DNA of 64,000 nucleotides from positions 4,420,001-4,484,000 of the forward strand of contig NZ_LT906480.1 of assembly GCF_900186865.1 (NCBI RefSeq), given 5' to 3'. This document shows, one piece after another, positions 1 through 64,000 of the stretch (positions are counted from its first letter, which is position 1; every line of letters starts with the position of its first letter). Under the pieces are notes generated by a model that worked only from the letters and a program-made list of their open reading frames with translations, searched no databases and was not told where the DNA came from. This DNA is from Stenotrophomonas maltophilia. Its GTDB lineage: Bacteria > Pseudomonadota > Gammaproteobacteria > Xanthomonadales > Xanthomonadaceae. Made by a program: the position numbers and the translations under genes.

Positions 1-291
1 GTGATCCGCGCACGCCTGCACGGCAAGCCCGAGCCCGGCCCGTTCAAGTACGCCGACTACGGCAACCTGGCCACCATCGGTCGCATGGCCGCGATCGTGC
101 ACCTGGGCCGGCTGCAGCTGTCGGGCGTGCTGGCCTGGTGGTTCTGGCTGGCCGCGCACGTGTTCTTCCTGATCGGCTTCCGCAACCGCATCGTGGTGCT
201 GCTGAACTGGGCCGTGGCGTACTGGAGCTACCAGCGCAGCGCACGCATCATCTTCGGCGATGACCAGGAAGACCGGCGACCCCGGCGGTAG
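1..291 (+). CDS. NAD(P)/FAD-dependent NADH dehydrogenase (type II), C-terminal fragment
   Basis: This is the last 96 residues of a gene that begins before the window. The stretch PFKYADYGNLATIGR followed by GRLQLSGVLAWWFWL and FLIGFRNRIVVLLNWAVAYWSYQR is the typical C-terminal membrane-anchoring tail of bacterial type II NADH:quinone oxidoreductases (Ndh). These are single-subunit FAD enzymes that oxidise NADH on the cytoplasmic face and pass electrons to quinone without pumping protons. The FAD and NADH Rossmann domains lie outside the window, so the enzyme is inferred from its tail alone. The TAG stop codon is the last three bases of the GTAG head of a SMAG repeat. Confidence 0.8.
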   Translation: MIRARLHGKPEPGPFKYADYGNLATIGRMAAIVHLGRLQLSGVLAWWFWLAAHVFFLIGFRNRIVVLLNWAVAYWSYQRSARIIFGDDQEDRRPRR

Positions 292-310
292 TGCCGGCCG
301 CTGGCCGGCT
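288..310 (+). repeat. SMAG-type REP palindrome (GCCGGCC form)
   Basis: GTAG is followed by TGCCGGCC-gct-GGCCGGC, a head plus hairpin typical of Stenotrophomonas GTAG repeats. Bases 289-291 of the head are also the stop codon of the upstream gene. Confidence 0.85.
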
Positions 311-363
311 GCCGCGCGGTCCGTCCCCTCTCCGCAGGAAAGGGCTCTGACTCCGTCAACATC

Positions 364-386
364 ATCCATGCATGGCGTGGATCTAC
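364..386 (-). repeat. SMAG-type REP palindrome (ATCCACGCC form)
   Basis: On the minus strand this reads GTAGATCCACGCCATGCATGGAT. The TAG of its GTAG head (385-383) is the stop codon of the minus-strand gene at 383-847. Confidence 0.8.
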
Positions 387-847
387 CGCTTCATCGGGCC
401 GCCGGGCGCCCGCCGTTTCGACCATGCGCGGCAGAAGTCCTCCTTCCTTGCGGTGTCGGCAATCTGCGCGGCACTCCAGTTGCGGGTAATCCAGATCGTC
501 AGTGCCGTGCTGCTCAGATGCCAGCGCAGCATGTCGTGCCGTGGCTGCCGCCAAAGATGGCGGCGGGCAATCCAGAACGCCTCCCGTTCCACCTCTGGCA
601 CCTTCTTCTTCATCGCGTCGTCGTCGAAGAACTGCGCGGCGAAACTCCAGGGATTCATCGGCTGAAATCCTGTTCGCGGTTCACTGCTGCACGCAGCCAC
701 ACCACTGGGCGCACGGTCTGCTGGCTTCGGCCAACCGCCCACCAGGGCAAGCCCGAGCAGGTACAGCAGGCCAGGCAGCAGTGCGATGCCGGCGGCCAGT
801 ACGACGACGGAGACCCATGCCTTACCGGCGGCACGCGTCGTGCTCAC
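383..847 (-). CDS. Hypothetical membrane-anchored protein
   Basis: A 154-residue protein starting at a GTG that overlaps the stop of the upstream gene (GTGA), so the two are probably translationally coupled. Residues about 9-33 (AWVSVVVLAAGIALLPGLL and on) form one strong transmembrane segment. The rest is soluble and rich in Trp and Arg (FWIARRHLWRQPRHDMLRW), followed by a Thr/Ile/Trp stretch. A longer reading with upstream residues is possible, but it would lie entirely inside the neighbouring gene. I do not recognise the family. Its stop codon is donated by a SMAG repeat. Confidence 0.6.
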   Translation of the reverse strand: MSTTRAAGKAWVSVVVLAAGIALLPGLLYLLGLALVGGWPKPADRAPSGVAACSSEPRTGFQPMNPWSFAAQFFDDDAMKKKVPEVEREAFWIARRHLWRQPRHDMLRWHLSSTALTIWITRNWSAAQIADTARKEDFCRAWSKRRAPGGPMKR

Positions 848-1275
848 TTCGCCTTCGGTTTCGGGTACCACAACGCGTTGACGATGACCCAGCGCTGGTC
901 GAAGCGCCCCATGTGGAAGTAATCGACGAACCACGGCGTTTCCAATCGCACCGAGGCGGCATTGCCGGTCACGTCCAGCACCGTGCAGCGGCGGTCCCAT
1001 TGATCCTTCGGGGTTTTCAGCGCGCCCTGCTTCGTCAGCGCGACCAGTTCTTGCTTCGACATGCGGCGCAGGCCCAGCCGCTCGTCGGGCGTATCGCCGA
1101 GGACCGCGCGCTTGGCCAGGTCCGGGTGCAGGGTGCGGGCGACGCGCTGCGGGTCGGCCTCCAGCTGGCCGTCGACGTAGTCATGGCAGGTGGCTTCGAT
1201 GGCCGCGAGGGTGGCCGGGTCGGCAGCGGGACTGGTTGACGCAGAGAGAGCGAACAACAGGGCGACGGTGGACAT
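844..1275 (-). CDS. Secreted NTF2-like/lumazine-binding-type protein
   Basis: A 143-residue product whose first 17 residues (MSTVALLFALSASTSPA) look like a signal peptide, which is why this ATG was chosen over longer in-frame starts. The mature part starts with a helix containing DYVDGQLEADPQRVARTLHPDLAKR and ends with strands SVRLETPWFVDYFHMGRFD and RWVIVNALWYPKPK. This is the order of the NTF2-like family often annotated as putative lumazine-binding or nuclear transport factor 2-like proteins, which sit in the periplasm with unknown ligands. It forms a GTGA-overlapped pair with the small membrane protein downstream. The function is unknown; only the fold family is inferred. Confidence 0.7.
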   Translation of the reverse strand: MSTVALLFALSASTSPAADPATLAAIEATCHDYVDGQLEADPQRVARTLHPDLAKRAVLGDTPDERLGLRRMSKQELVALTKQGALKTPKDQWDRRCTVLDVTGNAASVRLETPWFVDYFHMGRFDQRWVIVNALWYPKPKAK

Positions 1276-1327
1276 CCGGGTCTCCAGCGCTGAGGGCTGG
1301 GCGATCATCGCATGGCGGCACAGAGGC

Positions 1328-1350
1328 ATCCATGTATGCCATGGATCTAC
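1328..1350 (-). repeat. SMAG-type REP palindrome (ATCCATGGC form)
   Basis: The minus strand reads GTAGATCCATGGCATACATGGAT. The GTAG head contains the TAG stop (1349-1347) of the GIY-YIG gene. Confidence 0.75.
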
Positions 1351-1622
1351 AGGGACCCAGCATCCACCGCCTGCAACCACGCCAGCTTGCGCTCGCGCGG
1401 CAGCTGCTTGAGCTGCCATTCGGCCCGCGAGGCGGCGGCCCGGTCCGGGTATTCGCGCACGGCCAGCACGCGCAGCGGTGGCCGGGCCCGGGTGTAGCGC
1501 GCGCCCTTGCCGGCCTGATGGGCGGCGAAACGCGCGTCCACGTCGGTGCTGATGCCGGCGTAATAGCTGCCATCGCGACATTCGAGCAGGTACAGGAACC
1601 ACGGGCGGAGGGACGGGGCCAT
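1347..1622 (-). CDS. GIY-YIG nuclease-domain protein
   Basis: A 91-residue single-domain protein. [18 protein letters not shown] near the N-terminus carries the GIY-YIG signature in the YLL..YYAGI form used by the UPF0213/YhbQ group. It is followed by the family-typical [15 protein letters not shown] segment with the conserved Arg, and then Glu in the AEWQLKQL helix. Members are small stand-alone nuclease folds linked to DNA maintenance; most have no assigned substrate. The ATG at 1622 was chosen because the domain begins within a few residues of it, while the upstream extension runs into the riboswitch region. It is divergent from the riboswitch-controlled gene and its stop codon lies in a SMAG repeat. 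Confidence 0.85.
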
Positions 1623-1673
1623 GCCCGGATTATGCCGTGCTGCACTGCAGCGGATATACTGGCGCCCGAATGC

Positions 1674-1870
1674 AGGAGAGAGGCGCCGCGCTGGCGCCCG
1701 CCGAAGGCGCAGGCTCCCATGATCGCTCAGGCCGGTGGGCTGGAATCCCACCAACCATGCATTCGACTCGCCGAGCTGGAGAGAGGTCACCGGGCATGCC
1801 CGGGACGATCCGCCGAAGGGGCACGCGGCCCATGCCGCTGAACTCTCAGGCAAAAGGACAGCGGGAGCGG
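1674..1870 (+). promoter_or_regulatory. Tandem glycine riboswitch (gcvT type)
   Basis: Two aptamer-like segments lie in tandem. The first has GGAGAG at 1675 and CGCCGAAGG near 1699. The second has GGAGAG at 1778, CGCCGAAGGGGCA at about 1811 and CTCTCAGGCAAAAGGACAG at about 1843-1861, which is the near-invariant 3' core of glycine aptamers. A TATACT hexamer at 1655-1660 could be the -10 box. The element ends about 85 nt before the ATG of the TRIC-type membrane gene, its likely target. The first aptamer is the more degenerate of the two. Glycine binding is inferred from the conserved core, not shown. Confidence 0.85.
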
Positions 1871-1953
1871 CACCGGTCATCGTCATTCCGTCATTGCGCA
1901 GGCAATGGCGGCGTCCGCGCATGGCCGGCCCCACCGCGCCCGGAGCCTGCCCC

Positions 1954-2571
1954 ATGTTGCTGTCCATCATCTACCTGATCGCCATTTCCGCCGAAGCCAT
2001 GACCGGCGCGCTGTCCGCCGGCCGCCGCCGCATGGACCTGTTCGGCGTGGTCATGATCGCCTGCGTCACCGCACTCGGCGGTGGTTCACTGCGCGACATC
2101 CTGCTCGGCCACTACCCGCTGGGCTGGGTGAAGCATCCCGAGTACCTGGGCTTCACCGTGTGCGCGGCGCTGATCGCCACCTGGGTGGCGCGCTGGATGC
2201 ACCACTTCCGCCGCACCTTCCTGGTGCTCGATGGCCTGGGCCTGATCGCCTTCACCCTGATCGGCTGCTCGATTGCGCGCGAAGCCGGCCATGCGATGCC
2301 GATCGTGCTGATCGCCGGCATGCTGACCGGCGCGTTCGGCGGCGTGCTGCGCGACATCCTCTGCAACGAGGTGCCGCTGATCTTCCAGAAGGAGCTCTAC
2401 GCGATCATCGCGCTGCTGACCGGCGCGGCCTACCTGTTGCTGCTGCACTGGGGCGTGGCCGACGCCACCGCGATCCTGTGCTGCCTCGGCGGCGGCTTCG
2501 CGCTGCGCCTGCTGGCGATCCACTACCGCTGGGAAATGCCGAAGTTCGTGTACCACGACGAAGTGCATTGA
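1954..2571 (+). CDS. Trimeric intracellular cation channel/YadS-YicG family membrane protein
   Basis: A 205-residue polytopic protein with about seven predicted membrane segments. It has the family duplication: [23 protein letters not shown] at residues 28-50, repeated as [24 protein letters not shown] around 119-142. The paired GGG/GGxxRD motifs define the UPF0126/TRIC group (E. coli YadS, YicG). Animal TRIC proteins are cation channels. The bacterial members are small transporters or channels, and the glycine riboswitch immediately upstream argues that glycine is a substrate or signal here. The start is the ATG at 1954, where the conserved N-terminus [20 protein letters not shown] begins; the ATG at 1921 would add a non-conserved leader. 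Confidence 0.85.
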
Positions 2572-2598
2572 GGTTCGCGCGGCGGAATCCGCACCACC

Positions 2599-2685
2599 CC
2601 GGCGATGTACCTGGCGCTGTCGCTCATGCGCAGCGCCAGGCGCATCGCCGGTGCAGATGGGCCGGTCTCCAACTCCGACCGGCCC
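2599..2685. terminator. Pair of long hairpins between convergent genes
   Basis: CCGGCGATG..CTGGCGCTG (2599-2619) pairs with CAGCGCCAG..CATCGCCGG (ending 2651). A second stem, GGGCCGGTC (2659-2667), pairs with GACCGGCCC (2677-2685). Neither has a clear U-run, so termination here is inferred from position between the TRIC gene and aroG. Confidence 0.5.
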
Positions 2686-2739
2686 TGATCGCGGCCGCAC
2701 CCCCGCAGGCGCTGGCCGCCATCCACACACGTGCCGCAC

Positions 2740-3813
2740 TCAAGCGGCTTCGGACACCTTCACGTCGCGACGGGCGCGCACGGCCGCGGCCAGTCGCTCC
2801 AGCACCGTCACGGTGGTGTCCCAGTCGATGCAGCCATCGGTGATGCTCTGCCCGTAGACCAGCGGTTGGCCTTCCACCAGTTCCTGGCGACCACCGACCA
2901 GATGGCTCTCGATCATCACACCGACGATGCGCTGTTCACCGTCTTCCAACTGAACGGCGATATCCTCGATCACCTTCGGCTGGTTGTCCGGATTCTTCAG
3001 GCTGTTGGCATGGCTGGCGTCGATCATCAGACGAGTCGGCAGCTTGGCCTTGGCCAGCGCCTGGCAGGCCTCGGCGACACTGCCTGCATCGTAGTTCGGC
3101 TGCTTGCCGCCGCGCAGGATCACATGGCAATCCGGGTTGCCAGTGGTCGACACGATGGCGGTGCCGCCCTGCTTGGTGACCGACAGGAAGTGATGCGGAT
3201 TGGAGGCCGCACCCACCGCGTCGGCGGCGATCTTCACGTTGCCATCGGTGCCGTTCTTGAAGCCGACCGGGCACGACAGCCCCGAGGCCAGTTCGCGGTG
3301 CACCTGGCTTTCGGTGGTGCGCGCACCAATGGCGCCCCAGGCCACCAGATCGGCGATGTATTGCGGCGAGATCACGTCGAGGAACTCGACGCCGGCCGGC
3401 AGGCCGAGCTTGTTGATGTCGCGCAGCAGGCCACGGGCGATGCGCAGGCCCTTGTCGATCCTGAAGCTGCCGTCCAGGTCCGGATCGTTGATCAGGCCCT
3501 TCCAGCCCACCGTGGTGCGCGGCTTCTCGAAGTACACGCGCATCACGATTTCAAGTTCCCCGGCCAGCGCGTCACGCAGCGGCTTCAGGCGCTGGGCGTA
3601 CTCGATGGCGGCCTTCGGGTCGTGGATCGAGCATGGGCCAACCACCACTGCCAGGCGGTCGTCACGGCCATGCAGGATCTGGTGCAGGACCGCGCGCGAG
3701 GCGCTGACGGTGTCGGAGGCTTCATCGTCACACGGCAGCATCGCCAGCAGCTGGGCAGGCGGTGTCAGCGGTTCGATGGTGCGGATACGCAGGTCGTCGG
3801 TGTGCGGGGGCAT
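2740..3813 (-). CDS. aroG: 3-deoxy-7-phosphoheptulonate (DAHP) synthase, class I AroG type
   Basis: A 357-residue enzyme that condenses phosphoenolpyruvate and erythrose 4-phosphate in the first step of the shikimate pathway. Visible motifs are GPCSIHD (59-65) with the metal-ligand Cys61, KPRTTVGWKG (97-106), GARTTESQ (163-170), GFKNGTDG (184-191) and the later MIDASHANS. The length fits the AroG/AroF/AroH group with its N-terminal feedback-inhibition extension. The ATG at 3813 was chosen because the next residues match this extension; an upstream ATG at 3858 would read through the attenuator. It is transcribed behind a leader peptide and terminator that indicate attenuation by aromatic amino acids. 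Which amino acid inhibits the enzyme itself cannot be read safely from the sequence. Confidence 0.95.
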   Translation of the reverse strand: MPPHTDDLRIRTIEPLTPPAQLLAMLPCDDEASDTVSASRAVLHQILHGRDDRLAVVVGPCSIHDPKAAIEYAQRLKPLRDALAGELEIVMRVYFEKPRTTVGWKGLINDPDLDGSFRIDKGLRIARGLLRDINKLGLPAGVEFLDVISPQYIADLVAWGAIGARTTESQVHRELASGLSCPVGFKNGTDGNVKIAADAVGAASNPHHFLSVTKQGGTAIVSTTGNPDCHVILRGGKQPNYDAGSVAEACQALAKAKLPTRLMIDASHANSLKNPDNQPKVIEDIAVQLEDGEQRIVGVMIESHLVGGRQELVEGQPLVYGQSITDGCIDWDTTVTVLERLAAAVRARRDVKVSEAA

Positions 3814-3859
3814 TGGGGGAGGTCTCCGGAACGTTGGGGGTCCCCAGCGTGGCAGCATG

Positions 3860-3890
3860 AAAAAAGCCGCCAGGTTCGCTGGCGGCTTTC
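3860..3890 (-). terminator. Rho-independent attenuator terminator before aroG
   Basis: On the minus strand GAAAGCCGCCAG-cgaac-CTGGCGGC is followed by TTTTTT, a strong stem with a U-run. It lies between the leader-peptide stop codon and aroG, about 47 nt before the aroG ATG. Confidence 0.9.
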
Positions 3891-3912
3891 GGGAATGCGT
3901 CTGAAGCTTTCT

Positions 3913-3990
3913 TCAGGGTGAGCGCAGTCCTTCCTCCGCCAGTGGCTTCGGAAAGTAATACCAGTAAAAGCGGGTGGCGGCTGCGTTCAT
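3913..3990 (-). CDS. Aromatic attenuation leader peptide for aroG (25 aa)
   Basis: A 25-codon frame starts with ATG at 3990 and ends with TGA at 3915-3913, just before the attenuator stem. Codons 8-13 encode Phe-Tyr-Trp-Tyr-Tyr-Phe, an extreme concentration of all three aromatic residues. Four short segments can pair in the classical order: segment 1 GCCGCCA at 3981-3975, segment 2 CTGGCGG at 3942-3936, segment 3 the 5' arm (CCGCCAG) and segment 4 the 3' arm (CTGGCGG) of the terminator. Ribosome stalling on the aromatic codons would mask segment 1, free segment 2 to pair with 3, and prevent termination. A TTGCAC..TATCAA promoter-like pair lies directly upstream, and it would place the transcription start very close to the leader ATG. 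Confidence 0.85.
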   Translation of the reverse strand: MNAAATRFYWYYFPKPLAEEGLRSP

Positions 3991-4108
3991 GGGTTGTATT
4001 GATAGCACAGCTTTTGCGCAGTGCAAAATGTTTCATCCGCAACTGGGGACGCGGTTCAGCGAGATGCGCGCCGGCCCTGCCCACGCGGCGGCAACCACGC
4101 AACGTCGC

Positions 4109-4366
4109 TCATTTGCCATGCACTTCCACGTCCAGCAGCAGGCCCTCATGGATGTCGGCCCAGCGTTCCAGCACGCGATCCAGTTCCTGCCGGGCCTCGT
4201 CCAGCTGCTCGGGGTTGAGCAGGGAACGCGCGGTGTAAAGATCGGAAACCAAGCGCCGCAGGGCCGATTCCTGGATGGCCACCGACGGCCCCTCCAGCCC
4301 CGGCAACTGCAACGCCGGGCTGTCGCCAAGAGGGCCGAACAGCGTGACCTGGAGCGTGCTCTGCAT
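4109..4366 (-). CDS. Hypothetical small protein (85 aa)
   Basis: An 85-residue acidic protein with no signal peptide or membrane segment. A beta-rich N-terminal third (STLQVTLFGPLGDSPALQLPG) is followed by a long helix (SALRRLVSDLYTARSLLNPEQLDEARQ, then ELDRVLERWADIHEG). I do not recognise the family. Codon usage and third-position GC match the neighbours, and no better frame covers the stretch. It lies alone on the minus strand between the aroG leader region and the next monooxygenase-sized gene. Confidence 0.55.
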   Translation of the reverse strand: MQSTLQVTLFGPLGDSPALQLPGLEGPSVAIQESALRRLVSDLYTARSLLNPEQLDEARQELDRVLERWADIHEGLLLDVEVHGK

Positions 4367-4478
4367 GATCGACCTTCCTGCGGATGGACATGGGCAATGT
4401 CCTGTTTACCGCGTCTGCGTGACAGGCGCATGTGCCACCCATGCCCAGCACCGGGATCTGCCGGCGTCTGCCGCGCCG

Positions 4479-4817
4479 CTACAAGGCGGCCAGGTCGGCA
4501 AGGTGCTGGGCCATGCTGTCCATCGCGCCTACCGCCTGGGTGGTGGTGAAGTACTCATGCCAGCCGGTAGCGGCAATGCCGGCCATCAACGCATCGACCT
4601 CCTCGCGGCTTGCGCAGCGCCAGACCGCATAGAACTGCTCATCGCTGCCGTGCGGTACGCCCGAGGCAATGCGGCCCATCGCCAGCGGCGTGATGCGGAC
4701 CGGATCGAACTGCTGCATGCCGGCGCCGATACGGGCGAAGAAGGCGTTCCGCTGCTCGGGCGGAAGTGTGGTCCAGGCAGGGGTGGCGGTGTAGAGCTCG
4801 ATGAAAGTGTGCGACAT
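4479..4817 (-). CDS. Small conserved protein, DUF6616-like (112 aa)
   Basis: A 112-residue soluble protein starting MSHTFIELYTATPAWTTLPPEQR. The ferredoxin-like alternation (an ELYTATPAW strand, a helix with FFARIGAGM, an EQFYAVWRCASREEVDALMAGI repeat, and a C-terminal HEYFTTTQAVGAMDSM) resembles small dimeric alpha/beta-barrel proteins that I associate with DUF6616. No catalytic residue can be assigned. The ATG at 4817 was chosen over a longer frame because the upstream residues are translated from a SMAG repeat. The order on the minus strand is MarR regulator, HEAT-repeat protein, then this gene. Confidence 0.6.
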   Translation of the reverse strand: MSHTFIELYTATPAWTTLPPEQRNAFFARIGAGMQQFDPVRITPLAMGRIASGVPHGSDEQFYAVWRCASREEVDALMAGIAATGWHEYFTTTQAVGAMDSMAQHLADLAAL

Positions 4818-4846
4818 GGTGGTTCTTCCTTGAGGGTTCGGGGGTT

Positions 4847-4868
4847 GCCGGCCAGCGGCCGGCACTAC
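4847..4868 (-). repeat. SMAG-type REP palindrome
   Basis: The minus strand reads GTAGTGCCGGCC-gct-GGCCGGCA. The TAG in its head (4867-4865) terminates the HEAT-repeat gene. Confidence 0.85.
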
Positions 4869-5605
4869 CGGAGCGAGCGCAGCGCGCGTTTGCGGATGTA
4901 GGCGTTGGCGTCGCTGTGGCGCTCATGCTGCCAACGCGTACACAGCTGGCGCAGCCACTGCGGCTGGGTCTTGCCGGCATCGTTGAGCCAGTTTCCGACC
5001 GAATCCTGCACATAGCGTTCCGGATCGTCGGCCAGTGCTTCCAGCAGCGCGGATGCATGTTCCGGGTGCTGCTTGAACAGTGCGATATGCGTGGCCCAGA
5101 CACCGCGCGGACGCAGTGCTTCGCAGGCGAAGCGGCGCAGGTAGGGCGATGTTTCCTGTGACCACGGTTGCAGGCAATCAAGCGCCTGCATCGGCGCGGC
5201 AACGATGTCCGTGCGTAGTGCCAGCCATGCCCATTCGCGCACACCGAAGTGGGGGTCATCGGCCAGTGTGCGCATCTGCTGCAGCTTCTCTGCCAGCGTT
5301 GCGCGGGCATCGCTGCCGATCAGGTAGCAGGCCCAGCCGCGCACGGTATCGGAGCTGTGATGCCGCCAGAGCGCAGGCGCCCCCTGCCCCGCCTCACGCA
5401 GCAGTTGCGCAGCCAGGGCCATGCGCAGCGTGATGCCCTTGCCTGAGGCGTCCCGCATGCGTTGCAGCGCCTCCGGTGCAAGCGCAGGCGCCACCACCTG
5501 CAGCAGCGCGGCAAAATCCACTGCCAGGCATTCGGCCAGATGGGTGGCGGGGACGCGGCCGGTGTTGAGTGCTTGCCGGCGTTCCCCGGGAATGGCCGTG
5601 CTCAT
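4865..5605 (-). CDS. HEAT-repeat protein, DNA alkylation repair (AlkD-like) family
   Basis: A 246-residue all-helical protein. Repeated amphipathic helix pairs such as DTVRGWACYLIGSD, HFGVREWAWLALR, SPYLRRFACEALRPRGVW and RYVQDSVGNWLNDAGK are HEAT-like and match the COG4335/AlkD-like group annotated as DNA alkylation repair enzymes. The RRFACEALRPRG and SVGNWLND segments are recurrent in that group. AlkD glycosylases remove bulky cationic lesions, but several members are catalytically undefined, so the activity here is inferred. Its ATG overlaps the stop of the MarR gene (ATGA), which points to one operon, and its own stop is supplied by a SMAG repeat. Confidence 0.75.
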   Translation of the reverse strand: MSTAIPGERRQALNTGRVPATHLAECLAVDFAALLQVVAPALAPEALQRMRDASGKGITLRMALAAQLLREAGQGAPALWRHHSSDTVRGWACYLIGSDARATLAEKLQQMRTLADDPHFGVREWAWLALRTDIVAAPMQALDCLQPWSQETSPYLRRFACEALRPRGVWATHIALFKQHPEHASALLEALADDPERYVQDSVGNWLNDAGKTQPQWLRQLCTRWQHERHSDANAYIRKRALRSLR

Positions 5606-6111
5606 GCTGCGGATTCCCGCCCGGCGTCCGTGTGCTGCCAGACCTTGTGCAGCAGCTGTGACAGCTGCTGCTGTTCATCAGCATCCAGGCCGTTGAACAG
5701 CCCACCGATCCATTGCGTGTGCTGCTCGAACAGCGATTCGGCCAAACGCTTTCCCGGTGCGGTCAGCACGATCTGCAGGCGGCGGCCATCCCCGTCATCG
5801 TTGCGACGCTGCAGCAGGCCTTCGCGCTGCAGGCCATCGAGCAGGCCGCTGATGGTGGCGCGGGTCACGCCGGCGCGCTCGGCCAGCACATGCGGCGGCA
5901 GTGCGCCACCGGCCCCGTGCAACAGGAACAGCACGATGAAGCGACCCTCGCTGAGCCCATGCGGTGCCAGCCGCGCGGCGCAGTCGCGATCGATCGACGA
6001 GGACAGCGAGAGCAGCTGGAAACACAGGCGCAGCGGCGCGATGTTGGCGTGACCGCGTCGCTGCGCTTCCTCGATCAGGGCATGGTGCTTGGCTTCGATC
6101 ATCTCACGCAC
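5602..6111 (-). CDS. MarR-family transcriptional regulator
   Basis: A 169-residue winged-helix regulator. After a dimerisation helix (RLCFQLLSLSSSIDRDCAARL) come GLSEGRFIVLFLL, LPPHVLAERAGVTRATISGLLDGLQREGLL (recognition helix VTRATISGLLDGL) and the wing RRNDDGDGRRLQIVLT, with the DGRR signature. A C-terminal helix follows. The frame can start at GTG 6111 or at ATG 6102; the ATG gives the more typical N-terminus. A perfect 12-bp palindrome lies just upstream and probably serves for autoregulation. It is co-transcribed with the HEAT-repeat gene through an ATGA overlap. The inducing ligand is unknown. Confidence 0.9.
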   Translation of the reverse strand: MREMIEAKHHALIEEAQRRGHANIAPLRLCFQLLSLSSSIDRDCAARLAPHGLSEGRFIVLFLLHGAGGALPPHVLAERAGVTRATISGLLDGLQREGLLQRRNDDGDGRRLQIVLTAPGKRLAESLFEQHTQWIGGLFNGLDADEQQQLSQLLHKVWQHTDAGRESAA

Positions 6112-6120
6112 GTGATATGG

Positions 6121-6132
6121 TTAGGCGCCTAA
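6121..6132. promoter_or_regulatory. Candidate MarR operator palindrome
   Basis: TTAGGCGCCTAA is a perfect 12-bp palindrome 9 nt upstream of the first possible start of the MarR gene. MarR proteins typically bind such short palindromes over their own promoter. Position and symmetry support autorepression; binding itself is inferred. Confidence 0.6.
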
Positions 6133-6174
6133 TCATACAGCTAAACAGCCGCTGCCTGTAAACCACAGCCGATA

Positions 6175-7509
6175 TCAGGTGAACTTTCCCAGCAGCAGGC
6201 ACGCAATCAGCCCGCCGCCCTCCCGGTGCAGCAGCTGCAGTTCGCCCGCGTGCCGCCTCGCAACATTGGCGGCCACTGCCAGCCCAAGTCCCGCTCCACC
6301 GGTGGTGCGACTACGAGAACGCTCGCTGCGCTGGAACGGTTGCAGCAGGCGTACTCGGTCGCCCTCGGCGATACCTGGGCCCCGATCCATCACCTCCAGC
6401 TGGACCCCTCGCTCAACCACGGCAAGCCGCAGTTCCATCGCCCCGGCATAGCGATCGGCATTGTCGATAAGGTTGTCGAACGCGCGCCGAAGCAGCAGCG
6501 CGTCGCCGTGCCAGGGCAGACTGTCCGGCCCCTGGATGGAGATCTCGACACCGCGCAGCAACGCTGCCTGCACGCACTCCTCCAGCAGCGCGGCCAGATC
6601 CAGCGGGCGCATCTGCAACGGCTGCAATTCGCCGCGTGCGTAATCGAGCACCTGCTCGATCATCGTGTCCATGCGCTCGATGTCCGCCACCATCCGGGCC
6701 GCCTGTGGTGTGGGCGCGAACTCGGCGCGCAGTCGCAGGCCGGTCAATGGTGTGCGCAGGTCGTGCGCCACTGCAGCCAGCATATGGGTCATGTCCTGGG
6801 CCTGCGCACGCAGGCGCTCTCGACCGGTGCCGATCGCGGCGGCCAGCATCTGTACCTCGCGCGGGCCATCATCCGGCAGGGGCGTGTCGGCTTGCAGGTC
6901 CACGCGTGCACTGGCATCGGCCAAGCGTCGTAGTGGACGCCCCAGCCGGATCGATGCCCACGCCGCCAGCGGCGCCAGCAACACGGCACCGCCCAGCAGC
7001 GCCAGTATCACCTGTCGCCGCCAAGCTGCCAGATCACTGTGATCGCTGCCGACCACCCGCCAGCGGCCATCGGCCTTGCGCACGCCCAGTTCAAACGGCG
7101 GCCATTGCATCGCGGTCAGCAGCGCGGCCTGCGCCTTCAGTACACCGACCCGCGCCGTGCCGTCGAGCACCTCGCCGCCTTCGATGACCTGCACATCAGG
7201 CGCCTTGCCCTGTCCGCTCCAGACCAGGCGCACCTCCTTCGCCGGCAAACCCATCTGCAGCGCCGCCAACTGGGTGAGCCAGTCACTGGCACTGCCCTTT
7301 GGTGGCGCATCCTGCGTCGCCAGATGCAGGCCCAGTGGTGCCGCGGCCTGCTCCCCCCGCAGCACCTGCACGGCCTGGTCCAACCGCATCGGTGGCGGCG
7401 CGGGCCGAGGCATCCAGCCAACCACGGCCACGCTGACCAGTGTCGCCAGCAGCAGGCTGGCCAGGGCCAGCATCGTGATCCAACGCGCGGTCGGCCACCG
7501 GCTGTTCAC
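6175..7509 (-). CDS. Two-component sensor histidine kinase
   Basis: A 444-residue membrane kinase starting at a GTG that overlaps the response-regulator stop (GTGA). Membrane segments lie at about 11-32 and 166-187 and flank a periplasmic sensor of about 130 residues. A HAMP linker (RLGRPLRRLADASARVD) follows. The phosphoacceptor is His249 in AAVAHDLRTPLTGLR. The ATP site is seen as the N box FDNLIDNADRYAG (344-356), the G1 box DRGPGI and the G2 box GGAGLGLAVA. It is the partner of the OmpR-type regulator next to it. The signal is unknown; the sensor has no recognisable Pfam-like motif. Confidence 0.9.
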   Translation of the reverse strand: MNSRWPTARWITMLALASLLLATLVSVAVVGWMPRPAPPPMRLDQAVQVLRGEQAAAPLGLHLATQDAPPKGSASDWLTQLAALQMGLPAKEVRLVWSGQGKAPDVQVIEGGEVLDGTARVGVLKAQAALLTAMQWPPFELGVRKADGRWRVVGSDHSDLAAWRRQVILALLGGAVLLAPLAAWASIRLGRPLRRLADASARVDLQADTPLPDDGPREVQMLAAAIGTGRERLRAQAQDMTHMLAAVAHDLRTPLTGLRLRAEFAPTPQAARMVADIERMDTMIEQVLDYARGELQPLQMRPLDLAALLEECVQAALLRGVEISIQGPDSLPWHGDALLLRRAFDNLIDNADRYAGAMELRLAVVERGVQLEVMDRGPGIAEGDRVRLLQPFQRSERSRSRTTGGAGLGLAVAANVARRHAGELQLLHREGGGLIACLLLGKFT

Positions 7510-8213
7510 AGCACCAGTACCTCGGCGTGGAAGCGATAGCCTTCGCCACGCGATGTCTGCACCAGGGCTTCCGCACCGGGTGAGGCCTGCCCGAGCTTGC
7601 GGCGCAGGCGGCTGATCGCCAGGTCGACCGCGCGGTCGACGCTGTCACTCGGTTCGCCACGGCTCAGCTGCAGCAGCTGCTCGCGCCCCAGCACCCGCCC
7701 GGGGCGTTCGGCCAGCGCCAGCAACAGGCTGAATTCACCACGGCTGAGCACCAGCTCGTTCCCATCCGGCGCCAGCAGGCGACGTTGTTCCGGCAGCAAC
7801 CGCCAACCAGAAAAGCGCAGTTCACTGGCTACCTGCGCGCGCAGCTTGTCCTGCCGACGCAGCAGCGCGCGTACCCGCGCCAGCAGCTCGCGCGGGTCGA
7901 ACGGCTTGGCCAGGTAGTCGTCCGCGCCCATCTCCAGGCCGATCACCCTGTCCGGTGCGCTGCCCATCGCCGACAGCATCAGGATCGGAATGGCCCGTGC
8001 CTGCAGCCGGCGGCAGACCGACAGGCCATCCTCACCGGGCATCATCCAGTCGAGGATGATCACGTCCGGGCGATCGACCTGCAGCAGCACGTCCAGCGCC
8101 GTCGCGTCCGCTGCCACCCGTACCTGGTAGCCATGCAGCAACAGGCAATCGGCGATGGCATCACGGATGCTGGCGTCGTCATCGACAACGATGACACGGG
8201 CGGGAGTCGTCAT
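7506..8213 (-). CDS. OmpR/PhoB-family response regulator
   Basis: A 235-residue regulator. The receiver domain has the acidic pocket DDD (11-13), phosphoacceptor Asp55 in ILDWMMPGEDG and the switch Lys103 in LAKPFDP. The C-terminal winged helix holds LSRGEFSLLLALAERPGRVLGREQLL and DRAVDLAISRLRRKLG, which is typical of OmpR/PhoB members. It would bind DNA as a dimer after phosphorylation by the kinase encoded by the overlapping downstream gene. It is divergent from the retropepsin-like gene, with about 106 bp between them, so that gene is a plausible target. Nothing in the sequence names the stimulus. Confidence 0.92.
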   Translation of the reverse strand: MTTPARVIVVDDDASIRDAIADCLLLHGYQVRVAADATALDVLLQVDRPDVIILDWMMPGEDGLSVCRRLQARAIPILMLSAMGSAPDRVIGLEMGADDYLAKPFDPRELLARVRALLRRQDKLRAQVASELRFSGWRLLPEQRRLLAPDGNELVLSRGEFSLLLALAERPGRVLGREQLLQLSRGEPSDSVDRAVDLAISRLRRKLGQASPGAEALVQTSRGEGYRFHAEVLVL

Positions 8214-8319
8214 GCAGGCAGTATCAGGCAGGTCTGTATCAGGACGGTATCAACGCCGATATTCCCGCGATACGCCGCTGCGCGCCAATGGTCACCCATG
8301 ATCACTGCGGAGACTTGCC

Positions 8320-9249
8320 TTGCGCCTCATCCCATTCGTCCTGCTTGCTGCCCCGCTGGCTGCGCTGGCGTCCGATTCCCCCGAACACATCCTGCCGATG
8401 TGGATGCAGGGCGGTCATCCGGCCGTGGCCGTGTCGCTGGACGGGCGTGCCGAACCGCTGCGCTTCGTGGTCGACAGCGCGGCAGGCGCCACCCTGGTCG
8501 ATGACCGCGTCGTGCGGCGCTACGGTCTGGGAGATGTGGATGCGGAGGTATCACACGCCCAAGGGGCAAGTGCAGCCTCCGCGCGGCTGCAGCGCATACG
8601 CAGAACGTCCTGGCAGCTGGGCAGTTGGCAGCTGCAGGCCCAAGCCATGAAGGTCGATCTGTCGTCGTTGCCGAAGGACGATGATCCGGCCATTGACGGC
8701 TTGATCGGCAACGATCTGACCGGACGCTGGGACACCCGTTGGGACTTCGGCCGCAATCAACTGGCGCTGTGGACACCCGGCGGATTGAACCTGGAAGGAC
8801 GGGGTTGCCAGCCCAATGCGCTGCCCGGACGCACTGACGGCCTGCGCCAGTTCGGTTTCATCACGCTTGCACTGGGCGCGCCCGCGGTGGACGCCATCGC
8901 CGTGGTCGACACCGGTGCCGCGCAGACCGTCCTCAACGCCGAAGCAGCCCGCGCACTGGGGCTGCGCACCGACGGCAGCGACGCACGGGTGCGGGTGCGT
9001 GAAAAGGGCACCGAAGGCCTGGGCGGCGGAAAGCAGGCAACCTGGCTGTACACCCTGCCCGGCATGGCCGGCAACGGCTGGCAGCACCCCTCGATGGAGG
9101 TCCGCATCAGCGAACTGCCAGTGTTCAAGGCGATCGGCCTGGAGGGCCGGCCGGCGCTGATCCTTGGTGCGGATGCAATGCGCGGCGGCCAGGTGGACAT
9201 CGGTGCCGGCGCGTCCCGGATCTGCCTGCGCCGGCCGCAGGCCAGCTGA
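8320..9249 (+). CDS. Secreted retropepsin-like aspartyl protease
   Basis: A 309-residue protein with a signal peptide (MRLIPFVLLAAPLAALA). Two half-lobes each carry an aspartyl-protease-like catalytic motif: FVVDSAAGATLVDDRV in the first half and AIAVVDTGAAQTVLN in the second. The second is a canonical DTGA; in the first it is altered to DSAA. This single-chain two-lobed layout resembles bacterial retropepsin-like or clan AA proteins of the periplasm. The start is TTG at 8320, preceded by GCGGAG. The DSAA in the first lobe makes normal activity uncertain. The gene is divergent from the two-component system. Confidence 0.75.
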   Translation: MRLIPFVLLAAPLAALASDSPEHILPMWMQGGHPAVAVSLDGRAEPLRFVVDSAAGATLVDDRVVRRYGLGDVDAEVSHAQGASAASARLQRIRRTSWQLGSWQLQAQAMKVDLSSLPKDDDPAIDGLIGNDLTGRWDTRWDFGRNQLALWTPGGLNLEGRGCQPNALPGRTDGLRQFGFITLALGAPAVDAIAVVDTGAAQTVLNAEAARALGLRTDGSDARVRVREKGTEGLGGGKQATWLYTLPGMAGNGWQHPSMEVRISELPVFKAIGLEGRPALILGADAMRGGQVDIGAGASRICLRRPQAS

Positions 9250-9316
9250 CATCCGGCAATGACGCCAGCGGCAGCCTGGCGTAGCATCACCGTGCGCCCC
9301 ACCAGGAGTTCCACGC

Positions 9317-10480
9317 ATGTGCCGTGCTGCCCTGATGTTGCTGACGCTGTTCCCGCTGGCCGTGCTGGCTGCACCTCCCCCGGTACCCTCGCCGGCCCGC
9401 ATCGATGCCGAAGCGCAGCGGTTGATGCAGGCCGCACAGGCGCGCGGCATGGCACTGGCGGTGATCGACGGCGGCAAGGTGGTGCACGTCGCCGCCTACG
9501 GCGAGCGCAATACCGCAGGCGAACCACTGCGCACCGATACGGTGATGTACGCCGCCTCGTTGACCAAGATGGCATTCGGCCATCTGGTCGCGCAGCTGGC
9601 GCAGGACCGCAGGATCGATCTGGATGCCAGCATCGCCACAGCGCTGGACAAGCCGTTGCCGGACTATCCGCCCGAAACGAAGAAGTACGCCGACGACAGC
9701 GTGCTGGCCGATGATGCGCGCTGGCGCCAGCTCACCCCTCGCCTGCTGCTCAACCACGCCAGTGGCTTTGCCAACTTCGGGTTTCTTGAACCGGACGGCC
9801 GACTGAAGTTCCACTTTGATCCAGGCAGCCGCTACGGCTATTCCGGCGAAGGGCTGATCCTGCTGCAGTTCGTGATCGAACGCGGACGGCTGGGCGAGGA
9901 TGTGGGTGCGTTGATGCAGCAGCGGGTATTCGACCGCTTCGGCATGACCCGCACCAGCATGATGTGGCGCGGGGACTTCGCCACCAACCTGGCCGACGGC
10001 TGGACCATGGAGGGCACCGCCGAGCCGCACGATGAGCGCAGCCGCGTGCGCGCGGCCGGTTCGATGGATACCACCATCGCCGACATGGCCCGTTTCGCCG
10101 CCGGCTACGTGCGCGGCGATGGGCTTTCAGCGACGATGCGCAAGGAGCTGGTGCGGCCGCAGCTGCCGATCACCACCGCCAGCCAGTTCCCCACCCTGCA
10201 GCCGGAGCTGCCGAAGGCGCTGCAGCGCAAGGACCTGGCGGCCGGCCTGGGGGTGGTGACGTTCCGTGGCCCGCAAGGCGCAGGCTTCTACAAGGGCGGC
10301 CACGATGATGCGGTCGGTAATACGCTGGTGTGCGTCGAGCAGCAGCAGCGCTGCGTGGTGATCCTGGGCAACGATGTGCGCGCCGAGGCGACCTTCCCGG
10401 CGCTGGTGGCCTTCGTGCTCGGCGACATCGGCGTACCGTGGCAGTGGGAGTACGGCGCAGCAAAGGCATTCGTGAAGTAG
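9317..10480 (+). CDS. Serine hydrolase, class C beta-lactamase-like family
   Basis: A 387-residue exported protein with signal peptide MCRAALMLLTLFPLAVLAAP. The SxxK catalytic motif is Ser81-L-T-Lys84 (AASLTKMAF). The YxN-type motif appears as YSG in RYGYSGEG, and the third motif as KGGHDD where class C enzymes have KTG. This set is common in esterases and peptidases of the beta-lactamase/transpeptidase-like family (EstB, DD-peptidase-related) rather than in true AmpC enzymes, so I would not call it a resistance gene. The stop codon TAG lies in a GTAG tetranucleotide right at the edge of the IS110 element. Confidence 0.85.
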   Translation: MCRAALMLLTLFPLAVLAAPPPVPSPARIDAEAQRLMQAAQARGMALAVIDGGKVVHVAAYGERNTAGEPLRTDTVMYAASLTKMAFGHLVAQLAQDRRIDLDASIATALDKPLPDYPPETKKYADDSVLADDARWRQLTPRLLLNHASGFANFGFLEPDGRLKFHFDPGSRYGYSGEGLILLQFVIERGRLGEDVGALMQQRVFDRFGMTRTSMMWRGDFATNLADGWTMEGTAEPHDERSRVRAAGSMDTTIADMARFAAGYVRGDGLSATMRKELVRPQLPITTASQFPTLQPELPKALQRKDLAAGLGVVTFRGPQGAGFYKGGHDDAVGNTLVCVEQQQRCVVILGNDVRAEATFPALVAFVLGDIGVPWQWEYGAAKAFVK

Positions 10481-11427
<947 letters not shown>

Positions 11428-11610
11428 CAGGGGCGAGAGCTCTCCCCGCTTGCCCAGTCTTATCAGTTCGAGCGCCAACTCAACCAACTGTTCGGGCGGT
11501 TCAGGGAGAATCCGGCGTGGGGACCCAAGCTACTTCTCGGTCGCAAGACCTGGATCCACACGGTCGCCCACGCCGGGCTCTCGGCAACCAAGGTGCCAGA
11601 TTGGCAAGAG
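11428..11610 (+). pseudogene. Short coding-like remnant next to the IS110 element
   Basis: One frame stays open from 11428 and reads like real protein: LAQSYQFERQLNQLF, FRENPAWGPKLLLGRKTW and IHTVAHAGLSATKVPDWQE. It has no start codon and runs without a stop into the SMAG repeat and the antisense of the next gene, so it looks like a fragment cut off by insertion or deletion. I do not recognise the parent gene. It could also be part of the mobile element's own right end. Confidence 0.35.
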
Positions 11611-11613
11611 ATA

Positions 11614-11635
11614 AGATCCACGCCATGCGTGGATG
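11614..11635 (+). repeat. SMAG-type repeat with altered head
   Basis: AGATCCACGCCATGCGTGGATG is the standard ATCCACGCC hairpin, but the expected GTAG head is replaced by ATAAG. This fits a repeat split by insertion of the neighbouring element. Confidence 0.6.
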
Positions 11636-11643
11636 ACCTCCCT

Positions 11644-12255
11644 TCAACGCGCCTGCTCGAAGAACATCAGGTAGACCAGCCGCCCATTCTCCGGCCGGTC
11701 GCCGAAGGCCGGGCCGGCGGTATGCCAGAACCACGGGCGCAGCAGCACCAGGCGGTTGAAGCGCATCGGGATGCGCATGGTCATTTCCCACTGGCTGTCG
11801 TCGACGCTGTCGCGCTCGATGATGTCCCGATGCATGTCGCCGCCGTTGGCGTAGCCCAGCGCAGCCAGCTCGTGGGCGTTCAGCGCCATGCGCTCGGTGT
11901 TGGTGCGGCGATGGCGGAAGAACTCGGTACCCCCTTCGCAGTGCTCCGGGGCGCTGAGGTAGAGGATGCCGGACCAGTGCGAATGGTCGGTGTGCACCTT
12001 GGCGCGACCCACATCGCTGGCCAGGGTCAGCCGGAACTTGCCGTGCGACTGCAACGGATTGACCGGCCGCAGCGGCTCGTTGACCAACCGCGACGCGGCC
12101 TCGGACAGGCCGTCCAGCTCCAGCCGTTCGAGCGAATTACGCCCGGGGAATGCCCCCTCCTGCGCCGGGTAGGTCAGGCCCAGCCCGGCCTGGCGCAGGC
12201 CGTGTGCATCGGCTGGAGAGAGGAAGTCGTCGACGACGATGAACGAGGTAGGCAT
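11644..12255 (-). CDS. 2OG-Fe(II) oxygenase-like protein (DUF6445 type)
   Basis: A 203-residue soluble protein. VHTDHSHWSGILYLSAPEHCEGGTEF contains the HxD pair expected for iron binding, and RPWFWHTAGPAFGD supplies the distal His, followed by an Arg-rich GRLVYLMFFEQ strand. The order HxD..H in a double-stranded beta-helix layout matches the Fe(II)/2-oxoglutarate oxygenase superfamily and the small family usually labelled DUF6445. The substrate is unknown. The ATG at 12255 was chosen because the earlier in-frame ATG lies across the groEL terminator. It follows groEL on the same strand but is separated from it by that terminator. Confidence 0.7.
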   Translation of the reverse strand: MPTSFIVVDDFLSPADAHGLRQAGLGLTYPAQEGAFPGRNSLERLELDGLSEAASRLVNEPLRPVNPLQSHGKFRLTLASDVGRAKVHTDHSHWSGILYLSAPEHCEGGTEFFRHRRTNTERMALNAHELAALGYANGGDMHRDIIERDSVDDSQWEMTMRIPMRFNRLVLLRPWFWHTAGPAFGDRPENGRLVYLMFFEQAR

Positions 12256-12301
12256 GGTCTGCGAGCGTAGCGACGCGGCGCCATGGCGGCAACCGGGCAA
12301 C

Positions 12302-12331
12302 AAAAAAACCCCGCCTCGCGGCGGGGTTTTT
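12302..12331. terminator. Bidirectional terminator after groEL
   Basis: Seven A residues, CCCCGCC-tcgc-GGCGGGG and five T residues form a symmetric hairpin with an A-run on one side and a T-run on the other. It lies 59 nt past the groEL stop and would work on both strands. Confidence 0.9.
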
Positions 12332-12389
12332 CCTTGCATCGGGGAGACGCGCCGACCAGGGCCGGCAACGTCCGACGCGGGCGTGGACC

Positions 12390-14093
<1,704 letters not shown>

Positions 14094-14120
14094 TCAGGTT
14101 GAAACAGGTCGCGCCGAGGC

Positions 14121-14408
14121 TCAGCCGATGACGGCGAGCACGTCGTCTTCGCGCAGGACCTTGTATTCGACGCCTTCGCTCTTGTACGAGCTGCCGGCGT
14201 ACTGGCCATAGATGACCTTGTCGCCGACCTTCAGCGACGGCGCGCGCACGTTGCCGTTGTCCAGCGGCTTGCCCGGGCCGACGGCCACGACCTCACCCTT
14301 GGTGGACTTTTCCTTGGCCGAGTCGGGGATGACGATGCCACCGGCGGAGATTTCGTCGGCTTCGATCGGCTTGACCACAACGCGGTCGTGCAGCGGCTTG
14401 ATGCTCAT
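14121..14408 (-). CDS. groES: 10-kDa co-chaperonin GroES
   Basis: A 95-residue co-chaperonin that caps the GroEL ring. [21 protein letters not shown] at the start, the mobile loop [16 protein letters not shown] and the C-terminal strand [18 protein letters not shown] are all standard. An AGAGG ribosome-binding site lies 7 nt before the ATG. It is the first gene of the groESL operon, directly behind a CIRCE operator and a sigma-32-type promoter, so both HrcA repression and RpoH activation are expected. Confidence 0.98.
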
Positions 14409-14454
14409 AGGAGACCTCTTAAGTGATTGATTGATCTAAAAAAGTCCGGCGATG

Positions 14455-14481
14455 TTAGCACTCACCCCAGGCGAGTGCCAG
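14455..14481. promoter_or_regulatory. CIRCE element (HrcA operator) of groESL
   Basis: TTAGCACTC-N9-GAGTGCCAG, read on the plus strand, matches the CIRCE consensus TTAGCACTC-N9-GAGTGCTAA with two changes in the right arm. It lies 47-73 nt upstream of groES, between the promoter and the gene. HrcA itself is not encoded in the window. Confidence 0.92.
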
Positions 14482-14522
14482 AACCGCACGTGAAGAAACC
14501 CGACAACGTCGGGAGCAGGGCA

Positions 14523-14551
14523 GAGATGGAGCCCCGCCGCCCCCTTTCAAG
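14523..14551 (-). promoter_or_regulatory. Sigma-32 type heat-shock promoter of groESL
   Basis: The minus strand has CTTGAAA (14551-14545), a 13-nt spacer and CTCCATCT (14531-14524), close to the RpoH consensus CTTGAAA-N11-16-CCCATNT. The CIRCE lies about 42 nt downstream, giving dual heat-shock control. Confidence 0.75.
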
Positions 14552-14720
14552 GGCGGAATGAAAAAATTTTTTCCACCCGCGCGCCTCGGCCAAGGCGTTG
14601 GTCCTGGACAATTTCGGTGACAAGCGTCGCACTGTCAGATATCTGACGTTCATTTACGACAAAGTGTCACTGGATCGGCCTTAGGCTCGGTCACGCATTC
14701 CCAATCACAAGGAGTAGTCG

Positions 14721-16511
14721 ATGCGATTGCTGTCCCCGCTTGCCGCCGCCTGCCTGCTGGCACTGGCCGCGGCGCCGGCCCAGGCCGAGGTCTTCATCAA
14801 TGAACTGCACTACGACGACAGCACCGCCGCCGGTGACGTCGGCGAAGCCATCGAAGTGGTCGCTACCGCAGGTGAAGACCTGTCCGGCTACCGCCTCTAC
14901 CTCTACAACGGCAGCAATCCTTCGGCCGCCACGGTCTACGCCAACAACCCGGTCCCGGCCGGCACCGCCGCCGGTTGCGGCAGCGCCAGCATCGCCGTGG
15001 TCAACTACCCGACCAACGGCATCCAGAACGGCCCGAACGACGGCATCGCCCTGGTCGACGCCAGCGGCAAGGTGGTCCAGTTCCTCAGCTACGAGGGCGC
15101 CATCACCGCCTCCGGTGGCCCTGCCGCCGGCATGACCAGCCAGAACATTCCGGTGGCCGAGACCAACAGCACGGCTCCCGGCACCTCGCTGCAGCTGACC
15201 GGCAGCGGCAGCCAGTACGCCCACTTCACCTGGGCCGAGTCGGCCAGGCAGACCTTCGGCAGCTGCAACAACGGCCAGACCTTCAGCGGCGGCGGCACCC
15301 CGGGCCCGAACACGCCGCCGTCGGTGTCCACCACCACCCCGGCGCAGGGCAGCAGCACCTTCCCGGCCGCCGCCGATCTGGAAGTGGTGTTCAGCGAGAC
15401 GGTGAACCTGGCCAGCGGCGCGTTCGCGCTGAGCTGCGGTACCTCCGGCAGCGTGCCGCTGACCTTCCCGGCCAGCGGGCGCAGCGTGAAGCTGTCCACC
15501 AACACCGCGCTGGTGGCCGGTGAAGCCTGCCGCTTCGACATCCGCGCCGCGCGCATCACCGACCTGCAGGGCGCACACCCGGCGGCCGACAGCCGCATCG
15601 CCTTCACCGTGGCCAGCACCGGCGGCAATCCGGACCCGGGCAACCCTGGCGTGCCGGCCGGCTACTACTCCAAGGTCAACACCAGCAGCCCGAGCCAGCT
15701 GCGCTGCTCGCTGCACGCGACAATCAAGGGCCACACCGCCTACCCGTACAGCGGCTCGGGCACCAGTACCTGGACCATCCTGGAGATCGCAGACGAGGAC
15801 CCGAACAACCCGAACCGCATCCTCGACGCGTATCGCAACCGCAGCTACGCCAAGGTGACCGATCGCGCCGGCAGCGGCAGTGGCCTGAAGTACAACCGCG
15901 AGCACACCTGGCCGAACTCGCTGGGTTTTGCCACCACCACGGGTGACAAGGGCCTGCCGTACGCGCCGTATACCGACACCCACATGCTGTACCTGACCGA
16001 TGCACAGTGGAACGCCGACCGTGGCAACAAGCCGTTCGGCAAGTGCGACGCCAGCTGCGGCGAGCGCGCCACCGAGGCCAACAACGGCCAGGGTGGCGGC
16101 AGTGGTGGCTATCCGGGCAACTCCAACTGGGTGCGCACGCCGGACGGCAACACCGGCACGTTCGAGGTGTGGGGCAAGCGCAAGGGCGACATGGCGCGTG
16201 CGGTGATGTACATGGCGATCCGCTACGAGGGCGGCAAGGATGCAGCCACTGGCCAGTCCGAGCCGGACCTGGAGCTGACCGACGACCGCAGCAGGATCGT
16301 CAAGACCAGCAGCTCGCCGGCCTACATGGGCCTGCTGTCGACGCTGATCGACTGGCACCTGTCCGACCCGCCGGATGATGCCGAGCGTGCGCGCAATGAC
16401 GTGATCTACAGCTTCCAGGGCAACCGCAACCCGTTCATCGACCACCCCGAGTGGGCGACCCCTGGCCTGTTCACCTCGGCCAAGCCGGCCACCTGCCAGC
16501 TGGCCAACTGA
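14721..16511 (+). CDS. Secreted endonuclease I with N-terminal lamin-tail and Ig-like domains
   Basis: A 596-residue exported protein with a signal peptide cleaved after AQA (residue 22). Residues about 23-190 form a lamin-tail-like domain (VFINELHYDD..GEAIEVV..LYNGSNPSAATVY). Residues about 199-300 form a bacterial Ig-like domain (PPSVSTTTPAQGSSTFPAAADL). A linker leads to an endonuclease I domain from about 312 onward, with catalytic REHTWPNS at 393-400 and the C-terminal NRNPFIDHPEWA signature. Family members are periplasmic or extracellular non-specific nucleases (EndA, NucM, Dns) for nutrient release or DNA clearance. The start follows an AAGGAG ribosome-binding site. It is monocistronic and divergent from groESL. 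Confidence 0.92.
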   Translation: MRLLSPLAAACLLALAAAPAQAEVFINELHYDDSTAAGDVGEAIEVVATAGEDLSGYRLYLYNGSNPSAATVYANNPVPAGTAAGCGSASIAVVNYPTNGIQNGPNDGIALVDASGKVVQFLSYEGAITASGGPAAGMTSQNIPVAETNSTAPGTSLQLTGSGSQYAHFTWAESARQTFGSCNNGQTFSGGGTPGPNTPPSVSTTTPAQGSSTFPAAADLEVVFSETVNLASGAFALSCGTSGSVPLTFPASGRSVKLSTNTALVAGEACRFDIRAARITDLQGAHPAADSRIAFTVASTGGNPDPGNPGVPAGYYSKVNTSSPSQLRCSLHATIKGHTAYPYSGSGTSTWTILEIADEDPNNPNRILDAYRNRSYAKVTDRAGSGSGLKYNREHTWPNSLGFATTTGDKGLPYAPYTDTHMLYLTDAQWNADRGNKPFGKCDASCGERATEANNGQGGGSGGYPGNSNWVRTPDGNTGTFEVWGKRKGDMARAVMYMAIRYEGGKDAATGQSEPDLELTDDRSRIVKTSSSPAYMGLLSTLIDWHLSDPPDDAERARNDVIYSFQGNRNPFIDHPEWATPGLFTSAKPATCQLAN

Positions 16512-16579
16512 CCGCGCAACGCAGCGGTCCACGGCCGCCGCCGGGTCCTGACCCGGCGGCGGCCCTATACTCGACGGTC

Positions 16580-16918
16580 ATGTCGACCGTCGATCCCGTC
16601 CTGCTGCTGTTGACCACCTGCCCGGACCTGGCCAGTGCCGAGCGCATCGCGCACGCGCTGGTTGGCGAGCGCCTGGCCGCGTGCGTGACCCGCCTCGATG
16701 GCGCGCAGTCGACCTACCGCTGGCAGGGCGAGGTGACCACCGACGCCGAGCTGCAGCTGCTGGTGAAGACCACCGCGAGTCGCGTCAATGACGCAATCGC
16801 CCGGATCGTCGAACTGCACCCGTATGAACTCCCGGAGTGCATCGCGGTCGAAACCCGGGCCGGCCTGCCGGCGTATCTGGACTGGATCCGGGCACAGACC
16901 CGGGAGGACACTGATTGA
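16580..16918 (+). CDS. cutA: Divalent-cation tolerance protein CutA
   Basis: A 112-residue trimeric CutA1-type protein. TTCPDLASAERIAHALVGERLAACV contains the conserved ERLAACV, then TYRWQGEVTTDAELQLLVKTT and HPYELPECIAVE with the family motifs WQGE, LLVKT and HPYE.P. CutA is linked to copper tolerance, but its biochemical role is unsettled. The ATG at 16580 was chosen because the conserved core begins at once. Its TGA overlaps the TTG of dsbD (TTGA), so cutA, dsbD and tlpA form one coupled operon, an arrangement known in many gammaproteobacteria. Confidence 0.95.
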   Translation: MSTVDPVLLLLTTCPDLASAERIAHALVGERLAACVTRLDGAQSTYRWQGEVTTDAELQLLVKTTASRVNDAIARIVELHPYELPECIAVETRAGLPAYLDWIRAQTREDTD

Positions 16919-19287
16919 AGACTCTGTTTGCGCGTGGCGCCGCCCTGTGCGCCCTGATGTGGCTCTCGCTGCCCGCCTTCGCCCTGGATGAGAAGGACCT
17001 GCTGCCGGTGGACCAGGCGTTCGCGCTGACCGCCAGTGCCCCCGAACGGGGCCAGGTGCAGCTGCAGTTCAAGATCGCGCCCCGCTATTACCTGTATCGC
17101 CACCGCACCAGCGTCAAGGCCGACCCGGCCTTCAACGCCGGCGCGCTGCAGATGCCCAAGGGCGACAAGCACCACGACGATTTCTTCGGCGAGGTCGAAA
17201 CCTATCGCGAGCGCCTGCAGGCCACCCTGCCCGGCACGCCGACCGAGGCCGCCGGCACCATCAGCCTGGAAGTGCGTTACCAGGGCTGCGCAGATGCCGG
17301 TGTCTGTTACCCGCCGCAGAAGCGCGTGGTGCAGGTCACCCTGCCCGGCAGCGGTGCACAGGCCGCGGCCCCTGCCGCGCGCGCCGGTGCGGCCAGTCCG
17401 TTCAACAACCCGCTGGCCGGTGCCGGCAACAGCGGCGGCCTGCGCCTGCCAGGTGCGGCCAGCAACAGCCAGACGCTGCCGCTGCCGTCGGAGCAGGCGT
17501 TCGGCTTCGATGCCATCGCCAGCGACGGCAACACCCTGCTGCTGCGCTTCAGTCCGGCACCGGGCTACTACCTGTATCGCGACCGCACCTCGCTGAAGCT
17601 GGAAGGCAGCACCGGCGTGCAGGCCGGCACGCCGCGCTGGCCAGCCGCGCAGTCGCATCGCGACGAGCACTTCGGCGATGTCTCGGTGTACTTCAACCAG
17701 GTGGAAGTGCCGCTGCCGTTGCGGCGCACGGTTGCCGACGCGGTTGACGGCACCCTCGTGGTGACCTTCCAGGGCTGCCAGACCGATGGCATCTGCTACC
17801 CGCCAATGACCCGCCGGGTGAAGCTGTCGATACCGGCCGGCAAGGTCAGCGCCAGCGCCGACCAGGCACCGCCGCGCAACGAGGTAATCAGCCCGTTGGC
17901 TGCGGCGCCACGCGAAGGCGCCAACGGCGCCCCCCTGCGCCTGCTGCCGACGGTGCCCAATACGGATGCCGCCCCCCCGGCCGTCGCAGGCACCGTGGAC
18001 GGCAATGAATTCGCCGCCGATGCGCGCGGTGACAACGCGCTGCGTACGCGCCCGCCGGCGACCACACCGAACCCGGACCGTTCGTTCGTCTGGGTGCTGC
18101 TGCTGGCGCTGGCCGGCGGCCTGGTGTTGAACCTGATGCCCTGCGTGCTGCCGATCCTGTCGCTGAAGGTCCTGAGCCTGGCGCAAAGTGGCGAAAGCCC
18201 GCAGCGCGCACGCAGCCACGCGCTCTGGTACACCTTGGGCGTGCTGGTCGCATTCGCGGTGATCGGTGCGTTGATGGTGGGCCTGCGCGCAATCGGCAAC
18301 GCCGTCGGCATCGGCTTCCAGCTGCAGCACCCGGGCGTGGTGGCGGCGCTGGGCTACATCATGTTCGCGGTAGGCCTGAGCCTGTCCGGCGTGTTCACCC
18401 TGGGCGGCGGCATCGGCAACCTGGGCCAGTCGCTGGCCAGCCGCAGCGGCCCGGCCGGTGACTTCTTCACCGGTGCGCTGGCCTGCGTGGTCGGCAGTGC
18501 CTGCGTCGGCCCGTTCATGGGTGGCGCGATCGCCTACGCGTTCATTGCCCCGCCGCTGAAGGCGATGACCGTGTTCCTGTTCCTCGGCCTGGGCCTGGCG
18601 CTGCCGTTCCTGCTGATCGGCTTCGTGCCGGCGCTGGCGCGCCGCCTGCCCAAGCCCGGCCCGTGGATGGAAACGCTCAAGCACGTGCTGGCCTTCCCGA
18701 TGTACGCCACCGCGCTGTGGCTGCTGTGGGTGCTGGGCAAGCAGCGCGGCGTGGACGGCATGGCGCTGGTGCTGGGTGGCCTGTTGCTGTTCGCCTTCGG
18801 CCTGTGGCTGTTCGAGCGCAACCGCTGGACCGGTTCGCGTGCAGTAACCCTGCTCGGCGTGCTGCTGGCGATCAGCGCATTGGTACCGGCCTGGGGCGTG
18901 ACCCAGCTGGCAGCGCCGGCTCGCGCCGCACAGGCCGCCAGCGACAACGTGGTGGAGTATTCGCCGCAGTTGCTGGACCGCCTGCGCGCCGACAACCGCG
19001 TGGTGTTCGTCAACATGACCGCCGACTGGTGCGTGAGCTGCAAGGCCAACGAGCGTGCCGTGCTGTCGCGGCCGGAGTTCAAGGACCTGCTCAAGCGCAC
19101 CAACGCGGTGTACATGCGCGGTGACTACACCAACGTCGATCCGCAGATCACCACGTTCCTGGAAGAGCACAAAGCCGTCGGCGTGCCGCTGTACGTGGTG
19201 TACGGCCCCGGCGCACCGCCGACCGTGCTGCCGACCCTGCTGACCCAGGCGGTGGTGGAGGAAGCGCTGCTGCGCACCGCACGATGA
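16915..19287 (+). CDS. dsbD: Thiol:disulfide interchange protein DsbD with duplicated N-terminal domain
   Basis: A 790-residue inner-membrane reductase that carries electrons from cytoplasmic thioredoxin to periplasmic thiol proteins. After a signal peptide, two DsbD-alpha-type domains follow each other: Cys125/Cys131 (QGCADAGVCYPP) and Cys288/Cys294 (QGCQTDGICYPP). The transmembrane domain has its Cys pair in NLMPCVLPILSLKVL and GSACVGPFMGG. A thioredoxin-like C-terminal domain has WCVSCKANE. E. coli DsbD (565 residues) has one alpha domain; this one is about 225 residues longer. The start is TTG 16915, overlapping the cutA stop. Upstream cutA and downstream tlpA are coupled to it. Confidence 0.96.
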   Translation: MKTLFARGAALCALMWLSLPAFALDEKDLLPVDQAFALTASAPERGQVQLQFKIAPRYYLYRHRTSVKADPAFNAGALQMPKGDKHHDDFFGEVETYRERLQATLPGTPTEAAGTISLEVRYQGCADAGVCYPPQKRVVQVTLPGSGAQAAAPAARAGAASPFNNPLAGAGNSGGLRLPGAASNSQTLPLPSEQAFGFDAIASDGNTLLLRFSPAPGYYLYRDRTSLKLEGSTGVQAGTPRWPAAQSHRDEHFGDVSVYFNQVEVPLPLRRTVADAVDGTLVVTFQGCQTDGICYPPMTRRVKLSIPAGKVSASADQAPPRNEVISPLAAAPREGANGAPLRLLPTVPNTDAAPPAVAGTVDGNEFAADARGDNALRTRPPATTPNPDRSFVWVLLLALAGGLVLNLMPCVLPILSLKVLSLAQSGESPQRARSHALWYTLGVLVAFAVIGALMVGLRAIGNAVGIGFQLQHPGVVAALGYIMFAVGLSLSGVFTLGGGIGNLGQSLASRSGPAGDFFTGALACVVGSACVGPFMGGAIAYAFIAPPLKAMTVFLFLGLGLALPFLLIGFVPALARRLPKPGPWMETLKHVLAFPMYATALWLLWVLGKQRGVDGMALVLGGLLLFAFGLWLFERNRWTGSRAVTLLGVLLAISALVPAWGVTQLAAPARAAQAASDNVVEYSPQLLDRLRADNRVVFVNMTADWCVSCKANERAVLSRPEFKDLLKRTNAVYMRGDYTNVDPQITTFLEEHKAVGVPLYVVYGPGAPPTVLPTLLTQAVVEEALLRTAR

Positions 19288-19847
19288 AGTGGCAACGGCC
19301 AGCGCTGCTGTGGACAGCGGTGCTGGCCGCCGGCCTTGGCCTGTGGGCCGGGCATCGATTGGCTCCTGCGCCGGTTGCGCCTGAGGCCATGCCAGCGGCG
19401 CCTGCTGTGGCGGCTGCGGCACCTGCCCTGCAGGTCGGCGACAGCCTGCCCGCGCTGTCGCTGCCCGATCTTGAAGGCCGGCCGCTGGACCTGCGCCAGC
19501 ACGCTGGCGGTCGCCCGCTGTTGATCAATGTCTGGGCCAGCTGGTGCGCGCCCTGCGTGGAAGAAATGCCGGAACTGGCGCGTTTCGCACATATCCAGGG
19601 CGAGCGCGGTGTGCAGGTGCTGGGACTGGCGCTGGATACGCCGGAGGACGTGCGCGGTTTCCTGCAGCGGGTACCGGTGGATTATCCGATCGTGATCGAG
19701 ACCCCGGGGCCGCGCGATGCCAGCGTGCAGCTGGGCAATACCCAGGGCCTGCTGCCCTACAGCGTGCTGTTCGATGCGCAGGGGCGGCTGGTGAAGGCCA
19801 AGCTGGGACCGTTCGCCCACGGCGAGATCGACAGCTGGGTGAAGTGA
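19284..19847 (+). CDS. TlpA/ResA-type thioredoxin-like protein
   Basis: A 187-residue membrane-anchored thioredoxin. Residues 9-22 form the N-terminal anchor, a Pro/Ala linker follows, then the AhpC/TSA-like fold with WASWCAPCVEEMPEL (Cys88-X-X-Cys91) and the cis-Pro region GLLPYSVLFD. Such proteins reduce periplasmic disulfides, for example in cytochrome c maturation, and take electrons from DsbD. The ATG overlaps the dsbD stop (ATGA), which strongly supports a functional pairing with that reductase. The family is clear, but the specific client protein is not. Confidence 0.9.
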   Translation: MKWQRPALLWTAVLAAGLGLWAGHRLAPAPVAPEAMPAAPAVAAAAPALQVGDSLPALSLPDLEGRPLDLRQHAGGRPLLINVWASWCAPCVEEMPELARFAHIQGERGVQVLGLALDTPEDVRGFLQRVPVDYPIVIETPGPRDASVQLGNTQGLLPYSVLFDAQGRLVKAKLGPFAHGEIDSWVK

Positions 19848-19857
19848 GGGTGTTTTT

Positions 19858-20444
19858 TGCAGGGCTTGCAGCCCTGCACCCTGCTCAATGCAACGGCAAC
19901 AGCCAAAGCCAAAGCGGGCATTCCGTGGGATGGCGGGGCGGTGTCGGAGTGCGGGGACGCTGCAAGTACGTCCCTGTAAGCTTGGCAGCCGCATCCATGC
20001 GGCTGACACCCCGCACTCCGACACCGCCCCGCCTCTGACAGATCTTCGCGGCTGTTGGTAGGTGTCGACCTTGGTCGACACATCTGTCAGATATCGATAT
20101 TCAGAACGGAATCAGACCCCGTGCCGACCAACGGTCGGCACCTACCAAAGCAGAACGCCGTTCCGACAGATCGCAGGAAACTGTCGAAGGCGGGGTGGGT
20201 CCGGTTGAGGGGGCGTGAGCCGCATGGATGCGGCGACCGAGCTTACATGGGTGAGGGCGCTTTGCTTGCGAAGCACTGCTTCGCAAGCGCCCGAACGCAC
20301 AGCCGCCAGCGGCTGGGCCGGGCCCCGGAGGGGGACTTGCAGCGTCCCCCTCAACCGGCCCCACCCCGCCAACCCACGGAAAGCCAGCTTTTGACGTTGA
20401 CGTTGCTCCGGCTTGTAGCGGGTGCAGGGCTGCAAAGCCCTGCA
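19858..20444. repeat. Nest of long inverted repeats in a 706-bp gene-free region
   Basis: There is no credible gene between tlpA and the PepSY gene. Two related repeat units face each other. Unit A has perfect 25-bp arms at 19932-19956 and 20009-20033. Unit B has 25-bp arms (24 matches) at 20189-20213 and 20346-20370, with an extra internal hairpin at 20255-20292. Each unit contains a GCCGCAT..ATGCGGC core and a CTTGCAGCGTC/GACGCTGCAAG box. Outer palindromes (TGCAGGGC..GCCCTGCA) lie at 19858-19878 and 20423-20444. GTAG-headed repeats lie at 20058-20081 and 20121-20145 in the middle. Confidence 0.85.
20058..20145. repeat. Facing pair of SMAG-type repeats
   Basis: GTAGGTGTCGACCTTGGTCGAC (20058-20081) is followed by GTGCCGACCAACGGTCGGCAC with CTAC at its end (to 20145), two repeats in opposite orientation between the large inverted repeat units. 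Confidence 0.75.
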
Positions 20445-20488
20445 ACAAAACCCTCCTTGACCGTAGCCCGTCCGCCACGGAGAATTCC

Positions 20489-20511
20489 GCGACTAATTCT
20501 CATTTGCTGTT
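20489..20511. promoter_or_regulatory. Candidate Fur box before the PepSY-flavodoxin gene
   Basis: The minus strand reads GCAAATGAGAATTAGTC; AATGAGAAT is the usual core of Fur sites. It lies about 50 nt before the ATG. The second half-site is weak, so this is only a candidate. Confidence 0.4.
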
Positions 20512-20553
20512 GCGCAGGATGCGGGCGGCAGCCTTCCAGGCCCTCCTCCTTCC

Positions 20554-23076
20554 ATGTTCAAGAACGTCCTGTTCCAACTGCACTGGCTGCTGGGCATCAC
20601 CGCCGGTGCCGTATTGGCCGTGATGGGCCTCAGCGGCGCCGTGCTGTCCTTCGAGGACGAGCTGCTGCGCGCGGCCAACCCCGGCTTCGCCGAAATCGCC
20701 GAGCACCATGCCGACGGCCAGCTTCCGCTTGAACTCAGCGAGCTGGTGCCGCTGCTGCAGGCCGGCAGTGATCGCCCCCTGCAACGCCTGCGCGTGGACG
20801 CCACCGGGCAGCGGCCCTCGGTGGCACGCTTCGCCGGTGGCAAGGAACACTGGGTCTACTTCGATCCGTACAGCGGCGAGCGATTCAGCGCCCTGCGTGG
20901 GCAGGCGTTCTTCGATTTCGTCGAGGACCTGCATCGCCACCTCGCCGCCGGCGAGCGCGGCAAATGGATCACCGGCAGCTGCGCCATCGCGCTGCTGTTC
21001 TTCACCCTGTCCGGCCTTTACCTGCGCTGGCCGCGACGCTGGTGGCACTGGCGCAGCTGGCTGGCGGTGGAATGGAAACGCAGCGGCCGTGGCTTCCTGT
21101 GGAGCCTGCACTCGGTGGTCGGTACCTGGGTTCTGCTGATCTACCTGATGAGTGCGCTGACCGGGCTGTGGTGGTCCTTCGACTGGTATCGCAGTGCCGC
21201 CAACACCCTGCTGGGCGTCGCACCGGCCGCCAAGCACAAGGTCGCCACCGGTGCCGCCCTGAACCTGGAGCGCATCGAAGCCACGCTGTATGCACTGCCC
21301 GGCGTGCGCACCGGCTACATCGACCTGCGCCTGCCGGAGAAGCCCGGGCAGGCACTGAATGTGCGCGTGATGGCCGGTGATCCGTCGCAGCGCGGCGGCC
21401 AGCATGACCGCGCGCATGATCTGCTGCAGCTGGACCCGGGCACTGGTGCCACGCTCGATGCCCGACCCTACGCGCGCCAGGGCGCCGGCGCGCAGCTGGC
21501 CACCAGCGTGTTCGCGCTGCACTCGGGCAGCTACTTCGGCGTGCCCGGGCGTGTCGTGGTGATGCTCAGCAGTTTGGGCATGAGCCTGTTCTTCATCACC
21601 GGCTGGATGCTCTACCTGGACCGGCGCCGCAGCCAGCGCGCCGCGCGTGGCCTGCGCCAGTCGCTGCCAGCAACGCCTGCCGATGGCGGTGGCACGCCGT
21701 GGCTGGTGGTGCATGCCAGCCAGAGCGGGCTGGGCGAACAACTCGCATGGCGCGCAGCCGCGCAGCTGCAGGCGTCCGGTCATGCGGTGCAGGTGCTGCC
21801 ATTGGCCCGGGTCGATGCCACGCAGCTCGCGCGCACTGCGCAGGCATTGTTCGTGCTGAGCACCTTCGGCGATGGCGAGCCGCCGGATGCGGCACGGGGC
21901 GCTGCGCGGCGGCTGCTGGCACAAGCGCCCGATCTGTCGGGCCTGCAGTTCGGCCTGCTCGCCCTGGGTGACCGCCAGTACCCGCATTACTGCGGCTTTG
22001 GCCGCCAATTCGATGGCTGGCTGCTGGGCAACGGCGCACGTGCGCTGTTCGAGCGCATCGATGTCGATGCCGCCGCGATACCGGCGCTGCGCCAGTGGCA
22101 GCAACATCTCGGCGCACTGACCGGCATCGCCACCGATGACAGCGTGTTGCCGGCCGCGACGCAGATGCACGAGTGGCGCCTGCTCGGCCGTGACCGCCTC
22201 AATCCAGGCAGCGTGGGCGGCGCCATCTGGCGCATCCGTCTTGCGCCACCGGCCGACGCGCAATGGCAAGCGGGCGACATCCTGCACGTCGCGCCCCGCC
22301 ACAACGCGCGGCACGCCGCTGCGGTGCTGAAGGCACATGGGCTGGATCCCCAGCAGCCGTTGCTGATTGACGGCCAGCCGCGCACGCTGTTGGCGCTGGC
22401 CAGCGAGCGCGAGCTGCCCGATGCCGATGCTGCGCTGGCGGTGCAGGATGCGTGCCTCTGGCTGGCAGGGCTGCCACTGCTGCCGGGGCGCGAGTACTCC
22501 ATCGCATCCTGTACGGATGACGGTGCGGTCGAACTGGTGGTGCGGCTGGTCCATGACGAAACCGGACGCACCGGCCTGGGATCGGGCTGGCTGTCGCTGC
22601 ATGCGCCGGTTGGTGCCAGCATCGTGGCCCGCGTGCACCGCAACCCCGGTTTCCATCGCGTTGGCGGTGCGCCGATGGTGCTGATCGGCAATGGCACCGG
22701 CATCGCGGGCCTGCGCAGCCTGCTGCGCGAAGCCGCGCATGCAGGTGAGCACGGGCACTGGCTGCTGTTCGGCGAACGCGAGCGCGCGCACGACTTCCTG
22801 TTCGCCGATGAGATCGAAGCGTGGCAGGCCGACGGCCATCTCGCGCGGGTGGACCTGGCGTTCTCGCGCGATGGTGAGGGCGGCTATGTGCAGGATCGCC
22901 TGCGTGCAGCAGCCGATGCCCTGCGCGACTGGATGCAGCGTGGTGCGGTCATCCACGTCTGCGGTTCGCTGCTGGGCATGGCCGAAGGCGTGGACCAGGT
23001 GCTGCGCGAAGCACTGGGTGATGAAGAAGTGGAAACGCTGCTGGAGACCGGGCGCTACCGTCGCGACGTGTATTGA
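20554..23076 (+). CDS. PepSY-TM/flavodoxin/FAD-NADP reductase fusion (iron-siderophore reductase-like)
   Basis: An 840-residue membrane flavoprotein. Residues 1-360 are a PepSY-associated membrane unit with transmembrane segments at about 8-32, 140-160, 187-209 and 334-356. Residues about 382-530 form a flavodoxin-like FMN domain (WLVVHASQSGLGEQLAWRAA, FVLSTFGDGEPPDAA). Residues about 545-840 are a CysJ/FNR-like module with FAD site REYSIASC, NADP site VLIGNGTGIAG and the terminal RYRRDVY typical of CysJ. Such fusions are annotated as sulfite reductase subunit alpha, but the PepSY part and a possible Fur box suggest reduction of ferric chelates across the inner membrane. That role is inferred. 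Confidence 0.85.
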   Translation: MFKNVLFQLHWLLGITAGAVLAVMGLSGAVLSFEDELLRAANPGFAEIAEHHADGQLPLELSELVPLLQAGSDRPLQRLRVDATGQRPSVARFAGGKEHWVYFDPYSGERFSALRGQAFFDFVEDLHRHLAAGERGKWITGSCAIALLFFTLSGLYLRWPRRWWHWRSWLAVEWKRSGRGFLWSLHSVVGTWVLLIYLMSALTGLWWSFDWYRSAANTLLGVAPAAKHKVATGAALNLERIEATLYALPGVRTGYIDLRLPEKPGQALNVRVMAGDPSQRGGQHDRAHDLLQLDPGTGATLDARPYARQGAGAQLATSVFALHSGSYFGVPGRVVVMLSSLGMSLFFITGWMLYLDRRRSQRAARGLRQSLPATPADGGGTPWLVVHASQSGLGEQLAWRAAAQLQASGHAVQVLPLARVDATQLARTAQALFVLSTFGDGEPPDAARGAARRLLAQAPDLSGLQFGLLALGDRQYPHYCGFGRQFDGWLLGNGARALFERIDVDAAAIPALRQWQQHLGALTGIATDDSVLPAATQMHEWRLLGRDRLNPGSVGGAIWRIRLAPPADAQWQAGDILHVAPRHNARHAAAVLKAHGLDPQQPLLIDGQPRTLLALASERELPDADAALAVQDACLWLAGLPLLPGREYSIASCTDDGAVELVVRLVHDETGRTGLGSGWLSLHAPVGASIVARVHRNPGFHRVGGAPMVLIGNGTGIAGLRSLLREAAHAGEHGHWLLFGERERAHDFLFADEIEAWQADGHLARVDLAFSRDGEGGYVQDRLRAAADALRDWMQRGAVIHVCGSLLGMAEGVDQVLREALGDEEVETLLETGRYRRDVY

Positions 23077-23085
23077 GCCACAAGG

Positions 23086-23144
23086 GTAGTACCGGCCGCG
23101 GGCCGGCATGATCAGGGGCGTGCCGGCCAGCGGCCGGCATACCG
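23086..23144. repeat. Facing pair of SMAG-type repeats
   Basis: GTAGTACCGGCCGCGGGCCGGCA at 23086-23109 and its inverted partner TGCCGGCCAGCGGCCGGCATACC at 23121-23144 lie between two convergent genes. The pair can form one long cruciform and may act in termination or mRNA stability. Confidence 0.8.
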
Positions 23145-23152
23145 GAGCACGA

Positions 23153-25690
23153 TCAGGCCGCAGCGCGCGCCTGTGGCATCGACTGCAACTGGAACGCGCC
23201 CACCGCTTCGGTCAGCGCGTGTACCTGCGCCTGCATCTGCGCGGTGGAGGCACCAGCCTCTTCCACCAGGCTGGCGTTGCGCTGGGTGCTGGCTTCCATC
23301 TGCACGATGGTCTGCTTCACCTGCGCGATGCCGGCATGCTGGTCCTGCGATGCACTGCGGATACCGGCCAGCAGCTCGGCCAGCTGCTGCACGCTGCCAA
23401 CGATCTCGCCCATCGTGATGCCCGCCTGCTCGGCCTGCTGGTTGCCCTGGCCAACACGCGCCACCGAATCCTCGATCAGTCCTTTGATCTGCTTGGCCGC
23501 TTCGGCACTGCGCTGGGCCAGCAGGCGCACTTCCGCAGCCACCACGGCGAAGCTGCGGCCCTGCTCACCTGCGCGCGCGGCTTCCACCGCGGCATTCAGC
23601 GCGAGGATGTTGGTCTGGAAAGCGATGCCATCGATCAGCTGGGTGATGTCGCCGATCCGCCGCGAGGCCTCGCTGATGCCATGCATGGTCGCGACCACCT
23701 GGCCGACGGCCTCGCCACCGCGCTGGGCCACCGCGGCCGCCCCCTGCACCAGGGCATCGGCGCGGCCCGCGGCATCGGCATTGCGGCCAACGGTGTCGGT
23801 CAACTCGTGCATCGACGCTGCCGTCTCTTCCAGGTTGGCCGCCTGCTGTTCGGTACGCTGCGACAGATCATGGTGCCCGGCAACGATCTCACCAACGCCG
23901 GTGTCGAGGCTGGACGTCGCCTGCTGGATGCGGGTGACGATGCGGCCCAGTTGCGCGACCGTGGCGTTGGCATCGTCGCGCATGCGTGCGAACACGCCCT
24001 GCAGCTCACCTTCCATGCGCACGCTGAGGTCACCACGGGCCAGCGCCGCCAGAAGCGCCTGCAGATCGCCGAGGTTGGTCTCGAAGGTCGCCAGCAGGCG
24101 GTTGATGCTTGTCGACAACGTGCGCACGAAGCCCTGTTTTCCCTCCAGCGCGATGCGGCCGTGCAGGTCGCCATGTGCGGCGGCGTCGACCAGTGCTGCC
24201 ACTTCGGTTTCCAGCAGCGTTTCCAGCGCGCGGCTGCGCCACTCCACTGCCACGCCGAGGAAATGCCCTTCGTCGGTGATGGCATTGGCGATCAACTGGT
24301 AGCGGACGCCGGCATGACCGATCTCGCGCTCCTCGCGCTGGCGCACGCCAGCCAGGCTGGCCAGTGCCGGATGCAGGCGTACCGCATCGCTCCCCACCAG
24401 ATCTTCAAGCCGGAGTGCAAGCTGCTCCAGCAGCGCCGGATTGGCGTACGCCACCAAGCCTTCGGCATCGATCACCATCAAGCCGGCCTGTGCGCTGTCC
24501 AATGCCTGGCGCACGCGGGTGTTGCCGCGGGCCACCGCACGCTCGGTCTCGATGCGCGCGCGCAGGCGCTGCTGCATGTCGACCAGGCGCTGGGCCAGCT
24601 GGCCGATTTCATCGTTGGCGTTGTAGACGCGCAGGGTGGTGTCGAGGCGGTCGTCGGCGATGTCGCTGGCGAAACGCAGGGTGTCCTGGATCGGCTGGCG
24701 CACCGCACGCAGCACCAGCACCAGGCTGGTGATCAGCACGCCGGCCACCAGCAGCAGGGTCAGTGCGAACAGCACGCTCATGGTGCGCGCGCAGGCCTGC
24801 TGGCGTGCCTGCGCCCCGGCCAGCGCCGCCACCTGTGCCTGCTGGAATGCGGCCAACGCCGGCGCTACGCCCGTGGCGGTATCCAGCAGCGACTGCGCTT
24901 CCACATCCAGGCCGACGCGGGCAGCGGTATACCCCAGCAGTGCGGCCTGATACGCCTCCATCCCGGTGCGCAGGGTGTCCTGCACATCCGCAGGCAGGCC
25001 CGCCAGCGCGAGGTCGAACGGCAGCTTCTCCTCGCTGGCGCGGTCGGCGTGGGTGGAATCACCGTCGAGCAGCAGCAGTGCCTCCTGCCTTCGCATCTTC
25101 TGCAGGGACAGCGCCAGCGCGGGCCGCTGCTGCACATCCACCTGCGCCTGCAGGGTGTCAGCGGCCTGCTGCAGCTGCGCGGCGAGGCCGGCATCACCAC
25201 GGCCCATCTCGTCGACCCGTTCGAACAGGGCGGCCACACCTTGCGAGAACGCGTCGGCAGCCTCGGTCAGCGCCTGCAGGGCCTTGCGCCGGCCAGCATC
25301 CATCGGCGTCGCGCGCAGCGCCTGCAGATCGGTCTGCAACGCCTTCTGCGTGGCCAACAGCTGCGCGCGGTCGGCATCATCGAAACTGCGTGCATACTGG
25401 GTCTGCAGGCGACGCGCTTCGGCCACCCGCGTGGACAGGCTGGCAGCCAGATCGCTGCCGCGCTGGTAACTGGCCTGGCTGCGCGCAGCCAGTGCGTTGG
25501 CATGGCCAGTCCAGGCGTAGACAGCAGCGATCGCCACCAGGCCCAGGCCGCAGATCCACAGTGTGGCCTTGAGCTTGTTGGCCACGCTGAGCCGATGTGG
25601 CTGCAGCCAGCGCAGCAGCCCGGGGGACGCCGAGTGCAACGCAGCAAGGCGCGTGCGCAGGGACCGGAGGTGGGGGACAACGGCCGACAT
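23153..25690 (-). CDS. Methyl-accepting chemotaxis protein with internal PAS domain
   Basis: An 845-residue chemoreceptor. Membrane helices lie at about 42-61 and 303-325 and flank a helical periplasmic sensor of about 240 residues ([20 protein letters not shown]..). A HAMP domain ([26 protein letters not shown]), a PAS-like segment ([27 protein letters not shown]) and a second HAMP-like stretch follow. The signalling hairpin has the invariant tip [26 protein letters not shown]. The C-terminus (PQARAAA) lacks a CheR-binding pentapeptide. It would signal to CheA/CheW encoded elsewhere; the ligand is unknown. Confidence 0.93.
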
Positions 25691-25893
25691 GACAGACTCC
25701 AGGCGGAAGGACGCACCTGTATCGGCCGGATTCAGGACAACTTTAGCGCTTTCTTCGTCTGCGTCCCCCCATCGCTGGTGGACGCGGCCTTTGTACCGGG
25801 TGCAGGCGACGGAGGCATGACACGGCCGCCGCGCTTGACCTCAACCCCGGTTGGGGGAGCACAGTGGACCTCCCTCCCCCGCCCGGTGCCTCC

Positions 25894-26733
25894 ATGACGA
25901 CGCTCGATGTCCCCCGCTACCTGCAGCGCCTGCAGCTGGATGCGCCGCCACCGCGGACGCTGGCCGGCCTGACCCTGCTGCAGCAGCGCCACAACGCACT
26001 GCTGCCCTTCGAGACCCTCAGCTGCCTGCTGCGCGATGCGGTGCCGATCGACCTGGACAGCGTGCAACGCAAGCTGCTTGACGACCGCCGTGGCGGGTAC
26101 TGCTTCGAACTCAATGGCGGATTGCTGGCGCTGCTGCAGGCATTGGGCTTCGACGCGCAGCCATTGAGCGCGCGCGTACTGCTGGCCGCCCAGGACGGCG
26201 AACTGACCGCGCGTACCCACCTGCTGCTACGCGTGCAGGTGGATGGCGATGACTGGCTGGTGGATGCCGGGTTCGGCAGCCTGACCCCGACCGTGCCGCT
26301 GCGCCTGCATGATCCGCAGCCGCAGGCCACGCCGCACGAACGCTATCTGCTGCAGCGCCTGCCCGGCGAGGGTGATTTCGTGCTGTCGGCCGAGTCCAAC
26401 GATGGCTGGCGGGCGATGTATCGGTTCGACCTGCAGGCGCCGGCACCGATCGACAACGTGGTGGGCAACTGGTACGTGTGCACCCATCCCGATTCCAGTT
26501 TCCCCGGCCAGCTGCGCGCATCGCTGACCGGGCCGGACTGGCGCCGTACCATCGGCAGCGGCAACTACACCGAGTACCGCCCCGGGCAGGCGCCGGACAA
26601 GCGCCCGCTGCATGATGTGGGTGATGTGCGTGAGGTGCTGCAGCAGCGCTTCGGCATGCAGCTACCGGACGACCCGCGACTGGACCCGGCCATCAATGAC
26701 TGGCTGCAGCGCTCGCGCGCCGCGCTCTTGTAG
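25894..26733 (+). CDS. nat: Arylamine N-acetyltransferase
   Basis: A 279-residue cytosolic enzyme that transfers acetyl groups from acetyl-CoA to arylamines, hydrazines and related amines. The catalytic triad is visible: Cys70 in RRGGYCFELNG, His109 in TARTHLLLRV and Asp124 in WLVDAGFG. The N-terminal LPFETLSCLL segment is also typical. The ATG at 25894 was chosen because the conserved start YLQRLQLD follows, while the GTG 30 nt upstream adds a Pro-rich leader. The gene is divergent from the chemoreceptor, and its TAG stop is the head of a SMAG repeat. Confidence 0.94.
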   Translation: MTTLDVPRYLQRLQLDAPPPRTLAGLTLLQQRHNALLPFETLSCLLRDAVPIDLDSVQRKLLDDRRGGYCFELNGGLLALLQALGFDAQPLSARVLLAAQDGELTARTHLLLRVQVDGDDWLVDAGFGSLTPTVPLRLHDPQPQATPHERYLLQRLPGEGDFVLSAESNDGWRAMYRFDLQAPAPIDNVVGNWYVCTHPDSSFPGQLRASLTGPDWRRTIGSGNYTEYRPGQAPDKRPLHDVGDVREVLQQRFGMQLPDDPRLDPAINDWLQRSRAALL

Positions 26734-26802
26734 AGCCGAGCCAATGCTCGGATGAGCTGGAGCGGCTGGGCCAACAGCAGCCGAGCGTGGGCTCGGCTCT
26801 AC
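26730..26802. repeat. Facing pair of SMAG-type repeats closing two convergent genes
   Basis: GTAGAGCCGAGCCAATGCTCGG begins at 26730, and the inverted copy GCCGAGCGTGGGCTCGGCTCTAC ends at 26802. The left GTAG contains the nat stop codon. The right GTAG, on the minus strand, contains the stop codon of the VOC-family gene. Confidence 0.88.
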
Positions 26803-27170
26803 AGAGCTGCGCGCGCCTGCACCGCGATCCGGTTGCCTTCACTGTCGCGGATCTCGGCCACGCGCCAGTCACCCGCATCGGCGGGTCCGAAGCACAGCTC
26901 AGCTCCCGCTTGCAGTGCACGCTCCAGGCTCGCATCCAGGTCATCGACGCCGATGTAGATGCGTGCACCCTGCTCGGAGGGCCGGTAGTCCGCGCCGTGC
27001 ACCAGCGCAATGCTGGCACCGGCGGCCTCATCGGAGAACGGCAGGTAGGCCATCCGGCAGTCGTGCAGCACGATAGGTTCGTCCACCGCGACCTGCAGCC
27101 ACCGCTGGTAGAACGTGATGGCACGGTCCAGGTCACTGGCCGGGATTTCCACATGCAGGATCGGGTTCAC
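26799..27170 (-). CDS. VOC-superfamily (glyoxalase/bleomycin-resistance-like) protein
   Basis: A 123-residue single-domain protein. VNPILHVEIPASDLDRAITFYQRWL and the later RIYIGVDDLDASLERALQAGAELCFGP plus VAEIRDSEGNRIAVQAR show the paired beta-alpha-beta-beta-beta layout of the VOC fold, with metal-ligand candidates His6 and Glu near the C-terminus. Such proteins dimerise and have varied roles (glyoxalase, dioxygenase, antibiotic binding), so no substrate is assigned. The start is GTG at 27170 with AAGGAG placed 6 nt before it. It follows the LuxR regulator on the same strand. Confidence 0.82.
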   Translation of the reverse strand: MNPILHVEIPASDLDRAITFYQRWLQVAVDEPIVLHDCRMAYLPFSDEAAGASIALVHGADYRPSEQGARIYIGVDDLDASLERALQAGAELCFGPADAGDWRVAEIRDSEGNRIAVQARAAL

Positions 27171-27192
27171 TGGCACTCCTTGCTCGGTCCAC

Positions 27193-27831
27193 TCAGATGA
27201 TGCGCAGGGTAATCGCCTTGAGCACCGCACGGGTGCGATCGCGGGTGCCCAGCTTGTCGAGTATGGCGGACACGTAGTTCTTCACCGTGCCTTCGGCCAG
27301 GAACAGGCTGCGTGCGATCTCCTTGTTGCTGTATCCCCCGGCCAACAGGCGCAGGATCGCCACTTCGCGTTCCCCGAAGGTATCGGTGGGCGGTGCTTCG
27401 TCGTGGAAGCGGTAACGGGCGCGCACCGGCTCGGTGCTGACCGGCAGCAGCAGAGTCTCACCAGCGGCGACGCGCTCGATCGCTTCGCGCAGGTCTGCGG
27501 GTGCGGCATCCTTGAGCAGGAAGCCCTGTGCGCCGGCCTCGCTGGCACGCAGCAGCAGATCACTTTCATCAAAGGTCGTCAGCAGCAGCCACGGCGTGGC
27601 ATCGCCGCGCGCGCGCAGCTGGCGCACTGCTTCGATGCCGTCCATCCCGGGCATGCGGATGTCACTGAGCACAACATCCACGCGCTGGGTGGACAGCGCG
27701 TCCAGCAACGCCTGGCCCTCCTCGGCCTCCAGCGCCACGTCCACGCCCAACCCCTGCAACAACGCACGCAGCCCGGCGCGGACCAGCGCCTGGTCGTCGG
27801 CCAGGGCAACACGGATCGCGCTGCCGTTCAT
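27193..27831 (-). CDS. NarL/LuxR-family response regulator (DesR-like)
   Basis: A 212-residue regulator. The receiver has the acidic pair at 12-13, phosphoacceptor Asp57 in VVLSDIRMPGMDG and Lys107 in GFLLKDAAP. The C-terminal LuxR-type helix-turn-helix spans FGEREVAILRLLAGGYSNKEIARSL and FLAEGTVKNYVSAILDKLG. It is coupled to the kinase gene by an ATGA overlap. The pairing with a short, multi-pass kinase without a periplasmic domain resembles DesK/DesR-type membrane-sensing systems; that comparison is structural only. Confidence 0.92.
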   Translation of the reverse strand: MNGSAIRVALADDQALVRAGLRALLQGLGVDVALEAEEGQALLDALSTQRVDVVLSDIRMPGMDGIEAVRQLRARGDATPWLLLTTFDESDLLLRASEAGAQGFLLKDAAPADLREAIERVAAGETLLLPVSTEPVRARYRFHDEAPPTDTFGEREVAILRLLAGGYSNKEIARSLFLAEGTVKNYVSAILDKLGTRDRTRAVLKAITLRII

Positions 27832-28928
27832 GCCGGCACCCAGGCGGTCAGGTGCATGCCGCCCTGTGCGGTGCGGGCCAGTTCCAACTGGCCACGCACT
27901 GCGGCCAGGCGCTCACGCATGCCGGCGATGCCGTTGCCCTCGCGGATACGTTCGGCGCGCTGGCCGTCGTCACGGATGTCGATACGCAACCGGGAATCCT
28001 CCTCGTTGATCGTCAGCCATACGGTGTCTGCGTTGCCATGCCGGGCGGCATTGGTCAGCGCTTCCTGTACCAGGCGCAGCACGGTCTCGGCCATCAGCGG
28101 GTCAACCACGCGCACGCACTCGCCGATCTGCAGCTGCAGCTTCGGGCGCGGGAACGGCGCGGCCAGCGCGTGCAATGCGGTGGCCAGATCGAGGCCGCGA
28201 TCATCGCGCATCGATTGCACCACTTGGCGGATGTCGGCCAGCAACTCGCCGGACAGCTGCTCGGCCAGCACCAATCCTTCGCGCTTGGCCAGCACAGGGT
28301 CGGCCGCAAGGGCACGCAGGTTCAAGCGCATCGCGGTGAGCTTGTGCCCGGCCACATCGTGCAGTTCGCGGGCCAGGCGCAGGCGCTCGGCGTCGCGTGC
28401 ACTGTCGGCCAGCAGCGCGCGGGTAGCCAGCAGGTCGGCATTGACGCGGGCCAGGTCATCGCGGGCCAGCGCCGTGCTGCGGGCATAGTGTGCGGTCAGT
28501 GCGGCAAAGGCCTGGAAGCCGCCATAGAGCAGCACCACCAGCAGCGGCTGGCTGAAGCCGCTGTAGCGCAGCACGAGATACATGGCGAGGTTGGCCAGCA
28601 GTGCAACAGCCAGCACGAAGCGCGGTGGCCAATGCTCGGCCAGCTGCGCCACCAGCACCACCAGCAGTACCGGTGCGGTGCCGGTACGCGGCTGCAGCGC
28701 AACCAGCACGACCGCCAGCAACGCCTGCAACACCGCCGCGACAGCGCGCACGCGGGATGGCACCGACGCCCAGCCGTGCACCACGAACAGCAGCAGGAAC
28801 ACGGCAAGCAGCAGCAGGCTCAGCCCGGCACCGTTGCGCTGCACCGCGAATGACAGGCCCACCACCAGCACGGTGGCCAGGCCGGCGAGGCTGAGGGGAC
28901 GCAACAGATGGCGGAACAGGCTGGGCAT
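27828..28928 (-). CDS. Sensor histidine kinase (HisKA_3 type, DesK-like)
   Basis: A 366-residue kinase. Residues about 13-145 contain five or six membrane segments with no sizeable periplasmic loop. The dimerisation domain has His190 in RLARELHDVAGHKLTAM, the HisKA_3 signature. The ATPase region follows with VQEALTNAARHGNADTVW, IRDDGQRA and GNGIAGMRERLAAV. The ATG at 28928 was chosen since the hydrophobic region begins there; the upstream frame lies in the intergenic space and the antisense of the next gene. It forms an operon with the LuxR regulator. Sensing through the membrane itself is inferred. Confidence 0.9.
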   Translation of the reverse strand: MPSLFRHLLRPLSLAGLATVLVVGLSFAVQRNGAGLSLLLLAVFLLLFVVHGWASVPSRVRAVAAVLQALLAVVLVALQPRTGTAPVLLVVLVAQLAEHWPPRFVLAVALLANLAMYLVLRYSGFSQPLLVVLLYGGFQAFAALTAHYARSTALARDDLARVNADLLATRALLADSARDAERLRLARELHDVAGHKLTAMRLNLRALAADPVLAKREGLVLAEQLSGELLADIRQVVQSMRDDRGLDLATALHALAAPFPRPKLQLQIGECVRVVDPLMAETVLRLVQEALTNAARHGNADTVWLTINEEDSRLRIDIRDDGQRAERIREGNGIAGMRERLAAVRGQLELARTAQGGMHLTAWVPA

Positions 28929-29084
28929 GGCCAGATGCTGACCGCCGCACACGCCGGCGGCAATGGGTCCGGCGCAGAAAGTGACTTCTGGCACGTCGAA
29001 TCGATGACCACTGGCCCTGAACCCGGTGCAGCGCCGCATGCAGACTGGCGCCACACCGCCACACACACTTCCGGAGCCACTGCC

Positions 29085-29507
29085 ATGATCCGCACCGCCC
29101 TGCTCAGCACCGCCCTGACTGCCCTGGCCCTGGCCGGCAGTGCCCACGCCGCCGACCTGGCCGTGACCGTGCACGACGTCCGTGTGCAGACCGGCACCCT
29201 GCGCGTTGCGCTGGTCGACAGCGCCGCCGCCTGGGACGGCAAGGCCAGGCCCGTGCAGGCCCAGCAGGCGGCGCCCAGCGGCGACAGCGCCCACTTCACG
29301 TTCAAGGGCGTTCCGGCCGGCAGCTATGCCGTGCTGCTCACCCACGACGAGAACGACAACGGCAAGCTCGACACCAACCTGGTCGGCATGCCGGTGGAGG
29401 GCTACGGCTTCAGCAACAACCCGCAGGTGATGCGCAAGCCGACCTTCGACGAGGCGCGCGTCGACGTACCGGCCGCCGGCACCGCCATCGACATCACCCT
29501 GCGCTGA
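29085..29507 (+). CDS. Exported DUF2141-family protein
   Basis: A 140-residue protein with a clean signal peptide (MIRTALLSTALTALALAGSAHA). The mature part, with TGTLRVALVDSAAAWDGKA, FKGVPAGSYAVLLTHDENDNGKLDTNLVGMP and GYGFSNNPQV, matches DUF2141, a small beta-sandwich family of unknown function. The HDENDNGKLD segment looks like a metal-binding loop. It lies 26 nt upstream of the carotenoid oxygenase on the same strand, so the two are probably co-transcribed. DUF2141 proteins frequently neighbour carotenoid genes in other genomes as far as I recall, but I cannot confirm this here. Confidence 0.85.
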   Translation: MIRTALLSTALTALALAGSAHAADLAVTVHDVRVQTGTLRVALVDSAAAWDGKARPVQAQQAAPSGDSAHFTFKGVPAGSYAVLLTHDENDNGKLDTNLVGMPVEGYGFSNNPQVMRKPTFDEARVDVPAAGTAIDITLR

Positions 29508-29533
29508 TTCCTGCATCCAGACCCGAGGCCACC

Positions 29534-31057
29534 ATGGACCGTCGCCGCTTCCTTCGTACCCTGCTCAGCAGCAGTGCCTGTCTGGCCCTGGGCACCACCG
29601 CACTGCGCAGCGCTCCCGCCTTCGCCGGCGACCCGGCGCGGTTCGCGCAGGGCATGCAGGAACACCCGTGGCTGCTCGGCTGGCGCAGCGTCGGCAGCGA
29701 AAGCCTCGGTCCGGCCACCGTGCAGTTGCAGGGAAAGCTGCCGTCGGGCCTGGCTGGCACGCTGTACCGCAACGGTCCGGCGTGGACCGAGCGCGATGGC
29801 TTCCGCTACGACCACTGGTTCGACGGCGACGGCATGGTGCATGGCTGGCGCTTCAATGGTGATGGCAGCCTGACCCATCACGGGCGCATGGTTGCCACGC
29901 CGAAATTCACCCGTGAACAGAAGGCCGGCCGCTTCCAGTATCCGGCCGCCGGCACCAGCATTCCCGGTGCGCTGGCGGTACGCAACAACGATGATGCCAA
30001 CGTGGCCAACACCTCGGTGACGATGATCAATGGCCGCCTGTTCGCCCTGTGCGAATCCGGTTCGGCGTTCGAAGTGGACCCGGATTCGCTGCAGACGCTT
30101 GGCCCTGTCACCTGGCGTCCGGACCTGGCGGCGCTGCCGTTCTCGGCGCACCCGCTGACCGACCACGACGGGAGCCTCTGGAACTTCGGCTCGATCAGCC
30201 TGATGGGGGGCCATGGCCTGCTGGTCTGGCACATCGGTGTGGACGGCCAGCTGCGCAGCGCCAATGTGATCGAAACACCCGAGCATGGCTACCTGCATGC
30301 CTTCGCGATGACCGACCAGCACCTGGTGTTCGTGATGATGCCGTTCGATTTCACCGGCGCAGGTGGCAGCTTCTTCGAGCGCATGCAGTTCGCACCGCAG
30401 CGTCCGGTGCGCATCGCGGTGGTCGCCAAGGATGCGCCGGACAAGGCGCAATGGTTCGAGGCCCCGTTCGCGGCGATCTACCACTTCGGCGACGCGTTCA
30501 CCCGCGATGGCGGCATCGTGCTGCGCGCAGTGCGCCACGACGACATCAATGAGGCGCGCTCGCCGATGAAGGAAGCGATGGCCGGTGATGGCGCACACGC
30601 GGCCAACAGTGGCGCCAGCCTGGTCGAGCTGCATCTGGACCTGCGTCGTGGACAGGCCCGCTGGCAGACGTTGGGCATCAGCGCGGTGGAGTTCCCGTTG
30701 TTCGACCCGCGCTCGGCGAACACACGTGGCGCACGGCTGTATGCGCCGACCATCGACGGCACGGCCACTGCGCCGTACTTCAATGCAGTGGCCGCGTTCG
30801 AGATCGAGCACGGGCGCCGCCAGCTCTGGAACTATGGACCGGACATCATGGCCGAAGAGCATGTGTTCGTACCGCGCCCGGGCAGCCGCAACGCCGATGA
30901 CGGCTGGCTGATCGGCACCCTGCTCGATCCGGTGAACCAGCGCAGCGGTCTGGCCGTGCTGGATGCGCGCCATGTGGATGACGGTCCGCTGGCCCAGGCG
31001 TGGCTGCCGTATGCGGTGCCACTGGGCTTCCACGGCACCTTCGCCGCGCGCGGCTGA
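29534..31057 (+). CDS. Carotenoid cleavage oxygenase family protein, Tat-type signal
   Basis: A 507-residue enzyme of the carotenoid/stilbene oxygenase family, a seven-bladed propeller with one Fe(II) held by four His. All four are visible: His206 (SAHPLTD), His255 (YLHAFAMT), His317 (IYHFGDAF) and His500 (LGFHGTF). The N-terminus MDRRRFLRTLLSSSACLALG has an RRRFL twin-arginine motif, so the folded enzyme is probably exported. Cleavage of carotenoids, retinoids or lignostilbenes is the usual chemistry, with the substrate unknown here. It is the second gene of a two-gene unit with the DUF2141 protein. Confidence 0.9.
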   Translation: MDRRRFLRTLLSSSACLALGTTALRSAPAFAGDPARFAQGMQEHPWLLGWRSVGSESLGPATVQLQGKLPSGLAGTLYRNGPAWTERDGFRYDHWFDGDGMVHGWRFNGDGSLTHHGRMVATPKFTREQKAGRFQYPAAGTSIPGALAVRNNDDANVANTSVTMINGRLFALCESGSAFEVDPDSLQTLGPVTWRPDLAALPFSAHPLTDHDGSLWNFGSISLMGGHGLLVWHIGVDGQLRSANVIETPEHGYLHAFAMTDQHLVFVMMPFDFTGAGGSFFERMQFAPQRPVRIAVVAKDAPDKAQWFEAPFAAIYHFGDAFTRDGGIVLRAVRHDDINEARSPMKEAMAGDGAHAANSGASLVELHLDLRRGQARWQTLGISAVEFPLFDPRSANTRGARLYAPTIDGTATAPYFNAVAAFEIEHGRRQLWNYGPDIMAEEHVFVPRPGSRNADDGWLIGTLLDPVNQRSGLAVLDARHVDDGPLAQAWLPYAVPLGFHGTFAARG

Positions 31058-31119
31058 GTCCACGCCACGCGGACACCGTTGTTGGCATGCTGGGTCTCCC
31101 CTGCCCCGTGGAGTCCTGC

Positions 31120-31836
31120 ATGTCCCTGGCCGACCACCGACGTACGCTGGCACCGCACGGTTTCCTGCGCGTGGCGATCAACCTGGGCAACCCGGTGCTG
31201 GCACAGGGCGATGCGCGCTCACCGCGCGGCCCCTCGCTGGAACTGGCTACCGCGTTGGCGCAACGGATGGGGGTGCAGGCACGCTTCACCTGCCACGGTG
31301 CCGCAGCCTCGGTGGTCGCCGCAGCGGGCGAAGACGGCTGGGATCTGGCCTTCCTGGCGATCGATCCGGCGCGTGCCGACCGCATCGCCTTCAGTGCCCC
31401 GTACGTGGAGATCGAAGGCACCTATCTGGTGCGCGAGAACAGCTCTGCGCAACACGTGACTGACCTCGACCGCGACGGACTGCGCATCGCGGTGGGGCGT
31501 GGCGCGGCCTATGACCTGTTCCTGAGCCGGGAACTGCGCCATGCCACGATCGAGCGGGCGGACACCTCGGCAGCGGCCATCGCCCTGTTCGACCAGCACC
31601 GCCTGGATGCCGCCGCCGGTGTACGCCAGCCGCTGGCGGCCTGGGCGAAGGCACATCCCGGCCATCGGGTGCTGGCCGATCGCTTCACCGCGATCCAGCA
31701 GGCAGTGGCGGCACCGGCCTCACGCCCGGCCAATGCGCTGCGGGCGCTGTTTGAGGAAGTGGAAGCGATCAAGGCGGGCCCGTTGCTGGAGGAAGCGTTC
31801 GCGCGTGCCGGGCAGGCGGTCACCCTGGTGCAGTGA
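31120..31836 (+). CDS. Substrate-binding-protein-like (SBP_bac_3) protein without signal peptide
   Basis: A 238-residue protein with the amino-acid-binding periplasmic fold: FLRVAINLGNPVLAQ, SLELATALAQRMGVQARF, WDLAFLAIDPARADRIAFSAPYVEIEGTYLV and LRIAVGRGAAYDLFL. These match family 3 solute-binding proteins of polar amino-acid ABC transporters. There is no signal peptide or lipobox from any plausible start and no ABC transporter nearby, so it may act in the cytoplasm as an enzyme or sensor. The start is ATG 31120 with GTGGAG upstream. Confidence 0.75.
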   Translation: MSLADHRRTLAPHGFLRVAINLGNPVLAQGDARSPRGPSLELATALAQRMGVQARFTCHGAAASVVAAAGEDGWDLAFLAIDPARADRIAFSAPYVEIEGTYLVRENSSAQHVTDLDRDGLRIAVGRGAAYDLFLSRELRHATIERADTSAAAIALFDQHRLDAAAGVRQPLAAWAKAHPGHRVLADRFTAIQQAVAAPASRPANALRALFEEVEAIKAGPLLEEAFARAGQAVTLVQ

Positions 31837-31867
31837 CTGTAGAGTCGAGATCGAGCACCGCGCGGCG

Positions 31868-32767
31868 TTACAGATGCGCGTCCGCCATGTGCTGCACATG
31901 CTCGGCGGCCTGCGCATGCAGCCAGTCGCGAAACGCGAGGAAGCCGCGATGGCTGGCCGAGCGCTGCGGGTACACCAGCCAATGCGGCCACGCCGTCTTC
32001 AGGCGCTGGCTGGACAGCGCGACCAGCTGGCCGGATTCCAGCAGCAGGCGTGCCCGGGTCACCCGGCCAAGGGCCACGCCTACGCCATCCAGTGCGGCGC
32101 GATGGTGCGCCTCCGAATCATCCAGCACCGCCACGAAGCGCGATGGCGGGCTCTGCCCGCTCAACGCGAACCAGGCGCCCCACGCGCCGTCTGGATCACC
32201 GAGCAGCGGCCACTGGGTCAGCGGTACACGGTCGATGCCCCCCATGCGCTCGATCAGCGCGGGGCTCGCCATCGGCACCAGCCACTCGTCGAACAGCGGT
32301 TCCACCACCAGGCCCGGCCATTGCCCGCTGCCCAGCCGCAGCGCGGCGTCGAACTGGCGCTGCCGCTCGAAATCAATCAGGCGCTCACTCGACTGCAGGT
32401 TGATCTCGATCTGCGGATGCTCAGCCACGAAGTGACCCAGGCGCGGCACCAGCCAGGCCGATGCCATCGATGGCACCGCACTGATCGTCAGCACGTGCTC
32501 GGCACGCGCGGCATAGGGCTGGAAGGCTTCGTTTATCGCATCCAGATGCGGCCCCACCTGCTCGAGCAGGCGCTGCCCCTCAAGGGTAAGGGTGATACCA
32601 CGCGGCTGGCGGATTAGCAGCGGCTGCCCGAGCCGTTCTTCCAGCTGCCTCATCTGGTGGCTGAGCGCGCTGACGGTCAGGTTCATCGACGCCGCCGCGC
32701 GCGACAGGTTGCCAAGCCGGGCGGCAGCCACGAAGCCCTGGAGGGCATGGAGCGGAGGGCGGGACAT
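31868..32767 (-). CDS. LysR-family transcriptional regulator (GcvA-like)
   Basis: A 299-residue regulator. The N-terminal winged helix is PPLHALQGFVAAARLGNLSRAAASMNLTVSALSHQMRQLEERLGQPLL with recognition helix SALSHQMRQLE. The effector domain includes TISAVPSMASAWLVPRLGHF, the GcvA-type start. It is divergent from the small gene at 32866 with 98 bp between them, and LysR proteins commonly control such a divergent neighbour. The inducer is unknown. Confidence 0.92.
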   Translation of the reverse strand: MSRPPLHALQGFVAAARLGNLSRAAASMNLTVSALSHQMRQLEERLGQPLLIRQPRGITLTLEGQRLLEQVGPHLDAINEAFQPYAARAEHVLTISAVPSMASAWLVPRLGHFVAEHPQIEINLQSSERLIDFERQRQFDAALRLGSGQWPGLVVEPLFDEWLVPMASPALIERMGGIDRVPLTQWPLLGDPDGAWGAWFALSGQSPPSRFVAVLDDSEAHHRAALDGVGVALGRVTRARLLLESGQLVALSSQRLKTAWPHWLVYPQRSASHRGFLAFRDWLHAQAAEHVQHMADAHL

Positions 32768-32865
32768 AAGGCTTGAAATTCTCTCAAGTCATGCTTGCGG
32801 AAATGTCGCTTTTTGCCCGTCCATGCTGCCCGTATCGTGCAATCCACTCAAGTGGAGGCACGCTC

Positions 32866-33051
32866 ATGAACATCTTCGGCGGCTTGTTGTTCCTGCAGGG
32901 CCACGTGGCCAGCGCCGAGCTGGCACGCCAACTGGCCAGCCCGTCCCCGCCGCCGCCGCCCAGCAGCACCCCCGGTAGTGCCGGCCGCTGGCCGGCAACC
33001 TCGCCGACCGTGCATCCCACAACTGCCGGTCAACGGCCGGCGCGCCCCTAA
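32866..33051 (+). CDS. Small hypothetical protein with SMAG-derived C-terminus
   Basis: A 61-residue frame preceded by GTGGAGG at a good distance (ATG 32866). The first half, MNIFGGLLFLQGHVASAEL, has a hydrophobic start. It is followed by a Pro/Ser linker and then TPGSAGRWPAT, which is the in-frame translation of a SMAG repeat at 32975-32998. The tail TAGQRPARP comes from a second, degenerate repeat. The stop TAA overlaps the stop of the convergent alkaline phosphatase gene (CTAA). It is divergent from the LysR gene. I do not recognise a family. Confidence 0.5.
   Translation: MNIFGGLLFLQGHVASAELARQLASPSPPPPPSSTPGSAGRWPATSPTVHPTTAGQRPARP
32975..32998 (+). repeat. SMAG-type repeat inside a reading frame
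   Basis: GTAGTGCCGGCCGCTGGCCGGCA lies within the small gene at 32866-33051. Here the head is read as GGT AGT, so no stop arises. Confidence 0.8.
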
Positions 33052-34595
33052 CGCTGCAGCGCTTCCTGCACCGCTGCAGCCACGTCGGTGTTGTCGATGC
33101 AACTGCCGTCGTTCCAGCGCACGTGCTGACGGTAGCCGGCATCAACGCCCCGCACGCGCTTGCCCAGCAGCTCCGCGCCGGCGCCCTTGGCCCACAGCGG
33201 TACCAGCGCGTTGGAATGGTTGCCGGTGGGACGGAAGCTCATCCCCGGCATGCGTCCACGTCCGTTGTTGCGCACGGGCTCGAAGGCAACGTTCTGTGCA
33301 TCCGGGCCCATCGGCATGCTGTTGTCGTGATCGGTGGTGACGATCAACAGGTTGCGCTCCCAGCCACCGTTGCGCTCGATCCAGTCGACCACCGCCGTTA
33401 CCGCGTCATTGAATTCCACGGTCTCTTCGATCAACCGGCCATACTGCGGCTGATCGCTGCACTGGCCGTAATGCCATTCGGTGCCGCAGGCACTGGTATG
33501 CGCCGCCCAGTCGGTGGCGCCGCCTTCCACCATCAGGAACAGCCCCTTGGACGAGCGCTGCTGCAGGAACTGCAGCGCGCCGCGGGTCATGGTCGCCAGA
33601 TCGGGCACGCTGTCGATCTTCCTCACTCCCGAAGGCGTGCCTGCATCCTTGCCCAGCACCTGCAGCTGGCGCGCCTGCTGCAGTGTGTTGGCCACGCGCG
33701 GTACACCGATCAGCGGCCGGTCGGCCGGCAACCGTCCCTGCGCCAGTGCGGCGAACGCTTCCTTGCTGCGGATCAGGCGCCACGGTCCCGCCGGATTGCC
33801 GCCGATGGTGCTGCCCGCTTCCAGCTGCTGCCAATCCTGCTGCGACACCCACTCCCATGGATTCGCACAGCCCTCCGCCTTCGCCGCGTCCGTACCTTCA
33901 TGGCAGGCGCGGCCGTCGACGCTGTAGCCCGGGCCACCCGTGCCCATCACCAGGTCCATGTGGCCCTGCGCCAGCATCTGGTGTGCGATGGCGTGATAGT
34001 TGCTGCGCGATTCGTTCTGCGCCGCGAACGCGGCCGGCGTGGCATGCGCGAACGGCACCGAGGTGACCACGCCGGTGGCCATGCCCAGGCGCTTGGCGCG
34101 CAGCGTATTGAACTCGACCGGCTGGCCATCGTTGTTGACGTTGATGGCGTTGTTGTAGGTCTTGATGCCCGAGGACAGCGCAGTGCCCGCCGCCGCACTG
34201 TCGGTAGCCACCGCGGCCAGGTACTGGTAGCCCGCAAAAGGCAGGTCCAGCGCAGGAACCGGCGCGTCATCCCAGGCCTTGCCCGGGTCGTAGCCAAGCG
34301 TCTGCGCGTTGTCACCGGTCGGCTGGCTGCTCGCGTTCAACGGAAAGGTGGTCACCGCCAGGCGCAGTGGGAAATCCGCATAGGGTGCGCCTTCACGGCT
34401 GCCGTACTGCCAGTAGGCGGCGGCGTCCCAGGTACCCCAGCCGGCACCGTCGTTGATCATCACGATCACATTGAGCGGACCGGCTTCGGTGCTGGAAACA
34501 GCCTCGGCGCGCAGGTTGGGCTGGCAACCGCCAAGTGCGGCCAGCGCGAGCAGCAACGAAGAATGAAGCCAGCGGCGTGGAATGCGTGCAGTCAT
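33048..34595 (-). CDS. Alkaline phosphatase (PhoA-type), lipoprotein-like signal
   Basis: A 515-residue phosphomonoesterase. The metal-site strand VIVMINDGAGWG, the nucleophile region ATDSAAAGTALSSG (Ser within TDSAAAG), LFLMVEGGATDWAAH and LLIVTTDHDNS are all in the family order. The N-terminus ends in LLALAALGGC, a lipobox-like LGGC, so it may be an outer-membrane or periplasmic lipoprotein. The ATG at 34595 gives this signal; the longer frame upstream has none. It is divergent from the S11 peptidase gene. A PHO box was not found. Confidence 0.92.
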   Translation of the reverse strand: MTARIPRRWLHSSLLLALAALGGCQPNLRAEAVSSTEAGPLNVIVMINDGAGWGTWDAAAYWQYGSREGAPYADFPLRLAVTTFPLNASSQPTGDNAQTLGYDPGKAWDDAPVPALDLPFAGYQYLAAVATDSAAAGTALSSGIKTYNNAINVNNDGQPVEFNTLRAKRLGMATGVVTSVPFAHATPAAFAAQNESRSNYHAIAHQMLAQGHMDLVMGTGGPGYSVDGRACHEGTDAAKAEGCANPWEWVSQQDWQQLEAGSTIGGNPAGPWRLIRSKEAFAALAQGRLPADRPLIGVPRVANTLQQARQLQVLGKDAGTPSGVRKIDSVPDLATMTRGALQFLQQRSSKGLFLMVEGGATDWAAHTSACGTEWHYGQCSDQPQYGRLIEETVEFNDAVTAVVDWIERNGGWERNLLIVTTDHDNSMPMGPDAQNVAFEPVRNNGRGRMPGMSFRPTGNHSNALVPLWAKGAGAELLGKRVRGVDAGYRQHVRWNDGSCIDNTDVAAAVQEALQR

Positions 34596-34716
34596 CGGAT
34601 GTCCCGTCGGGCCATCGGCGGCCCACAATGGCGATACGTTATATCGTTGCAATATTTCAGCTTCGTGCAGCCGCCGCACACTATCCTCCTGGGTCCCCAC
34701 TGCCATCGTCGCTTCC

Positions 34717-35511
34717 ATGCCGTCTCCTGCTCCTGCGCGTGCACCGCTGTCGTCCATCACCCTCGATGCGGCAACTTTCGCGGTGATTCATCAGCACAAC
34801 GCGGATATCGCCAGGCAGCCGGCCTCGCTGACCAAGCTGATGACCGCCTACGCGGCTTACGAATGTGTCGAGGAGCGCGGTCGCTCGTGGGGCGACGAAG
34901 TCACCATCGCCGCCGGCGACGTGCATGCGGTCGCCGACGATGAAACGCGCATGGGCCTGGTGCCCGGCGAAACGGTCACGCTCGCGCGCCTGCTGGAAGG
35001 GTTGATGATCGTCTCCGGCAATGACGCGGCGCTGGCCATCGCGCGCCACCTGGACGGATCGCAGCCTGCGTTCCTGGAGCGCATGAACCGGCACGCACGC
35101 CAGCTCGGCCTGCGCAGCAGCTGGTTCGCCAGCGTCTCCGGCATCACCACGCCGCACCATGCATCCAGCGCGCGCGACATGGCAGTGCTGGCCGCCTGCC
35201 TGCTGAATGACCATCCGCAGATACTGGCAATCACCGCGCAGCGCGCGTTCGTGCATGGCAGCTTCAGCCGCAACAACCAGAATGCGCTGCTTGGCGATGA
35301 TGGCGTGGATGGCTTGAAGACCGGCTACACCCAGGCAGCAGGCTTCTGCCTGGCCGCCACCGCATGCCGGGCAGTGCCCGGGCGGGATCAGCCGGTACGC
35401 CTGATCACCGTGGTATTGGGTTCTGAAAGCCGCGACGCGCGCGATGCCCTAGTGCGCGATCAGCTGGCGGCAGGATTCGCCACGCTGGCCAGCAGCACTG
35501 CCGGGGCCTGA
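34717..35511 (+). CDS. D-alanyl-D-alanine carboxypeptidase family protein (S11), no signal peptide
   Basis: A 264-residue penicillin-binding-protein-type peptidase. The three active-site motifs are intact: Ser37-L-T-Lys40 (ASLTKLM), Ser100-Gly-Asn102 and Lys201-Thr-Gly. The spacing matches low-molecular-weight PBPs (DacA/DacC) that trim the pentapeptide of peptidoglycan. Neither a signal peptide nor a C-terminal amphipathic anchor can be seen, although upstream in-frame codons exist. That is odd for an enzyme acting in the periplasm. Either the true start is different or the protein has another role. Confidence 0.85.
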   Translation: MPSPAPARAPLSSITLDAATFAVIHQHNADIARQPASLTKLMTAYAAYECVEERGRSWGDEVTIAAGDVHAVADDETRMGLVPGETVTLARLLEGLMIVSGNDAALAIARHLDGSQPAFLERMNRHARQLGLRSSWFASVSGITTPHHASSARDMAVLAACLLNDHPQILAITAQRAFVHGSFSRNNQNALLGDDGVDGLKTGYTQAAGFCLAATACRAVPGRDQPVRLITVVLGSESRDARDALVRDQLAAGFATLASSTAGA

Positions 35512-35524
35512 CGCCCGAAGCGGC

Positions 35525-36118
35525 TCAGCGCCGCTTGACCGTCGCCACGATCAGCCGCTGCAGCTCGGCCTCGGCGTTGGTCTTGTCCAGCGCGCCGGCG
35601 GCCACACCCTCGGACAGGGTTTCAGCCGCACCAAGGATCGCCCAGCGTCCTGCCAGCGGCACCGAGCCATCGGTGGCGAACGGACCCAGCCAGGCGTCGC
35701 AGTTGTCGATGAAGTCCTGCTGGTAGCGCCGCCGCACCTCGTGCAGTTCCGGCGCGCCCACCAGCGCGGCGAGGATGCCCTGCACTTCACTGCCCTGGCT
35801 GAGGATGCAGTCGATGTAGCCGGAGGCGATGGCCGCCGCACGGTCGGCCAGCTGCGCCCGGGCGCGGCCGATACGCTCGTGGAAAACCACCGTCTGGCGC
35901 CCGTCATAGTCATCGTAGAGCGCAGCCAGCAGGCCGTTGCGGGTCACGAAGTGATCGTAGGCCACCGGCTTGGTCACGCCCGCCGCCTCGGCCAGCCGTC
36001 CCAGCGTCAACGCGTCGGTGCCTTCTTCGCCAACCAGCGCCCAGGCCACATCCAGCAACTGGCGGGCGCGTTGCTCGCGGGTCAATCGGCGGCGCGTGGG
36101 AGCGGCGTTGGCAGGCAT
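35525..36118 (-). CDS. TetR-family transcriptional regulator
   Basis: A 197-residue regulator. RRRLTREQRARQLLDVAWALVGEEGTDALTLGRLAEAAGVTKPVAYDHF carries the helix-turn-helix with recognition helix VTKPVAYDHF. The ligand-binding part is divergent. It lies 16 nt downstream of the quinone-reductase gene on the same strand, so it is probably co-transcribed and may repress through the palindrome in front of that gene. The inducer is unknown. Confidence 0.92.
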   Translation of the reverse strand: MPANAAPTRRRLTREQRARQLLDVAWALVGEEGTDALTLGRLAEAAGVTKPVAYDHFVTRNGLLAALYDDYDGRQTVVFHERIGRARAQLADRAAAIASGYIDCILSQGSEVQGILAALVGAPELHEVRRRYQQDFIDNCDAWLGPFATDGSVPLAGRWAILGAAETLSEGVAAGALDKTNAEAELQRLIVATVKRR

Positions 36119-36134
36119 CGGCGGAACACGGCGA

Positions 36135-36731
36135 TCAGCGCATCGGAGTGCCTATTTTACGGCCGATCGCCAGCGCGGTCTGCAGATGCGTTCCGGCCGC
36201 ACCGGTATCGGCATCCAGCAGCAGATCGGACGTCAGCACGCGGGCGCCACAGTAGTCGAAGATGCCCATGTCGATCTGCGTCTTCATCGCCGCGTCGTAG
36301 CCGCGTCGTTCGACCATCGCTGCATCGGCACCGCCCAGCCCCACCAGATGCACGTTCAGGCGCTGCAGCTTCTTCACCAGCCTGCCCTGCGCATCCTGTG
36401 CGTAGGCCCATTCGTTGGTGAAGACACGGTCGATCCAGCCCTTCAGCAGTGCCGGGAACGACCACCAGTACAACGGGAAGACCAGCACCAGCGTATCGGT
36501 GGCCTCCAGCCGTGCGTGCTCGGCGGCGATGTCGGCCGGTACCGCGCCAGTGCTGCGGAACAAGGCCTGGTCCTGGGCGTTGAAGCGCGGATCGAAGCCT
36601 TCGGCCATCAGATCGGCGTAGGCCACGGTGTTGCGGGCGTCGGCGGCAGTGATGGCATCGCCGATGCGATGCGCCATCGCATGGGTCAGCGAACCGGGTT
36701 CAGGGTGGGCGATGACAATGAGGCTGTGCAT
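36135..36731 (-). CDS. NAD(P)H quinone oxidoreductase, flavodoxin-like fold
   Basis: A 198-residue FMN/FAD reductase of the MdaB/KefF/NQO1-type family. The opening strand-loop MHSLIVIAHPEPGSLTHAMA binds the flavin phosphate, and LVFPLYWWSFPALLKGWIDRVFTNEWAY is the hallmark active-site stretch. It would reduce quinones or nitroaromatics with two electrons from NAD(P)H. It is the first gene of a two-gene unit with the TetR regulator and has a palindromic operator candidate 20-38 nt upstream of its ATG, which fits induction by electrophiles or quinones. Confidence 0.92.
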   Translation of the reverse strand: MHSLIVIAHPEPGSLTHAMAHRIGDAITAADARNTVAYADLMAEGFDPRFNAQDQALFRSTGAVPADIAAEHARLEATDTLVLVFPLYWWSFPALLKGWIDRVFTNEWAYAQDAQGRLVKKLQRLNVHLVGLGGADAAMVERRGYDAAMKTQIDMGIFDYCGARVLTSDLLLDADTGAAGTHLQTALAIGRKIGTPMR

Positions 36732-36750
36732 GGGGGTCTCCAGGAATCAA

Positions 36751-36769
36751 TACCTACCAATAGTAAGTA
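36751..36769. promoter_or_regulatory. Candidate TetR operator
   Basis: TACCTACCAATAGTAAGTA forms a 7-N5-7 palindrome with six of seven matched pairs. It lies just upstream of the quinone reductase-TetR operon. Confidence 0.55.
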
Positions 36770-36856
36770 GTGATTTCCAGGATACCAGCGCCATCGATGG
36801 GACGCTGTTTTCGCATCCACCGTATAGTGCGGCGGTGCCCCGTGAGACACCCGAAC

Positions 36857-37393
36857 ATGGATCGACGCCTGCCCCTGACGATGCTGATGCTGCTGTCGCT
36901 GTTGCTGTTGCTGCCATCCGCCTTCGCAGGTGAACTCAGTCCCAGTGATGCGAAGGCTCTGCGCGAAGATGTGCGCGCCATGATGGCTGCATACGCCCGC
37001 GGCGATGCGGACTTCCTCATCGAACGCACCCATCCCAGCCTCAAGCGACTGGCCGGCGGCGATGACGCCTTCCAGGCGATCACCCGTGATGCGTTGAAGA
37101 AGCAGCACAACGCCGGTGTAGTGATCATCAGCGAAGATGTAGGTGTGCCGACCCGGACCTATGCTGCCGGAGAGGAAGAAGTCTGCTTCGTGCCACGCCA
37201 ATCCCTGATACGGGTGCGTGAAACCCCAATGCGCAGCACCACGTTCATGGTGGCCGTGCGCCGCGTTGGTGGTTCCGGCTGGACGTATCTGGATGGCACC
37301 GGGCTGCAGGGCAATCCAAACCTGCTTCGCCAACTGCTGCCAGCGCTGGAACCCGACGTGACCTTACCCAAGCGGGAGATCGAGGCGCTGTAG
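36857..37393 (+). CDS. Hypothetical secreted protein (178 aa)
   Basis: A signal peptide (MDRRLPLTMLMLLSLLLLLPSAFA) is followed by a 154-residue mature part. It contains ALREDVRAMMAAYARGDADFLIERTHPSLKRLAGGDDAF, helical and NTF2-like in appearance, and then strands FVPRQSLIRV, TTFMVAVRRVGGSGWTYLDGTGL. I suspect an NTF2-like fold, but the family is not clear. The ATG at 36857 was chosen as it starts the signal sequence. It is divergent from the reductase gene. Confidence 0.65.
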   Translation: MDRRLPLTMLMLLSLLLLLPSAFAGELSPSDAKALREDVRAMMAAYARGDADFLIERTHPSLKRLAGGDDAFQAITRDALKKQHNAGVVIISEDVGVPTRTYAAGEEEVCFVPRQSLIRVRETPMRSTTFMVAVRRVGGSGWTYLDGTGLQGNPNLLRQLLPALEPDVTLPKREIEAL

Positions 37394-37426
37394 TCGCCGG
37401 CCCCTCCCGCCTTGCACGGCGTGGAT

Positions 37427-38254
37427 CTAGCGGAACAGCGCGTTCAAGGCAGCCCCGGAGGCCGCCTGCTGCAGCCCATCGAAGCGTCCGTCCTGCACGA
37501 TCGGCTGGGTCGCCTGCATCAGCCCGCCCCACGCGGCACGGGCGAGTGCGCCGCCCAGACTCACCCGCCGAATGCCGAGCGCGGCAATGTCCTGCAGGCG
37601 CAGCGGTGTCGGTACACCGACCAGCAGGTTCACCGGCTTCGACCCGGCAGCGGCGACCACCGCGCTGATCTGCTCGCGCGTGCTGATGCCAGGTGCATAC
37701 AGCACGTCTGCACCGGCCTCTGCGTAGGCACGCAGGCGCTGCAGGGTGTCCTGCAGATCCGGCACGCCAACGAAGAAGTTCTCGGCGCGGCCGACCAGCA
37801 GCACGTCGCCACCCGCGCGGTCGATGGCTGCACGGGCAGCGCGCAGGCGCTCGACCGCCTGGTCGACCGGACGCAGCGGTGCATCGGCGACGCCGCTGGC
37901 ATCCTCGATCGACAACGCCGCGATGCCGGTGTCGATCGCTGCAGCCACCGCCTCCTCCACCGCCTGCGGCGTGGCGCCGAAGCCATCACCGAAGTCGGCA
38001 TTCAACGGCAACGGGGTCGCCGCCGTCATCAGGCGCAGATGCGCCAGCGTGGCCGGCAGCGATACCGCGCCGTCCGGCCGGCCCTCGCTCCAGGCACAGC
38101 CGGCACTGGTGGTGGCCAACGCCAGGAAGCCCTGCCGCTGCAGGTAGCGCGCACTGCCCACGTCCCACGGGTTGGGCAGCACGAAGCAACCTTGCGCATG
38201 CAGCTGGCGGAAGGCCGCGCGCTTGCGCGGGGTGTCGGCATCGAGCGAGGTCAT
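37427..38254 (-). CDS. Isocitrate lyase/PEP mutase superfamily enzyme
   Basis: A 275-residue TIM-barrel enzyme. FVLPNPWDVGSARYLQRQGFLALATTSAG, LPLNADFGDGFG, IAALSIEDASG and LVGRAENFF are the usual segments of the PEP-mutase/isocitrate-lyase group, including the metal-ligand DFGDGFG and EDASG. The canonical KKCGH-type lyase catalytic loop is absent, as in the oxaloacetate decarboxylase and phosphonomutase subfamilies. The reaction is therefore unresolved. The stop TAG lies at the edge of a SMAG-like sequence with a CTAG head. Confidence 0.85.
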   Translation of the reverse strand: MTSLDADTPRKRAAFRQLHAQGCFVLPNPWDVGSARYLQRQGFLALATTSAGCAWSEGRPDGAVSLPATLAHLRLMTAATPLPLNADFGDGFGATPQAVEEAVAAAIDTGIAALSIEDASGVADAPLRPVDQAVERLRAARAAIDRAGGDVLLVGRAENFFVGVPDLQDTLQRLRAYAEAGADVLYAPGISTREQISAVVAAAGSKPVNLLVGVPTPLRLQDIAALGIRRVSLGGALARAAWGGLMQATQPIVQDGRFDGLQQAASGAALNALFR

Positions 38255-38414
38255 GGCGGGCTCCGGGGGCGGCAGACCTGCACCCTAGCCCGCCCAGAGG
38301 CCACGCTCAACGACGACGGAGCGAACCCGGTGATGCCCCCTGCTTATTGGACGCTGTGGATGCGGGTGCCCGAGCGTGCTTGCCTGCCCACACGATGCCG
38401 CCACGGAGCCCTTC

Positions 38415-39143
38415 ATGCACCCGGACCCGCAGACCCTCACCGACGCCGGCGATGATGACGCCCACTGGGCCGACCTGCTTTCGCCGGCACGGCGCCGCCT
38501 GATCGCTTCGGCGGGTCTGGCCGCTGGCGGCCTGGCCAGTGCCTCGACCGCCGCCGCAGCACCGCGCGGCAACGACGCGGTGAACACCACCGAGCCTGGC
38601 CGCCCCGGCTTCCGTGCCATCGTGCCGCCAGCACCGGAAGGGCACAGCCCCTGGGGCCAGGCCACGGCCAGCGAACCGCCCCCGCGCCCGGCCAGCGTGC
38701 GTCCCGGCGAGGCCACCCTGCCCGTGACCCCACGCGCCTACACCGACATCAAGAGCTATCACGCGCACATCTACTTCGACGAGGACAGCTTCGAGAAGGC
38801 TGCGCTGCTGCGGCGCTGGACGGCCGAGCGCTTCCCGGTGGAGCTGGGCAACTGGAACCTGGAACCACGCGGGCCGCACGTCACCCCGTCGTTCTACTTC
38901 GGCTTCACCAACGACCTGCTGCCGGTGCTGGTGCCCTGGCTGCAGCTCAACAGCCTGGGCCTGACCATCCTGATCCACCCCAATACCGGTGATGGCCGCG
39001 CCGACCACCTGTATTACGCGTTGTGGGTAAACCGCGCGCAGCCGGTGAATGCCTACAACTGGCCGGCACCGAAGCCTGGAGAACGGGAACCGCTGGAAGA
39101 GGTGTTCCCGAACGTGGTGCCGACGGTGCCGCTGGAGACGTGA
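38415..39143 (+). CDS. DOPA 4,5-dioxygenase family protein with Tat-like N-terminus
   Basis: A 242-residue protein. The C-terminal half has the extradiol-type family segments YHAHIYFDEDSF, GPHVTPSFYFGFTND, LTILIHPNTGDGRADH and the terminal NAYNWPAPKPGE. Three His (in HAHIYF, GPHV and LIHPNTG) can bind the iron. This family opens catechol rings, for example DOPA in pigment synthesis. Unusually, about 100 residues precede it and include ARRRLIASAGLAAGGLASASTAAAA, a Tat-like leader. The ATG is at 38415 with GGAG before it. Export is inferred. Confidence 0.82.
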   Translation: MHPDPQTLTDAGDDDAHWADLLSPARRRLIASAGLAAGGLASASTAAAAPRGNDAVNTTEPGRPGFRAIVPPAPEGHSPWGQATASEPPPRPASVRPGEATLPVTPRAYTDIKSYHAHIYFDEDSFEKAALLRRWTAERFPVELGNWNLEPRGPHVTPSFYFGFTNDLLPVLVPWLQLNSLGLTILIHPNTGDGRADHLYYALWVNRAQPVNAYNWPAPKPGEREPLEEVFPNVVPTVPLET

Positions 39144-39531
39144 GCGGGGGCGTGGCGGGGGGCAGTGGGTGGCGTGCGGCGCACCTTGGGCTGCCCCTCG
39201 GTGGGTGCGTAGCGTGCTGCGTACCGAACGTCCTCCATCCACGCATCGCGTGGATCTATTGAATGGTGGCCTCATCCGCGCGTGGCGTGGATCTACTGCA
39301 GCACCACCCATGACAGCATCAGCCCTGCCCATGCCTGCCGCCATCGTCGGCCTACGTGCATGCATCCCCGGTCTGCGAGCCATTCAGCGCGCCTTGATCC
39401 AGCGCCCGCCATACGGCCACAAGCGCTCCGGCAGATTTCAAACGTTCGATTGAAACGCTGCAAACTTCGCCGAACTGGACAGCATCCGCCGGTTCCGCCA
39501 GACTGCCGCCCTTTCCCGTCTTCCGGATCCC
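39144..39531. other. Gene-free region with two SMAG-type repeats and a promoter palindrome
   Basis: There is no supported gene in these 388 bp. Two minus-strand repeats with GTGGATCTAY heads lie at 39237-39259 and 39274-39296. The last 100 bp hold a 20-bp palindrome and the probable aroQ promoter. Confidence 0.7.
39436..39455. promoter_or_regulatory. Candidate operator before aroQ-accBC
   Basis: TTTCAAACGTTCGATTGAAA is symmetric at eight of ten pairs. It lies 77 nt before the aroQ ATG. The right half TTGAAA could itself be a -35 hexamer. The CAAAC..TTGA pattern resembles operators of fatty-acid-responsive TetR proteins such as PsrA, but this is only an analogy. Confidence 0.45.
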
Positions 39532-39975
39532 ATGGCGAAGCTGCTGGTCCTGCACGGCCCCAACCTCAACCTGCTCGGCACACGCGAGCCGGAGGTCTAC
39601 GGCCACACCACGCTGGCCGACATCGACCAGGCCCTGGCCAGCCAGGCATCGGCCGCCGGGCACGCGGTGGAGAGCCTGCAGTCCAATGCCGAGCACGTGC
39701 TGGTGGACCGCGTGCAGGCCGCGCGCGACGACGGAACCGCTTTCATCCTGATCAACCCCGCCGCCTTCACCCACACCTCGGTTGCCCTGCGCGATGCGCT
39801 GGCCGCGGTGGCGGTGCCGTTCATCGAGATCCACCTGTCCAACCCGCATACCCGCGAACCGTTCCGCCAGCACAGCTACTTCAGTGACAAGGCGGTGGGC
39901 GTGGTGTGCGGCTTCGGTGCCGACAGCTACCGCTACGCGATGGACGCGGCGCTGCTGCGGGTATCCGCCACCTGA
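39532..39975 (+). CDS. aroQ: 3-dehydroquinate dehydratase, type II
   Basis: A 147-residue enzyme of the shikimate pathway that removes water from 3-dehydroquinate. The opening [21 protein letters not shown], with the catalytic Tyr and Arg region, is diagnostic. [17 protein letters not shown] and [23 protein letters not shown] carry the remaining active-site Asn, His and Arg. The type II enzyme is a dodecamer. It heads the aroQ-accB-accC unit, an arrangement found widely in gammaproteobacteria. Confidence 0.97.
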
Positions 39976-40034
39976 TTGTCGACCCGGGCGCCCACGGCGC
40001 TCTCCTCACCTAGATAGAAACCAAAGAGGCCCTC

Positions 40035-40514
40035 ATGGATCTGCGCAAAATCAAGAAGCTGATCGACCTGCTGGAAGAGTCGAACCTGGCTGAAATCGAA
40101 ATCAAGGAAGGCGAAGAGTCGGTGCGCCTGTCGCGTGCCCCGGTGGCCGGCTATGCCGCCCCGGTCGCCGCCCCGGTGTACGCCGCTCCGGCCGCCCCGG
40201 CACCGCAGGCAATGCCGATGCAGTCGCCGACCGAAGCCTCCACCGGCGGTACCGCCAAGCCGGGCCCGGCACTGCCGGAAGGCCACGTGCTGCGCTCGCC
40301 GATGGTCGGCACCTTCTACGCGTCGTCCGCCCCGGACAAGCCGGCCTTCGTCACCGTTGGGCAGCAGGTCAAGGAAGGCGAGACCCTGGCCATCATCGAA
40401 GCAATGAAGATGTTCAACCCGATCGAAGCCGACACGTCCGGCACCATCGTCGCCATCCTCGGCGAGAACGGCCAGCCGGTGGAATTCGACCAGCCGCTGT
40501 TCGTGATCGGCTGA
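40035..40514 (+). CDS. accB: Acetyl-CoA carboxylase biotin carboxyl carrier protein
   Basis: A 159-residue carrier. The N-terminal dimerisation helix ([23 protein letters not shown]) leads to a Pro/Ala linker and the biotinyl domain with Lys125 in EAMKMFN, the site of biotinylation. The thumb segment [13 protein letters not shown] is visible. It cooperates with AccC for carboxylation and AccAD for transfer to acetyl-CoA, starting fatty-acid synthesis. AGAGG precedes the ATG. It lies 10 nt before accC. Confidence 0.98.
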
Positions 40515-40524
40515 GGGGCACGCC

Positions 40525-41892
40525 ATGCTCGACAAAGTCGTCATTGCCAACCGAGGGGAGATCGCGCTGCGCATCCTGCGCGCGTGCCACACCCTCGGCA
40601 TCCGCACGGTGGCCGTGCATTCCACGGTCGACCGCAACCTCAAGCATGTGGCCATGGCCGACGAGTCGGTCTGCATCGGCCCGGCGCCGTCGCCGCAGAG
40701 CTACCTCAACATTCCGGCGCTGATCGCCGCCGCTGAAGTCACTGACGCGCAGGCGATCCATCCCGGTTACGGCTTCCTGTCGGAGAACGCCGACTTCGCC
40801 GAGCGCGTGGAAGAATCCGGCTTCATCTTCATCGGCCCCAAGGCTGACACCATCCGCATGATGGGCGACAAGGTCGAAGCCATCCGCGCGATGAAGTCGG
40901 CCGGCGTGCCGTGTGTGCCCGGTTCGGGCGGCCCGCTGGGCGATGACATCGTCGCCAACACCAAGATCGCCCGTGAGATCGGCTACCCGGTCATCATCAA
41001 GGCGGCCGGTGGCGGTGGCGGTCGCGGCATGCGCGTGGTGCATGCCGAGGCCTCGTTGAAGACCTCGATCGAAACCACCAAGAGCGAGGCCAAGGCCGCG
41101 TTCGGCAATGGCGAGGTCTACATGGAGAAGTTCCTGGAGAACCCGCGCCACGTGGAAATCCAGGTGCTGGCCGACGGCCAGGGCAACGCCATCCACCTGG
41201 GTGAGCGCGACTGCTCGATGCAGCGCCGCCACCAGAAGGTGGTGGAAGAAGCACCGGCACCGGGCATCACCGCCGAACAGCGCGAGCAGATCGGCAAGGT
41301 CTGCACCGAAGCCTGCGTGCGCATCGGCTACCGCGGCGCCGGCACCTTCGAGTTCCTGTACGAAGACGGCCGCTTCTACTTCATCGAGATGAACACCCGC
41401 ATCCAGGTGGAACATCCGGTCACCGAAATGGTCACCGGCATCGACCTGGTGGCCGAGCAGCTGAAGATCGCCGCCGGCCAGAAGCTGTCGATCAAGCAGA
41501 GCGACGTGGTGCTGACCGGCCACGCGATCGAGTGCCGCATCAACGCCGAAGACGCCGAGACCTTCGTGCCGAGCCCGGGCACCATCACCGGCTTCCATCC
41601 GCCGGGTGGCCCCGGCGTGCGCGTGGATACCCACATCTACAGTGGCTACCGCGTGCCGTCGAACTACGACTCGATGATCGGCAAGCTGATCGTGCACGGC
41701 CCGGACCGCGAAACCGCCATCGCCCGCATGCGGGTGGCGCTGAGCGAGATGGTGGTCGACGGCATCAAGACCAACATCGCCCTGCAGCAGCGGATCATGC
41801 GCGACAAGGGCTTCCAGGCCGGTGGCCAGAACATCCACTACCTGGAAAAGCGTCTTGCCGAGCGCAAGAACAAGCCGATCGCACTGACCTGA
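40525..41892 (+). CDS. accC: Acetyl-CoA carboxylase biotin carboxylase subunit
   Basis: A 455-residue ATP-grasp enzyme that carboxylates biotin on Acc[21 protein letters not shown] is the family start. The glycine-rich ATP loop [29 protein letters not shown], the catalytic [17 protein letters not shown] and [16 protein letters not shown] are all intact. The length is standard. It follows accB with 10 nt and is closed by a strong terminator at 41914-41944. Confidence 0.98.
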
Positions 41893-41913
41893 TCGGCAGC
41901 AGGTACTGGACAT

Positions 41914-41944
41914 GAAAAGGGCGGGGATATCCCCGCCCTTTTTC
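41914..41944 (+). terminator. Rho-independent terminator after accC
   Basis: AAAAGGGCGGGG-atat-CCCCGCCC with TTTTT forms a near-perfect hairpin 22 nt after the accC stop. Confidence 0.92.
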
Positions 41945-41951
41945 CATTGCC

Positions 41952-41979
41952 GTAGAGCCGAGCGTGGGCTCGGCTCTAC
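41952..41979. repeat. SMAG-type repeat, fully palindromic
   Basis: GTAGAGCCGAGC and its complement GCTCGGCTCTAC face each other around a few bases. It separates the accC terminator from the convergent gene. Confidence 0.85.
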
Positions 41980-41989
41980 GGCAGATGCA

Positions 41990-42364
41990 TCAGCGCTTGT
42001 CGGCAGCTTCGGCCGGGATCTGCGAATTCGCCAGCGGGCGTACACCATTGGGCGAGCTCGGGTCGACGATCACCATCGTCTCGGTGGACCCATCGGGCCA
42101 CACCACCTGGAAGGTACTGCCTGCCGGCAACGAAGCGAACGGCATGCCGCTCTGCGCGCGATAGACCGCAGCGACCTGGCTGGCACCCACGCGGCGCACA
42201 TCTTCCTGCGCCTTCACCGTGGTCAGTTCCACTTTCGACAGATGCCGGTAACGATCTTCATAGGTGTCGATCATCAACAGCCCGACCGCGCCGGCCGAAT
42301 AGGCCACGAACAGCGCCACCCAGAACCAGAACTTGGCCCCATGCAGGAATCGACGGTAGTTCAT
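41990..42364 (-). CDS. Hypothetical single-pass membrane protein (124 aa)
   Basis: A 124-residue protein with one transmembrane helix at about 12-31 (FWFWVALFVAYSAGAVGLLM). The C-terminal part has VRRVGASQVAAVYRAQSGMPFASLPAGSTFQVVWPDGSTETMVIVDP, which looks like a small beta domain in the periplasm. I do not recognise a family. The ATG overlaps the stop of the upstream gene (ATGA), so the two are co-translated. Confidence 0.7.
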   Translation of the reverse strand: MNYRRFLHGAKFWFWVALFVAYSAGAVGLLMIDTYEDRYRHLSKVELTTVKAQEDVRRVGASQVAAVYRAQSGMPFASLPAGSTFQVVWPDGSTETMVIVDPSSPNGVRPLANSQIPAEAADKR

Positions 42365-43326
42365 TGCCCGCCCCTCTTGCCAACCAATCGCTTGATCCAC
42401 TGCTTCATTTTCCCCGCACCTTGCCGCGAAACCGCAGCGTCATACACGAAATCCCGGAAATCCTGCGTCCCATCCTGCGAACAGATCCCTCCATTCGCAC
42501 AAAAACTGTTGACCAGCACGCTGTCGGCACCACACGGTAGACCGAGCTCGCAGGCCGCAACCCGCCACGCCAGTTCACTGAGCTGTTCACCCGCCACCAG
42601 GCCAGTGAGCGCCTGGTCGCCCGCCGCGCGCACGCCCATGCCCGGTGCAATGGCCATGAAGGCCTCCGGATCGCGCGATGTGCGCACCCGCTCGACCAGG
42701 TCACGGCGGTACTCGGGGCTGTCATTCAGCGGCTCGCCTTCGGCAAACAGCGATGCTTCCGCTGCGAGGTTGCCCTGCGTGGCCGCCTTGCGGCGCTCGG
42801 CCAGCACCAGCGCGGACCCCAGCTTGTCGCCCGGCACGAAGCCGCCACAACGCTGCGCCACGCGCTCGCGCGCCTGCACCATCGCCGGTGCAGCGGTCAG
42901 GCCCAGCCCGGCCAGCACATTGTTGTCCAACCGATAACCGCCCGGATCGATGGCGTACTGCGCGCAGTAGTCGTAGACCCGGCTGAGCATCCAGCGCGCC
43001 TCGTGATTGCCGTCGTCGGCCTGCACGCGCAGGCGCTGCGCGTAGGCGTACAGATCGGTGGCATCCTCAATGTCCGCGCGCAGGTCCAGCGGCAGGCCCG
43101 AAGGCAGCGCGTTGCCGCGCTCGAACGCCGCTAGGCGACGCGCCAACGCTTCCGGCACGACCGGCAGGGGCGCCGCATCGTCCGACGCAACCTGCGCCGT
43201 CGGCAGTTCGCCTGCGGTCACCGGTACCGATCCGGCATGGCCGCTGGCCCGATACCCGGCCACGCCCAGCACGGCCACCGCCGGCAGTACGAGCAACCAG
43301 GTTTTCAGGGTCGGAGCAAAGGCCAT
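42361..43326 (-). CDS. Hypothetical exported/anchored helical protein (321 aa)
   Basis: An N-terminal hydrophobic segment ([19 protein letters not shown]) is followed by an all-helical mature part. It contains Sel1/TPR-like stretches ([44 protein letters not shown]) and several Cys ([25 protein letters not shown]) that suggest disulfides. The family is not known to me. The ATG at 43326 is favoured; a GTG at 43353 is possible. It is divergent from prmA and coupled to the small membrane gene downstream. Confidence 0.7.
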
Positions 43327-43490
43327 TGGCGGCAGTGAACGTTCATGGCGCACAGGAAAGCACCAAGTTTAGCAAGGCCCGCCAGGCCTGTCTGAATCGG
43401 TTCCATTCATCTCCGAGCGGCATCTCAGGCAATACGGAGACGCTCCGATGGTCTAGCATGGCCCCCTTTCCCGCGATTGCCCCCACCGCC

Positions 43491-44411
43491 ATGCCGTTCC
43501 TGGAACTGACCCTGCGTTGCACCGAAGCTACCCAGCCCCGCTATGAGAATGCGCTGGAGGATGTCGGCGCACTGGCCGTCACGCTGCTTGATGCCGAGGC
43601 CGATACCAGCAACGAACAGGCCATTCTCGAGCCGGGCGTGGGCGAGACCCCGCTATGGGACACCCTGGTGCTGAGCGCGCTGTTTCCCGCCGACAGCAAC
43701 GCATTGCTGCTGCTGGCCGCGCTGGAGGCGTTCGACCCGGAACTGGACTGGAGCAGCGGCAGTTTCCGCGCGGTCGAGGACGAGGACTGGGAACGCGCCT
43801 GGCTGGACCAGTTCCAGCCGATGGCTTTCGGCAGCCGCACCTGGATCGTGCCGTGGAACCATGAACTGCCGGAGGCCGCACAGGCTGCCGACGCCGCCGT
43901 GGTGCGGCTGGACCCGGGCCTGGCGTTCGGCTCGGGCACCCACCCGACCACCGCGCTCTGCCTGCGCTGGCTGGACCAGCTGGCCGTGGATGGCCTGCTG
44001 CAGGGCCAGCGCGTGCTCGACTTCGGCTGCGGCTCCGGCATCCTTGCGCTTGCCGCGCTGAAGCTGGGCGCCGCTGAGGCCATCGGCGTGGACAACGATC
44101 CGCAGGCCCTGGTCGCCACCGCCGACAATGCCGAGCGCAACGGCGAACAGGCGCGCATGCACGTGTACCTGCCGCCGGACGAACCGGTCGCCACCTACCC
44201 GATCGTGGTCGCCAACATCCTCGCCTCGGCACTGGACGCGTTGGCCGAGCTGCTGGCCGCGCGCGTGGCTGCCGGCGGCCGTATTGCCCTGTCCGGCATC
44301 CTGCACGGCCAGGAAGGTGAACTGCTGCAGCGCTATGCGGAATGGTTCGACGACCTGCAGGCGACCCAGGATGGCGACTGGATGCGCATCACCGGCGTGC
44401 GCCGCGCCTGA
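43491..44411 (+). CDS. prmA: Ribosomal protein L11 methyltransferase PrmA
   Basis: A 306-residue SAM enzyme that trimethylates ribosomal protein L11. The N-terminal substrate domain ([32 protein letters not shown]) leads to [22 protein letters not shown] and the SAM motif [20 protein letters not shown], followed by [12 protein letters not shown], which carries the NILA catalytic loop. It lies downstream of accBC in the usual gammaproteobacterial order, here separated by two opposite-strand genes. Confidence 0.97.
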
Positions 44412-44453
44412 TCGTGGTTGAATGACTGCTGGATCCGAGCCCGCACCCTGAGC

Positions 44454-45221
44454 ATGTCCGAGCCGAACCCACCGCGACGCCCTCTGGCAACCTTCCTGCG
44501 CACCGCCCCGGAAGGTTTGCCCGTGCCTGCGACCGATGCGCGCACGCAGGAACCGGAAGAACACGCGTCGCCTGCCATGCAGGTGCCAGCCGGGCCCGCC
44601 GAAGCGGCGCATGTGGCGGCGGAGATGCAGCACGACGATGCGCCTGTCATCGTTGATGACATTGCGGCCATCGCGTCGGCACCGGTTGCAGTGCCGGCGA
44701 CGACGGCCGCCGTTGACGCGCCGAGTTTCCTTGGCAGTGCGCGCCCCCGCAGCCTGCCGGCACCGCGCTGGCACTGGCTGCTGGTTACAGGGCTGGCGCT
44801 CCTGCTGGTGCTGCAGAGCGTGCTGGCCGACCGTGCGCGGCTGGCCGCCGACGCCGGCAACCGTGCTTGGCTGGGCACGCTCTGCGGCCTCCTGCGCTGC
44901 AGTCTGCCGGCCTGGCATGAACCCACCGCCTTCACCATGACCAGCCGCGAGATCCGGCCGCTGCCCGGGCAGGCCGGCGTGCTGCAGGTGCAGGCCAGCA
45001 TCCGCAACGACGCACGCTGGGCACAGGCCTGGCCGGACCTGCGCCTGTCACTGTCCGATGCTGATGGCCGGGTCATCGGCAGCGGTGTGTTCACGCCTGC
45101 GCAGTACCTTGGCGAGAACCCCGGCGCGGCCCTGCTGGAACCGGGTCAGAGCGCGCGCGTCGCCTTCCGTGTGCAGGAGCCCGCCGCATCCACCGTCGCA
45201 TTCACCTTCGACTTCCTCTGA
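44454..45221 (+). CDS. DUF3426-family membrane protein lacking the zinc ribbon
   Basis: A 255-residue protein. A disordered N-terminus leads to a membrane helix at about 106-124 (WHWLLVTGLALLLVLQSVL) and a periplasmic DUF3426 domain, seen in LGTLCGLLRCSLPAWHEP, VLQVQASIRNDARWAQAWPDLRLSLSDADG and FTPAQYLGEN. The usual N-terminal CxxC zinc ribbon of this family (MJ0042-type) is absent; no upstream frame supplies it. The position between prmA and fis is conserved. Function unknown. Confidence 0.85.
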   Translation: MSEPNPPRRPLATFLRTAPEGLPVPATDARTQEPEEHASPAMQVPAGPAEAAHVAAEMQHDDAPVIVDDIAAIASAPVAVPATTAAVDAPSFLGSARPRSLPAPRWHWLLVTGLALLLVLQSVLADRARLAADAGNRAWLGTLCGLLRCSLPAWHEPTAFTMTSREIRPLPGQAGVLQVQASIRNDARWAQAWPDLRLSLSDADGRVIGSGVFTPAQYLGENPGAALLEPGQSARVAFRVQEPAASTVAFTFDFL

Positions 45222-45227
45222 ACGTGA

Positions 45228-45611
<384 letters not shown>

Positions 45612-45621
45612 ACGCGCGCAG

Positions 45622-45697
45622 GTAGTGCCGGCCGCTGGCCGGCAACCCCACGAACGATGGCAGGATGTTGCAGTTGCCGGCCAGCGGCCGGCACTAC
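45622..45697. repeat. Facing pair of SMAG-type repeats
   Basis: GTAGTGCCGGCC-gct-GGCCGGCA at 45622-45645 and an inverted copy ending in CACTAC at 45697 form a long cruciform between fis and the convergent lipid cluster. Confidence 0.88.
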
Positions 45698-45736
45698 CGG
45701 TAGAACCGCGCCATGCGTGGATGGAAGCCGGCAGAA

Positions 45737-46732
45737 TCAACCGCCGCCGCCCGCCTTCCAGTAATACCGCACCACGTGGAAGAACACCGGCGCGGCGAAG
45801 CACACCGAATCCAGCCGGTCGAGCATGCCGCCATGGCCCTCGATCATGTGGCCCCAGTCCTTGATGCCCCGGTCACGCTTGATCGCCGACATCACCAGGC
45901 CGCCCCAGAACCCCATCAGGTTGATCAGCAGCGACAGGCCGAACGCCTGCAGCGGCGTGAACGGGGTGATCCACCACAGCGCCGCGCCCAGTGCGCTGGC
46001 ACTCAGCACGCCGCCGGCGAAGCCCTCCACCGTCTTCGACGGCGACAGCTTCGGCGCGATCAGGTGCTTGCCCAACAACTTGCCCCAGATGTACTGCAGC
46101 ACGTCCGAGGACTGCACCACGATCACCAGGAAAGCAAACAGCAGCACGTTGCGCGAGGGGTCATGGCCCGGCACGTGCAGATTCAGCAGCAGCGGCACGT
46201 GCGAGATGCAGAACACGCAGATCATCAGCCCCCACTGCACCTTCGCCGTGCGTTCCAGGTAGTGCGTGGTATCGCCGCCGATGGTCGACAGGATCGGCAG
46301 GAACAGGAACGCATAGACCGGAATCAGCAGCGTGTACATGCCGTACCAGTCGATCCACACCAGGTAGTAGTGCCACGGCAGCACGATGTAGAACGCGGCC
46401 AGCAGCGCGTAGTAATCGCCTGAGCGGGTCGGCGCCAGGGTGATGAACTCGCGCAGTGCGAACAGCGAGATGATCGCGAACAGCACGATCACCCCGGCGC
46501 GGCCGAAGAACAGCGCCAGCCCGACCACGATCGCCATTACCCACCACGCGCGGATGCGCGACACCAGGTTGGCGATGACCGCGCTGGGCCGGCCGCGCTG
46601 GCGCCATCGCAGCGTTTCGGCCACCAGCGTGGCCAGTACCAGCACCGCACCGACGCCAGCGAACAGCAGGCCGGTCTGCTGGCCCACGCTCTGCGCTGCC
46701 AGGTCGCCGGACACATCGATCAGGAAACTCAT
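45737..46732 (-). CDS. CDP-diacylglycerol synthase family protein (CdsA/YnbB-like)
   Basis: A 331-residue polytopic protein with about eight membrane segments. The signature SAIKRDRGIKDWGHMIEGHGGMLDRLDS near residues 285-312 matches the CdsA pattern S-x2-KR-x4-KD..HGG.xDRxD exactly. The enzyme would make CDP-diacylglycerol from phosphatidate and CTP. It is the last gene of a six-gene overlapping cluster, and its ATG overlaps the acyltransferase stop. It lies far from the usual cdsA context (uppS-dxr-rseP), so it is probably a paralogue dedicated to this cluster, comparable to E. coli YnbB. Confidence 0.9.
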   Translation of the reverse strand: MSFLIDVSGDLAAQSVGQQTGLLFAGVGAVLVLATLVAETLRWRQRGRPSAVIANLVSRIRAWWVMAIVVGLALFFGRAGVIVLFAIISLFALREFITLAPTRSGDYYALLAAFYIVLPWHYYLVWIDWYGMYTLLIPVYAFLFLPILSTIGGDTTHYLERTAKVQWGLMICVFCISHVPLLLNLHVPGHDPSRNVLLFAFLVIVVQSSDVLQYIWGKLLGKHLIAPKLSPSKTVEGFAGGVLSASALGAALWWITPFTPLQAFGLSLLINLMGFWGGLVMSAIKRDRGIKDWGHMIEGHGGMLDRLDSVCFAAPVFFHVVRYYWKAGGGG

Positions 46733-47358
46733 GCGCGCCCCCCGTTCGGCGCCAGGTCCAGCAGCGCCTGCCGGCTGCGGGCCAGGAAGGCCGCCTTGTC
46801 CTCGTCGGCCTGCAGCCGCAGCGGCGTACCGAAGGTGGCCGTGCACAGCAGCGGCAGCGGCAGGAACCGGCCCTTGGGCATCACCCGCTTCAGGTTGTCG
46901 ATCCACACCGGCACGAATTCCAGCTCCGGCCGTTGCCGTGCCAGGTGATAGATGCCGCTCTTGAACGGCAGCAGCGGCTCATCGCCCACGTTGCGGGTAC
47001 CTTCCGGAAACAGGATCAGCGAGCAGTCTTCGTCCACCGCGTCACGCAGGGCCTGCAGCGGATCCTGCTGGCGATGGCCGGCCTCGCGCTCGACCAGCAC
47101 GCCGTTGAACACCGCATCGATCAGGTAGCGACGCAGGCCGTCGCGCTGCCAGTATTCGGCCGCGGCAACTGGCCGCACCTGGCGCCGCAACGCAGGCGGC
47201 ATCGACGACCAGATCAGCACGAAGTCGCCATGGCTGGCGTGGTTGCCGTAGTACACGCGGCGCTCGCTGGACGGCGCGCAACCGATCCACAGCGCGCGGG
47301 CGCCGGTCACTACATGGATCGCACCACTGCAGGCGCGGGCAATCAGTTCGGTGAACAT
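46729..47358 (-). CDS. 1-acyl-sn-glycerol-3-phosphate acyltransferase family protein
   Basis: A 209-residue PlsC-like acyltransferase. The HX4D catalytic motif is His40-x4-Asp45 (YGNHASHGDF). LFPEGTRN is the substrate-binding FPEG motif, and VPVWIDNLKRVMPKG follows. It would add a second acyl chain to a lysophospholipid or similar acceptor. No long membrane anchor is seen. It is coupled to the CdsA-like gene (ATGA) and lies 13 nt after the small membrane gene. Confidence 0.88.
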   Translation of the reverse strand: MFTELIARACSGAIHVVTGARALWIGCAPSSERRVYYGNHASHGDFVLIWSSMPPALRRQVRPVAAAEYWQRDGLRRYLIDAVFNGVLVEREAGHRQQDPLQALRDAVDEDCSLILFPEGTRNVGDEPLLPFKSGIYHLARQRPELEFVPVWIDNLKRVMPKGRFLPLPLLCTATFGTPLRLQADEDKAAFLARSRQALLDLAPNGGRA

Positions 47359-47371
47359 TGGTCCCTCCCGT

Positions 47372-47809
47372 TCACGTCTGCGGCCACAACACGGCCAGCA
47401 CCAGCAGTGCGAACTGCACCGCTGTCAGCAGGTACTGGCGCAGCAGCAGGCGACGCATGCCGCCCCAGCGCGCGTCCCAGCCCCGCAGGGGCGCCTCGGG
47501 CGACGCGCGGCGCAGGCCACTGTCGTGCAGCAGCTGATCAGTGCGGCGCGCGGCGGCATCGCCGTCCAGGCGCTCATCGCGCAGCAGCTGCAGCAGGCTG
47601 GCGTCCAGCGCAACCCGCCACGCGTGGTACGTCTGGGCCACCCCTGCAGACATGCTGGCCAGCAGCAACCCTGCAGCGATCATCGCCAGGCCCGGCTCGG
47701 TGCCGAGCAGCAGCAATGCCACCAGCAGCAGCCCCAGCGACAGGCATGCCGGCCAACGCCCCTGCCGCAGCAGCAGCTGCATGGTCGCCAGATCGGGAAC
47801 CGTGCTCAT
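47372..47809 (-). CDS. Small membrane protein of the lipid cluster (145 aa)
   Basis: A 145-residue protein with two close membrane segments at about 20-60 (LSLGLLLVALLLLGTEPGLAM, then IAAGLLLASMSAGVAQ) and one at the C-terminus (LTAVQFALLVLAVLW). The loop between carries charged residues (RDERLDGDAAARRTDQLLHDSGLRR). I do not recognise it. Its ATG overlaps the stop of the PAP2-phosphatase gene, so it belongs to the same transcript. A scaffold or accessory role in the lipid pathway is a guess from position. Confidence 0.75.
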   Translation of the reverse strand: MSTVPDLATMQLLLRQGRWPACLSLGLLLVALLLLGTEPGLAMIAAGLLLASMSAGVAQTYHAWRVALDASLLQLLRDERLDGDAAARRTDQLLHDSGLRRASPEAPLRGWDARWGGMRRLLLRQYLLTAVQFALLVLAVLWPQT

Positions 47810-49134
47810 GCGCGCACTCCTGCCGCGTCGGTGATGGCACGCAGATGGGCCGTACCCAGCACGATGCCATGGCGCGCAGCACGCACGATCGCCACCGCCG
47901 CGTCCGCATCGGCCGCACGACCACTGCGCAGCAGCCAGGTGGCCACGCTGGCGGCGCTGCGCGAATAGCCCAGCGCACAGCACACCAGCAACGGTCCGTG
48001 CGCATGCAGGCGCTCGATGGCCTCGGCCGCTTCGCGCAGCTGTTCCGGTGCAGGGACCACCAGGTCCAGCATCGGCACGCTGGCATACGCGGCGCCCTGC
48101 GCGCGACAGGACAGCTCGGCGCAGGCATCCACCGCGCCCCCCAGTGGCGGCGGCAACGCGCCGTTGGGAATGCGGCCCAGCCACACGCCGTCCAGCACCG
48201 GCACCGGCTGCGGCGCACGCCGCGTCCACAGCCGCGAGTTGATCCAGGCAGCGCCCAGGTACGGGGCCAGCAGCCATCGCGCGGCCATCGTCAGGCGGCC
48301 ATCGGCGCGCTTCTGGAACACCGCTGTACCCAGCCCGGCATAGGCCAGCGCCACCAGCAGCAACGACGTCACCGGCCACAGCAGCCACAACGCGGCGCCA
48401 CGCAGAAGCACCACCGGCACCAGCAATACAGCGGCCCCCAGCAGGTACAACGCTGCCAATCGCCAACGCCTCGCATCACGCGCGGTGTGCCAGGCCCGCA
48501 ACGGTGGCGTGCCCTGCTCCGGCCACAGCCAGACGCACAGCCAACCGGCCAGCAGGCCGGTCGGGATATCGATGAAATGGTGCTGGAACGTGGTCAGCAC
48601 CGAGACGCCGATCAGCAGTGCCCACACATGCAGTAGCCCGCGCCACGCGCCATGCAGGTACTGCGCGAACTTCACCCACAGCAAGATCAACAACACGATG
48701 TGCAGCGACGGCGCCTGGTTGAACGGCTTGTCGAAGCCCAGCAGCACATCGAACAGCCAGCCGAACACACCGCCGATCTCCGGACGCTCGAAGCTGAAAC
48801 GCAGCGGCCACAGCAGGAAGCAGGCCACCGCGATGACCTGCGCACTGAACAGCCGCAGCGCGTGCCGGTCCAGCTCCAGCCGTTGCCGGCACAGGAAGAA
48901 CGAGATCGCGTAGAACAGGTCGATCGACCAGTACGGCACGATCGTCCACGGCACGAACGGGATGCGTGTCTCCCACGCGAACGCCATCACCGGCAGGGTG
49001 GCGTGGCGGCCGGCCATCCAGTTGGCGAAGCCGTAGCTTGCGAAGAAGAACGGACCCAGCAGGGCCAGCCACAGCAGGGCGCGCCGCCAGGGGCGCCCTT
49101 CCGCGGCCAGCGGGGTTGCGGCGAGCGTCGCCAT
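47806..49134 (-). CDS. PAP2-like/dual-specificity phosphatase fusion (YnbD-like)
   Basis: A 442-residue protein. Residues about 1-300 form a polytopic membrane domain with PAP2-like elements: FNQAPSLHIVLLI (motif PSLH) and FQHHFIDIPTGLLAG (motif HxxxD). The first K-x6-RP motif is not obvious. Residues about 305-442 form a dual-specificity phosphatase with the CX5R loop CCALGYSRSAASVA. Two phosphatase folds in one chain match E. coli YnbD. The likely substrate is a lipid phosphate intermediate. A GTG sits one codon before the chosen ATG; the ATG overlaps the upstream stop (TGATG). Confidence 0.88.
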   Translation of the reverse strand: MATLAATPLAAEGRPWRRALLWLALLGPFFFASYGFANWMAGRHATLPVMAFAWETRIPFVPWTIVPYWSIDLFYAISFFLCRQRLELDRHALRLFSAQVIAVACFLLWPLRFSFERPEIGGVFGWLFDVLLGFDKPFNQAPSLHIVLLILLWVKFAQYLHGAWRGLLHVWALLIGVSVLTTFQHHFIDIPTGLLAGWLCVWLWPEQGTPPLRAWHTARDARRWRLAALYLLGAAVLLVPVVLLRGAALWLLWPVTSLLLVALAYAGLGTAVFQKRADGRLTMAARWLLAPYLGAAWINSRLWTRRAPQPVPVLDGVWLGRIPNGALPPPLGGAVDACAELSCRAQGAAYASVPMLDLVVPAPEQLREAAEAIERLHAHGPLLVCCALGYSRSAASVATWLLRSGRAADADAAVAIVRAARHGIVLGTAHLRAITDAAGVRA

Positions 49135-50885
49135 CACGCGGTCCGGCGCGCCAGCGACACGGTGAAGATGCCGAAGTCGTCGATGCGCTGCGCCACCTTC
49201 TCGAAACCGGCCAGGCGCACCAGCTCATCCATCTCCTGCTGGGTACGGCGACGCATCACCCACGCCGCGCCACCGCGATGGCTGGTCAAGGCGCGCGCGA
49301 TGAATTCCAGCTGCGGGTGCCAGGGTTGGCCGGTGTAGGCCAGGTAGCCTCCCGCCGGCACCGTTGCGGCGATACCCTGCAGCGAGCGCAGCACGGCGTC
49401 GTTGTCGGGGAACAGTTCGTACAGGCCCGAGACCACCGCCAGTGTCGGTGCTGGATCGACCTTGGCCAGTTGCGCCGGATCGAACGCATCGCCCTGCTCG
49501 AAGCGGGCGATGTCGGCCGCACCGAGGCGCTCGATCAACGCTTGGCCCTGGGTCACGTTCAGATCGCTGAAATCACGCAGCACGATACGGTCGGCGCGCT
49601 GTTCGCCCTGGCCCAGCGCTTCCAGCACATACCGGCCATGGCCGGCGGCCACGTCCAGCACACGCACCGGCGTGCCCTGCCCGCGCAGGCGCTGGGCAGC
49701 GTCGCGCAGCAGTTCCTGCAGGTGCTGGCCGCGCACGCGGATGCCACGCCAGCCGATTGCATCCAGATAGTTGCGATCGACCATGCGACCCAGCGGGCCC
49801 TTGCCACGCGCTTCGTCGCGATAGATGTAGTCCAGCGTGCTGCCGGAATCGAAACCGGTCTGCAGGCCCAGCGCGATGCCTTCGAACAAGGTTCCGCCGA
49901 AACGCAGGCCGCCACGTACCACGCGCCAGCGCAGGTCGGACAGGCTGTTGCGCTCCGGTGGCCACGCCAGGACCTCCGATTCCTCGAAGGTCGGCCCATG
50001 GCGGTGCGCGTCGCGCCGTGACAGCTCGCGCAGCGGCTCGGCAAAACGCGCCTGGATGAAGCTGCGGATGCGCGCCAGTGCTGGTGCACGATCACGCTCG
50101 CCCAGCGTGTCGTGGAAGAAGCCCGGCAGATGCACGCGCTCCTTGATCGGGCTGGACAGGCGCTCGTAGAAGCGGTCCTGCGGGCCACGGTGCACGACGA
50201 AATCCGAGCCGGACACCAGCAGCTGCACCGGTACGCTGATCGCCTGCGCATCGGCCACGATGCGGTCGGCCGCCTCGTACAGGCCCAGCAGCACGCGCAC
50301 CGAAATCGGCCGGGTGATCAGCGGGTCGGTGCGGTAGCTTTCCACCCGCGCCGGGTCATGGGTCAGCCACTGCGGCTTGACGTAGCTGTTGACGAAGAAG
50401 TTTCCGCGCAGCTTCTGCATCAGGGTCAGCCCCGCACGTGCGAACGGCACGTACAGCTTCACCTTGAATGCCGGCGAGGCCATCACCAGCGCACGCAGGC
50501 GCGGTGCGTAATCGTGCACCCACGTGGCAGCAACCACGGCGCCCACGCTCTGCGCGATCACCACGATGTTTTCCACCGCGATGCCGTGTTCGGCGCCGAT
50601 GTGGGCGATGAAACTGTCCAGGTCACGCACCAGCGCCGGGAAGCCCGGTGCATCGCCACGTGCGCCTGGCGACCGGCCGTTGCCACGCGCATCCCAGGCG
50701 AAGAAGGCGGTGTCGGGCAGGTCCAGCTCGTCGACCAGGTGAGTGACGCGGCCGGAGTGCTCGTGGCCGCGGTGCAGCAGCACGATGGCCTTGCTGGCCG
50801 GGGCTGCGGTGGTGCCCGGCCAGTACCGGTAAAACAGCGGTACTTGGTCGAAGCTGTGGAATTCCCGTTCCTGCGCCTGACGCAT
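49134..50885 (-). CDS. Alpha/beta-hydrolase/SAM-methyltransferase fusion (YnbC-like)
   Basis: A 583-residue cytosolic fusion. Residues 1-290 form an alpha/beta hydrolase with oxyanion region VLLHRGHEHSGR, WDARGNGRSPG and nucleophile elbow IAQSVGAVVA (Ser within AQSVG). The downstream His is probably in LPGFFHDTLGE. Residues about 300-583 include a Rossmann methyltransferase with VRVLDVAAGHGRYVLEAL. The same fusion exists as E. coli YnbC. It could hydrolyse an ester and methylate the product or a headgroup. No substrate is known. It is the second gene of the lipid cluster. Confidence 0.85.
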   Translation of the reverse strand: MRQAQEREFHSFDQVPLFYRYWPGTTAAPASKAIVLLHRGHEHSGRVTHLVDELDLPDTAFFAWDARGNGRSPGARGDAPGFPALVRDLDSFIAHIGAEHGIAVENIVVIAQSVGAVVAATWVHDYAPRLRALVMASPAFKVKLYVPFARAGLTLMQKLRGNFFVNSYVKPQWLTHDPARVESYRTDPLITRPISVRVLLGLYEAADRIVADAQAISVPVQLLVSGSDFVVHRGPQDRFYERLSSPIKERVHLPGFFHDTLGERDRAPALARIRSFIQARFAEPLRELSRRDAHRHGPTFEESEVLAWPPERNSLSDLRWRVVRGGLRFGGTLFEGIALGLQTGFDSGSTLDYIYRDEARGKGPLGRMVDRNYLDAIGWRGIRVRGQHLQELLRDAAQRLRGQGTPVRVLDVAAGHGRYVLEALGQGEQRADRIVLRDFSDLNVTQGQALIERLGAADIARFEQGDAFDPAQLAKVDPAPTLAVVSGLYELFPDNDAVLRSLQGIAATVPAGGYLAYTGQPWHPQLEFIARALTSHRGGAAWVMRRRTQQEMDELVRLAGFEKVAQRIDDFGIFTVSLARRTA

Positions 50886-50919
50886 GCAATCTCCTGATTG
50901 TCTTCTTGTATCTGCTTGA

Positions 50920-51537
50920 TTAATTCGACGAAACCGCCGTTTCCCGCAGTCCGCGACGGACGCGATTGATCATCGTCAGCACGCACAGCACCGCCATGGC
51001 CGCGGCCACGCCGCTGACCGTCATCGCACCACCCCAGCCGAACGCCAGCAGCAGGCCCAGCACGCCGATCAGGAAGGCGCGGTCGCTCTTCCCCATCGGG
51101 CCGTCATAGCGGCGGCTGGCCCCGACCATCAGCCCCAGCACGCCGGCGTATTCGCTCAGCGCCGCGGTCCAGGCCAGCAGCCACAGTGCCTCCGGGCGCA
51201 CGCCGGGTACGCTGAGCAGGCTCAGGTACAGCGCCGCATCGGCGATCACATCGCACAATTCGTTCAGATAGGCGCCCAGCCGCGATTGCTGGCCGAATTC
51301 GCGCGCCAGCATGCCATCCACGGCGTTGAGCGCCATGCGCAGCAGCATCCACAACGGCAGCAGCAGGTACAGCAGAGGCTGGGCAGGCGCGCAGCACCAC
51401 ACGGCCGCGGCCACCAGCAGCGAGACCACGGCGGCGGCCACGGTCACCGTGTTGGCGGTGATGCCGAGGCGGTAGAGCCCGCGCACGGCCGGACGCAACA
51501 GGTCCTGGAAACGTCCTTTCAATGCATAGATCGACAT
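50920..51537 (-). CDS. CDP-alcohol phosphatidyltransferase family protein (YnbA-like), altered motif
   Basis: A 205-residue enzyme-like membrane protein with about five membrane helices. The family motif is recognisable (NAVDGMLAR at 71-79, then G88 and the YLNELCD end at 96). Two of the four conserved Asp are Asn: Asn71 in place of D1 and Asn92 in place of D3, while Asp74 and Asp96 remain. Normal members bind two metal ions with these Asp residues to exchange CMP for an alcohol. The ATG at 51537 begins the product. It is the first gene of the cluster. Whether it is active, altered or regulatory is open. Confidence 0.88.
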   Translation of the reverse strand: MSIYALKGRFQDLLRPAVRGLYRLGITANTVTVAAAVVSLLVAAAVWCCAPAQPLLYLLLPLWMLLRMALNAVDGMLAREFGQQSRLGAYLNELCDVIADAALYLSLLSVPGVRPEALWLLAWTAALSEYAGVLGLMVGASRRYDGPMGKSDRAFLIGVLGLLLAFGWGGAMTVSGVAAAMAVLCVLTMINRVRRGLRETAVSSN

Positions 51538-51760
51538 GATCCGTACCCGCTGATCCTTGGCAGTGCGGGCACAGCCTACCCCATCGTCGGCTGATTCCGA
51601 CAACCCGGCGCCGGTCCGTGGCCCAGGCCCCTGATCGGGCCGGATCAATGTGCCCAACCCGGTCCTGGGCCGATTGCGGCGGCAAATTACCCCTTCCGGC
51701 ACCCGCCACCGGCCCCCACCGCCTACAATATCGGCCCCGCTCCGCTGCCGATTCTGTCCC

Positions 51761-53344
51761 ATGACTGCTGATCTGTTGCCCGTCCGCCGGGCCCTCCTCT
51801 CCGTTTCCGACAAGACCGGTCTGGTCGAGCTGGCCACTGCGCTGGCGGCACGCGGCGTGGAGCTGCTGTCCACCGGCGGCACTGCCAAGGCGATCCGCGA
51901 TGCGGGCCTGGCCGTGAAGGACGTGGCCGACGTCACCGGCTTCCCGGAAATGATGGACGGCCGGGTCAAGACCCTGCACCCGATGGTGCACGGCGGCCTG
52001 CTGGGCCGCTCCGGCCTGGATGACGCAGTGATGGCCGAGCACGGCATCGGTGCCATCGACCTGCTGGTGCTGAACCTGTACCCGTTCGAATCTGTCACCG
52101 CCAAGGCCGACTGCACCCTGGCCGACGCGGTCGAGAACATCGACATCGGCGGCCCGGCCATGCTGCGTTCGGCGGCCAAGAACTTCGCCCGCGTGGCGGT
52201 GGCCACCGACCCGTCGCAGTACGCCGAACTGCTGGCCTCGCTGGCGGCCAACGACGGCCAACTGTCGGCCGCCACCCGCTTCGCGTTCTCGGTGGCCGCG
52301 TTCAACCGCGTCGCCCAATACGATGCGGCGATCAGCAACTACCTGTCGGCGGTCACCGCCACCGACGCCGCCGTGCCGGTGCGTGCCGAGTACCCGGCAC
52401 AGATGAACTCCACCTTCGTGAAGGTGATGGATCTGCGCTACGGCGAGAACCCGCACCAGAGCGGCGCGTTCTACCGCGACCTGTACCCGGTGCCGGGCAC
52501 GCTGGCCACCTTCCAGCAGCTGCAGGGCAAGGAACTGAGCTACAACAACCTGGCCGATGCCGACGCGGCGTGGGAATGCGTGCGCCAGTTCGATGCACCG
52601 GCCTGCGCCATCGTCAAGCACGCCAACCCGTGTGGCGTGGCCGTCGGTGCCGGCAACGGCGATGCCTACGAGCTGGCCTACGCCACCGACCCGACCAGCG
52701 CCTTCGGCGGCATCATCGCCTTCAACAAGCCGCTGGACGCCGCCACTGCCAAGGTGATCCTGGACCGCCAGTTCGTGGAAGTGCTGATTGCCCCAGACTA
52801 CGAGCCGGCCGCGCTGGAATACGCGCAGAAGAAGGCCAACGTGCGCGTGCTGCGCATCCCGCATGGTGATGGCCTGAACAACTTCGACAGCAAGCGCGTG
52901 GGCTCGGGCCTGTTGCTGCAGTCCTCGGACAACCGCGGCATGACCCGCGACGAGCTGAAGGTGGTCAGCAAGCTGGCGCCGACCGACAAGCAGTTCACCG
53001 ACCTGCTGTTCGCCTGGAAGGTGGCCAAGTTCGTGAAGTCCAACGCGATCGTCTATGCCAAGGACAACCGCACCATCGGTGTCGGTGCCGGCCAGATGAG
53101 CCGCGTTTACTCGGCCCGCATCGCCAGCATCAAGGCCGCCGACGCGAGCCTGGTGGTCGAAGGTTCGGTGATGGCCTCCGATGCGTTCTTCCCGTTCCGC
53201 GACGGCATCGATGCCGCTGCCGCCGCCGGCATCAAGGCGGTCATCCAGCCGGGCGGTTCGATGCGCGATGCCGAAGTGATCGCCGCCGCCGACGAACATG
53301 GCCTGGCGATGGTGTTCACCGGCGTGCGCCACTTCCGCCACTGA
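51761..53344 (+). CDS. purH: Bifunctional AICAR formyltransferase/IMP cyclohydrolase
   Basis: A 527-residue enzyme for the last two steps of de novo purine synthesis. The N-terminal IMP cyclohydrolase part has [30 protein letters not shown] and [13 protein letters not shown]. The C-terminal AICAR transformylase part has [27 protein letters not shown] and [17 protein letters not shown]. The start is ATG 51761. It lies just upstream of purD, the usual pairing. In the common order it follows fis, from which the lipid cluster now separates it. Confidence 0.97.
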
Positions 53345-53405
53345 TCCGCATCACGAAGCCGGGCCCTGCCCGGCTTTTCTCTTCCGTACCCGAGAACCCT
53401 GTCCC

Positions 53406-54689
53406 ATGAAGATCCTCGTCATCGGCTCTGGCGGCCGCGAACACGCCCTGGCATGGAAGCTGGCCCAGTCCTCCCGTGTCACCGAAGTGATCGTGGCACC
53501 CGGCAACGCCGGCACCGCCAGCGAAGACAAGTGCCGCAACGTGGCGGTGAAAGTCACCGACATCGACGGTCTGCTGGCGCTGGCCCAGGCCGAAGGCGTG
53601 GCACTGACCGTGGTCGGCCCTGAAGTACCGCTGGTGGCCGGCGTGGTAGACCGCTTCCGCGCCGCCGGCCTGCGCATCTTCGGGCCGACCGCCGCCGCCG
53701 CGCAGCTGGAAGGCAGCAAGGCCTACGCCAAGGACTTCCTGGCCCGCCACAACATCCCCACCGCGTTCTACGCCGTGCACACCGACGTGGACGCCGCCCT
53801 GGCCTACATCCGCGAGAAGGGCGCGCCGATCGTGGTCAAGGCCGATGGCCTGGCCGCCGGCAAGGGCGTGATCGTGGCGATGACCATGGCCGAAGCCGAG
53901 GACGCGGTACGTGACATGCTCTCGGGCAACGCGTTCGGCGATGCCGGTGCGCGCGTGGTGATCGAGGAATTCCTCGACGGCGAGGAAGCCAGCTTCATTT
54001 CGATGGTGGACGGCGTGCATGCGCTGCCGATGGCCACCTCGCAGGACCACAAGCGCGTCGGCGACGGCGATACCGGCCCGAACACCGGCGGCATGGGCGC
54101 CTATTCGCCGGCCCCGGTGGTGACGCCGGAGGTGCATGCACGGGTGATGCGCGAGGTGGTGAACCCCACCGTGCAGGGCATGATCGCCGACGGCATCCCG
54201 TTCACCGGCTTCCTCTACGCCGGCCTGATGATCGATGCCAGTGGCGCGCCGAAGGTGATCGAATTCAACGTGCGCTTTGGCGACCCGGAAACGCAGCCGG
54301 TGATGCTGCGCCTGCAGTCGGACCTGGTCGAGCTGGTGGAAGCGGCCATCGATGGCCGCCTGGACCAGGTCGAAGCGCAGTGGGACGTGCGCCCGTCGCT
54401 GGGCGTGGTGCTGGCGGCCAGGCCGTACCCGGAAGCGCCGATCACCGGTGACGTGATTTCCGGCCTGGACGACGTGCCGGCCAGTGCCAAGGTGTTCCAT
54501 GCGGGGACTGCATTGGACGCGCAGGGCCACGTGGTCAGTGCCGGCGGTCGCGTGCTGTGCGTGGCCGCACTGGGCGACAGCGTGCGCGACGCGCAGGCCA
54601 CTGCCTATGCCGGGGTGGCCAAGGTGACCTGGGCCAACGAGTTCCACCGCAACGACATCGGCTGGCGCGCGATCGCACGCGAGGGGTGA
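53406..54689 (+). CDS. purD: Phosphoribosylamine--glycine ligase
   Basis: A 427-residue ATP-grasp enzyme joining phosphoribosylamine to glycine. [20 protein letters not shown] is the family start. [41 protein letters not shown] and [14 protein letters not shown] follow in order. It lies 61 nt after purH and is closed by a strong palindromic terminator that also ends the opposite-strand antitoxin gene. Confidence 0.98.
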
Positions 54690-54732
54690 GGCACACCCCC
54701 GCTTCCATGCATGGCGCGGATTGAATACCACG

Positions 54733-54771
54733 GTAAAGCAAAGGCCCGGCATTGCCGGGCCTTTGCTTTAC
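54733..54771. terminator. Bidirectional terminator between purD and the antitoxin gene
   Basis: GTAAAGCAAAGGCCCGGC and its complement GCCGGGCCTTTGCTTTAC form a perfect 18-bp palindrome. It starts 43 nt after purD and overlaps the last codons of the convergent XRE gene. Confidence 0.88.
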
Positions 54772-55100
54772 AGGACTGCTTCGAGACCCTTCCGATCAAT
54801 CAGGTTCAAAAGCTTCAGCGACGGCCCGCTCGGCTTCTTCTCGCCCTGTTCCCAGCTACGGACCGTCGAAACGCTGGTGTTGAGCACACCTGCGAACACC
54901 GGCTGGCTAAGTTTCAACGACGTGCGAAGTGCACGGATCTGGGCGCTGCTGTATTCGGGCACAGGCTCCAGACAAAGCGCCTCGTACATGCTCATGCGCC
55001 GCTTGTCGATGAAGCCGCTGGCGTAAAGGCCCGCCGCGCCTTCATGCACCGCATCGAGGATCGCACTCTTTGCACGTCTATGTTCAACCGTCTTTGTCAT
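54768..55100 (-). CDS. XRE-type antitoxin/regulator (HigA/NadS-like)
   Basis: A 110-residue protein with a C-terminal helix-turn-helix: IRALRTSLKLSQPVFAGVLNTSVSTVRSWEQGEKKPSGPSLKLLNLI, typical of XRE antitoxins that read the operator of their own pair. The N-terminal part (ILDAVHEGAAGLYASGFIDKRRMSMYEALC) contacts the toxin in this group. It begins inside the end of the toxin gene (17-nt overlap), so the two are co-translated with toxin first, as in higBA. Confidence 0.88.
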   Translation of the reverse strand: MTKTVEHRRAKSAILDAVHEGAAGLYASGFIDKRRMSMYEALCLEPVPEYSSAQIRALRTSLKLSQPVFAGVLNTSVSTVRSWEQGEKKPSGPSLKLLNLIDRKGLEAVL

Positions 55101-55467
55101 GGCAAATCTCCCGCAGTTCTCCGCAGATAACTGCCCTGTCCAACTGTGCAGGGCTCATTCCCAAGAACTCAGACGCATACAGCTGAAGGGCATCCCGTTC
55201 CGCACTACTGATGGTCGCGCGCGCGCTCTTCTCGTAGCAGAAGAGAAAGAACCAGTAGCGCCCCACCTTGGTTGCGACAATAACGCGGGCGCTACCGCGC
55301 TTTCCGCGGCCCGGCAGCGCAACTCGCTTTTTGAGAAGGCCGCCCCCTATGTCTGCATCAATCAGTCCTTGACGCATTTCCACCACCGCGCGGCACAAGG
55401 CTCTATCGGTCAGTGAAGAACGTCGTGTACTGCGGTTGAAGCTTCGGGTGCGGAAGACACGTGACAT
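55084..55467 (-). CDS. RelE/ParE-family toxin (HigB-like)
   Basis: A 127-residue protein of the type II RelE-like group (COG4737 kind): SFNRSTRRSSLTDRALCRAVVEMRQGLIDADIGGGLLKKRVALPG, then GSARVIVATKVGRYWFFLFCYEKSARATIS. The KKRVALPG..RVIVATK..FFLFCYEK core is typical, and mRNA-cleaving activity is assumed for the fold. The start at ATG 55467 is preferred over an ATG six nt upstream. It precedes the antitoxin on the same strand. No nearby integrase or IS was seen. Confidence 0.85.
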   Translation of the reverse strand: MSRVFRTRSFNRSTRRSSLTDRALCRAVVEMRQGLIDADIGGGLLKKRVALPGRGKRGSARVIVATKVGRYWFFLFCYEKSARATISSAERDALQLYASEFLGMSPAQLDRAVICGELREICHDKDG

Positions 55468-55558
55468 GATCATACCGTGCCACCGAGTGGTACGGCGTGA
55501 AAATCAGCGTCCAGCGCATGCTCCGGTCGGCGCAGCTGCCGCCCTGGCGTCAGGATTG

Positions 55559-55578
55559 ATCCACGCCATGCGTGGATG
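55559..55578 (+). repeat. SMAG-type repeat hairpin
   Basis: ATCCACGCCATGCGTGGATG is the ATCCACGCC hairpin without a clear GTAG head. It lies between the toxin gene and the rpoH terminator. Confidence 0.7.
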
Positions 55579-55583
55579 CGCTC

Positions 55584-55621
55584 CAAAAACAAAAAGGCCC
55601 GGCATCACCGCCGGGCCTTCT
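55584..55621 (-). terminator. Rho-independent terminator after rpoH
   Basis: On the minus strand AAGGCCCGGC-ggtgat-GCCGGGCCTT is followed by TTTGTTTTT. It lies 20 nt after the rpoH stop codon. Confidence 0.9.
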
Positions 55622-55641
55622 TCATTCCAACGCCTTCCCGC

Positions 55642-56517
<876 letters not shown>

Positions 56518-56528
56518 AGGCACCCATC

Positions 56529-56555
56529 TTAGCAGTCCGGGATTTGGACTGCTAA
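56529..56555. promoter_or_regulatory. CIRCE-like palindrome in the rpoH leader
   Basis: TTAGCAGTC-N9-GACTGCTAA is a perfect 9-N9-9 inverted repeat. It differs from CIRCE (TTAGCACTC-N9-GAGTGCTAA) by one symmetric pair. It lies 11 nt before the rpoH ATG and covers the -10 of a sigma-E-like promoter. Confidence 0.7.
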
Positions 56556-56571
56556 AGGAGGAAAAAGTTCC
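56544..56571 (-). promoter_or_regulatory. Sigma-E-like promoter of rpoH
   Basis: The minus strand has GGAACTT (56571-56565), 15 nt and GTCCAA (56549-56544), close to the RpoE consensus GGAACTT-N15-16-TCNAA. E. coli rpoH also has a sigma-E promoter. The transcript would start about 20 nt before the ATG. Confidence 0.65.
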
Positions 56572-56795
56572 AGCATCCTATTGATGCAACACTGGTCCCA
56601 AACAGAGCCCTACCGTAGCGCGATTTGATGACAGTGGCGAGCGTGCTTTTCGGGATTCACAATCCCTTGGAATTCAAGCAATTACCTGCCGGGAACCGGC
56701 CGATTCCGGTCAAGCGGAGCTGAACGGGCCGTTCTGGAGGCCCATTCAGGCCAGGGAACGTTGTCCGGCGTTCAGGCCCGGCCGCCAGCCGGCGC

Positions 56796-57509
56796 TCAGA
56801 GCACCGAGCGCGGCGGCAGCGACCAGTCGATCGGGGCCTGGCCGCGACGCTGCAGGTACTCGTTGGCCATCGAGAAATGGCGGCAGCCGAGGAAGCCACG
56901 ATGGGCCGACAGCGGCGACGGATGCGGGGCCTTCAGAACGCGATGGCGACGGGTATCAATGACCTTGCCCTTCTGCTGCGCGTAGGCACCCCAGAGCATG
57001 AACACCAAGCCTTCGCGTTCGCGGTTGAGCACGTCCACCACGTGATCGGTGAAGCCCTCCCAGCCACGGCCCTGGTGTGCGCCGGCCTTGCCCTCCTCCA
57101 CCGTCAGCACGGCATTGAGCAGCAGCACGCCGCGTTGCGCCCACGGGATCAGGCAGCCGTGGTCCGGGCGCGGGATACCGAGATCGCTCTCGATCTCCTT
57201 GTAGATGTTCAGCAGCGACGGCGGCACCGGCACGCCCGGCGGCACCGAGAAACTCAGGCCATGCGCCTGGCCACGGCCGTGGTACGGGTCCTGGCCGAGG
57301 ATCACCACCTTCACCTGCTCGAATGGCGTGGCGTCGAACGCGGCGAAGATCTGCGGGCCGGGCGGGAATACCGCCGCGCCACTGGCCTTGCGCTGGCGCA
57401 GGAAGCTGGACAGCTCGCGCATCTGCGGCTGCAGGAGGTAATCGCCGACATGCTGCTTCCAGCTCGGTTCCAGCTGGATCGTCGGGGTGTCCGCTACTTC
57501 ATCAATCAT
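56796..57509 (-). CDS. ung: Uracil-DNA glycosylase
   Basis: A 237-residue family 1 glycosylase that removes uracil from DNA. The water-activating motif [19 protein letters not shown] is intact with its Asp and Tyr, followed by [39 protein letters not shown] and the DNA-intercalating [13 protein letters not shown]. The ATG is at 57509. It is followed by rpoH on the same strand, with 278 bp that hold the rpoH promoter region. Confidence 0.97.
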
Positions 57510-57518
57510 TGCACCACT

Positions 57519-58361
57519 TCATCGAATCAGGGGTCCATCGTTCAACCGGGCCAGGCGCAGCTGGAACAGCACCTTGGTGACCAGCAGCCGTTCTTCGATC
57601 GGCTTGAGTACCAGGTCGTTGGCGCCGGACTGCAGCAGCCCGGTCTGGTTGTGCGGGTTGCCGTCGCCGGTCATCACCAGCACCGGCAGGCGGCGCTTGC
57701 CGTAGCCGAAGTCCACGCGCACGCGCTGCACCACGTCGCGGCCGCTCAGTTCGCCCTTCAGGGTGACGTCGGTCAGCACCAGGTCGATGCGGTGGCGGCT
57801 GCGGCCCAGCGACTCGGCGGTGAGCAGGGTGAACGCCTCTTCGGCGCTGACCACGTGCAGCACGTTCAACTGCTGGCGTTCGAGCATGCGCTTGGTGGCC
57901 TCGGCCACCACGCGGCTGTCCTCGATGTAGAGGATGGTCGCGCCGGGAATGGTCTGCGGCTGCACATAGCCGCGGATGAAGGTCGCCAGCGCCTCGTGGC
58001 CCAGCGCCTTGTCGAAATAGTCGGTGACGTACTCGGTGAAGCGACGCTGCTCCAGATGCTGCTGGGCATCGCCGGACACCACGATCACAGGCACATAGGC
58101 CTGGCCGGCCGCTTCGCGGACCATCCGCGCCAGCGCCAGGCCGTCGCCATCACGCAGGGTCAGCGAGGTGGTCACCAGGTCCACCGGGCCCTGCGCCAGC
58201 GCCTGCTGCGCATCCTCGATGCTGTCGCAGCCGATCACCTCCACGCCCGGCAGGTCGCGCTGCAGGACGTCGGCGATCAGCTTGCGGACCAGCTTCGAGC
58301 CATCGACCACCATCACCCGCGTCGCGGGCCCTTCAAGGTGCTTCAGCGCTTGCGGTTGCAT
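57519..58361 (-). CDS. Double-receiver response regulator, first receiver degenerate
   Basis: A 280-residue protein made of two receiver domains without an output domain. The first (RVMVVDGSKLVRKLIADVL..VDLVTTSLTLRDGDGL) has Ser where the phosphoacceptor Asp should be (TTSLTLRDG). The second (ATILYIEDSRVVAEATKRML..IDLVLTDVTLKGELSGRDVV..DLVLKPI) keeps the acidic pocket, Asp and Lys. It may act as an adaptor or phosphate sink. The next gene upstream is ftsX; no kinase is adjacent. Confidence 0.85.
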   Translation of the reverse strand: MQPQALKHLEGPATRVMVVDGSKLVRKLIADVLQRDLPGVEVIGCDSIEDAQQALAQGPVDLVTTSLTLRDGDGLALARMVREAAGQAYVPVIVVSGDAQQHLEQRRFTEYVTDYFDKALGHEALATFIRGYVQPQTIPGATILYIEDSRVVAEATKRMLERQQLNVLHVVSAEEAFTLLTAESLGRSRHRIDLVLTDVTLKGELSGRDVVQRVRVDFGYGKRRLPVLVMTGDGNPHNQTGLLQSGANDLVLKPIEERLLVTKVLFQLRLARLNDGPLIR

Positions 58362-58368
58362 GCCGGTC

Positions 58369-59316
58369 TCAGGTGTCGGTCGGTCGGGTCTGGCGCAGGA
58401 AGTGGCCGGTGACCAGCCACGCACCCAGCCAGCCCAGCAGCAGCGTGCCGAGCAGGACCAGGCCACCGTGCAGCAGGTCCAGGCCGTGCAGCACGAACGG
58501 GCTGCCGTAGCTGCGCGAGAGTTCGGCCAGCGGCACGCGCAGCGCGGCACCGGCGGCGCCGATCAGGGCCAGCGCAACCGCGCCGGCGCCCAGGCCATAC
58601 CACGCACCCAGGTACAGGAACGGGCGGCGGATGAAACCATCACTGGCGCCGAGCAGCTGCAGCACGCCGATCTCTTCGCGGCGGGCCTGGATGTCCAGGC
58701 GCACGGTGTTGCCGACCACCAGCGCGGCACCGACGCCGAGCAGGACCGACAGCACCTGCACCAGCCGCGCGCCGAACGCCAGCCAGGCATCCAGGCGCTG
58801 GCGCCACAGTGCATCGTGCTGCACCAGGTCGGCCTCGGGCAGGCTCTCCAGCGCGCGTGCCAGGCGCGCGTCGTCCTTGCCCTGGCCGGGGGTGATCACC
58901 AGCAGCGAGGGCAGCGGGTTGTCATTGAGTGCGTCGATCGCCTCGCCGAGGCCGGCGTCGCGCAGTTCCTGCAGGCCCTGCTCGGGCGTACGCACGATCA
59001 CTTCGGCCACGTCATCGCGGTCGCGCAGCTGGCCGGCCAGGCGCAGCGCGCCGGGGCCATCGACGTTGCCCTTCAGGAACACATTGATGTCGCGCGACTG
59101 CTGCACGCTGCCGGCGAACTGCTTGAGGTTGTCCAGCGCGATCGACAGGCCCAGCGGCAGGGCCAGCGCCAGCGCCATGACCATCACCGTCAGCAGGGTC
59201 GCCCACGGCTTGCGGCAGGCGCGGCCGAGGCTGAACACCACGCTGTGCGCGTGGTGCTGGAACCAGACGCCCACGCGCGAGGGGGCGGCGGCTTCGCTGT
59301 TTTCGTTCTTCGCCAT
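58369..59316 (-). CDS. ftsX: Cell-division ABC transporter-like protein FtsX
   Basis: A 315-residue integral membrane protein of the divisome that with FtsE controls peptidoglycan hydrolases. A cytoplasmic N-terminus (AKNENSEAAAPSRVGVWFQHH) is followed by a first membrane helix at about 39-62, a periplasmic domain (NVFLKGNVDGPGALRLAGQLRDRDDVAEVIVRTPEQGLQELRD..) and a three-helix FtsX domain from about 190 (SVLLGVGAALVVGNTVRLDIQARREEIGVLQLLGASDGFIRRPFLYLG). It follows ftsE with 3 nt between. Confidence 0.96.
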   Translation of the reverse strand: MAKNENSEAAAPSRVGVWFQHHAHSVVFSLGRACRKPWATLLTVMVMALALALPLGLSIALDNLKQFAGSVQQSRDINVFLKGNVDGPGALRLAGQLRDRDDVAEVIVRTPEQGLQELRDAGLGEAIDALNDNPLPSLLVITPGQGKDDARLARALESLPEADLVQHDALWRQRLDAWLAFGARLVQVLSVLLGVGAALVVGNTVRLDIQARREEIGVLQLLGASDGFIRRPFLYLGAWYGLGAGAVALALIGAAGAALRVPLAELSRSYGSPFVLHGLDLLHGGLVLLGTLLLGWLGAWLVTGHFLRQTRPTDT

Positions 59317-59319
59317 GGG

Positions 59320-60006
59320 TTACTCCGCCAGGTCCTGCGGCGAGATGTCATCCACCAGCCGGCCGTGGTCGAGGATCAGCACGCGCTTGCGCATGCGGCG
59401 CAGCAGCGGCAGGTCGTGGCTCACCACCAGCACGCTGGTGCCGCGCGCGGGCAGCTCGGCGAACAGGGCCATGATCTCCGCCGCCAGGGTCGGGTCGAGG
59501 TTGCCGGTCGGCTCATCGGCCACCAGCAGCTTGGGCTCACCGACGATGGCGCGGGCGATGCCAACGCGCTGCTGCTCACCGGCCGACAGCTGCGAGGGCA
59601 GCGCCTTCTCGCGGTGGCCCAGGCCCATCCGTTCCAGCACCGAGCGCACGCGCTTGCTGATGTCGCCACGGCGGGTGCCGCGCAGGATCAGCGGCAGCGC
59701 CACGTTCTCGGCGATCGAGCGGTCCATCAACAGGCGGTGGTCCTGGTAGACCGCACCCACCGCGCGACGGTGGCGGGGCACATCGCCGCCACGCACCTTC
59801 AGCAGGTTGCGCTCGTCGAACACCACCGCGCCACGGCTGGGCCGCTCGTCCAGATGAATCAACTTGAGCAGGGTGCTTTTGCCCGCACCGGAATGGCCGG
59901 TGACGAACAGCATCTCGCCCGGCGCGACCTCGAAGCTGACATCGGTCAGTGCCTGGTGGCCACCGGCGTACTGTTTGCTGACATTGTCGAAGCGCAGGAC
60001 ACTCAT
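59320..60006 (-). CDS. ftsE: Cell-division ATP-binding protein FtsE
   Basis: A 228-residue ABC ATPase. Walker A GHSGAGKST, Q-loop AVGAVYQDHRLLMD, signature LSAGEQQRVGIARA and Walker B LLVADEPTG followed by HDLPLLRR are intact. It powers FtsX. The ATG at 60006 begins the domain; the longer frame would read through SMAG repeats. FtsE is the first gene of the pair on the minus strand. Confidence 0.97.
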   Translation of the reverse strand: MSVLRFDNVSKQYAGGHQALTDVSFEVAPGEMLFVTGHSGAGKSTLLKLIHLDERPSRGAVVFDERNLLKVRGGDVPRHRRAVGAVYQDHRLLMDRSIAENVALPLILRGTRRGDISKRVRSVLERMGLGHREKALPSQLSAGEQQRVGIARAIVGEPKLLVADEPTGNLDPTLAAEIMALFAELPARGTSVLVVSHDLPLLRRMRKRVLILDHGRLVDDISPQDLAE

Positions 60007-60057
60007 GCCCCGATTATGCAGGACCGGCGCGACGTCGTGGAGACGGTCACACGATCG

Positions 60058-60164
60058 GTAGTGCCGGCCGCTGGCCGGCAACCCACACAACTGCCGGCCA
60101 GGGTGGGTGCCGACCGTTGGCCGGCACGCCCTTGAAGCCACCCGACCAACGGTCGGGTGCTACC
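60058..60164. repeat. Cluster of SMAG-type repeats
   Basis: GTAGTGCCGGCC-gct-GGCCGGCA (60058-60081) is followed by a degenerate inverted copy and by ACCGACCAACGGTCGG-type sequence ending in GGGTGCTACC at 60164. It fills the gap between rhlB and ftsE. Confidence 0.75.
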
Positions 60165-60183
60165 CGCTGATCGGCAGCGCCGA

Positions 60184-61911
60184 TCAGCTGCCCGACAGCA
60201 TCCGGCGGATCTTGCGGCCGATGCGGGTCAGGAACGAATCGCCGGTATCAGCAGCCGTGCGCACCGGCTTGGCCACCACCTGCACCGGCGTGACCGGGCT
60301 GGCGCCATTGCCGGCGGCGTTCTGCACGCCCTCGGCACCCTCGACCGGACGACCGTGGCGACGGCGGCGGCGCTTGCGCGGCTTGTGCTCGCCGTCCACC
60401 GCACCTTCCGGTGCGCCTTCGGCACGCGGGGGACGCGGCGGACGCGGGGCCTGGGCAGCGGCGCCTTCGGCACCGGCGGCCGGCGCGGCAGCGCCCTGCT
60501 CGCGTTCCGCGCGTGGCTTGCGCGGGCCACGCGAACGGCGTTCGCCGCTGCGCTCACCGTCACGGCCACCACGGCCACCACCACCACCGCCGGAACGGCC
60601 GCCACTGCGGCCACCGCCCCGACGCTCTTCCTCGGCGGCGCGGGCTTCGCGCGCTTCGCGGAAGATCTGGCCGACGCTTTCGTTGTCCTCGCCTTCCTCG
60701 CCTGCAGCCGGTGCCGGGCGTTCCGGGCGCGGCAGCGGGGTCAGCAGTTCCTTGGTGACCGGCTCGGACGGAATCTTCTGCTCGATGTAGGCCTCGATGT
60801 CCGGCAGGCCCATGGCGTAGCGCTCGCAGGCGAAGCTGATCGCGTCGCCCTCTTCACCCAGGCGCGCGGTGCGGCCGATGCGATGCACGTAGTCTTCGGC
60901 GTCGAACGGCAGGTCGTAGTTGTAGACGTACTTGATGCCGTCGATGTGCAGGCCGCGCGCAGCCACGTCGGTGGCCACCAGGATTTCCAGCTGGCCCTTC
61001 TGGAAGCGGTTGAGCAGGCTCTCGCGCTTCTTCTGCGGCACGTCGCCGGACAGCACGCCGACACGGTAGCCGGCCTTTTCCAGCGAACGCGCCACGCGCT
61101 CGACGAACACCTTGGTGTTGACGAAGACCATGGTGCGCGCGCCTTCGCTGCGCGACAGCAGGCCCAGCAGCAGCGGGATCTTCTCGTCGTCGGCCGGGAA
61201 GTAGATGCGCTGGCGCACGCGCGCGGCGGTGATGGTCTCGGCTTCGACCACCAGCTTCTGCGGCTCGTTCATGTGCTCGTAGGCCAGCTCCAGCACGCGG
61301 TGGCTGAGGGTGGCACTGAACAGCAGGGTCTGGCGGGTGGTGCGCTCCGGCATGCGGCGCAGCAGGAAGCGGATGTCCTTGATGAAGCCCAGGTCGAACA
61401 TGCGGTCGGCTTCGTCCAGCACGCAGATCTCGCAGGCGTGCAGCGACACCACCTTGTGCTGCTTGACGTAGTCGATCAGGCGGCCCGGGGTGGCGATGAT
61501 CACGTCCACGCCCTGCTGCAGCAGCTCGCGCTGCTTGTCGTAATCCACGCCGCCGTAGACCAGGGCGAAGCGCAGGCCCAGGTCGGAACCGAACTTCACC
61601 GCATCCTTGTGGATCTGGATGGCCAGCTCGCGGGTCGGGGCGAGGATCAGCGCACGCGGATCTTCCGGCTTGCGATCGGCCAGCGCCGGACGCGTCAGCA
61701 GGCGGTTCACGACAGCGACCAGGAAGGCCAGGGTCTTGCCGGTGCCGGTCTGGGCCTGGCCGGCGACATCACCGCCGGGCAGCGCGACCGGCAGGGTCAG
61801 CGCCTGGATCGGGGTGCAGCGGGTGAATCCGGCTCCTTCAAGGCCGGCCTGCAGGGCCGGGTGCAGCTCGAAGGAGGAAAAGGTCAAATCGGTCAGCGGT
61901 TTGTCGCTCAT
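60184..61911 (-). CDS. rhlB: DEAD-box ATP-dependent RNA helicase (RhlB-like)
   Basis: A 575-residue helicase. The Q motif [23 protein letters not shown], motif I AQTGTGKT, motif Ib ATPGRL, motif [10 protein letters not shown], motif III SATL and motif [10 protein letters not shown] are intact. The C-terminal third is basic and low in complexity ([19 protein letters not shown], then [13 protein letters not shown]), an RNA-binding tail. The order rhlB divergent from trxA-rho matches E. coli, so RhlB of the RNA degradosome is the likely identity. Confidence 0.92.
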
Positions 61912-62422
61912 GAGTCCGTCTTGGTATGGCCGCCGGCCCGTGGGGCGGCTGGCACTTCATCGTCTAGGGGCACCGTCGCAAACTGCGGCCCCTGCGGCGG
62001 GTTGGCAGGCTGGGACCACCCGGTCCGCGCGCCGCACAATGGCCCAGTTTAACGCACTCGGGCCGGCAAACCGGAATGCCCTGTCTCACCAGCTGGAGAG
62101 ACGGCGCGCCTTCATCCAGCCACACGGGACTTGAACGACCCCGCCGGTCCCGCTGGTGTCGCCCGCTGCCATCCCCATCTTCGGGAAGACAGTGAAATCC
62201 GACACATACCGGGCTTCGAAGCGATCACGATACGCTGGGTTCCAGCCGGCGCCTGTCCCCGCCCTGCGATAGGGGTACACTGCCGGCCGTGAGCGTCCAG
62301 GCATCCCGCCGAACGCACCGCGGCAGTGCGCCGCGAGGCAACGACGAGGGTCGCGCCACCGGGCATGGCCCAGTTCACCCACCTCCGGCATGGCCGGGTG
62401 CAATCCAAGACGAGAAACCAAG
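61912..62422. other. Gene-free region between rhlB and trxA
   Basis: No supported gene lies in these 511 bp. A TACACT hexamer at 62276-62281 could be the trxA -10 box, leaving a leader of about 135 nt. I found no terminator, riboswitch or GTAG repeat in it. Confidence 0.5.
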
Positions 62423-62752
62423 ATGAGCGACAAGGTTGTACATGTCGGCGACGCCGACTTTGATAGCGCAGTGCTGAATTCCAAGGAACCGGTGCTGGTC
62501 GATTTCTGGGCCGAATGGTGTGGCCCGTGCAAGATGATCGCCCCGGCGCTGGACGAACTGGCCGATGCCTACCAGGGCCGCGCCAAGATCGCCAAGGTCA
62601 ACGTCGACCACAATCGTGCGCTGGCCGCCAAGTACCACGTGCGTTCGATCCCGTACCTGGTCGTGTTCAAGGACGGCGAGAAGGTCGGCGAGCAGATCGG
62701 TGCGGTGGGCAAGGCCCAGCTGGCCGGCCTGCTGGACAAGGCCCTGGCCTGA
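62423..62752 (+). CDS. trxA: Thioredoxin 1
   Basis: A 109-residue cytosolic thioredoxin. The active site is [13 protein letters not shown], and the cis-Pro region [22 protein letters not shown] is intact. It reduces protein disulfides and feeds DsbD across the membrane, linking it to the cutA-dsbD-tlpA operon. The ATG at 62423 was chosen because the conserved start [12 protein letters not shown] follows. It lies upstream of rho as in E. coli. Confidence 0.98.
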
Positions 62753-62980
62753 TCCTGCTGTTTTCCGGCAGCCGCCACCCGCGGCTGCCGGCGGACGCCC
62801 TGCGTCCATGATGAATGCTGTTCCCGGCAGCCCTTGCACGGCGCCGCAGGCCGATGATAGTGTCGGCACATCCGGCCGCGTTCGCGTGCCGCACCCTCTG
62901 GACGCAGTTTCTTCCAGACCCATTCCCAACGTTCGCCGCCCCAGCCGGGCGCTCGCACCTTCAAGCGAGGAATAACGCTC

Positions 62981-64000
62981 TTGTCCGATAACACTTCCGA
63001 AACCGGCAGCGCCGATGCGCCCGCCGAAAAGCGCGTGCGCAAGCCCCGCGTGAGCAAGGCCGCCGCCCCGGCAGCCGCCGAAACCAGCGCCGCTCCGGCG
63101 CAGCCGACCCTGCCGCTGGCCGCCGCGCCCGAGGCACCGGCCCCCGCACCGAGCGCGCCCGCCGCCGAGGCCCCTGCCAGCAGTGGCGGTGGCGAAGGTG
63201 GTGAGGGTCGCGAATCCGGCCAGCCGCGGCAGCAGAACCACCAGGGCGGTGGCCAGAACCAGGGCCAGAACCCGTACAACCAGAACGGCCAGCAGGGCCA
63301 GGGGCAAGGCCAGGGCAACCGCCGTGACCGCTTCCGCAACCGCCGCGACCGTGACCGCAACAACAACCGCTTCCGCGACGACGGCATGCCCAACGACGGC
63401 GGCGAGCAGCAGCCCTTCGTGCCGCGTCCGCACGCCAACGTGCCGGAAGGCTTCCCGGTCTATTCGCTGAGCGACCTCAAGCGCATGCCGGCACAGAAGC
63501 TGCTGGAAATCGCCGAGCAGCTGCAGATCTCCGAAGGCGTGGCACGCGCCCGCAAGCAGGATGTGATCTTCGCCCTGCTGAAGGTACTGACCCGCCACGG
63601 TGACGGCGTCGCCGCCGACGGCGTGCTGGAAATCCTGCCGGACGGCTTCGGCTTCCTGCGCGCGGCCGAAGCCAGCTACCTGGCCGGCCCGGACGACACC
63701 TATATCTCGCCCAGCCAGATCCGCCGCTTCAACCTGCGCACCGGCGACCATATCTCCGGCCGCATCCGCTTCCCGAAGGACGGCGAGCGCTACTTCGCGC
63801 TGAACATCGTCGACACCATCAACGGCGAGCCGATCGAAGCGTCGAAGAACAAGGTGCTGTTCGAGAACCTGACCGCCCTGTTCCCGCGCCGCCGCTTCAC
63901 CCTGGAGCGCGGCAACGGTTCGTCGGAAGACATCACCGGCCGCATCCTCGACCTGATGGCGCCGCAGGGCAAGGGCCAGCGCTCGCTCATCGTGTCGCAG
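62981..64000 (+). CDS. rho: Transcription termination factor Rho, partial, with long disordered N-terminal extension
   Basis: The first 340 codons are present; the C-terminal ATPase motor lies beyond the window. The start is TTG at 62981 with GAGG before it. Residues 1 to about 160 are low in complexity: Ala/Pro-rich, then Gly/Gln/Asn-rich, then Arg/Asp/Asn-rich. The Rho N-domain begins near residue 162 ([19 protein letters not shown]), followed by the cold-shock-type RNA-binding domain ([37 protein letters not shown]). E. coli Rho has no such extension. It lies downstream of trxA. Confidence 0.97.

Follow-up and report, generated by a model that had tools for sequence, protein, structure and literature searches.

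The Stenotrophomonas maltophilia counterpart of the arc1 cluster, a predicted inducible phospholipid-building pathway that probably helps cells to survive phospholipase toxins injected by competitors

The window analysed here, a 64,000-bp stretch of Stenotrophomonas maltophilia DNA (contig NZ_LT906480.1, positions 4,420,001 to 4,484,000), carries six intact open reading frames between positions 45,737 and 51,537, all on the minus strand and flanked by fis and purH, which both lie on the opposite strand (Table 1). Gene order, location and flanking genes are as an earlier note on this DNA had described them. The Pfam domains recognized are CDP-OH_P_transf in YnbA, Hydrolase_4 and Methyltransf_20 in YnbC, DSPc in YnbD, Acyltransferase in the PlsC-like protein and CTP_transf_1 in the CdsA paralogue (cdsA2); the small membrane protein gave no Pfam or NCBIfam match up to an E value of 0.1. 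In YnbD, the DSPc domain scores marginally above its cut-off (33.8 versus 33.5 bits) and the PAP2 domain under it (19.3 versus 27.2 bits). As read from the sequence, three of the five gene junctions overlap, in line with the earlier description: one as TGATG (ynbC/ynbD, provided that the ATG at 49134 serves as start) and two as ATGA (ynbD/small protein and plsC/cdsA), while the other two junctions are separated by gaps of 34 and 13 nt. The nearest named loci, in six of which YnbC is 96-98% identical, place the window in the Stenotrophomonas maltophilia group. The arm of the inverted repeat that follows the cluster has further copies elsewhere in the window.

Table 1. Features of the six-gene cluster and of its borders (positions in the window).
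Feature	Position	Strand	Size and evidence
fis, left flank of insertion site	45336..45611	+	adjoins purH in 6/6 relatives that lack the YnbC family
Perfect inverted repeat, 26-nt arms and 26-nt loop	45621..45698		directly downstream of the cluster
cdsA-like CdsA paralogue (YnbB homologue)	45737..46732	-	331 aa; Pfam PF01148, 232.2 bits
PlsC-like acyltransferase	46729..47358	-	209 aa; Pfam PF01553, 52.2 bits; NHxxxxD and FPEGTR motifs
Small membrane protein, no family assigned	47372..47809	-	145 aa; no Pfam/NCBIfam match
ynbD-like fusion of PAP2-fold membrane domain and dual-specificity phosphatase	47806..49137	-	443 aa (GTG start), 442 aa (ATG start)
ynbC-like fusion of alpha/beta hydrolase (monoacylglycerol-lipase-like) and Methyltransf_20	49134..50885	-	583 aa; PF12146, 227.5 bits; PF12147, 487.6 bits
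ynbA-like CDP-alcohol phosphatidyltransferase homologue	50920..51537	-	205 aa; Pfam PF01066, 33.1 bits
ACGGA, candidate CsrA/RsmA-like site of A(N)GGA type, ynbA ribosome-binding region	51540..51544	-	sequence
AAGGA, second candidate A(N)GGA-type site upstream of ynbA	51554..51558	-	sequence
ORF containing purH, right flank of insertion site	51650..53344	+	sequence, relatives' loci

The six genes behave as a unit. Of 398 evenly sampled Pseudomonadota genomes, 27 have the YnbC methyltransferase family, the window's own genome included, and 22 of these carry all six genes in identical order and on the same strand. In two of the five deviating genomes ynbA is reversed and plsC and cdsA2 were not found; in a third, plsC and cdsA2 are reversed; the last two have only ynbA-ynbC and ynbA-ynbC-plsC-cdsA2, respectively. 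A scan of named genomes added 80 loci, which are the best 80 of at least 567 relatives and are therefore skewed toward close relatives; two of them duplicate genomes of the even sample. Pseudomonas protegens and Stenotrophomonas rhizophila are among the species that carry the cluster. Together with E. coli this gave 108 loci, of which 99 had full context after nine on short contigs were left out: all six genes are present in 92 of the 99, and 90 have them in the usual order and on a single strand, a count that becomes 88 of 97 once the two duplicated genomes are removed. The co-occurrence of the six genes is thus not due to chance. The earlier note had named a survey in which the genes are seldom found together as one outcome that would speak against a dedicated phospholipid gene set; the survey found the opposite, and the reading as such a set is supported.

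The genes fis and purH are adjacent in all six relatives examined that have no YnbC family member, with 98-244 bp between the match ends. Since both genes flank the cluster in 17 of the 26 cluster loci examined, in some cases with extra genes between, most of the Stenotrophomonas, Xanthomonas and Lysobacter loci examined have the cluster between fis and purH, and others have it elsewhere; within the fetched stretch, four of the 26 loci showed purH alone and five neither gene.

A smaller, constant part of the cluster became apparent from a search with YnbA, which gave 46 matches in the 398 genomes, 37 strong and nine weak. Ten of the 37 genomes with a strong match have no YnbC family member; in eight of these ynbA, cdsA2 and plsC lie side by side, one locus looks degraded, and one ynbA stands alone. 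Six of the nine weak matches were fetched, five of which have adjoining plsC and cdsA2, and in one genus of this weak-match subfamily plsC and cdsA2 adjoin ynbA in all 16 matching genomes. Because ynbA-cdsA2-plsC stands alone in other genomes, the constant part is made up of acylation, CDP-lipid formation and headgroup transfer, with YnbC, YnbD and the small protein as additions. In one genome of the latter genus, G098, the core lies directly downstream, and on the same strand, of genes for VgrG, DUF4123, a Tle1-like protein and DUF2931. A Tle1-like and DUF2931 neighbourhood was found in only two of the 16 core loci of this genus, so a link to type VI secretion (T6SS) by genome context was rejected as a rule. 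Pfam scans beside the odd and the core-only loci gave no consistent clue to the headgroup.

Homologues of all four E. coli ynbABCD genes are linked in the window, as had been claimed, with identities of 44% for YnbA, 39% for YnbB, 55% for YnbC and 44% for YnbD, and the E. coli YnbA has the same variant catalytic motif as the cluster proteins (see below). The arrangement differs: in E. coli the order is A-B-C-D with cdsA second, while the window has two additional genes and its cdsA in another position. Neither plsC nor the small-protein gene was found beside E. coli ynbABCD. Since most loci have the six-gene form, six genes are the usual set and E. coli ynbABCD is a reduced version, which reverses the earlier idea that the acyltransferase and the small protein extend the ynb set. 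Further observations on the E. coli genes have been published: polyphosphate accumulated in a transposon mutant of ynbC in one strain background and not in the Keio one (PMC2435150), BglJ-RcsB is said to activate ynbA expression (PMC12871917), and a persistence study lists ynbC once among mutated genes (PMC13313352).

In Pseudomonas aeruginosa, the same gene set corresponds to PA2541-PA2536, an equation that was tested by sequence. These genes were named arc1A-F (antagonism resistance cluster 1) in 2022; five of the six are described as phospholipid-related, four of them resembling enzymes of phosphatidylglycerol synthesis, and the cluster is reported to be controlled by Gac/Rsm, to have a very low basal level, and to be required for good survival under T6SS attack by Burkholderia thailandensis (PMC8926400). 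A study from 2025 reports that arc1 contributes to resistance against lipase effectors: arc1A mutants were more sensitive to Vibrio cholerae, an effect that was smaller without active TseL, as well as to Acinetobacter baylyi that had Tle1 alone; against V. cholerae, arc1A was auxiliary to arc3A (PMC12663445). The cluster is also named in passing in PMC11888443. Which end of the cluster "arc1A" denotes is uncertain, because the naming in PMC8926400 assigns A-F to PA2541-36 and its methods mention Arc1F where its primer list gives PA2541; both ends, however, belong to the ynbA-cdsA2-plsC core.

Eight primer strings published for PA2541 and PA2536 (PMC8926400) were used for the test. A match was found in one of 25 Pseudomonas genomes (G407, locus L188), where three of the eight strings match exactly; as the other five gave no match, L188 probably represents a relative rather than PAO1. 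The PA2541 forward primer equals the first seven codons of the L188 ynbA ORF, the R2 primer of the PA2541 deletion falls within the ynbC ORF, and the F1 primer of the PA2536 deletion within the small-protein ORF. The published PA2536 junction GGAGGCC-TGA-G-ATG-AACGAA, with the stop one base before the ATG, was found at the L188 plsC/cdsA2 boundary. All six window proteins have L188 counterparts at 37-67% identity (YnbA 59%, small membrane protein 37%, CdsA paralogue 67%), in the same order and on one strand. Judged by the sequence of L188, the cluster in the window is the Stenotrophomonas counterpart of arc1A-F.

This changes the standing of the cluster. The earlier note had called the set uncharacterised, a view that does not agree with the defence phenotypes reported for arc1A-F (PMC8926400, PMC12663445), whose primers match the homologues, or with the work on E. 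coli YnbB (PMC6362211). The term "ynb" does not appear in the main texts of PMC8926400 and PMC12663445, and no paper linking arc1 with ynbABCD was found in the literature searched, mainly the main texts of openly accessible papers. The type of gene set is already known, and what is new is the core and, as described below, the YnbA motif, the absence of PF07994 and the YnbD model. The defence role and Gac/Rsm control of arc1 were published for P. aeruginosa and are predicted for the Stenotrophomonas cluster, which differs from arc1 by its flanking fis and purH genes.

In both systems the first gene has a candidate CsrA/RsmA-type site at its start, with two A(N)GGA sites in the window and one in L188. 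A usable ynbA start was available in 107 of the 118 listed loci, the others not being scored. A(N)GGA occurs upstream of ynbA at 77 of 100 cluster-locus starts (66 of 88 distinct 30-mers), compared with 154 of 719 crude control starts taken from these loci and with three of seven core-only loci. PA2541 is listed in PMC4066749 with a known site for a CsrA homologue around the Shine-Dalgarno sequence, and the S. maltophilia genome has one CsrA gene. With a rough control set, sequences that are related to one another and a motif similar to a Shine-Dalgarno sequence, the enrichment is consistent with RsmA control and falls short of proof.

Members of the CDP-alcohol phosphatidyltransferase family are characterized by four aspartates in the motif DxxDGxxARx8GxxxDxxxD, and all four are seen in the solved relatives with printed alignments and in the three other family members of this genome. 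In the window YnbA, the motif reads N71-xx-DG-xx-AR-x8-G-xxx-N92-xxx-D96. Asparagine occupies motif positions 1 and 3 in all 109 cluster loci (two being repeats of a genome), with aspartates 2 and 4 kept; the same N/N motif is found in nine of ten loci with YnbA and without YnbC (the remaining one has A/N), and in the second YnbA subfamily in 6/6 and 16/16 cases, G098 being in both sets. An additional motif, GPxGKSDRA with x free, is invariant in the 18 YnbA sequences compared. By its sequence, YnbA is thus a member of PF01066 according to the profile (33.1 bits against a cut-off of 22) and a variant according to the motif.

The profile matches of YnbA stay under every NCBIfam cut-off, the best being archaetidylinositol-P synthase (73 bits, cut-off 180), followed by phosphatidylinositol-phosphate synthase (48.3 bits, cut-off 170), with the PgsA profile at 19 bits. 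YnbA shares the fold family and most of the motif with these inositol-phosphate transferases, and differs from the solved inositol-phosphate synthases, to which the comparison is confined, by the Asp to Asn exchange at motif positions 1 and 3, and further by its invariant GPxGKSDRA. The inositol-phosphate synthase family PF07994 was found in none of the 27 cluster genomes; among 14 control genomes five were positive, the ynbABCD-bearing E. coli not being one of them. An inositol lipid is therefore disfavoured as product. Since PF07994 is absent from the cluster genomes although the YnbA profile is nearest to inositol-phosphate transferases, YnbA likely uses a different polyol or alcohol, and not inositol phosphate, as acceptor.

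The hydrolase half of YnbC matches the monoacylglycerol lipase of PDB 6qe2 (E value 1.8e-17) and weakly resembles lysophospholipase L2, with S113, D228 and H258 invariant in 17 sequences; for the acceptor of its methyltransferase half no useful PDB relative was found (best E value 0.11). The NHxxxxD/FPEGTR motif residues of the PlsC-like protein are at least 97% conserved in 102 sequences. YnbD combines a PAP2-fold membrane domain (residues 1-300 approximately) with a dual-specificity phosphatase (approximately 305-442) that matches DUSPs and PTPMT1. Because a fold search with the whole YnbD model was dominated by phosphatase matches, the membrane half was modelled separately; the folds nearest to this model are the sphingomyelin-synthase-related protein, IPC synthase and Aur1, followed by G6PC1, LpxE and PgpB. 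The likeness, which is that of a predicted structure, is distant (10-13% identity), with phosphatases scoring close behind, and YnbD differs from these transferases by its additional dual-specificity phosphatase. By its Pfam score YnbD does not fall into the PgpB-type PAP2 lipid phosphatases, and E. coli YnbD failed to replace PgpA/B/C or the C55-PP phosphatases (PMC7413402). The earlier reading of the PAP2 half as a phosphatase is thus possible rather than supported. Overall, the dedicated lipid set and the ynb homology proposed earlier stand, while "uncharacterised" and "extends" do not, and "phosphatase" is one of two candidate roles of the PAP2 half.

The observations made here comprise the gene set and its match to PA2541-36, the core, the motif of YnbA and the fold of the YnbD model. 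The most likely reading is inducible synthesis of a headgroup-modified phospholipid, starting at lysophosphatidate and serving membrane repair or shielding. In this pathway, acylation of lysophosphatidate would fall to the PlsC-like enzyme and formation of CDP-diacylglycerol to the CdsA paralogue, and YnbA would add a headgroup other than the inositol phosphate from the usual synthase; these three steps would form the core, and YnbC, YnbD and the small protein its accessories. The PAP2-fold half of YnbD may move the headgroup and its dual-specificity phosphatase half remove a terminal phosphate, while YnbC may deacylate lipids that are damaged or arise as intermediates, and methylate the product. 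CsrA/RsmA bound at the ynbA start likely represses translation until a danger signal arrives, and E. coli ynbABCD would represent this system in reduced form. That the cluster, as the arc1 counterpart, encodes a predicted inducible phospholipid-building pathway which likely helps the cell to survive phospholipase toxins injected by competitors is, in our judgement, fairly probable.

Two alternatives concern the product of YnbA. A second, emergency phosphatidylglycerol line, in which YnbA forms phosphatidylglycerophosphate and dephosphorylation by YnbD rebuilds ordinary phosphatidylglycerol after an attack, is considered unlikely, given that the profiles closest to YnbA are those of archaetidylinositol-P and inositol-P synthases (73 and 48 bits), with PgsA far off, that its N/N motif is unlike that of the other family members of the genome, and that a strain deficient in PGP phosphatase did not regain growth with E. 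coli YnbD (PMC7413402). Synthesis of phosphatidylinositol, with YnbA as the inositol-phosphate transferase and YnbD as the phosphatase, would agree with the closest characterized relatives of YnbA; against the lack of PF07994 in all cluster genomes, and in the E. coli that carries ynbABCD, and with YnbA under both NCBIfam cut-offs, we regard it as scarcely credible.

Two further alternatives were weighed. The cluster might serve salvage alone, with no new lipid being made: lysophospholipids derived from phospholipase action would be cleared or re-acylated by the YnbC hydrolase and the PlsC-like enzyme. The resemblance of YnbC to monoacylglycerol lipase and, weakly, to lysophospholipase L2 favours this, as does the sensitivity of arc1A mutants to lipase effectors, reported together with arc3A and aas, both of which handle lysophospholipids (PMC12663445); yet the core stands alone in genomes without YnbC, and the CDP-lipid steps that are constant would be unneeded for salvage, which makes this explanation improbable as well. 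A supporting role for the glycolipid MPIase and for membrane-protein insertion, which has been published for E. coli YnbB, seems very unlikely: overproduction of YnbB is reported to raise MPIase, and YnbB did not substitute for CdsA in bulk phospholipid (PMC6362211; PMC7018664), but a ynbB knockout is described as showing no significant change in MPIase (PMC6362211), Pfam finds no glycosyltransferase in the cluster, and YnbA, YnbC, YnbD and PlsC have no obvious place in the route.

Returning to the headgroup-modified phospholipid, a wider proposal can be put forward tentatively, and we hold it to be possible rather than probable: asparagine-type CDP-alcohol phosphatidyltransferases, nearly always accompanied by their own CdsA and PlsC, may represent an unrecognised branch of phospholipid synthesis that makes a headgroup undescribed in these bacteria, to which the arc1/ynb form would add YnbD as headgroup transferase-phosphatase and YnbC as deacylase-methyltransferase to give an inducible armour against injected phospholipases, common to Stenotrophomonas, Xanthomonas, Pseudomonas and E. 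coli. The analysis joins three threads, the E. coli gene set, the Pseudomonas defence cluster and the set widespread in Stenotrophomonas and Xanthomonas, and thereby opens the lipid product to direct testing in E. coli K-12, with no pathogen involved. Should a new inducible phospholipid indeed be made, bacteria would possess a chemical armour against phospholipase toxins, and a function could be assigned to the variant active site of a large enzyme family.

The cluster of Stenotrophomonas maltophilia is directly followed by a 26-nt perfect inverted repeat, the arm of which (TAGTGCCGGCC-NN-TGGCCGGCA) occurs seven times in the window with at most two mismatches, against an expectation of 0.01, and is a member of a dispersed repeat family (Table). 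In another genome, the cluster at locus L053 is complete apart from the insertion of a gene encoding a 717-residue WG-repeat protein between ynbC and ynbD.

A relative of YnbA in genome G287 is solitary, with no cdsA2 or plsC match adjoining it, and the variable positions of its motif, two in number, are occupied by alanine and asparagine. In G110, only short fragments match ynbA and cdsA2 and no plsC match was found, so that this locus looks like a decaying core.

Coordinates of the features discussed (L, locus; G, genome)
Feature	Location	Position	Strand
Inverted repeat	Window	45621-45698	
Further members of the arm family	Window	289, 4846, 23087, 32976, 60059	
WG-repeat protein gene	L053	9008-11161	
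Solitary YnbA relative	L180 (G287)	8040-8708	
Fragmentary ynbA and cdsA2	L179 (G110)	8062-8735	
Second-subfamily core and the genes 5' of it	L184 (G098)	6367-14453	same for both

The second-subfamily core of G098 (plsC, cdsA2 and the CDP-alcohol transferase gene) is located immediately 3' of genes for VgrG, DUF4123, a Tle1-like phospholipase and DUF2931, and on their strand. Matches to the DUF2931- and Tle1-like genes are also present in G480 (L225), which makes two of the 16 second-subfamily core loci of this genus with such matches. Of ten loci scanned, four that belong to one genus (L213, L214, L215 and L218) have a gene for a GGDEF-EAL protein immediately 5' of the three-gene core, which may hint at c-di-GMP control at those loci.
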